From IMG/VR virus record IMGVR_UViG_3300033150_002504, positions 1-23,662 of that record: a stretch of DNA of 23,662 nucleotides. One strand, written 5' to 3'. The translations under genes were made by a program, and so were the position numbers. Under the pieces are notes generated by a model. That model was not told where the DNA came from. It worked only from the letters and a program-made list of their open reading frames with translations, and ran no database searches. The stretch's first letter is position 1; each line of letters begins with the position of its first letter. Origin of the DNA: a virus. Below, one piece after another: positions 1 through 23,662 of this stretch.

Positions 1-159
1 AAATGGGTCTCCTTGCGTCTGAGCTTTGTCTGGCGAGTAGGCAGTGACAGTAACCTCAATCATCTCGAATCTCGACTCCCTTTCTGCAGGTCCGAGGTAA
101 CCGGCTTGTATTCCAAGGAAAACTAATGTAAGAACTAAAGCTTGAATGATTATCCTCAT
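1..159 (-). CDS. Secreted 3D-domain-like protein, N-terminal fragment
   Basis: The gene starts at ATG 159 behind AAGGAGG and runs off the left edge after 53 codons. The product opens with MRIIIQALVLTLVFLG, a typical signal peptide. After residue 33 comes EVTVTAYSPDKAQTQGDP. This resembles the start of the 3D (RlpA/MltA-type) domain, which in complete proteins continues into a threonine-alanine-serine-glycine segment and three aspartates. Proteins of this group act on peptidoglycan outside the membrane, so a role in lysis or cell-wall penetration is inferred. The catalytic part is outside the window, so the family call rests on the short VTAYSP segment only. It is the last gene of the minus-strand run seen here and follows the 55-aa zinc-ribbon gene by 13 bases. 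Confidence 0.6.
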   Translation of the reverse strand, partial: MRIIIQALVLTLVFLGIQAGYLGPAERESRFEMIEVTVTAYSPDKAQTQGDPF

Positions 160-172
160 GACATCCTCCTTA

Positions 173-340
173 TTATAACGGATGCCAGGCGCTTGTCTCA
201 CTCGCTTCCTGATAAAACAGAATTCTTCCGTCCTCACTGCACAAATATTTGCAACCACAAGAGATGCATTCCCAGATGTAGAGTGAGTTCTTACGTCCAA
301 TCTTACGTACTGCTTCAGATTTACATTTCAAGCACTTCAT
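173..340 (-). CDS. Small zinc-ribbon protein (55 aa)
   Basis: Start ATG 340 is preceded by TAGGAGG with a 5-base spacer, and the stop is TAA 173-175. The product has a CxxC pair at residues 3-6 (CLKC) and a second cluster at 25-34 (CISCGC, then C34), the arrangement of a small treble-clef or zinc-ribbon fold. No catalytic motif is visible. The upstream 38-aa gene ends inside this gene's ribosome binding site (AGG AGG TAA), so the two are probably translationally coupled. The function is unknown; single zinc ribbons in phages often bind nucleic acid or host transcription factors, but nothing here decides this. Confidence 0.7.
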   Translation of the reverse strand: MKCLKCKSEAVRKIGRKNSLYIWECISCGCKYLCSEDGRILFYQEASETSAWHPL

Positions 341-342
341 AT

Positions 343-459
343 TTACCTCCTACTCATGGATTCCCAAATCCAACGAAACAGTGTTTTTCGCAGCAATAAC
401 CAATAAGATTCCCAGATCGCCAAAGTTCTCCCATCATTTGATTTCGTTTCTTCTGACAT
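343..459 (-). CDS. Tiny Trp-rich protein of unknown function (38 aa)
   Basis: ATG 459 lies 6 bases after AGGAG, and that motif overlaps the end of the preceding 40-aa gene. The 38-residue product has a polar start (MSEETKSND) followed by a tryptophan- and leucine-rich amphipathic stretch (IWESYWLLLRKTLF) and an arginine tail. It may associate with membrane, but no confident membrane segment is present. Its stop forms part of the next gene's Shine-Dalgarno. The evidence is the ribosome binding site and the tight packing; there is no recognisable family. Confidence 0.55.
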   Translation of the reverse strand: MSEETKSNDGRTLAIWESYWLLLRKTLFRWIWESMSRR

Positions 460-461
460 TG

Positions 462-584
462 TTATCTCCTAAACCATATATCAGCTATCAGGCACCCACC
501 AGCAAAACCTATAATCATCGTCAACACCCACAACAACGTTTTAATATCTCCCAAGAGAGCAATTATGCGCTCCAATTCACTCAC
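462..584 (-). CDS. Small single-pass membrane protein (40 aa), possible holin or lysis accessory
   Basis: The best start is GTG 584 (MSELERIIALL...). TTG 575 is an alternative placed 5 bases after GGGGGTGA. A short polar N-terminus is followed by one hydrophobic segment at about residues 17-35 (TLLWVLTMIIGFAGGCLIA) and a basic C-terminus (WFRR), giving an N-out or N-in single-pass topology. The gene follows the 126-aa gene by 9 bases and is followed by the 38-aa gene in an end-to-start arrangement. Size and topology fit a class III holin or a lysis accessory, and the 3D-domain protein lies nearby, but the functional call is inference only. Confidence 0.6.
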   Translation of the reverse strand: MSELERIIALLGDIKTLLWVLTMIIGFAGGCLIADIWFRR

Positions 585-593
585 CCCCTCTCT

Positions 594-974
594 TTAACCT
601 CCCCTCTTGTTGTGAACGTTCTCACTTAACTTGACGACCATCCGCATTACTTTCTCCTGTCGAGTTCTGCCTTGTAAGTTATATCCCAAATCTTTCATAA
701 TCTTCTCTAGCTTCTTCCAATGTAACAAGGGAGTAACTTGATGAACATAAAATATATTAATTAAATTTTTCTTTTCTTCAGGAAAAACACATTTGCTCTT
801 AAAGGTATAAGGGTTCACTTTATCTTCGTCTACTACAATGCCCATCTCCTTACCCACTAGGAACAAATCTCCTATCTTTGGCTCCCATTTCCATTCTTTG
901 TTCTGAGTCTTGGCAATCTTCTTAATTGCCTCAATAACTTTTGGAGCTAATTTTATTTCAGTTTTAGTGAACAT
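594..974 (-). CDS. Hypothetical protein (126 aa)
   Basis: ATG 974 follows AGGAGGAGTAA, a strong ribosome binding site. The product is lysine-rich and soluble, starting MFTKTEIKLAPKVIEAIKKI. A central portion looks like a beta-rich segment (GDLFLVGKEMGIVVDED, then YTFKSKCVFPEEKK), and the C-terminus is helical and basic. No catalytic residues or known domain were recognised. The gene lies directly downstream of the structured intergenic element at 975-1200, which may act as its leader, and its stop is adjacent to the next small membrane-protein gene. Confidence 0.75.
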   Translation of the reverse strand: MFTKTEIKLAPKVIEAIKKIAKTQNKEWKWEPKIGDLFLVGKEMGIVVDEDKVNPYTFKSKCVFPEEKKNLINIFYVHQVTPLLHWKKLEKIMKDLGYNLQGRTRQEKVMRMVVKLSENVHNKRGG

Positions 975-1200
975 TTACTCCTCCTGTCCTCACCCTCCCT
1001 CCACCCTTATTTCAATTTATTGCGGGATGGCCCGTTACCTCGTTTGGCCAATACATAGACATCACCTCCTCTTCCCCGCTCTGCCCCGCCCGATAACGGC
1101 TCCGAGTTTTCAGCTTACTTGGCCGGCGCTTTCAGCTTACTCATCCCTGGCGGGTTTAACCGATGAAGGCATTTCAATGCCCGCAGAGCGGGAATTATCT
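975..1200 (-). other. GC-rich structured intergenic leader, copy A
   Basis: No convincing gene is present in these 226 bases. The segment is more GC-rich than its surroundings and highly structured. CCCGCTCTGC (1075-1084) is perfectly complementary to GCAGAGCGGG (1183-1192). CCCGC-AGA-GCGGG and GGCATT-TC-AATGCC also form local hairpins near 1173-1192. TTTCAGCTTACT occurs twice (about 1107-1142). The left third shares blocks with the intergenic region at 2038-2211: ACCCTCCCTCCACCCTTAT, and CATCACCTCC followed by CTTCC and GCTCTG. A 14- to 16-codon reading frame after GAGGAGGTG (minus strand, near 1060) could be a leader peptide. It may be a transcribed regulatory element for the 126-aa gene. 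Confidence 0.5.
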
Positions 1201-1503
1201 TTATTTCATTTCTGGTGGCTTTTTAACTATCACTTCAGCTTCAACTTCCTTAAGGAGTCTATTGACATGGCGTTGAGCTTCTCTTAGCGCAGCTATAATC
1301 AACTGACACTTCTGGATTGACTCTTCAAACCATCCTTGAGGAGCGGGTTCCTCTCCTGGTTTTGTTTCTACTACTGCTTCTAGGGGCAGTAGCTTCTTAT
1401 TTATCCTGTAAAGATCTTTTTCTAATTGCAATGTCCTTATCCGAATTTCATCGGTAAGACCATCTAACCGAGCGATTAAGCTTGGATTTGTTGCATTTGC
1501 CAT
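1201..1503 (-). CDS. Coiled-coil hypothetical protein (100 aa), paralogue-like to the next gene upstream
   Basis: ATG 1503 (MANATNPS...) is chosen because AGGAGGTGATAAAG lies immediately upstream; an in-frame GTG three codons earlier falls inside the ribosome binding site. The product is two predicted helices (about residues 12-40 and 63-95) joined by a proline- and glutamate-rich linker (ETKPGEEPAPQGWF). It has the same layout, length and translation-start sequence (GATAAAGATGGCA) as the adjacent gene at 1541-1840. The pair probably arose by duplication or does a related structural or scaffolding job. No catalytic motif was found and the function is unknown. Confidence 0.7.
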   Translation of the reverse strand: MANATNPSLIARLDGLTDEIRIRTLQLEKDLYRINKKLLPLEAVVETKPGEEPAPQGWFEESIQKCQLIIAALREAQRHVNRLLKEVEAEVIVKKPPEMK

Positions 1504-1540
1504 CTTTATCACCTCCTGCTGAAGATATCTAACCTATTAT

Positions 1541-1840
1541 TCAGACCTGTAGTCTCTTCAACAAGTTCTCAATTCTCTGCTTCAACGTTTCAAGTTTGTT
1601 AATACATCCAACCAACTCGTCCAACAGCGTTTTTGAACGTTTTCCTTCCAAAACTTCAAGATGGCTCTCATCTATCGTCACTGAATCTACAGGTTCTTTT
1701 AAATCCATTTTTGGTATCGGTTCCGGTGATAATACCCATTGTAACCTACCTTCTAAAGCTTCAATAATCACCTCAAGGCCTTTTATCTTCTCCAGCATCT
1801 GAGTAACTGCTGCTCTGATCGGTGTTCCTTCATCTGCCAT
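1541..1840 (-). CDS. Coiled-coil hypothetical protein (99 aa)
   Basis: The frame is open further upstream to 1984, but ATG 1840 (MADEGTPIRAAV...) has AAAGGAGG eight bases before it. The extension would overlap a separate small membrane-protein gene, so the short form is preferred. Helix (residues 9-35), proline-rich linker (LSPEPIPKMDLKEPVD), then a long leucine-rich helix (68-98, ending ENLLKRLQV) suggest a helical hairpin or oligomeric coiled coil. The layout mirrors the 100-aa neighbour at 1201-1503. No family was recognised. Confidence 0.7.
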   Translation of the reverse strand: MADEGTPIRAAVTQMLEKIKGLEVIIEALEGRLQWVLSPEPIPKMDLKEPVDSVTIDESHLEVLEGKRSKTLLDELVGCINKLETLKQRIENLLKRLQV

Positions 1841-1881
1841 CTTTATCGCCTCCTTTCTCACCTTAGAGTTGACCTGGGGCG

Positions 1882-2037
1882 TCATCTTGGATAAGTTAAC
1901 AACATTGCCTCCACTAAAGTGGCTATTATACAAGCTCCGCCTAACGCCGCTAACCCTACTTTGACGCCTGCAAAAAAGGCGCACAACACTACTAACCCCA
2001 TACCTCCATAACCTAACAATCTCAGAAACACTTTCAA
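1882..2037 (-). CDS. Small hydrophobic membrane protein (51 aa), TTG start
   Basis: TTG 2037 lies 8 bases after AAAGGAGG, and the frame runs 51 codons to TGA 1882-1884. The product, starting MKVFLRLLGYGG, is hydrophobic almost throughout: MGLVVLCAFFAGV and LAALGGACIIATLVEAML form one long or two short membrane segments with a charged residue (K) between them. A two-segment hairpin of this size would fit a pinholin-like or accessory lysis protein, but there is no family evidence. Its reading frame excludes the longer N-terminal extension of the next gene. It is shorter than the usual gene-calling cutoffs and easily overlooked. Confidence 0.6.
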   Translation of the reverse strand: MKVFLRLLGYGGMGLVVLCAFFAGVKVGLAALGGACIIATLVEAMLLTYPR

Positions 2038-2211
2038 CCTTGCTCCTCCTTTATAATGTTTAAGTTATTCTCTACCCTCCCCTCCACCCTTATATCAAAT
2101 ACCCTGGGCTTGTATCCATGAGACACCACCTCCCTTCCACCCTGCTCTGGTAACTCCTCACCGTCACATCTCGTTCCCAGAGCAGGGTTTGCTACTTCAG
2201 TTCTTGTGAAT
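2038..2211 (-). other. Structured intergenic leader, copy B, with 12-bp stem
   Basis: Between the yhhQ-like gene and the 51-aa gene lie 174 bases without a convincing gene. ACCCTGCTCTGG (2139-2150) pairs perfectly with CCAGAGCAGGGT (2177-2188) around a 26-base loop. Downstream on the minus strand come GGGAGGTGGTGTCT and a G-rich run (AAGGGTGGAGGGGAGGGT), both matched by the 975-1200 element. The stem is not followed by a U-tract, so it is not a clear intrinsic terminator; a leader or attenuator-like RNA is more likely. A 30-codon GTG frame starting 2 bases after GGGAGGTG is possible but poorly spaced. Confidence 0.45.
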
Positions 2212-2838
2212 TCATTTCTTCGCCCACGAGACTAACCAGTAACAGAATGGTGTATCACAAGCCGCTATTACTATCTTAAAACACCACTGTCCAAGGATAA
2301 GTGGCCAAACTGCTGTAACTCCAATAAATGCAATAGTTACGAAGACCATCGAGTCTAGGAACTGTGAAACCATCGTACTCGCATTATTCCTCAACCAGAG
2401 ATGCTTACCATGTGTTATCCGCTTCCAGAGATTAAAGGCGAAAACGTCATGAAACTGTGCAACCAAGTATGCAACCATCGAAGCCAAAACGATTCTTGGC
2501 ATAATTCCTAAAATGGAGACGTAGGCCTCTTGATTCTTCCAGAATGGTGCTGCTGGCCAGTGTATAGCAACAAGAGTCAGGATCAGCGCGATTATTTGCG
2601 CGATGAATCCACACCAAACCACTGCTTTCGCTGTTTCTTTTCCCCAAACCTCTTCGATCGTATCTGTACATAGAAAAGTAACTGAATACGCAATTACACC
2701 CGCTGGAATGTACAGACCCCAGAAAGCAGAGATGATCTTAGCGACGATCACATTAGCTATTACCAAACTTCCGACGAAAACTGATGTAAGTAACATCAGT
2801 TTCCACAGTTTTCCTTCACCTACTTTTTGAGATAACAT
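2212..2838 (-). CDS. yhhQ: YhhQ/VUT-family queuosine precursor transporter
   Basis: The 208-aa product has about six hydrophobic segments. The first membrane region (VFVGSLVIANVIVAKI) and the following VIAYSVTFLCTDTIEEVWGKETA match the YhhQ/VUT family signature, in which an acidic TD.I.E.WG segment follows the second helix. The C-terminal FLDSMVFVTIAFIGV is also typical. Characterised members import the 7-deazaguanine bases preQ0 and preQ1 across the inner membrane. The start at ATG 2838 has AGGAGG with a 6-base spacer. With queC- and dpdA-like genes in the same window, it likely feeds phage DNA hypermodification by salvaging precursor. Length and topology are normal for the family. Confidence 0.88.
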   Translation of the reverse strand: MLSQKVGEGKLWKLMLLTSVFVGSLVIANVIVAKIISAFWGLYIPAGVIAYSVTFLCTDTIEEVWGKETAKAVVWCGFIAQIIALILTLVAIHWPAAPFWKNQEAYVSILGIMPRIVLASMVAYLVAQFHDVFAFNLWKRITHGKHLWLRNNASTMVSQFLDSMVFVTIAFIGVTAVWPLILGQWCFKIVIAACDTPFCYWLVSWAKK

Positions 2839-2852
2839 CCCATACCTCCTAT

Positions 2853-3035
2853 TTAATTATTGTGTCTCTTGTGCCTTCTCAAAGCTGCTCTCACTTTCTT
2901 TTGCATTCTGTCCTCCGGCCAAGACGACCATAGTCTTCGTCCGTTGGCAGTGAACAGCAATTCGAACAGCTTTCCTTCCTGGATTGCACGTTCAATCATA
3001 TCCTCTAAAACCTTTTCATCAAATGTCTTGCTCAT
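2853..3035 (-). CDS. Small basic hypothetical protein (60 aa)
   Basis: ATG 3035 sits 21 bases after the M15 peptidase stop, with only a weak AGAGAA motif before it. The 60-residue product is helical, with an acidic first half (FDEKVLEDMIERAIQEG) and a strongly basic end (KKVRAALRRHKRHNN). It ends 14 bases before the transporter start. No known domain was recognised. The gene call rests on its fit between two real genes and on coding-like composition. Confidence 0.6.
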   Translation of the reverse strand: MSKTFDEKVLEDMIERAIQEGKLFELLFTANGRRLWSSWPEDRMQKKVRAALRRHKRHNN

Positions 3036-3056
3036 TTCTCTAACTGCTGTTAAACT

Positions 3057-3482
3057 TTAAGGTAATAGAAAGCTCCTCACAAAACATTCATCGAGTGCAA
3101 CATATTCGCCTTTCCGATAACTTGCCCATCTGCTAGGGAGCTTTTGTTCGAGATCGACTTCTCTAACGTCTAAGTGTAGGAAACCTGAGGGAGTTCCCCA
3201 AGTGTAAACGCCTATCCCTCCAAATCCGAATCTCTCCGCAGCAAGATAGAAGTTAACTAGGCTCTCTTCTTTGCAATAAACGTCAGCTGCTTTTCCAACG
3301 TAGTGCATTGAGTTGTCTGTGTGTCCTGAGGTTTCGTATCCGCACAACACGTAAATCGGAAACCCTATAAACTCTCTAAGTGCGTCTAACCGTCTTAACA
3401 GATCCCAACTCATCTTGTATGGATCGCCCCACCTCTCCTTTTCAGAGAAATGTTTCAATTGCTGCCATTGCTCCTTTGTCAT
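3057..3482 (-). CDS. Peptidase M15-family protein, probable endolysin
   Basis: The start is placed at ATG 3482 (MTKEQWQQLKHF), 7 bases after GGAGG. An in-frame GTG at 3593 has no ribosome binding site, and the acidic 37-residue extension it would add is the out-of-frame shadow of the RGG-like gene. The 141-aa product carries the M15 zinc signature: SMHYVGKAADV (ligands H60 and D67) and GFLHLDVRE (H103, with D105 nearby). M15 enzymes cut peptide cross-links of peptidoglycan (D-Ala-D-Ala or L-Ala-D-Glu type). There is no signal peptide, so a holin-dependent endolysin is the natural reading. It is translationally linked to the upstream gene, whose stop lies within this ribosome binding site. Confidence 0.85.
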   Translation of the reverse strand: MTKEQWQQLKHFSEKERWGDPYKMSWDLLRRLDALREFIGFPIYVLCGYETSGHTDNSMHYVGKAADVYCKEESLVNFYLAAERFGFGGIGVYTWGTPSGFLHLDVREVDLEQKLPSRWASYRKGEYVALDECFVRSFLLP

Positions 3483-3495
3483 TAATGTCCCTCCA

Positions 3496-3666
3496 TTAAG
3501 TACGGCCTCTTCCTTTTCCTCTGCCTCCGCCTCTACCGTAACCTGGTCCACCTCGTCTACATGGACCTGTGTTTCGGCCTGCTCTTCTGCCACCGGGCAT
3601 GCCTACACCTCTACCTCTACCGTCATGTGGTCTTCTAAGTCCTCTTGGATTTCGATCTACACTCAT
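3496..3666 (-). CDS. Gly/Arg-rich (RGG-like) basic peptide (56 aa)
   Basis: ATG 3666 follows GGGAGG with an 8-9-base spacer, and the frame ends at TAA 3496-3498, inside the next gene's ribosome binding site. About two thirds of the residues are glycine or arginine, in RG and RGG-like repeats (GRGRGVG, RRGGPGYGRGGG, RGKGRGRT). Such low-complexity basic peptides bind RNA or DNA through charge and flexible backbone contacts. The product is quite unlike anything around it. The same DNA read in another frame encodes an acidic stretch that had merged with the peptidase frame. The function is unknown; nucleic-acid binding is inferred. Confidence 0.65.
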   Translation of the reverse strand: MSVDRNPRGLRRPHDGRGRGVGMPGGRRAGRNTGPCRRGGPGYGRGGGRGKGRGRT

Positions 3667-3714
3667 AATTTACACCTCCCTTCTTAATTTTCTCCAGCTT
3701 CTTCAATAGTCTCG

Positions 3715-4104
3715 TTAATCTCCCTTCTTCAATAGCTCTGAGTCTTCGTAAATGTTTCCAATAACCTCAAAATGATGCGGGCAAGAGCGGATTCTTGAAG
3801 CATAACCAAAATCGAATCTACATTCCTGCTTGTTCCATTTAACTAACTGAGGGACTGGTTTTTGTTTCTCGTTATCCCAACAGTATTCATCTCCGTCTTG
3901 TAATGTTCTTACAGCTATTATATCCCCCTCATAAATCTCTTTTCTATTCGCATCTCTTAAACCAGTAAATTGTTGGAAGATATGTCTATCGGTCTCGCTT
4001 TTGCCATCATGCCCATGCCAAGAAAGATTACTAATATCGCCGAATTTAGGATACAACATTATTTTCCTTTTCTTATCCCAGCACCTAAATTTTATTTCTC
4101 TCAT
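3715..4104 (-). CDS. YopX-family protein
   Basis: The second methionine (ATG 4104, MREIKFRCWDKK) is preferred: AAGGAG lies 6 bases upstream, whereas the first ATG directly abuts it. The 129-aa product follows the YopX layout: N-terminal REIKFR.WDKK...M, central FTGLRDANRKEIYEGDII, and C-terminal FEVIGNIYED. The family is common in phages and prophages of Gram-positive bacteria; it forms beta-rich oligomers and has no assigned function. It lies between the small zinc-ribbon gene (10 bases upstream) and the RGG-like gene. Confidence 0.88.
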   Translation of the reverse strand: MREIKFRCWDKKRKIMLYPKFGDISNLSWHGHDGKSETDRHIFQQFTGLRDANRKEIYEGDIIAVRTLQDGDEYCWDNEKQKPVPQLVKWNKQECRFDFGYASRIRSCPHHFEVIGNIYEDSELLKKGD

Positions 4105-4114
4105 TTTCATCTCC

Positions 4115-4342
4115 TTAGAGCTTTACCATACAAACTATTTCTGGATGGTTCCTTTGGTACCTCTTTGCGCATTCAATTATATTGCCTTGCGATGGATCCC
4201 ACTTGAAACCGCATCTCTTGCAGGTTATTGAAACAGAGTCATAGTCTTTGGAAACCACTTCTATAAGCTCTTGGACAGGACCATCACAGACAGGACACAG
4301 AAACATGAAACCTTTGCTGTTTGCATCAGATTTACTGGGCAT
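4115..4342 (-). CDS. Zinc-ribbon protein, paralogue of the 20.6-21.1 kb pair
   Basis: ATG 4342 (MPSKSDANS) is preferred to the earlier in-frame ATG because GGAGGAG lies 6 bases before it. The 75-aa product has CPVC near residue 16, CKRCGFKW in the middle, then GNIIECAKRYQRNHPEIVC. The same order (CPxC, CxxCGFxW, Gx(L/I)xxCxKxY, HPxxxC) is found in two proteins encoded at 20640-21109, so this is a phage-specific family with three members. The motif suggests one zinc-ribbon knuckle pair plus two further cysteines. It overlaps the 3' end of the secreted nuclease gene by 11 bases. The function is unknown. Confidence 0.75.
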   Translation of the reverse strand: MPSKSDANSKGFMFLCPVCDGPVQELIEVVSKDYDSVSITCKRCGFKWDPSQGNIIECAKRYQRNHPEIVCMVKL

Positions 4343-4877
4343 TGTCTGCTCCTCCACAATCATTATATTCCCAGAGGTAGTCTAACCTCTCTTGGTAAAT
4401 TTTAATTATCTCTTCTTCTATTTCTCCTTCTACGACTTCCTCATCTATAAATTCTAGGAGGTTTTCCTGATTCAACTGTTCAGCTGATCTCGTCCAGTTG
4501 TAAGAGCCGGTAAACAACACCCTTCCATCTATAACAGCTATTTTATTATGCATTATTCCTGGATGTCTATCCAGAATAACAGCCACACCGTTTTCCAAAA
4601 AGAATTTGTATTTCGAGTATCTACCTTGAGACTGCACCTTATCCATTAAGATTCGGACTCTAACTCCACGATTCTTCGCTCTGATTACTGCTTCCGCTAT
4701 CGGTTCGTAAGTAAAGGAGTACATCGCTATGTCAATGTAAGATTCTGCGTTTTCTATCTGTCTTATAATCTCCTCCGCTGCACCGCCATCTGGTGAAAAG
4801 AAAACCTTTATTTCAGCATAGGAAGCAGTGTAAGCCAGCAACACCAACACGAGAATTGAGGCAAGCAATTTTTTCAT
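4332..4877 (-). CDS. Secreted phospholipase D-like (HKD) nuclease
   Basis: ATG 4877 follows GGAGG with an 8-base spacer. Residues 1-21 (MKKLLASILVLVLLAYTASYA) form a signal peptide ending in an AxA-like site. The mature part is a single PLD-like domain of the bacterial Nuc type: YIDIAMYSFTYEPI near residue 48, then the HKD motif MHNKIAVIDG (H110, K112, D117) followed by GSYNWT (124-129). Nuc-type enzymes work as dimers, degrading DNA or other phosphodiesters in the periplasm or outside the cell. Export by a phage is unusual; it may block DNA of superinfecting phages or clear released DNA. All catalytic residues are present. Confidence 0.85.
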   Translation of the reverse strand: MKKLLASILVLVLLAYTASYAEIKVFFSPDGGAAEEIIRQIENAESYIDIAMYSFTYEPIAEAVIRAKNRGVRVRILMDKVQSQGRYSKYKFFLENGVAVILDRHPGIMHNKIAVIDGRVLFTGSYNWTRSAEQLNQENLLEFIDEEVVEGEIEEEIIKIYQERLDYLWEYNDCGGADNAQ

Positions 4878-4901
4878 TGCGATGACCTCCGTCTAATAAC
4901 G

Positions 4902-5624
4902 TTAGATTCTTCCCTCTTTCCTCAACCTCACTAAAAGAGGGTCTATCTTTCCAAGTTCATTAAAGGCCTTATTACGAATCATACAGCTTTCACATCCATA
5001 AGAGATTCGCTGGATTCTTTCTAGGGGTAAATCTTTCGAATTCTTCGGCACAAAGCAGGGAATTTCCGATTCATAACAGCTTATCGTATACTCAAATGGC
5101 ACACCTAATTCAAATCCCATCTGAACAATCTCCTTTTTGGACAAATACTGTAGAGGATAATGAATCTTGATCTTAGAACCTAAAGCTAGCGAAATGGCTT
5201 TCTCTGCTGCTACAAGAAAGCCTTCTCGACAGTCATAGTAATGAGAGTAGTCAATTACATTAGTACCAATTACGATATCGTAGATCTTGCGAGGAAAGCC
5301 ATAACTTGCCGCTGAGACTAAAAAGAGAAGATTTCTGCCAGGTACAAACGTATTAGGGACTCCATCTGAACCATGCTTAGGAATTTCAAGATTGTCATCA
5401 GTAAGAGAAGATCCGCTAAATACGCCAGGACCACAGGTGTAAAACATGTGCTCCTTGAGTTTTAGCTTGTCCTTCACTCGATGTGAACAAAGAATCTCGT
5501 ACGGATTCTTCTGACCGTAGTCTATAGAAAATGCTGTTACCTCTTTAAAGCGTTTAGTAGCCCAGAAAAGACAAACCGTACTGTCAATTCCTCCTGACCA
5601 AAGAACCACACAACTTTGTTTCAT
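4902..5624 (-). CDS. queC: QueC-like 7-cyano-7-deazaguanine (preQ0) synthase
   Basis: ATG 5624 has GGAGG 7 bases upstream and overlaps the dpdA stop as ATGA; the in-frame start ten codons earlier is unsupported. The 240-aa product has the ATP-pyrophosphatase loop SGGIDST (10-16), FSIDYGQKN after it, FVPGRN in the middle, and a C-terminal cysteine set (SCYESEIPC, then YGCESCMIRNKAF) matching the QueC zinc site. QueC converts 7-carboxy-7-deazaguanine to preQ0 using ATP and ammonia. Upstream enzymes (FolE, QueD, QueE) are not in the window, so the substrate must come from the host or from elsewhere in the phage genome. Pairing with a DpdA-like enzyme points to DNA rather than tRNA modification. 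Confidence 0.9.
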   Translation of the reverse strand: MKQSCVVLWSGGIDSTVCLFWATKRFKEVTAFSIDYGQKNPYEILCSHRVKDKLKLKEHMFYTCGPGVFSGSSLTDDNLEIPKHGSDGVPNTFVPGRNLLFLVSAASYGFPRKIYDIVIGTNVIDYSHYYDCREGFLVAAEKAISLALGSKIKIHYPLQYLSKKEIVQMGFELGVPFEYTISCYESEIPCFVPKNSKDLPLERIQRISYGCESCMIRNKAFNELGKIDPLLVRLRKEGRI

Positions 5625-6415
5625 TTCTCGTCCTCCGTTATATATGAGTCCCAACCGGCACCACCGGCTAGGTTAATCGCTTTCATATTCTTGATCAGGT
5701 ACTCATCCCGAAAGTAAAGCATATCATCTAAACTTAACTTACTGAAGTCTTCTCTTTCAAAATGAATATTTTCCCATAACTTCACCCGATGTTTAGTAGC
5801 TACATATGCAACTGAGGAATCGAATGAAAATACGAAAGGGAATTTACTCTGGACAATCAACTCATCTGGATTGCCAGATCCTAGTAAGTGTAGTCGTTTC
5901 TGAGTCAAACCTAGCCTGTAAAGTAATTTGACGAAGAAGATTCGATTTGGGGCTACACCTCTTTTACCGGTAATCTGTGAGAAGCATCTTTCACAAACTA
6001 AAAATGAGAGACCAACGAAGTCAATTTCTGGGGTGAGATAGAGTTCTAGGAAGCACTTCAGAATTTCTGCTGGAGTCCTCCCTTGAACCGGTCCTAATAG
6101 TTTCAAGTCTTTAGGAGGGTGCTTCAGGAATTCCTCATAATTGTTTAGTGTCGCTTTCATATCATAAAAGACGTCCGGAAGTACCAAAACGTCGGCGTTT
6201 ATCTGATAGGCAACTTCTGTCAACTCTTTAAAATCAACTGGCTTTCCTCTCTCGTAAGCACCATTGTCAAGGATCGTCCACTTTGGCACTCTCTCTGTCA
6301 CCAATTTCTTGTAGGTCGGATTTCGTAGGAACTCATGAGCTAAAATTAGATACCCGTCGCTATACTGTTCCTGCAGATGAAAGTACGTGATAGGTAGGGT
6401 GTGAATAATCTTCAT
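5621..6415 (-). CDS. dpdA: DpdA-like 7-deazaguanine DNA transglycosylase
   Basis: The 264-aa product has the features of phage DpdA proteins, distant relatives of tRNA-guanine transglycosylase: WTILDNGAYERGK (LDNGAYE, 49-55), VLVLPDVF (D81), LLGPVQGRT, then a barrel-like LHLLGSGNPDEL and FSFDSSVAY. DpdA enzymes exchange guanine in DNA for a 7-deazaguanine such as preQ0 and so shield phage DNA from restriction. ATG 6415 follows GGGAGGAG and overlaps the upstream stop as ATGA; the gene overlaps queC in the same way. The order Nmad1-dpdA-queC forms one translationally coupled module. The exact base installed cannot be read from sequence. Confidence 0.85.
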   Translation of the reverse strand: MKIIHTLPITYFHLQEQYSDGYLILAHEFLRNPTYKKLVTERVPKWTILDNGAYERGKPVDFKELTEVAYQINADVLVLPDVFYDMKATLNNYEEFLKHPPKDLKLLGPVQGRTPAEILKCFLELYLTPEIDFVGLSFLVCERCFSQITGKRGVAPNRIFFVKLLYRLGLTQKRLHLLGSGNPDELIVQSKFPFVFSFDSSVAYVATKHRVKLWENIHFEREDFSKLSLDDMLYFRDEYLIKNMKAINLAGGAGWDSYITEDEK

Positions 6416-6948
6416 TTCTGCTCCTCCCTTAGCCGGTATAATCCCATCATAGCATAGTTAATCAAATCGTATAAGTGCTCCTCCTGAACTGTTCTGTCTT
6501 TCTGAGAGCGAGAAGCTTCCTTTTCACGCATAGCTTTGACGAAAATCATCGAGGCGAGATCAATTAGGTCTAGACTCTTCCACGCATCACCATGTGTTGT
6601 TTGGCGTTCCTCAAACAGATGGATACAGCGTTCTGTTACTTTACGGAGGAAGTCCGGAAAATTGGAACATCCGCGTTCAGCACTTTTCGACTGATGATGT
6701 GTTGGGAGATGTATTGGGACGAGCGACAATTCGATCTCCCCACCTTTACGACTTACTGAAATTTGTAATGTCTCGGGAGTTTTCGCATTCGTTTCGAAGA
6801 CCAAATCAGCATCGCCAGTTTCGCGGTCGAACAAGACGTCGATTAATTTCGCATCCGACGGAAAGCCCTTCACGTCGGACATCTTCGGAAAACCTTCCTT
6901 CATGAACTTAGTGAAAAGATTCAAGTTTACGATTACATTGAAAGTCAT
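6412..6948 (-). CDS. Nucleotide-modification-associated (DUF1599/Nmad1-like) protein
   Basis: ATG 6948 (MTFNVIVNLNLF) has GGGAGG 7 bases upstream. The C-terminal half (about residues 95-178) resembles the all-alpha MazG-like Nmad1/DUF1599 domain: FEERQTTHGDAWKSLDLIDL, then IFVKAMR and EEHLYDLINYAMMGLYRL, with the acidic and histidine residues expected for a metal-dependent nucleotide-binding fold. The N-terminal half (beta-rich, FDRETGDADLVFE) is a separate unrecognised domain. Members of this family often sit beside DNA-modification genes, and here the gene directly precedes dpdA with an ATGA overlap. It probably acts on, or clears, nucleotides in support of modification. Confidence 0.72.
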   Translation of the reverse strand: MTFNVIVNLNLFTKFMKEGFPKMSDVKGFPSDAKLIDVLFDRETGDADLVFETNAKTPETLQISVSRKGGEIELSLVPIHLPTHHQSKSAERGCSNFPDFLRKVTERCIHLFEERQTTHGDAWKSLDLIDLASMIFVKAMREKEASRSQKDRTVQEEHLYDLINYAMMGLYRLREEQK

Positions 6949-6964
6949 TATTTTACCTCCCATC

Positions 6965-7201
6965 TTAATATCTTACAATGTTTAGCAGCAACTTCGCTCT
7001 TTTTCTCGCTTTGTCGATGTCATTGTAATGAAGGTCCCAAGTCTCAGGATTAATAACGGGCAGCACAGTATCGACCTGCTCTATATAATCTAGAAACTCC
7101 TCTAATTCCTGTTCTTTGAGAAGAGATCTCACAAACTCAAAAGCGTGATTTATACGACAAGCGATTTCTCGATACCTTTCAATGTTGCTTTCAGTGTTCA
7201 A
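6965..7201 (-). CDS. Hypothetical alpha-helical protein (78 aa), TTG start
   Basis: TTG 7201 lies 6 bases after AGGAGG and overlaps the upstream stop as TTGA. The product is predicted to be mostly helical and acidic in its first half (IERYREIACRINHAFEFVRSLL, then EFLDYIEQVD), with a basic C-terminus (DKARKRAKLLLNIVRY). No domain was recognised. Its place in the coupled chain between the recombination genes and the modification module supports it being real. Confidence 0.68.
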   Translation of the reverse strand: MNTESNIERYREIACRINHAFEFVRSLLKEQELEEFLDYIEQVDTVLPVINPETWDLHYNDIDKARKRAKLLLNIVRY

Positions 7202-7434
7202 TGTCTTCCTCCTAATCTCCGCAACTTATCAAGGATCGCTTCTTCTTCAAACTTTCCTTTCAACCAATCGAAGAAAGACGGGAAATATCGTTCGTTTATG
7301 ATACACAGAGGTTCAGTGTTTAGAAGGTTACCTTTCTCGTCGATAGCAAAGACTGGCGTCATTCCGCATTCTGTATCCCCTTTTCTTACATAAGCATCAA
7401 CTAAACTTCTTCCATCAGCACTTAAATGCTTCAC
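7198..7434 (-). CDS. Hypothetical protein (78 aa), GTG start
   Basis: GTG 7434 follows AGGAGG by 8 bases, and GTGA overlaps the upstream nuclease stop. The product (MKHLSADGRSLVDAY...) has a possible beta-hairpin (TPVFAIDEKGNLLNTEP) and a helical, charged end (WLKGKFEEEAILDKLRRLGG). No known family was recognised. It belongs to the co-translated block from SSB to queC. Confidence 0.68.
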   Translation of the reverse strand: MKHLSADGRSLVDAYVRKGDTECGMTPVFAIDEKGNLLNTEPLCIINERYFPSFFDWLKGKFEEEAILDKLRRLGGRH

Positions 7435-7838
7435 TTCTTCTGCCTCCTGATTAGTTCTTGCAATTTCCTTTCACATTCTAGTAAATACGCATGTCTCTCA
7501 CGAGAAATTCCATGCATCGCTTCTAAATCTGCGAACTTTAAGATGTAGACCCAGTGCTTGCCGAACCGTTTTGCTCTGTTTTGTATCTGTTTCAGCTCAG
7601 ATCGCTTAATCCGTTTTCCGGGATCTTTCGCGAAAGAAGTAACCGCCTTCACTTCAGCACAGTAATGTTTTGAAGCCGCATCAAATCCTAACGAGGTAAG
7701 ATGACCTACCCTACCGGTTGAGGTTATTAGCTCTTTCAAAGGGCCCTCTGGTTTACCATCCACTTTCAAGAGATAGCGTGCTTCTTCCCTCTCAAACCTT
7801 GTGGCAGCACTTCGAATGCGCGACTTTTTAGACTTCAT
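7431..7838 (-). CDS. PD-(D/E)XK nuclease, probable Holliday junction resolvase
   Basis: The 135-aa product has the core of archaeal-Hjc/phage-type resolvases: an acidic helix (RFEREEARYL, E16/E18/E19), GFDAAS (D53), and the EVK triad strand (AEVKAVTSF, E62 and K64). A basic helix (KRSELKQIQNRAKRFG) and a strand (WVYILKF) follow. These enzymes cut four-way junctions during recombination-dependent replication. Its place next to recA-, uvsY- and ssb-like genes supports the role. ATG 7838 overlaps the NYN gene by 11 bases and has only a weak GAGAAG motif, so translation is probably coupled. A general Mrr-like nuclease is the alternative. Confidence 0.65.
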   Translation of the reverse strand: MKSKKSRIRSAATRFEREEARYLLKVDGKPEGPLKELITSTGRVGHLTSLGFDAASKHYCAEVKAVTSFAKDPGKRIKRSELKQIQNRAKRFGKHWVYILKFADLEAMHGISRERHAYLLECERKLQELIRRQKK

Positions 7839-8331
7839 TTGTTCTTCTCTCTATCAAAAAGCTCTTATCTAATGTCACAACCTCGTCACACTCGTGTTGT
7901 AAGTTAATGCCACATGAATCGGGAAAGGTTAAAAGACGTACAAGTTTACCACGCCTCTTGAGATGATGTACTAATGGCAAAAAATCTCCATCGCCAGTAG
8001 CCAAAGCGAAATGCTCGAAGCGATCCTCACTCTCCATTACATCCACTACGATTCCTACATCCCAGTTAGCCTGCAAAATGCCTCTGCGCCCTTGAGGTGT
8101 AGTACGTTTTAGATAAACTTTATATCCGAACGACTTCAGCAGAGAGGTAAAGCGTTGTGGGATCTCATTCATATACGCCAGATAACAGCTCGCGTGAACG
8201 CTATCATAAACTTGATTACCACGACTGGCTCTCAGCAACTTGATATAATTCACTCGAGCACCTCTTCCATAAGCAGCTACCGCAGAATAAAATAGATTTT
8301 CTGCGTCAACAACAAATAAAAGTCTCTTCAT
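7828..8331 (-). CDS. NYN/PIN-like domain protein (LabA/DUF88 type)
   Basis: The 167-aa product opens with LLFVVDAENLFYSAV, the NYN-domain start with D9 and N12. It continues with WDVGIVVDVME and HFALATGDGDFLPLVHHLKRRGKLV, which supplies the remaining acidic metal ligands. NYN proteins are PIN-fold, metal-dependent RNases, or inactive relatives; the acidic residues here look intact. The gene is joined to recA by an ATGA overlap, so it is co-expressed with recombination functions. The substrate is unknown; RNA processing is the family-based guess. Confidence 0.8.
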   Translation of the reverse strand: MKRLLFVVDAENLFYSAVAAYGRGARVNYIKLLRASRGNQVYDSVHASCYLAYMNEIPQRFTSLLKSFGYKVYLKRTTPQGRRGILQANWDVGIVVDVMESEDRFEHFALATGDGDFLPLVHHLKRRGKLVRLLTFPDSCGINLQHECDEVVTLDKSFLIERRTNEV

Positions 8332-9302
8332 GTCTTTAATTCACTCCGAATCTTTTTCTCAATCTCATCGATCACCTCTTGCGGTGCAGCTGATCGCCGA
8401 AACCGTATCTCACCGTAATTCCACATGCCACCAGTTGAGGTGATAATACCTTTACGTCTTGCTAAATCCAATAAGGCCAGTTCTTCAGATATTCCTTCCT
8501 CGAAGATAATAGGTATTGTAGCTTCTCGAAAAGGAGGTGCAACTTTGTTCTTGATCACTCGTACTCTGCATTCAGATCCGATAACTTTCCCAGACTTCTT
8601 CACCGCAACTCCTGGATATACTTTCAACCTTAAGGTGGCGAAGTGTTTCAATGCATGTCCACCGAAGGAATGTTCTTTTGCACCGTACATAACACCAAAA
8701 CTGGCGCGCATTTGATTGGTTATGATGAAGACGATCTTTTCGTGCTTTATCTCATTTAGAACTTGTCTAAGTTGAGGGGTTAAAAGTCTCGCATGTTCAG
8801 CAATGTGACGATCACCAATTTCACCCTCGATTTCCGCTCTGGTAGATACCCCGGCGATGGAATCAATAACCATAGTTACATACGGTCTGTTCTTTTTCGT
8901 CTTGACGAAGGATATCATAGAGTGGATCTCAGCGAAGACATCCTCAAGTGTATCCGGTTGCGTATATACCAAACTCTTTGGGTTGCAACCGTTCTTCTTA
9001 GCCCAAATTGGATCGAAAGAATTTTCAACGTCGAATAATACAGCAACCCCACCAGCTTTTTGAGTGGATCCTAAAATTTTTAACACAATGGTCGTTTTCC
9101 CACTTGATTCCACACCTAGGATCTCGGTCAATCTTCCGCAAGGCAAACCTGGACGTCCGATAATAAAGTCTAAAGCAGTGATGCCAGTGGAAAGGAAATC
9201 TGTTACTCCTGACTTTAACCCCTCATCGTCAAAAGTTATCGCAGCACCGGGTCCATACTCTTTGGAGATCTGATTTGCTAATTCCTTAGCTAAGTCTTTC
9301 AA
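8328..9302 (-). CDS. recA: RecA-like recombinase
   Basis: The 324-aa product has Walker A GVESSGKT (63-70), LFDVENSFDPIWAKK, a Walker B strand ending VTMVIDSIAG, and FIITNQMRASFG, all characteristic of RecA. The length is slightly shorter than bacterial RecA (about 350 aa), with a reduced C-terminus. It forms filaments on single-stranded DNA and drives strand exchange with ATP hydrolysis. The start is TTG 9302, about 7 bases after GGAGGAGG and overlapping the upstream stop as TTGA. Genes for a UvsY-like mediator and SSB lie immediately upstream, so loading factor, SSB and recombinase are made together. Confidence 0.92.
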   Translation of the reverse strand: MKDLAKELANQISKEYGPGAAITFDDEGLKSGVTDFLSTGITALDFIIGRPGLPCGRLTEILGVESSGKTTIVLKILGSTQKAGGVAVLFDVENSFDPIWAKKNGCNPKSLVYTQPDTLEDVFAEIHSMISFVKTKKNRPYVTMVIDSIAGVSTRAEIEGEIGDRHIAEHARLLTPQLRQVLNEIKHEKIVFIITNQMRASFGVMYGAKEHSFGGHALKHFATLRLKVYPGVAVKKSGKVIGSECRVRVIKNKVAPPFREATIPIIFEEGISEELALLDLARRKGIITSTGGMWNYGEIRFRRSAAPQEVIDEIEKKIRSELKT

Positions 9303-9757
9303 GAGACCTCCTCCTTCAACAATCTAACGTCCTTTTCTGCACGCAGATTGCTGCCTAAGCTGACCAACATGTCCTTCCTTTGTCTGAACGCTTGAGTAAT
9401 AGCACTCAAGATGGAAAATTGTTTCTGAGCTTCAAGCTCCTGCAACACAAGCGCTTTTACTTCGGGATCCAGAGTTAACTGCGCCTCAAGTTGCTTTTCT
9501 GTTACCCTCTTTCCCGTTGCCTCAGCTAACCTGCGCAGCTGCACATACTGATCTGCTTCCTTTTCCTTCCGTGCCTGTCTTTTTCTAAGATAGTTGTATT
9601 CTGCGAGACTTGCAAGAGTGGCCCACCAAGCGAACTTTCCTGATTGGTCTTGGAACTCTTGATCAATGTCGTTGGGATCGATTTTCAGCTCCTCTTCTAC
9701 GTCTCTCTCCCAAACATGCTCGTCCAGTTTTATTGCCAGTTTCTTTAAAGGGTTCAT
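9299..9757 (-). CDS. Helical protein, possible UvsY-like recombination mediator
   Basis: The 152-aa product is predicted to be helical and highly charged: IDPNDIDQEFQDQSGKFAWWATLASLAEYNY, then basic and acidic helices (RKRQARKEKEADQYVQL, TEKQLEAQLTLDPEVKAL) and QAFRQRKDMLVSLGSNLR. The layout (acidic start, a short aromatic segment, long helices, an R..ML..L.S end) resembles phage UvsY-type proteins that load recombinase onto SSB-coated DNA. Its position exactly between ssb and recA supports this. There is no catalytic motif to confirm it. ATG 9757 overlaps the ssb stop as ATGA. Confidence 0.6.
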   Translation of the reverse strand: MNPLKKLAIKLDEHVWERDVEEELKIDPNDIDQEFQDQSGKFAWWATLASLAEYNYLRKRQARKEKEADQYVQLRRLAEATGKRVTEKQLEAQLTLDPEVKALVLQELEAQKQFSILSAITQAFRQRKDMLVSLGSNLRAEKDVRLLKEEVS

Positions 9758-10638
9758 TTTCTGCTTCTCCTTTTAGGTCTCTCAAGCTCTTCTAATTTCG
9801 CTTGAAACTTCTGCTTCAGAGTGTCTCGTCCTTTCTCCTCTGCGAATTGAGTTTCAATACATGCATCACGGAAAGAACATGCTCGACATTCAGGATCAAG
9901 TTTGTTATACCCAATTCCGAAACATTTCGGCTTAGCTTCAACCTGTTCAATAGTGTTTTCCTCTTTTGGCATTTCAGCCACCTCTTCTTCTTCAACAGTC
10001 TCTGATGTCCCAACATGATTTAGTGTTCCCTCTATTATCTCCCGTTGTTTTTCGTAAGGAAGAAGCTGAACTACAGAGTCAAGATCATAAAGCTGCGTTA
10101 ACCACTCAGGATCTGCAATAGGAGTGGGATTCTTACGCGCTTGGACTCGATAAGAAGTTTCTAATCCAGTACCCTCACGTGTAATCTTTATATCATAACC
10201 CTTCTCTGGATCAGTGATGTCACCCCAATCTGGATCTGCGAAGTAAGAGAGTATGTCTTTGAAGATAGAAACTCCAGAGGAGAAGATTCGTACACCTTTG
10301 GATGGCTCTGATAAATCAACGATGTTGTAAAGCACTCTGTGTCGTGGAACAAACTTACGAGCTAGGTTGACTTTCTCCGGATCTTCAGAGGCGCGTAACT
10401 CCTCCAACTTATCACATGCGTAACATCGTCCGCCTTCGGCACGCGTACAGACGAAAGACTCTCCATTCTTACCTACACCGAAGTGCATATCTACTTCTCT
10501 GAAGAAGTATCCGCTTTCTCCATACGGAGGTAGAATTCGGATGAGATTAACACCTTCCTTCGGCGTCCAAAACTGACCAGTTGAAATTTGATCGTACCTC
10601 TCCTTGACCTTCTTTAGGTCTGTTTTGTGATACTTCAT
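9754..10638 (-). CDS. gp32-like single-stranded DNA-binding protein
   Basis: The 294-aa product resembles T4 gp32-type SSBs: a basic N-terminus (MKYHKTDLKKVKERYDQ), FWTPKEGVNLIRILPP at the start of the OB-fold, and an internal zinc site (FVCTRAEGGRCYACDKL) with VLYNIVDLSEP after it. An unusual C-terminal part contains acidic segments (VEEEEVAEMPKEEN) and a second cysteine set (KCFGIGYNKLDPECRACSFRDAC) before a basic tail. It coats single-stranded DNA during replication and recombination. ATG 10638 follows AAAGGAGG, and a strong promoter lies 45-72 bases upstream, so this is the first gene of the recombination operon. Confidence 0.85.
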   Translation of the reverse strand: MKYHKTDLKKVKERYDQISTGQFWTPKEGVNLIRILPPYGESGYFFREVDMHFGVGKNGESFVCTRAEGGRCYACDKLEELRASEDPEKVNLARKFVPRHRVLYNIVDLSEPSKGVRIFSSGVSIFKDILSYFADPDWGDITDPEKGYDIKITREGTGLETSYRVQARKNPTPIADPEWLTQLYDLDSVVQLLPYEKQREIIEGTLNHVGTSETVEEEEVAEMPKEENTIEQVEAKPKCFGIGYNKLDPECRACSFRDACIETQFAEEKGRDTLKQKFQAKLEELERPKRRSRK

Positions 10639-10682
10639 TTGAACCTCCTTTAAGGCTTGGCTTTTGCCTTCTTTTTATTTTA

Positions 10683-10710
10683 ATTATACTGAGAATTTTT
10701 GCATTTTCAA
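10683..10710 (-). promoter_or_regulatory. Sigma70-type promoter for the ssb-recA-dpdA operon
   Basis: Read on the minus strand, TTGAAA (10705-10710) is separated by 16 bases from a perfect TATAAT (10683-10688). It lies in the short gap between the polymerase stop and the SSB ribosome binding site, giving a leader of about 40 bases. The same -35 and -10 hexamers recur upstream of the helicase and of the tas-like gene. Confidence 0.8.
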
Positions 10711-10735
10711 GAGTGAGAGTATTACATGTACTAAC

Positions 10736-13117
10736 TCACCACCACTCATTATGAACTCCTAACTCAATTCCGAGCTTAATGCCAATCTTTGGTAGTCTAA
10801 AGTCGAAGGAATCTCTCACTATTTCTTCGACTTTTTTGACCTCATCTTCTGGGCACTCAATGTAAAGAGCATCATGCAATGAGGTAACTATTCCTGATTT
10901 CAAGCCCATCTGTTTCAATCTCTGGTGAATCAAGATGGTCACTAGAGAAAGAACATCACTGGTCGTAGACTGTGGGAGAAAGTTAATAGCCTGTCTTTCT
11001 GCCTCTGCAATTGCAGCCTGTGAAGATTTTGTCAGACCATATCTAGGGAGAAACTTTATCCATGGAAATCGTCTCTTTCTTCCAAAAATATTGACAATTT
11101 CACCCTCTTGAAAGATTTTTCTTCTTTGATCATCCATCCAAGTTTTAATTTTGGGATAGCGACTGAAGAACTTCTCGTAGAAAGATTCTGCTTTATCCTT
11201 AGGAATTCCGATCTTTTGAGCAGATCCAGATGGTGTTGAACCATAGAGTAGAGAGAATACAAGTGCTTTGGCCACCATTCTGTCTTCCCGAGTTGGCTTT
11301 TGACCAGGAGGTGTAATACCAAAGTTACTAGCGGTATTTGAATGGAAGTCGCTCGCTTTTAAATCGTCAAGTAAGGTCTCATCGTGTGCGTAACCAGCAG
11401 CAATATGTAATTCTGCTCTATTGATATCAACGCCCAATATCCTCCATCCGTCTTCCGGTTTGAACATCCAACGAATACGTGTGCTACCGTCTCGTGGCAA
11501 GTTTTGAAGATCAGGTCTACTGGAACTCAGACGGCCGGAGGTGGTGCCAAAGACTCGAAAATCAGAGTGGATTCTACTATTCTTATCTAGAAATCTTTTA
11601 ATACCACCATTACCATCAGTACCATCGACGAATGTACTCTTCAACTTCTCTAATTTCTTCAGTTCAGCTATCTCAGCGATGACCTTATCTTTTCTAGCAA
11701 ATCGTTCTAAAACCTCTTTGTCGGTCGATGGCTTACCTGTTTTTGTCTTCTTGAAAGGGGTGAAGCCTTTCTTACTGAAGAGTAAGTCAGACAGTTGCTT
11801 CGGCGAACGATGATTGAAGTCTTTTCCGCATGCGGTTTTTATCGCTTTCGTCTTCACTTCAATTCTCTCTGCCAATTCTTTTGAGACAATCTTCAATCTT
11901 TCGGGATCTACTCTCATTCCTCTTTCTTCGACATCAACCAAAGTCAACATTAATGGCATAGCAAGATTCTCAAATAACCAGCGAACACCTTCCTTATCCA
12001 ACTGAGGCTCTAAGGCTTGCATAACACGGAAGGTAGCGATCGCATCTAGTGCATTGTATTTGTAAAGAACTTCTGAGGGAATTTCGGAAAATGAACCTTT
12101 CGTTTTCGAAGGAACGTACTTTTTGATCTCCAACTCGTAAGGGCCTAAGTTTGTATAACGGAGGGTGAGATTAGTCAGTGAAAGTGGTACATTTTCGTCG
12201 ACTACATGTTGTGCGATAATAGTATCGAATACTAAATTTTTGATATAGACCCCGATTTGCCTTAGAAACAGCAAGTCAAAAGGTGCATTGTGCGCCACGA
12301 ACCCTACGTTAGAAGAAGCTAATCTTCTCAAGTGCTGAACAACTGGTTGAGGATCATCCCAGAATGGTACCATTCCCTGTTTATAGAAAGGGATACAATA
12401 ACCTTCTTTTCCATTTGGAGAAAAAGCAATACTGAGGATTTTTCCAGTTACCCAAGAGAATTGATTAGTCTCAGTATCGAAAGTGACTCGATTGAACTTC
12501 ATCAGATAATCAACCAGTGAGGAGACCTGTTCTAAAGTTCGAGCGACGTAAATAGGCGGATCATCTAATTCCGGTCCTTGTTTTATTAAACGCTTAAAGA
12601 TAAAGAAGTCCGATCGTAGTTGTGGTAACAGTTCCGGCCGTCTTAGAATAGCAGCTGGATGCAACGTGAAAAAGGCATGACATTGAAACTCCGGAAGGAA
12701 TCTCCAAGATCCGTGCAGATCAGTAATGCCCGTTAGGTTAGCCAGTGATTTGGCAGCGATGTTTCCTAAACTCAAGATCCATTTTGGCTTGATATGATTG
12801 ATCTCTTCTACTAGATATGGACGACAACACGATATATTGGAGGCGGTTGGGGTGAAGTTTCGAGGGCTCTTGAGAATCTTCGAACAGCGCACAGCGTTAG
12901 TAACAAACACCTCACTACGAGGCAAGCCAATATCGTCCAACAATTTATTCAAAAGCTGTCCCGCAGGTCCGCAAAAGGGAATACCTTGTCGAAGCTCATG
13001 CGCGGCAGGACTTTCTCCTACTACGAGTATCTGCGCTTGTTTATTACCTGCGCCATGAATAGGGCCATCATAATCTTTTAAAGTGCACGCTTCACAACCT
13101 TTCTTTTTGCTTTTCAT
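10736..13117 (-). CDS. polA: Uracil-DNA-glycosylase-like domain fused to DNA polymerase I
   Basis: The 793-aa product has three parts. Residues 1-180 form a family-4-type UDG domain: C8 and C11 with C78 and C97 or C98 as probable iron-sulfur ligands, GESPAAHELRQGIPFCGPAGQ (34-54; E35 and E41 kept, the usual PG glycine replaced by alanine) and HPAAILR (153-159). Residues about 190-380 form a 3'-5' exonuclease (DTE 214-216, FVAHNAPFDLLFL, YNALDA). The rest is a family A polymerase: SGRLSSSRPDLQNLP, motif A DINRAELHI, O-helix R..AKALVFSLLYG, and motif C SLHDALYIE, in which the usual HDE glutamate is alanine. There is no 5'-nuclease domain. It is the phage replicative polymerase. ATG 13117 lies 12 bases after the Cse60-like gene. 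Confidence 0.92.
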   Translation of the reverse strand: MKSKKKGCEACTLKDYDGPIHGAGNKQAQILVVGESPAAHELRQGIPFCGPAGQLLNKLLDDIGLPRSEVFVTNAVRCSKILKSPRNFTPTASNISCCRPYLVEEINHIKPKWILSLGNIAAKSLANLTGITDLHGSWRFLPEFQCHAFFTLHPAAILRRPELLPQLRSDFFIFKRLIKQGPELDDPPIYVARTLEQVSSLVDYLMKFNRVTFDTETNQFSWVTGKILSIAFSPNGKEGYCIPFYKQGMVPFWDDPQPVVQHLRRLASSNVGFVAHNAPFDLLFLRQIGVYIKNLVFDTIIAQHVVDENVPLSLTNLTLRYTNLGPYELEIKKYVPSKTKGSFSEIPSEVLYKYNALDAIATFRVMQALEPQLDKEGVRWLFENLAMPLMLTLVDVEERGMRVDPERLKIVSKELAERIEVKTKAIKTACGKDFNHRSPKQLSDLLFSKKGFTPFKKTKTGKPSTDKEVLERFARKDKVIAEIAELKKLEKLKSTFVDGTDGNGGIKRFLDKNSRIHSDFRVFGTTSGRLSSSRPDLQNLPRDGSTRIRWMFKPEDGWRILGVDINRAELHIAAGYAHDETLLDDLKASDFHSNTASNFGITPPGQKPTREDRMVAKALVFSLLYGSTPSGSAQKIGIPKDKAESFYEKFFSRYPKIKTWMDDQRRKIFQEGEIVNIFGRKRRFPWIKFLPRYGLTKSSQAAIAEAERQAINFLPQSTTSDVLSLVTILIHQRLKQMGLKSGIVTSLHDALYIECPEDEVKKVEEIVRDSFDFRLPKIGIKLGIELGVHNEWW

Positions 13118-13129
13118 TGTATGACCTTC

Positions 13130-13297
13130 TTAACTCGACTGCTCTTCTGTGTACCAAATGCTGATCCACGTATATCTATCATCATTCGTAGACTGCGCGA
13201 TGTGCTGTATACGAATGTTTTGATGATCGTCTAACCACCTGTTGATGCACTCTTCCAAACGGAAAAAGTGATCGTCCTCAAAGATTTTGACCTTCAT
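13130..13297 (-). CDS. Cse60/DUF2758-like small protein (55 aa)
   Basis: ATG 13297 (MKVKIFEDDHFFRLE) has AAGGAGG 5 bases upstream; an earlier in-frame start eleven codons before lacks one. The sequence has the pattern of the sporulation Cse60 family: MKVKIFE, then LEECINRWL, then the IRIQHIAQST strand and the ISIWYTEE end. The family is found in Firmicutes and their phages and its molecular role is unknown. It directly precedes the polymerase gene and is probably co-transcribed with it. Confidence 0.72.
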   Translation of the reverse strand: MKVKIFEDDHFFRLEECINRWLDDHQNIRIQHIAQSTNDDRYTWISIWYTEEQSS

Positions 13298-13320
13298 TTC
13301 ATCCTCCTTTTCCTCTCTCT

Positions 13321-13767
13321 TTATTTCCAAACTCTATGTTTCTCCTCCACTTGCTCCCAGCCGCTGTGCTCAGTAATTTCCCAGTCAACATCATCTGGTA
13401 TCTCAACCACTTTCAATTCACTACACATGGAATTCGCTTTTTCACCTAAATCTTCTACAGTTTTCACAAGAGCAGGATCATCCCTTTTTATATCTCTCTC
13501 ATTCCAGAGGTATTTGTTCAATTCATTTCTATTCTTCAGTCCCTTTCGAGTAGCATAATATATTAGTGATGCTGTTTCACCTTTTCTCTTCTCGAAAGGA
13601 ACTATCGTCTCATCGTAAATGTTATATGGTTTGCGCGCATGTAAATTATCCGACCATTTTTCCACATATGCATAGAGTTTGAACCCTTTCAGTTTCGCAT
13701 AATACATCACACCTTCATAGGATAATCCAAAACCTCCATAACAACTATTAATAACTATTTTCTTCAT
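13321..13767 (-). CDS. Conserved phage protein of unknown function (148 aa)
   Basis: ATG 13767 follows AAAGGAG. The N-terminus MKKIVINSCYGGFGLSYEGVMYYAKLKG is the hallmark of a family seen in many phages, in which a CYGGFGLS segment precedes an ARKGLK-like helix. The C-terminus holds LKVVEIPDDVDWEI.EHSGWEQVEEKHRVW, also typical. No enzymatic function has been assigned. The tight GGFG loop near the N-terminus looks like a ligand or nucleotide-binding turn, which is inference. It ends 24 bases before the Cse60-like start. Confidence 0.78.
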   Translation of the reverse strand: MKKIVINSCYGGFGLSYEGVMYYAKLKGFKLYAYVEKWSDNLHARKPYNIYDETIVPFEKRKGETASLIYYATRKGLKNRNELNKYLWNERDIKRDDPALVKTVEDLGEKANSMCSELKVVEIPDDVDWEITEHSGWEQVEEKHRVWK

Positions 13768-13798
13768 ATTTGCTCCTTTCTCTATTCACCTTCTTTTT

Positions 13799-14149
13799 TC
13801 ATCCTTTTACCTCTCTATCCAATTGAAGTGGAAAAATACAAAGATTTTTCTCGCGATTTTCTTTTCTGCCTATAAATTCTTCCGCCTTCTCCCTAGAAGA
13901 AAATACTGCTATAATGTCCGTTTCTTCGTGTTCTACTACCTCTCCTACCACAAATACTATCTTCTTTTCTTTCTTTTTTCCTTCCTCCTCTTCTTTCTTT
14001 CGTATCGCTTCGTATAACTCATTAATCTTACTCTCAAGGTCATACAACTCATCATCTAGCTCATCCCACCTGGCCTGCACTACTGCTTCACTGTCACGGA
14101 AAAAATCTATCTTATCTTTAACAGCCTGTAATAAATCTTTCAGCTTCAT
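13799..14149 (-). CDS. Hypothetical coiled-coil protein (116 aa)
   Basis: ATG 14149 (MKLKDLLQAVKDKIDFF) is preferred: AAGGAG lies 8 bases upstream. The frame also opens from GTG 14212 through a Gly/Pro-rich stretch that looks like leader rather than protein. Residues 20-60 form a strongly acidic and basic helix (WDELDDELYDLESKINELYEAIRKKEEEEGKKKEKK). A beta-alpha-beta-like C-terminal part follows (IVFVVGEVVEHEETDIIAVFSSREKAEEFI), which resembles small phage proteins with a sensor-like domain. The function is unknown. Confidence 0.65.
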   Translation of the reverse strand: MKLKDLLQAVKDKIDFFRDSEAVVQARWDELDDELYDLESKINELYEAIRKKEEEEGKKKEKKIVFVVGEVVEHEETDIIAVFSSREKAEEFIGRKENREKNLCIFPLQLDREVKG

Positions 14150-14248
14150 TTTATTTTCTCCTTTCTTGGCGGGATGCCCTCCAACCCCGTTCCCTCCTGA
14201 TTTCTCAGGCACTCGTCCCTATTTAGCTCCCCTCGCCTATCGGGTTCA
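14150..14248 (-). other. GC-rich intergenic leader with small hairpins
   Basis: About 100 bases without a supported gene. On the minus strand CCTGA-GAAA-TCAGG forms a perfect hairpin with a GNRA-type tetraloop, and GGGATGCCC and GGAGGGCATCCC-like palindromes follow. The composition (AACCCG, GGCGAGGGGAG, GGGGTTGGAGGG) resembles the structured leaders at 975-1200 and 2038-2211. It probably belongs to the untranslated leader of the 116-aa gene. Confidence 0.3.
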
Positions 14249-14494
14249 CTATAACTCGCCCCTTCTCTTTTCTAACTCTTTTTTCATATCGTGGATATGA
14301 GCTTCTATGTTTCTAAATAGAAGCTCGTTGGCCGCATTTTCCTGCTCCACTGCGTCCTCTGCGGCATCACTACTACCCATATAAAACATCTCTCCTGGAT
14401 ATTCTTTCAGCACTCTTTGAAAGTATTTAATTCTATTTATCAAATGCTGTTGGGTAAACTTCGTTAAATCCACGTCATCAAATTCGTAAAACAC
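14249..14494 (-). CDS. Hypothetical helical protein (81 aa), GTG start
   Basis: GTG 14494 follows AAGGAGG by 5 bases. The product is predicted to be helical throughout, with FTQQHLINRIKYFQRVLKEYPGEMF, an acidic alanine-rich middle (SSDAAEDAVEQENAANELL) and a basic end (HDMKKELEKRRGEL). It may form an oligomeric coiled coil. There are no recognised motifs. It lies between the structured leader of the 116-aa gene and the 59-aa gene. Confidence 0.65.
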   Translation of the reverse strand: MFYEFDDVDLTKFTQQHLINRIKYFQRVLKEYPGEMFYMGSSDAAEDAVEQENAANELLFRNIEAHIHDMKKELEKRRGEL

Positions 14495-14534
14495 TTACCC
14501 CTCCTTTTTCTGAAATCTACTGTAAGAACTATGT

Positions 14535-14714
14535 TTATTTAACAACATCACTTGCTACTTCTTCCCCTTTTAAATACTTTATGGCATTATCAATCTGTTC
14601 CTTCGCTAATGAAACTATAGGAAGTAATCCTGTCCTCATTGCATTATCACAATTTTTTGAAGCATTCTTCAACCACTCTAGAGCCACCTCAATTCTTTCC
14701 TTCTTGCTTAACAT
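14535..14714 (-). CDS. Small helical protein (59 aa)
   Basis: The frame from ATG 14714 (MLSKKERIEVALEWLKNAS) to TAA 14535 gives a coherent two-helix, lysine- and alanine-rich peptide ending YLKGEEVASDVVK. The nearest Shine-Dalgarno-like AGAGGTGG is 13 bases away. A better-spaced ATG 12 bases upstream is out of frame by one base because of the A-run, so a one-base loss in that run is possible. It sits between the tRNA-like element and the 81-aa gene. No family was recognised. Confidence 0.5.
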   Translation of the reverse strand: MLSKKERIEVALEWLKNASKNCDNAMRTGLLPIVSLAKEQIDNAIKYLKGEEVASDVVK

Positions 14715-14747
14715 TTTTTGTTCATTTCCACCTCTCTTTTTAACTCC

Positions 14748-14904
14748 CCTACTCTGCGGTAAGGGATTCGAACCCTTGTAAGTAGACTATCCCATATTTT
14801 CAGGGGGCCAATCCTTATCTTTTGGGAAACATCTACTCGTCCTAACCACTAGACGAACCTTTAAGCCTCAGGTGAACGTTACACCTTCACTGGCACAGAG
14901 TAGG
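14748..14904. repeat. Inverted repeat enclosing the tRNA-like element
   Basis: CCTACTCTG (14748-14756) is perfectly complementary to CAGAGTAGG (14896-14904), and two further pairs (one wobble) extend it inward on the minus-strand RNA. The arms flank the tRNA-like element, so the whole 157-base segment could fold as one RNA domain. The GCTCTG/CAGAGC core also appears in the stems of the leaders at 975-1200 and 2038-2211. No gene was found from 14715 to 14966 apart from this element. Confidence 0.5.
14754..14871 (-). tRNA. tRNA-Glu-like element with enlarged anticodon loop
   Basis: On the minus strand a canonical T-arm (AAGGG-TTCGAAT-CCCTT, 14761-14777) and a D-arm with a Glu-type loop (CGTC-TAGTGGTTAG-GACG, 14838-14855) are clear. 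AGTAGA and TCTACT (14832-14837 and 14781-14786) form the anticodon stem, but about 45 bases lie between them instead of 7. These include TTTC, which would place anticodon UUC (Glu). Inside, TCCCA pairs with TGGGA. The acceptor 3' strand ACCGCAG has only a partial partner (CTGAGGC, 5 of 7). It may be an intron-bearing tRNA, a degenerate tRNA or a tRNA mimic; no CCA is encoded. Confidence 0.42.
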
Positions 14905-14966
14905 TATAATTATTTTTCCTTTCCGTCTGCGTCATCTGTTTTAATATCCTTTGGAGAAACTTAAGG

Positions 14967-15236
14967 CTAATCGTAACAGTCATATCCGTCTCTTGTAGGA
15001 ATATTGTCAATTTCCTCTTGCCACTTTCTTTGCTCTTCCCTTTCCAACTTTCTACGAAGCTCTAGACGAATTTCTTCCTTAAACTTTTTATCCCTTTCAA
15101 TTAAATAGTCAACTAAGCTATCTAGAATAGCCCATAACCGAATAACTATTCTTTCACCTGCCATCCCTTCATCTATCTTATCTCCTAAGAAGTTCAACTC
15201 AGTCTTAATATCCCGCAATCTTTTACTTTCCTTCAT
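14967..15236 (-). CDS. Hypothetical charged helical protein (89 aa)
   Basis: ATG 15236 follows AAGGAGG with an 8-base spacer. The product is helical: LRDIKTELNFLGDKIDEG, a hydrophobic amphipathic stretch (IVIRLWAILDSLVDYLI), then a long charged helix (KKFKEEIRLELRRKLEREEQRKWQEEI) and a polar tail with two tyrosines (RDGYDCYD). No domain was recognised. Its leader contains AGAGCGGGAAGAGG (15252-15265), shared with the leader at 1068-1083. Confidence 0.65.
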   Translation of the reverse strand: MKESKRLRDIKTELNFLGDKIDEGMAGERIVIRLWAILDSLVDYLIERDKKFKEEIRLELRRKLEREEQRKWQEEIDNIPTRDGYDCYD

Positions 15237-15279
15237 TTATACAACCTCCTTCCTCTTCCCGCTCTACCAACCTTCCGGG

Positions 15280-15453
15280 TTAATATGTCACTTTATTCCT
15301 GGAACGCTTAGCATTTGTTATCTGCTTTGCGATTTCGTTACCGATTCGCAGTGCCTTTTTGTGTTGACTGGGCGTCATATCCAAATGTGGTTTATGCAAG
15401 ACTTCAGAAGCGAAGTAAGCATCTTTTTCATCTAGTTCTATTTTGACTTTCAT
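15280..15453 (-). CDS. Small hypothetical protein (57 aa)
   Basis: ATG 15453 (MKVKIELDEKDAYFASEVL) has GGGAGG 5 bases upstream; the frame extends to 15501, but that part would overlap the repeat array. The product starts with a beta strand and continues with basic helices (SQHKKALRIGNEIAKQITNAKRSRNK). It is the first gene downstream of the TIGR-like array on the minus strand. No family was recognised. Confidence 0.62.
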   Translation of the reverse strand: MKVKIELDEKDAYFASEVLHKPHLDMTPSQHKKALRIGNEIAKQITNAKRSRNKVTY

Positions 15454-15487
15454 GAAATCCTCCCTTGGGCAACCGCTCCATACGCTC

Positions 15488-15937
15488 GGGTTACTCTTCA
15501 TTCACGGCTCGCACGCATTATATGGGTTGCTGAGAATTAATGGCTCGCTTAAAGTATATGGGTTACTTTGCTTTCACGGCTACTGTCGATGTAGAATCTT
15601 GTCAACTTGATGAAGGCCTTGTCGTAAACCTCTCAACCGTTCGCTCATTTATTACGGGCTCCTCAGTAAACTTGACTCGCTCTCTTATTTGGTTTTCTAA
15701 GTGTCATGGCTCGCTGCAGAAGGATGGGTTACTCTTTTTCTTCGACTCACTCAGATAAAATGGGTTCCTCTATAATTATGGTTCGCTCTAGATATACGGG
15801 TTTCTCTCGGAAAATGGCTCGCTCGATTCTCTTGGATTACTAGATACAAACGGCTGTTTCGCTCAAAAGCTCATGGAGTTCTCATTTTTAAGGGCTCGCT
15901 TATTTTACATGGATTCCTAACGCTCTTCGGCTCGGTT
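15488..15937. repeat. TIGR-like array: alternating 9-bp repeats with 9-bp spacers
   Basis: About 23 repeats stand every 18 bases (plus strand). Class A, GGGTTACTC: 15488, 15524, 15560, 15656, 15726, 15762, 15798, 15834, 15875, 15911, and a short form at 15692. Class B, GGCTCGCTC: 15506, 15542, 15638, 15674, 15708, 15744, 15780, 15816, 15856, 15893, 15929, and a degenerate copy at 15578. The classes alternate strictly where intact, giving 36-base units. Spacers are 9 bases and unrelated (ttcattcac, gcattatat, agaattaat, aaagtatat, tgctttcac, cagaaggat, tataattat, tcggaaaat). About 51 bases (15587-15637) are decayed, and a few units differ by 1-4 bases. This geometry matches TIGR arrays, whose 36-nt tigRNAs carry two 9-nt spacers between edge and loop repeats. 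The array touches the stop of the tas-like gene. Confidence 0.85.
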
Positions 15938-16668
15938 CACTTGTCGATGAAGTCCCAAGGGTCTAAGAAGTGATTATGCCCTAACTGCTCAATAGCGTAT
16001 GGTTTTGAGATAGGTAATCCCGCCTCTTGTCTCCAAACAAGCCACAGCGATGCCAAAAAGACCTTCATCATTTTTCTTCTAGCCATATTATCCAGGTGGC
16101 CTTCACTAATAACCCCTTCTGGCTCGTACTTTTTGCCTCTCTCATCCCTAGGAAGTTCACTTGCAGGAAGAATCTTGAAGTTCGCGTTTCGAAATCTTTT
16201 TCGATACTTCTCTTTCTCTTTGATATAGTACTGATAGAACTTGCCTTTTCCCCGAATCAAGCATGTACCCAATCTCCAAACCATAGTACGCAAAGTCTTG
16301 TTGTAGCTGAGTTTTTTGCCTTTTTGTGGCTTAGGGGCTTTCCCGTTTTCAACACTCATGCCGGCAAACTTCCACAAGCTCGAGATGTGAGGTGCTTTTT
16401 CAATATCAATTAAACCTATTACTTTACTTATGTTTTCTGCACCGACTCCTTTTATCCTGCTGAACCAATTTTGAGCTGGATGAACTTCAAGCTTTTCGGC
16501 AATTATCTTGTTCATGTAGTCTTCCAGACTCCTCAAACGCTCTTCCAACTCAATAGTCGTTGTATCTTTTTTCCCGTTTCTGCTCAAATGTGTATTCCTA
16601 GTTTGCATAGCAACGCGCAACTTTTCAACGCGGAGACCTGTTTTTACCAGAAATGGCAAACCTTCCAT
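15937..16668 (-). CDS. tasA: TIGR-associated (Tas) Nop-domain protein, TasA-like
   Basis: The 243-aa product matches the C-terminal (Transposase_20) part of IS110 transposases, which is related to the Nop domain of box C/D RNP proteins. It has a coiled-coil helix (TTIELEERLRSLEDYMNKII, 37-56), a helix-hairpin-helix (IKGVGAENISKVIGLI, 72-87), LWKFAGM (99-104), KTLRTMVWRLGTCLIR (124-139) and a basic C-terminal helix region (ARRKMMKVFLASLWLVWR). The N-terminal DEDD nuclease domain of IS110 is absent, and no RuvC or HNH is seen. This is the composition of stand-alone TasA proteins, which bind tigRNA. ATG 16668 follows AGGAGGTGA. A dedicated promoter lies just upstream and the spacer array starts at its stop codon, so gene and array are probably one transcript. 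Confidence 0.85.
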   Translation of the reverse strand: MEGLPFLVKTGLRVEKLRVAMQTRNTHLSRNGKKDTTTIELEERLRSLEDYMNKIIAEKLEVHPAQNWFSRIKGVGAENISKVIGLIDIEKAPHISSLWKFAGMSVENGKAPKPQKGKKLSYNKTLRTMVWRLGTCLIRGKGKFYQYYIKEKEKYRKRFRNANFKILPASELPRDERGKKYEPEGVISEGHLDNMARRKMMKVFLASLWLVWRQEAGLPISKPYAIEQLGHNHFLDPWDFIDK

Positions 16669-16712
16669 ACTTTAGTTCACCTCCTCTCAATTTAAATTCA
16701 TTCTAATAATAA

Positions 16713-16739
16713 TTATAGTTGAACTCAAAAAAATTTCAA
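16713..16739 (-). promoter_or_regulatory. Promoter for the tas-like gene and array
   Basis: On the minus strand TTGAAA (about 16734-16739) precedes a perfect TATAAT (16713-16718) by about 16 bases. It sits in the only gap between the primase stop and the tas-like gene, with a leader of about 40 bases and a strong ribosome binding site. The hexamers equal those of the ssb and helicase promoters. Confidence 0.75.
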
Positions 16740-16744
16740 GTGTT

Positions 16745-17614
16745 TTATCTCTCACAAGTTATGAGTCTAAACCGAAGAAGACTATACTGATCAATTCTTG
16801 AAGCATTTTGTAATGCTTTCTGAAACGTCTTCTCGTCTGTATCACCAGGATCTTTCTTCAAGTGAACCAAAAAAGTGGGAACTCGCATGAAAAACGCCTC
16901 ACACACCTTAAGTGCCTCTTTTGTTGCATCCGGATCCAAGCATGTATAAATGCGTGATGGTCTTTTTTGCAAGATCTTCTTTATTTGAACTTTAGAGATG
17001 GTTTTTCCGAACAAAGCTAACGTTTGATAAGGGTGACGCAAGACATCAAAAACGCCCTCCACTAATATGATCTCTCTTTCTGGGGCCACATTCTCGTAGT
17101 TAAATAAGAACTGTTTTACCTTGAATCCTTTCGGATAAAGGTACTTCCTTTTCGCACCGTTAATAGAGCGTGCAACAAACCCGGCGATACGACCACACTC
17201 ACAGACAGGTATGATGACGCGATCACGATAAAGACCACGAGTGCATAACCCAATTTGATAATCTCTGATCCTCTTGAGCGGAACAAACCGAGATTGCATA
17301 TAGTTAATCAAATTAGCATTACGCACCATTGATGGAAGACTTATCTTAAAGGTTGATGCAGACTCTTTGACAGGTTCGCGATCTTCAACGTCTTCCCTCT
17401 TGAACCTCTTTTTTAGTTGGAAGATATTCGCGGCGAAACCGCATTTAAAACAATACCCAAGACCTTTCCTCACATTGAAGTAGAAATGGTGTGTGTCACC
17501 GCATCCAGGACATGGGTTGAGTACTACCTCATCTCCGGATCGACGAACAACCTCGAAGTTCAACTTGACGAAAGTCTCTATATCCAAGACTTGCTCCTGT
17601 ACTAAAGTGTTCAT
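16745..17614 (-). CDS. DnaG-like primase (zinc finger plus TOPRIM)
   Basis: The 289-aa product has an N-terminal CHC2-type zinc finger (C35 and C38 in CPGC, H42/H43, C55 and C58 in YCFKCGF). The TOPRIM core follows (IILVEGVFDVL with E186; CLDPDAT with D227 and D229). It makes RNA primers for the lagging strand, using the helicase encoded just upstream. It is much shorter than DnaG (about 600 aa) and lacks an obvious helicase-binding C-terminal domain, as in several phage primases. ATG 17614 overlaps the helicase stop by one base (TAATG). Confidence is high for the two domains. Confidence 0.88.
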   Translation of the reverse strand: MNTLVQEQVLDIETFVKLNFEVVRRSGDEVVLNPCPGCGDTHHFYFNVRKGLGYCFKCGFAANIFQLKKRFKREDVEDREPVKESASTFKISLPSMVRNANLINYMQSRFVPLKRIRDYQIGLCTRGLYRDRVIIPVCECGRIAGFVARSINGAKRKYLYPKGFKVKQFLFNYENVAPEREIILVEGVFDVLRHPYQTLALFGKTISKVQIKKILQKRPSRIYTCLDPDATKEALKVCEAFFMRVPTFLVHLKKDPGDTDEKTFQKALQNASRIDQYSLLRFRLITCER

Positions 17615-18858
17615 TAGTCCGGTTCTAATTTTGCAAATTGTGCTCGAGCAAAGTCTGTACTCAATGTTATCTGCTGATGTCTCTTGTTGAATCTGTTCTT
17701 CACCACAAACAGCCTTAATTTATTCTGCATTTCCTCTGACTTGGTTTGGTTAATGGAAAGCACAACATCTGGCACCATAACCTTTTGGAAACTATCAGCA
17801 ATGTCTTCTCCGTCGAGCGTCTCCTTATGAGAAGCTTGTCGATGCGCTTGAGTTGGTGTCCAGATAATCAACTGGCGTTCTGAGGCTAAACCTTTTAGCT
17901 CCTCGTAGATTGTACGAAGTTCAATGTATGGTGAGTTGTAAAGGTGTGAGGGTGCGATTAGATCTGCGTAGTCAATACCAACAACTTTCGCATGAAAACC
18001 AAATTGATCCAACAAATTAAGGTGTGATTCGAATGTCTCTACTTTCCACTTTCGAGCTGGGAACTCCTTGATAATCAGCAGGTCTCCAAACAACCGTTTT
18101 ACTTTTTCAATCTTCGGAATGAGAACCTCAGGCTTCTCTACTAAATCATTAATATTGATGCCAGAGAAAGAAGCATCAAATCTATCAGCAACCTGATCCG
18201 CTGACATTTCCGCAGTATAGTAAACTGACGGTAAACCTTGAAGCACAGCGCCTTTTAAAATGTTAATCAGCATCATTGACTTACCAGAAGAGTACAAACC
18301 CATAATCACACATAAATCTGGTACGGAAACCCCACCGTCAAGTACTGCATCAAGTTGTGGAATGAGCGTACCTACCTTCTCTTTTTCTCGGAAGACACGA
18401 GATGCGGCACGTTGACGAGTCTCCCTAAAATATCTAGATCCAAGGTTGCCGTCTTCTCTGCCTACATTGAAAGCATCCTTGACCAGGCTTTCAATGTCAT
18501 CCCACCGCTGTTTTTCTAGTAAATCAACTGACTTCAACAAAGCATCTTTAATCGCTTGGTGTCTGAGGAAAGAGACGAACTCAGACTCAACGTAACGCCA
18601 ATCCTCCGGTAAGCGAAGTATTCGTTCTAAAATCGGAAGGCAATCATCTTTGGAGTCTTTATGAATCTCCCGTCTCAACATAGTTGCAGTCGGTGGCGTT
18701 TTGTAATTTAGGTAGGAGTCTTTGATCTTACTCCAGAGATACTTCATTTCAGGTGTATCAAATTGCGCTTCTGCATGAAGACAGACTTGTGCGAAGAAGT
18801 TTGGGTGTGAAATTAAACAGGCAAGAACTTTTTCTTGGAACGCAACTTCAAACGCCAT
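17614..18858 (-). CDS. dnaB: Replicative DNA helicase, DnaB family
   Basis: ATG 18858 (MAFEVAFQEKVLAC) lies 8 bases after AAAGG. The 414-aa product has the DnaB layout: a helical N-terminal domain (residues 1-130; LISHPNFF, LWSKIKDSY), a linker, then a RecA-type ATPase with VGTLIPQLDAVLDGGVS before Walker A GLYSSGKS (187-194). YYTAEMSADQVADRF, the Walker B strand VVGIDYADLI and IIWTPTQAHRQAS follow. It unwinds DNA as a hexamer ahead of the fork. The primase follows directly, and the gene has its own promoter, forming a helicase-primase operon. Confidence 0.88.
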   Translation of the reverse strand: MAFEVAFQEKVLACLISHPNFFAQVCLHAEAQFDTPEMKYLWSKIKDSYLNYKTPPTATMLRREIHKDSKDDCLPILERILRLPEDWRYVESEFVSFLRHQAIKDALLKSVDLLEKQRWDDIESLVKDAFNVGREDGNLGSRYFRETRQRAASRVFREKEKVGTLIPQLDAVLDGGVSVPDLCVIMGLYSSGKSMMLINILKGAVLQGLPSVYYTAEMSADQVADRFDASFSGININDLVEKPEVLIPKIEKVKRLFGDLLIIKEFPARKWKVETFESHLNLLDQFGFHAKVVGIDYADLIAPSHLYNSPYIELRTIYEELKGLASERQLIIWTPTQAHRQASHKETLDGEDIADSFQKVMVPDVVLSINQTKSEEMQNKLRLFVVKNRFNKRHQQITLSTDFARAQFAKLEPD

Positions 18859-18885
18859 CTGCAAAGCCTTTCGATGTTTTTCTTT

Positions 18886-18914
18886 ATTATACCACAGAAA
18901 GTCTTAGATTTCAA
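18886..18914 (-). promoter_or_regulatory. Promoter for the helicase-primase operon
   Basis: On the minus strand TTGAAA (18909-18914), a 17-base spacer and TATAAT (18886-18891) form a near-consensus sigma70 promoter 28 bases before the helicase start. The leader is short and has an AAAGG ribosome binding site. Confidence 0.8.
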
Positions 18915-18978
18915 GTGGAAAAGCCTCACTTGATAGATGTCTTTACGCTCACATGTCTTTAAAACCATTGTAAATAGT

Positions 18979-19000
18979 CAACCTACTTTTTGTAAGGTTG
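18979..19000. repeat. Small inverted repeat in the helicase upstream region
   Basis: CAACCT (18979-18984) and AGGTTG (18995-19000) form a short stem with a T-rich loop. The AGGTTGTAT half recurs at 19144-19152 at the edge of the large stem-loop. Apart from the promoter, these repeats and the large stem-loop, I see nothing gene-like in 18859-19221. Confidence 0.4.
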
Positions 19001-19078
19001 TATTTGTTTTTCGCTGCTAGCAAAGCACATAATTAAACGATTTCAGACTGCAGGTGATATCTAACAACCGAACAAAAG

Positions 19079-19148
19079 GTAAATACGAACCTTCGTAGAG
19101 TAAATACGAACCAACTATTTGTAGTTACGTATTTACTCTACGTAGGTT
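19079..19148. repeat. Compound stem-loop with direct repeats (candidate origin or operator)
   Basis: CGTAGAGTAAATACG (19094-19108) is the exact reverse complement of 19128-19142. Inside the 19-base loop AACTA and TAGTT make a second stem, and outside AACCT (19088-19092) pairs with AGGTT (19144-19148) across one T-T mismatch, giving a nearly continuous 21-bp-arm hairpin. GTAAATACGAACC also occurs twice as a direct repeat (19079-19091 and 19100-19112). It lies in AT-rich, gene-free DNA upstream of the helicase-primase operon. A replication origin or a repressor site are both plausible. Confidence 0.6.
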
Positions 19149-19221
19149 GTATACATACATAATATAGATTACTAACAAAGATTATATACAAAGACTACTA
19201 CGGGAGTTGTAGTTGTGAGAC

Positions 19222-19427
19222 TTAAAAAGATGTTTCTGCAGCAGAAGATTTCTCTGCCTCTTTAATCTTTCCTTCAATCTCTTCGACCAGTTTAGGTCCA
19301 AGTAATTCTTTAATTCTTTCTCTATGCAGCTGACGATTTTTTCCTCCTACACTTCTATGCAGACGACTGTCAATAGGAATGACGTACTTATCAGTATAGT
19401 GATGGTAATGTACATCTTTATAGCTTT
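19222..19427 (-). pseudogene. Displaced C-terminal HNH part of the preceding gene
   Basis: In the minus-strand frame one base out from the upstream gene, an open stretch encodes SYKDVHYHHYTDKYVIPIDS, then RLHRSVGGKNRQLHRERIKELLGP and a charged tail ending AAETSF. The pattern D-x-H-x-H-H, a V-I-P strand and a final H/N-rich helix is that expected for an HNH (beta-beta-alpha metal) nuclease core, absent from the first frame. It has no start codon or ribosome binding site of its own. It is read as the split C-terminus caused by a single-base deletion, a sequencing error in an A-run, or possibly programmed slippage. Confidence 0.6.
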
Positions 19428-19964
19428 TAATTGAGCTGCTTTTCCATTAGGTGTGCGGTAATACATTTTGTTATACTCTTTATGTTGTTGATGCCAACGT
19501 TTTTGGCGTTGCCTTTGCTCCGCTAAATGTTCTTGAAAGTACACCTGGTGGTATTCTCTGGCTTTTTCTTTGTTCTTATGATGCCACTTTCTGCTTCGCT
19601 CCTTACATACTTCTTTGTGAGTCTGATAGTACTTTTTGCTATATTTCCTGTGTTTGTCTTCGTTGTCTCGGAACCACTTAACGTTTCGGCGATATATTTC
19701 CTCTTTATGCTGCTGGCAGTACTTCTTCATATACCTTTTGTTTCGCCTCCTTATCTCCTCTCCATGTTTTTGGTAGTACTCTTTTTGGTACTTTTTCCTT
19801 TCTTCCTTATGATCTTGATAGTACTCTTTAAAATATTCTTTGCGTTCCTGGTTATACTCTCTCATGCACTTTTTACAATTGTTTTGTAGTCCATCTCTGC
19901 TAGTTTTGTCTTTTGAAAACATACTCTCCGGTAACAATCGCTTACACTTTGAGCATCGTTTCAT
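19347..19964 (-). CDS. HNH-type endonuclease, zinc-finger and repeat part, frameshifted
   Basis: ATG 19964 opens a 205-residue frame. It begins with a zinc ribbon (MKRCSKCKRLLPESMF, then NNCKKCMREY) and continues with some ten copies of a 10- to 14-residue basic motif (KEYYQKH.EE.RR, KKYYQTHKEV, KRWHQQHKEY) forming a long charged helix. This is the N-terminal architecture of a phage HNH family. The last 22 residues (MYITITILISTS...) are foreign to the family: near the A-run at 19425-19428 the true continuation switches to another frame that reads through to 19222. With one base restored the protein would be 247 aa. The ribosome binding site is weak (AAAGAG). Confidence 0.7.
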   Translation of the reverse strand: MKRCSKCKRLLPESMFSKDKTSRDGLQNNCKKCMREYNQERKEYFKEYYQDHKEERKKYQKEYYQKHGEEIRRRNKRYMKKYCQQHKEEIYRRNVKWFRDNEDKHRKYSKKYYQTHKEVCKERSRKWHHKNKEKAREYHQVYFQEHLAEQRQRQKRWHQQHKEYNKMYYRTPNGKAAQLKAIKMYITITILISTSFLLTVVCIEV

Positions 19965-20027
19965 TTTTGCATCTCTTTAGTTATCAGATTGAAGCTTTGG
20001 TTCTTGAATTCATAGCTATTTAAACAA

Positions 20028-20063
20028 AATTTGCGCATTGGTGAGTAACTCTTGGCGCAAATT
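20028..20063 (-). terminator. Possible intrinsic terminator
   Basis: AATTTGCGC (20028-20036) and GCGCAAATT (20055-20063) form a perfect 9-bp stem with an 18-base loop, starting at the stop codon of the 136-aa gene. On the minus strand the second arm runs into TTTTGTTT. The long loop weakens the call. The 12-mer AAAATTTGCGCA recurs at 21144-21155. Confidence 0.45.
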
Positions 20064-20472
20064 AGAAATTTTGAAACAGTGGAGCGAATCTTTCCAGTAC
20101 CTCTTCTCTGGTTAGACCCCATTTTGAGGAAAGCAGTTCTAACATCTTCTCTTTCTCTTTCTTCAGATTTGGCGTAGCAGTCTGTTTAGAAAACAAGTAT
20201 CTATCGAATGACTTCTTGTCCGCTAAGTTCCAGAGACTCGGTGGTCGACCAACAAAGTGTAGATTCCAGATGAACTGACCTAGAATCCATGCTTCTGGAT
20301 CGACGTTATGCATTCTTGAAACTTTGATGACATTCTCGAAGTATTTAAGGTTTTTGAAGTAATTCTCGGAAAACTGGGTTGGATGTTGAAAGTGGTGTTT
20401 GCGTAGTTGATGCGAAAAAATGTCACGTAGGAATGTATAAAACCGGTAGAGTTCTTTTGATTCTTTGTTCAT
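20062..20472 (-). CDS. Hypothetical protein (136 aa)
   Basis: ATG 20472 starts right after the upstream stop (TAAATG), with GGTGGTGA as ribosome binding site. The product is basic and predicted helical, rich in Phe, His and Tyr in the first half (ELYRFYTFLRDIFSHQLRKHHFQHPTQF). WNLHFVGRPPSLWNLADKKSF follows in the middle, with a charged end (LKKEKEKMLELL, REEVLERFAPLF). No recognised domain. It is the last gene of the 20.0-21.1 kb run, just before the putative terminator. Confidence 0.68.
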   Translation of the reverse strand: MNKESKELYRFYTFLRDIFSHQLRKHHFQHPTQFSENYFKNLKYFENVIKVSRMHNVDPEAWILGQFIWNLHFVGRPPSLWNLADKKSFDRYLFSKQTATPNLKKEKEKMLELLSSKWGLTREEVLERFAPLFQNF

Positions 20473-20640
20473 TTAATTCATCACCACCAAAAAGGACCAC
20501 TGTATGATGCCGACTGCTGCTGCACGTTGGTCTTCTACAGTTACGAGCGGTAGCGCGATCTCTACTGTGTACACTAAATGTTCTTCGCTATCTTTCGACA
20601 TGTTTTTCCTAAGTCTTCTCATAAAGTTTTCAAAGTCCAT
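20473..20640 (-). CDS. Small hypothetical protein (55 aa)
   Basis: ATG 20640 (MDFENFMRRLRKNMSKD) overlaps the previous stop as TGATG and has a weak GGCGG 7 bases before; a TTG six codons earlier is less likely. The first half is a basic amphipathic helix; the second is a beta-type segment (LVYTVEIALPLVTVEDQR) ending with a hydrophobic stretch (VGIIQWSFLVVM). It may be membrane-associated or a small enzyme accessory. No family was recognised. Confidence 0.6.
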   Translation of the reverse strand: MDFENFMRRLRKNMSKDSEEHLVYTVEIALPLVTVEDQRAAAVGIIQWSFLVVMN

Positions 20641-20861
20641 CACAACGCCGCCAGACAAGAATTTATCGGATGACTCTCAATGTATTCTTTTGCACACTTG
20701 GAGAGATCACCTTCTGAAAAGTGCCATTGAAAGCCACACTTATCGCAAATGATCAGGTGAACTTCGAAATCCCGTGGGTGTCTAAATGCGTATGCGAAGG
20801 CTTCTGCCTCATTTTTACAAACTGGACACGTAATAGCAGTGAGACCGGAGATACTCATCAT
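20640..20861 (-). CDS. Zinc-ribbon protein, paralogue
   Basis: ATG 20861 follows TAGGAG and overlaps the upstream stop. The 73-aa product has CPVC (12-15), CDKCGFQWHFSEGDLSKCAKEYIESHP and a C-terminal NSC. This is the same order of motifs as its neighbour (20858-21109) and as the gene at 4115-4342: CPxC, CxxCGFxW, G(D/N)LxxCxKxY, HPxxSC. The neighbouring pair is clearly a tandem duplication. A metal-binding structural role is likely; the function is unknown. Confidence 0.75.
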   Translation of the reverse strand: MMSISGLTAITCPVCKNEAEAFAYAFRHPRDFEVHLIICDKCGFQWHFSEGDLSKCAKEYIESHPINSCLAAL

Positions 20862-21109
20862 AATACTCCTAAACAGGATTTAATTGGGTGGTTTTTAATG
20901 TATTCTTTTACACATGTATGGAGATCGCCGTCTAAGGGGGACCATTGAAAACCACATGAGGGACAGAAGTGCCTAGGTACTACTCGCCGAATCGGTAGTT
21001 GGGCTCTCTTGCGCGAAGGTTCTTCTACTATTAGGACTCGGTCGAAATAAATTTTTTCGCCTGTACCACATATTGGACAGACGAACGAGTCATACGGAGT
21101 ACTTTTCAT
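20858..21109 (-). CDS. Zinc-ribbon protein, paralogue
   Basis: ATG 21109 follows AAGGAG. The 83-aa product has CPIC (11-14), a basic insert (EEPSRKRAQLPIRRVVPRHF), CPSCGFQWSPLDGDLHTCVKEYIKNHPIKSC and a hydrophobic end. It shares the whole C-terminal block with the downstream gene (20640-20861) and more distantly with 4115-4342. The basic insert could contact nucleic acid. It is the first gene after the 122-base gap from the HTH gene; that gap holds a TTTAACCGTTAAA palindrome and the second copy of AAAATTTGCGCA. Confidence 0.75.
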   Translation of the reverse strand: MKSTPYDSFVCPICGTGEKIYFDRVLIVEEPSRKRAQLPIRRVVPRHFCPSCGFQWSPLDGDLHTCVKEYIKNHPIKSCLGVL

Positions 21110-21231
21110 GTCTTAGCTCCTTCAATTTTCGCGCGTTTGAAGAAAAATTTGCGCAATCTAAATTGTGTTTTAAGACCTTGAGGCCTAACAGCGATGTTTT
21201 ATATATACCTCATGGTTTTAACCGTTAAAGC

Positions 21232-21465
21232 TTAATAGAAATGCTTCCTACGGTGAGCTTCTTTCCTCGCGTTTTCTAGATTCTCTTCAGCTTCTTCTAA
21301 TGAACAATCTTCAATCCAATGCAGAATCTCTTCTTTATCAAAACGATATAGTTTTCCAAAACGCTTGAACGGAATCCTTCTTTTTGTTACCATCTTGTAG
21401 ACATCCATCTCAGATACTTTCAACCATTCAGCAAGTTCCTTTACCGTTAAGAGTTCCGGTTTCAA
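21232..21465 (-). CDS. Excisionase/MerR-type HTH (HTH_17) DNA-binding protein
   Basis: The start is TTG 21465, which shares TTGA with the helicase stop; GAGG lies about 7 bases upstream. The 77-aa product begins LLTVKELAEWLKVSEMDVYKMVTKRRIPFKRFGKLYRFDKEEILHWIE, the winged-helix HTH_17 pattern of Xis-like proteins in which the recognition helix is followed by R.IP..R.G..YRF. The acidic C-terminal helix (SLEEAEENLENARKEA) may mediate oligomerisation. It could be a transcriptional regulator or a recombination directionality factor; no integrase is in the window. A 17-base palindrome overlaps its start. Confidence 0.8.
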   Translation of the reverse strand: MKPELLTVKELAEWLKVSEMDVYKMVTKRRIPFKRFGKLYRFDKEEILHWIEDCSLEEAEENLENARKEAHRRKHFY

Positions 21466-21474
21466 TTTGAAACC
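21458..21474. promoter_or_regulatory. Palindrome over the HTH start codon, possible operator
   Basis: GGTTTCAA (21458-21465), one central T, then TTGAAACC (21467-21474) make a perfect 17-base palindrome covering the helicase stop, the TTG start and part of the ribosome binding site of the HTH gene. It would suit self-regulation by binding DNA or by forming a hairpin that hides the start. It may also be chance, because it lies at a coding junction. Confidence 0.35.
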
Positions 21475-22814
21475 TCACAGATTTTGGCATTCAGCTTTTT
21501 GTAGTCGGCAATTCGTTTTTTGGAGTGTTGTAGAAGATATGTGTTAGTCTCATCATAGAAATCATAAACTATAAGGCGTGGAAATTTGACATCGTAACGC
21601 ATTCCTCTGCCTAATCTCTGGATCGATTGGATGGTAGACTTACCACCAGCGGCAATGATTATGACATTTAAGTTTACAACATCAACTCCTTCACCCCAGA
21701 TGTTAGACACAACGATCAGCTTTTCCTTCTTTTTCCGAAATTTCTTTAACGATTCTTGCCTGTATTCAGTCGGTTGGCCTCCATAGACGAAAGGACACCC
21801 TAACGTTTTAGAAAGAATCTTACCATGCTCAATTTCTCGTACTAAGATTACTGTACTTAGATTAGGATGTTTGCGTGCGATTCCCACAATCATCTCATTT
21901 CTAACTTTGTTATGAACGATGCCATACTTCCTTGCTTCCTCGTATTCACAGTTTAGTTTGGGCTCCTTTACTGAAATGATGAACACCTCAGGACGAAGTA
22001 GTAATTTTTTCTGAATCAAAGGCTCTGCTGATAGTTTGAAGATTATCGGGCCTAATGCAGCAACAGTAAGCATATTCTTATTGTCATCTCTGTCCAAAGA
22101 AGTTGCTGAAAGACCATAACGAAAAGGTGCTGGAATTTTCATTAGAACTTTGTAGAGTGTTTTAGACGCGATATGGTGACACTCGTCAGTCACTACTACC
22201 TTTGTGGATCTGAGTAGCTTTTGAACCTTCGATGTATCCAGTTGTGAGACAAGAGTTTGAAAAGAGGCAACAGAAACTTTTTCCGGAGAAAAGATTCCAT
22301 CTCCAATTTTGCCGACTTTATTCAGATTCTCTCTCAGGACATCCACCGTTTGATAAAGCAACTCTTTCCGGTGTACCAGGAACAATGTCGGCTGGTCGAG
22401 AGACTTAATTAAAGAGACACTCATAACTGTCTTTCCTGATCCTAATGCACAATGAAAGATCCCTCTTCTCTTAGCTAGACCAACTCGAACAGCTTCTTTT
22501 TGATAGTCTCGTAGCGGCGGTTTCGTATCGAAGCGTGGTTGTACGAGTGCGGGCTCATTGTGAGAGATGACTAAGACTTTGAGCCCGCATCTATGTAATA
22601 CCTCCCGCACTCGAGGCAGGAGGCCTGAAGGGAAGGTGTGAAAGCGTTTTGAGTAAAGATGTCGTACTCCATTCCACCGACCTTCTTTGTATGCAGTGCT
22701 AAAGTAGTATCCTTTAGCGCGGAAAGAGGTGGCCTGATCTATAATTGATTCCAATCTCCTCTCAGGATTTAAGACTTTGCTATAAATTGGTCCCTCAAGA
22801 ATCTCTACGCGCAT
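21462..22814 (-). CDS. UvsW-like superfamily 2 DNA helicase
   Basis: ATG 22814 (MRVEILEGPIYSKVL) has AAGGA 6 bases before; the frame is open 15 codons further but with no ribosome binding site. The 450-aa product has an N-terminal DNA-binding region with GYYFSTAYKEGRWNGVRHLY, followed by LRDYQKEAV (Q motif), Walker A ALGSGKT (123-129), DECH (210-213), GLSATSL and, in the second RecA domain, VVSNIWGEGVDV and QRLGRGMR (motif VI). This is the T4 UvsW layout: ATP-driven branch migration, fork regression and clearing of R-loops during recombination-dependent replication. The homing endonuclease gene overlaps its start. Confidence 0.85.
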   Translation of the reverse strand: MRVEILEGPIYSKVLNPERRLESIIDQATSFRAKGYYFSTAYKEGRWNGVRHLYSKRFHTFPSGLLPRVREVLHRCGLKVLVISHNEPALVQPRFDTKPPLRDYQKEAVRVGLAKRRGIFHCALGSGKTVMSVSLIKSLDQPTLFLVHRKELLYQTVDVLRENLNKVGKIGDGIFSPEKVSVASFQTLVSQLDTSKVQKLLRSTKVVVTDECHHIASKTLYKVLMKIPAPFRYGLSATSLDRDDNKNMLTVAALGPIIFKLSAEPLIQKKLLLRPEVFIISVKEPKLNCEYEEARKYGIVHNKVRNEMIVGIARKHPNLSTVILVREIEHGKILSKTLGCPFVYGGQPTEYRQESLKKFRKKKEKLIVVSNIWGEGVDVVNLNVIIIAAGGKSTIQSIQRLGRGMRYDVKFPRLIVYDFYDETNTYLLQHSKKRIADYKKLNAKICEVSN

Positions 22815-23628
22815 TATAAATCCTTTTTCTGACTTCCCATTTATATTTATAGCACTCAACCGGACATGGACCTATATAGTCTAAAAAGTCTTCAGTTGAC
22901 TTAGCAGAGAGTTGGATCCTATTATCTTTAGTCTTCCATGCTAGGAATCCGAGTTCTCTTAGCATTCTCGTCAAACGTACGACCTCTTCAACCTCAAAGC
23001 ACATACAACATAACCTGATAAATCTGTCTCTTTTATTAAGGTGTCCGTCCCCGAGATACCACTGTCTTACCGTTAATGGAGTTAGTTTCAAGTCTTCAGG
23101 TAAAATTTTGATCCATTTCTTTCGCCTTCCCGTGCTGAATCTCTCATCAGGTTTTGCTCTTCTATACCATTTTCTTTGTAAGAGACCCAATTCGATATAA
23201 TTCTTACTATCCAATCGAAAGGCGGTGTGGGTTCTGCCATCCATGAGGTTAGTAACTTTTTTCCGGATTTTCGACGTCTGTATCCCGAAATCAGTAAGGA
23301 TAGTAGATAACCAGGTGAGATAGCTCCTTTGCGTTGTACCATAACTGAATCTGGCAGAGGATTCACCAACTGGTGTTAGTGATCCGTCTCCTAATAGCTC
23401 TCCAGTTAAGAACTCTAAAGCTTGGGGTGTTAAGACGACGTGATTGCATCTCGCTAGAGCGCTTGCTTTGGTTCGGACGCGTCTCTTTATGCTGTATCTT
23501 TTCAACCAGCGACAGATTGTGGTGCTATCGACCTCGCACTCCTTAGCAATCTGATAAGTAGACTTTTCTTTGACTGCATATTCCGTCCGAAGCCATGCTT
23601 CGTTCTTGTACCTACATTTCTTTTTCAT
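22795..23628 (-). CDS. LAGLIDADG homing endonuclease with N-terminal HTH
   Basis: The 277-aa product carries an N-terminal HTH (YAVKEKSTYQIAKECEVDSTTICRWLKR, 18-45) and two LAGLIDADG motifs: ALEFLTGELLGDGSL (about 70-84) and LTVRQWYLGDGHL (about 184-196), each with the catalytic acidic residue in GDG. It is thus a monomeric double-motif enzyme, probably active. Such enzymes cut intron-less or insertion-less alleles and copy themselves in. Here it stands free upstream of the UvsW-like gene and overlaps it by 20 bases, without visible intron or intein borders. ATG 23628 has AAGGCAG before it. The upstream gene lies beyond the window. Confidence 0.85.
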   Translation of the reverse strand: MKKKCRYKNEAWLRTEYAVKEKSTYQIAKECEVDSTTICRWLKRYSIKRRVRTKASALARCNHVVLTPQALEFLTGELLGDGSLTPVGESSARFSYGTTQRSYLTWLSTILTDFGIQTSKIRKKVTNLMDGRTHTAFRLDSKNYIELGLLQRKWYRRAKPDERFSTGRRKKWIKILPEDLKLTPLTVRQWYLGDGHLNKRDRFIRLCCMCFEVEEVVRLTRMLRELGFLAWKTKDNRIQLSAKSTEDFLDYIGPCPVECYKYKWEVRKRIYNARRDS

Positions 23629-23662
23629 CTTCTGCCTTATGACTCCCCTAAGTTTTTCTATC

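What the first reader, a model, noticed from the sequence alone, without database searches (positions are those of the whole stretch)
15488..16740. A TIGR-Tas-like RNA-guided system in a phage genome
A stand-alone Nop/Transposase_20-domain protein with its own promoter is followed, at its stop codon, by an array with exactly the geometry of TIGR arrays: two alternating 9-base repeats and unrelated 9-base spacers, 36 bases per unit. Seen in sequence: periodicity, alternation, spacers, gene and promoter. Known: TIGR-Tas systems use Nop-domain Tas proteins and 36-nt tigRNAs with two 9-nt spacers that address the two strands of DNA without a PAM. Inferred: this locus makes such RNAs. It would be easily mis-annotated as an IS110 transposase next to a minisatellite.
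Basis: partly seen in the sequence, partly recalled or inferred. Interest (0 to 1): 0.97.

Follow-up and report, generated by a model that had tools for sequence, protein, structure and literature searches.

The report
Phage TIGR-TasA RNA-guided locus
An uncultivated virus carries a nuclease-free version of TIGR-Tas, a recently described RNA-guided DNA-binding system, which standard annotation would label a transposase next to anonymous repeats; it is a genuine but ordinary new member of a family already known from many phages.

Summary
The 243-aa protein (window 15937-16668, minus strand) scores 175 bits against NCBI's TIGR-Tas model (cut-off 100) and does not match the IS110 model. Its nearest solved structures by sequence are TasR and TasH, and its confident AlphaFold model (pLDDT 92.5) matches TasH and TasR ahead of IS110 recombinases. 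It has no nuclease domain, so it is a solo-Nop TasA.

On the same strand, starting at the stop codon, lies a dual-repeat array (15470-15937) with alternating ~9-nt edge (GAGCGAGCC) and loop (GAGTAACCC) repeats and ~9-nt spacers at 36-nt period. These repeats match those of the experimentally validated Salicola phage CGphi29 system and of about 65 related loci. In about 1.6 Mb of relatives' DNA no such array was found away from a tas gene.

Corrections: the array is worn (a 51-nt irregular stretch, three off-length spacers, one enlarged repeat), no terminator follows it, and the protein is a binder, not a nuclease. No spacer pair hits this contig or related viruses above chance, so the target is unknown. 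Most likely role: an RNA-guided DNA-binding block aimed at a host or rival element. Known kind; moderate-low interest.

The parts
16712..16739 (-). sigma-70-like promoter TTGAAA-16-TATAAT upstream of tasA
   Evidence: consensus scan, 11 of 12 positions; predicted only
16678..16685 (-). ribosome-binding site AGGAGGTG, about 9 nt before the ATG
   Evidence: read directly from the sequence
15937..16668 (-). tasA: 243-aa solo Nop-domain Tas protein (coiled coil about residues 4-59, then Nop/Transposase_20-like domain)
   Evidence: NCBIfam NF052498 175 bits, cut-off 100; PDB sequence hits TasR and TasH; AlphaFold pLDDT 92.5 and Foldseek to Tas structures
15470..15937 (-). dual-repeat TIGR array: edge GAGCGAGCC and loop GAGTAACCC alternating, about 9-nt spacers, 22 spacers parsed, 11 loop-centred spacer pairs
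15929..15937 (-). first, 5'-degenerate/truncated edge repeat (AACCGAGCC) overlapping the last base of the tasA stop codon
15587..15637 (-). irregular 51-nt stretch interrupting the repeat register
   Evidence: no significant similarity to the tasA 3' end
15470..15478 (-). last, 3'-degenerate edge repeat (GAGCGGTTG), followed by the next gene's ribosome-binding site; no terminator found
15280..15455 (-). downstream ORF of about 57 aa of unknown function, start codon shortly after the array
   Evidence: ORF; no convincing Pfam or PHROG family

Best explanation
This is a TIGR-TasA locus of an uncultivated virus. Shown: a nuclease-free Tas (solo Nop) gene, and directly downstream on the same strand a dual-repeat guide array of the TIGR type. 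Inferred from TIGR-Tas biochemistry (PMC12045711): gene and array are co-transcribed, the array is cut into ~36-nt tigRNAs, and a TasA dimer uses spacer A and spacer B to pair with opposite strands of one ~18-bp DNA site, unwinding and bending it. Having no nuclease, it most likely acts by occupying the site, blocking transcription or replication, rather than cutting. The targets are not in this contig or its relatives, so a host or a competing element is the most likely target (inferred).
For: NF052498 TIGR_Tas at 175 bits over a cut-off of 100, IS110 model not hit. PDB sequence hits TasR 1.9e-22 and TasH 3.3e-15; profile 2.7e-32. Foldseek top 11 hits all TasH/TasR (TM to query 0.65-0.77); IS110-type recombinases next with E>=4e-3 and TM about 0.5. 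Array geometry and significance. Same repeats in the validated Salicola CGphi29 locus (L003: AGCGAGCCA/AGACAACCA) and about 65 relatives. Arrays found only beside tas in about 1.6 Mb. No N-terminal HNH or RuvC: the chain starts at the coiled coil and aligns without the HNH extension. Sits in a starred 17-row clade of Tas proteins in which no HNH was detected.
Against: No expression, processing or binding data. Array repeats are more degenerate than in most relatives, with an irregular stretch, so some units may be dead. No terminator after the array, unlike typical TIGR arrays. No spacer-pair target found in own or kin DNA. Blocking without cleavage by TasA is only a suggestion in the literature.
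Confidence: 0.88

Rival explanations
1. A TIGR-TasA locus in decay: the protein is intact, but the array is eroding and most units no longer give usable tigRNAs.
For: Mean repeat identity to consensus is third lowest of 68 loci in the automatic parse (0.71; about 0.80 when counted by hand on the parse), a 51-nt irregular stretch, one enlarged repeat, off-length spacers.
Against: Open frame without stops, family-invariant residues kept and a confident fold; most edge and loop repeats keep GAG...CC; some relatives have comparably variable repeats (L004 0.80, L133 0.81).
Confidence: 0.2
2. A fragment of an IS110-family transposase (as Pfam/PHROG labels suggest) beside an unrelated minisatellite.
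For: Weak Pfam Transposase_20 (E=0.036, below cut-off) and a PHROG family labelled transposase (5e-39).
Against: The IS110 NCBIfam model does not match while the TIGR-Tas model does; fold nearer to Tas than to IS110 recombinases; arrays with the same repeats accompany the gene in nearly all relatives and were found only there.
Confidence: 0.02
3. A TasA-array unit used for regulation of the virus's own genes rather than against other DNA.
For: TasA lacks a nuclease; spacers are AT-rich (26% GC against 41% for the window), as promoters often are.
Against: No spacer pair matches its own 23.7-kb contig better than mispaired controls; in 1376 pairs from the family, matches of at most one mismatch in own and kin viral DNA are fewer (8) than with two wrong geometries (20 and 16). 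The contig may be incomplete.
Confidence: 0.07

Closest known systems
TIGR-TasA (solo Nop Tas with dual-repeat array, e.g. Flavonifractor plautii FpTIGR; Faure et al. 2025, PMC12045711)
   Same: single nuclease-free Nop protein; adjacent array of alternating short repeats with ~9-nt spacers and 36-nt period; the family is common in viruses
   Different: array repeats more degenerate, one irregular stretch, no terminator found; targets and activity untested
TIGR-TasH of Salicola phage CGphi29 (SpTIGR; PDB 21kl, 9w04)
   Same: homologous Nop part (26-28% identity), array downstream of the gene, practically the same edge repeat AGCGAGCCA and a similar loop repeat
   Different: TasH has an N-terminal HNH nuclease; the window protein does not
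TIGR-TasR (PDB 9mty)
   Same: Nop domain similar in sequence and fold (1.9e-22; TM to query 0.70)
   Different: TasR carries an N-terminal RuvC nuclease; absent here
IS110/IS621 bridge-RNA recombinases
   Same: distantly related Transposase_20/Nop RNA-binding domain
   Different: no DEDD RuvC domain here, IS110 family model not matched, guide array instead of one bridge RNA

Membership tests
TIGR-Tas | Nop-domain protein of the Tas family | tested here: met
   NF052498 175 bits, cut-off 100; TasR/TasH best PDB sequence and fold hits
TIGR-Tas | array of two distinct alternating 8-12-nt repeats with ~9-nt spacers | tested here: met
   edge GAGCGAGCC and loop GAGTAACCC, 19 of 22 spacers 9 nt, lag-36 and lag-18 peaks, model score 157 against at most 21 in shuffles
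TIGR-Tas | array adjacent to the tas gene | tested here: met
   array begins at the stop codon; in relatives arrays were found only beside tas
[quoted passage not shown]
   both repeats start (G)AG and end CC[A/G], as in SpTIGR and relatives; pairing not tested structurally
TIGR-Tas | array starts and ends with truncated edge repeats, followed by a terminator | tested here: inconclusive
   first and last edge repeats are degenerate/truncated, but no terminator was found; the array runs into the next gene's ribosome-binding site
TIGR-Tas | processing into 36-nt tigRNAs bound by Tas | not testable with these tools
   needs small-RNA sequencing
TIGR-Tas | tandem-spacer targeting of both DNA strands | not testable with these tools
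   needs binding assays; no natural target found
TasA subtype | no fused HNH or RuvC nuclease | tested here: met
   243 aa, starts at the coiled coil; HNH extension absent in the alignment; no nuclease domain hit
IS110 transposase | N-terminal DEDD RuvC catalytic domain plus C-terminal Transposase_20 domain | tested here: not met
   no DEDD/RuvC domain; Transposase_20 below cut-off; NF033542 not matched
CRISPR-Cas | single repeat of about 25-40 nt with longer spacers and cas genes | tested here: not met
   two short alternating repeats; no cas effector or adaptation gene among the window proteins searched

The most novel reading that the evidence does not exclude
A nuclease-free TasA uses AT-rich dual-spacer guides to bind and bend host or rival-element DNA, acting as a multi-site RNA-guided repressor during infection, with arrays evolving by reshuffling whole spacer-pair units rather than by spacer acquisition.
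Probability: 0.25. Interest if true: 0.7.

Novelty: new member of a known kind. Interest (0 to 1): 0.38.

Why it matters
It adds a virus-borne TasA whose array tandem-repeat software misses and whose protein general family databases call a transposase (NCBI's model instead calls it an endonuclease, which a nuclease-free TasA is not). Natural targets and array growth of TIGR systems are open questions; the comparison made here gives two testable statements: spacer pairs show no enrichment for targets in their own or related viruses, and in one group of viruses the loop-centred spacer pair looks like the inherited unit, reshuffled between arrays.

Tried and rejected
Spacer targets: none above controls in the window, in 1.59 Mb of own and kin viral contigs with 1376 pairs, or for the related L134 array in 393 kb of its Nomurabacteria MAG. 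Two of the most widely shared spacer pairs of the L018-L032 group gave 0 and 4 exact hits in IMG/VR, about what chance gives by my rough estimate. Idea that point variants of shared pairs fall in one codon phase: no clear support. Idea that the 51-nt irregular stretch is a copy of the tasA 3' end: not significant. Single-sequence search for close relatives in IMG/VR: none; alignment-based searches succeeded. Rfam and tRNA scans: nothing. No similar DNA in known phages and none for the tas-array stretch in plasmids. The IS110-fragment reading was rejected.

Full report
WHAT WAS CHECKED. The window is a whole IMG/VR virus record of 23,662 bases, of unknown completeness.

THE ARRAY IS REAL. Self-match at lag 36 is highest at this place in the whole window, and lag 18 peaks there too. 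A parse on the minus strand gives 24 repeats from 15937 down to 15470: edge repeat consensus GAGCGAGCC, loop repeat GAGTAACCC with a variable fourth base, and spacers of which 19 of 22 are 9 nt. With a repeat model drawn from the family as a whole the minus strand scores 157, the plus strand 14 and shuffled windows at most 21. The array is worn: one edge repeat has a 4-nt insertion, three spacers are 8 or 10 nt, and a 51-nt stretch at 15587-15637 breaks the register. Tandem Repeats Finder does not call it. It begins at the tas stop codon with a truncated edge repeat and ends just before the ribosome-binding site of a ~57-aa ORF; no terminator was found on that strand. A good sigma-70-like promoter precedes the gene.

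THE PROTEIN IS A TAS PROTEIN WITHOUT A NUCLEASE. Pfam gives only a sub-threshold Transposase_20 match and PHROGs a family labelled transposase. The specific evidence is clear: NCBIfam NF052498 (TIGR-Tas) matches at 175 bits against a cut-off of 100, the IS110 model does not match, and the best PDB sequence matches are TasR 9mty (1.9e-22) and TasH 21kl (3.3e-15) (profile 2.7e-32). The AlphaFold model has mean pLDDT 92.5; its eleven best PDB fold matches are all TasH or TasR chains, with IS110-type recombinases next and weaker. The chain begins at the coiled coil and lacks the N-terminal HNH of TasH, so in the published scheme (PMC12045711) it is TasA. In the tree it groups with Tas proteins in which no HNH was detected, in a starred 7-row set and a starred 17-row set that include viral contigs and contigs binned to Aenigmatarchaeota, Dehalococcoidales, Nomurabacteria and Cloacimonadota (loci).

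RELATIVES CARRY THE SAME KIND OF ARRAY. Alignment-based searches found 46 viral loci, 15 more hits of which two repeat earlier loci, and 9 in MAGs. In nearly all, a 36-nt-period array with edge RAGCGAGCC(A)-like and loop RAG-AACCC(A)-like repeats lies beside tas, including Salicola phage CGphi29, whose array and TasH were tested experimentally (PMC12045711). Exceptions are loci where tas is cut by a contig end (L132, L136) and the distant L017. In about 1.58 Mb of fetched relatives' DNA the detector found no array away from a tas gene.

TARGETS. From the published overhang geometry I deduced the target form 5'-spacerA-revcomp(spacerB)-3' with a 0-2 bp gap; this is my deduction, not a quoted rule. 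No pair of this array fits its own contig better than mispaired controls. For 1376 pairs of the family against 1.59 Mb of own and kin viral DNA, matches with at most one mismatch number 8, against 20 and 16 for two wrong geometries; some hits are redundant, so this shows absence of enrichment rather than proven avoidance. One MAG test was also negative. Targets are therefore probably in hosts or unrelated elements, which is inference.

MECHANISM. Shown: gene, array, family and predicted fold. Inferred from the published biochemistry: co-transcription, processing to ~36-nt tigRNAs, dimeric TasA binding one tigRNA, and pairing of the two spacers with opposite DNA strands. Because no nuclease is present, blocking of transcription or replication by binding and bending is the most likely action, as the discoverers suggest for TasA; this remains untested.

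SIDE RESULT. In nine related viral loci (from L018 to L032) loop-centred spacer pairs are shared between arrays as units (23 of 130 distinct pairs in at least two loci, against 6 of 147 edge-centred pairs) and at different positions. That suggests the tigRNA unit is what is inherited and reshuffled. Near-identical loci were partly removed but relatedness was not modelled. The window shares no spacer with any other locus in that comparison.

VERDICT. The finding is correct and well interpreted. It is a new member of a known kind: the discovery paper reports 21,385 Tas proteins, and whether this very locus is among them could not be checked.

Noticed in passing
L018-L032, L039 arrays: Loop-centred spacer pairs recur in related viruses as intact units in shuffled order with point variants (23 of 130 against 6 of 147 edge-centred pairs), suggesting arrays evolve by reshuffling whole tigRNA units.
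   Followed up: partly
L134 4607-4758 and 5737-5944: Two arrays flank one tas gene in a Nomurabacteria contig and share an early unit while the rest differ, as if one array were seeded from the other.
   Followed up: no
window 15470-15937 and 64 loci: Spacers are AT-rich (26-29% GC here against 41%); in 56 of 64 loci spacer GC is below locus GC, and in 62 of 64 purines exceed half, though the last position, a repeat edge, adds to the purine excess.
   Followed up: partly
window 4902-5654, 2212-2838, 5621-6415: QueC and a queuosine-precursor transporter, with a neighbouring ORF of unknown family that looks transglycosylase-like by eye: the virus may make or import 7-deazaguanine for DNA or tRNA modification.
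   Followed up: partly
window 10736-13117: Family A DNA polymerase with an N-terminal uracil-DNA-glycosylase-like domain in one chain.
   Followed up: no
window 22795-23628: LAGLIDADG homing endonuclease ORF overlapping the start of a helicase gene.
   Followed up: no
NCBIfam NF052498 on window 15937-16668: The model names its members 'RNA-guided endonuclease' although it matches nuclease-free TasA proteins such as this one, so automatic annotation will mislead.
   Followed up: no
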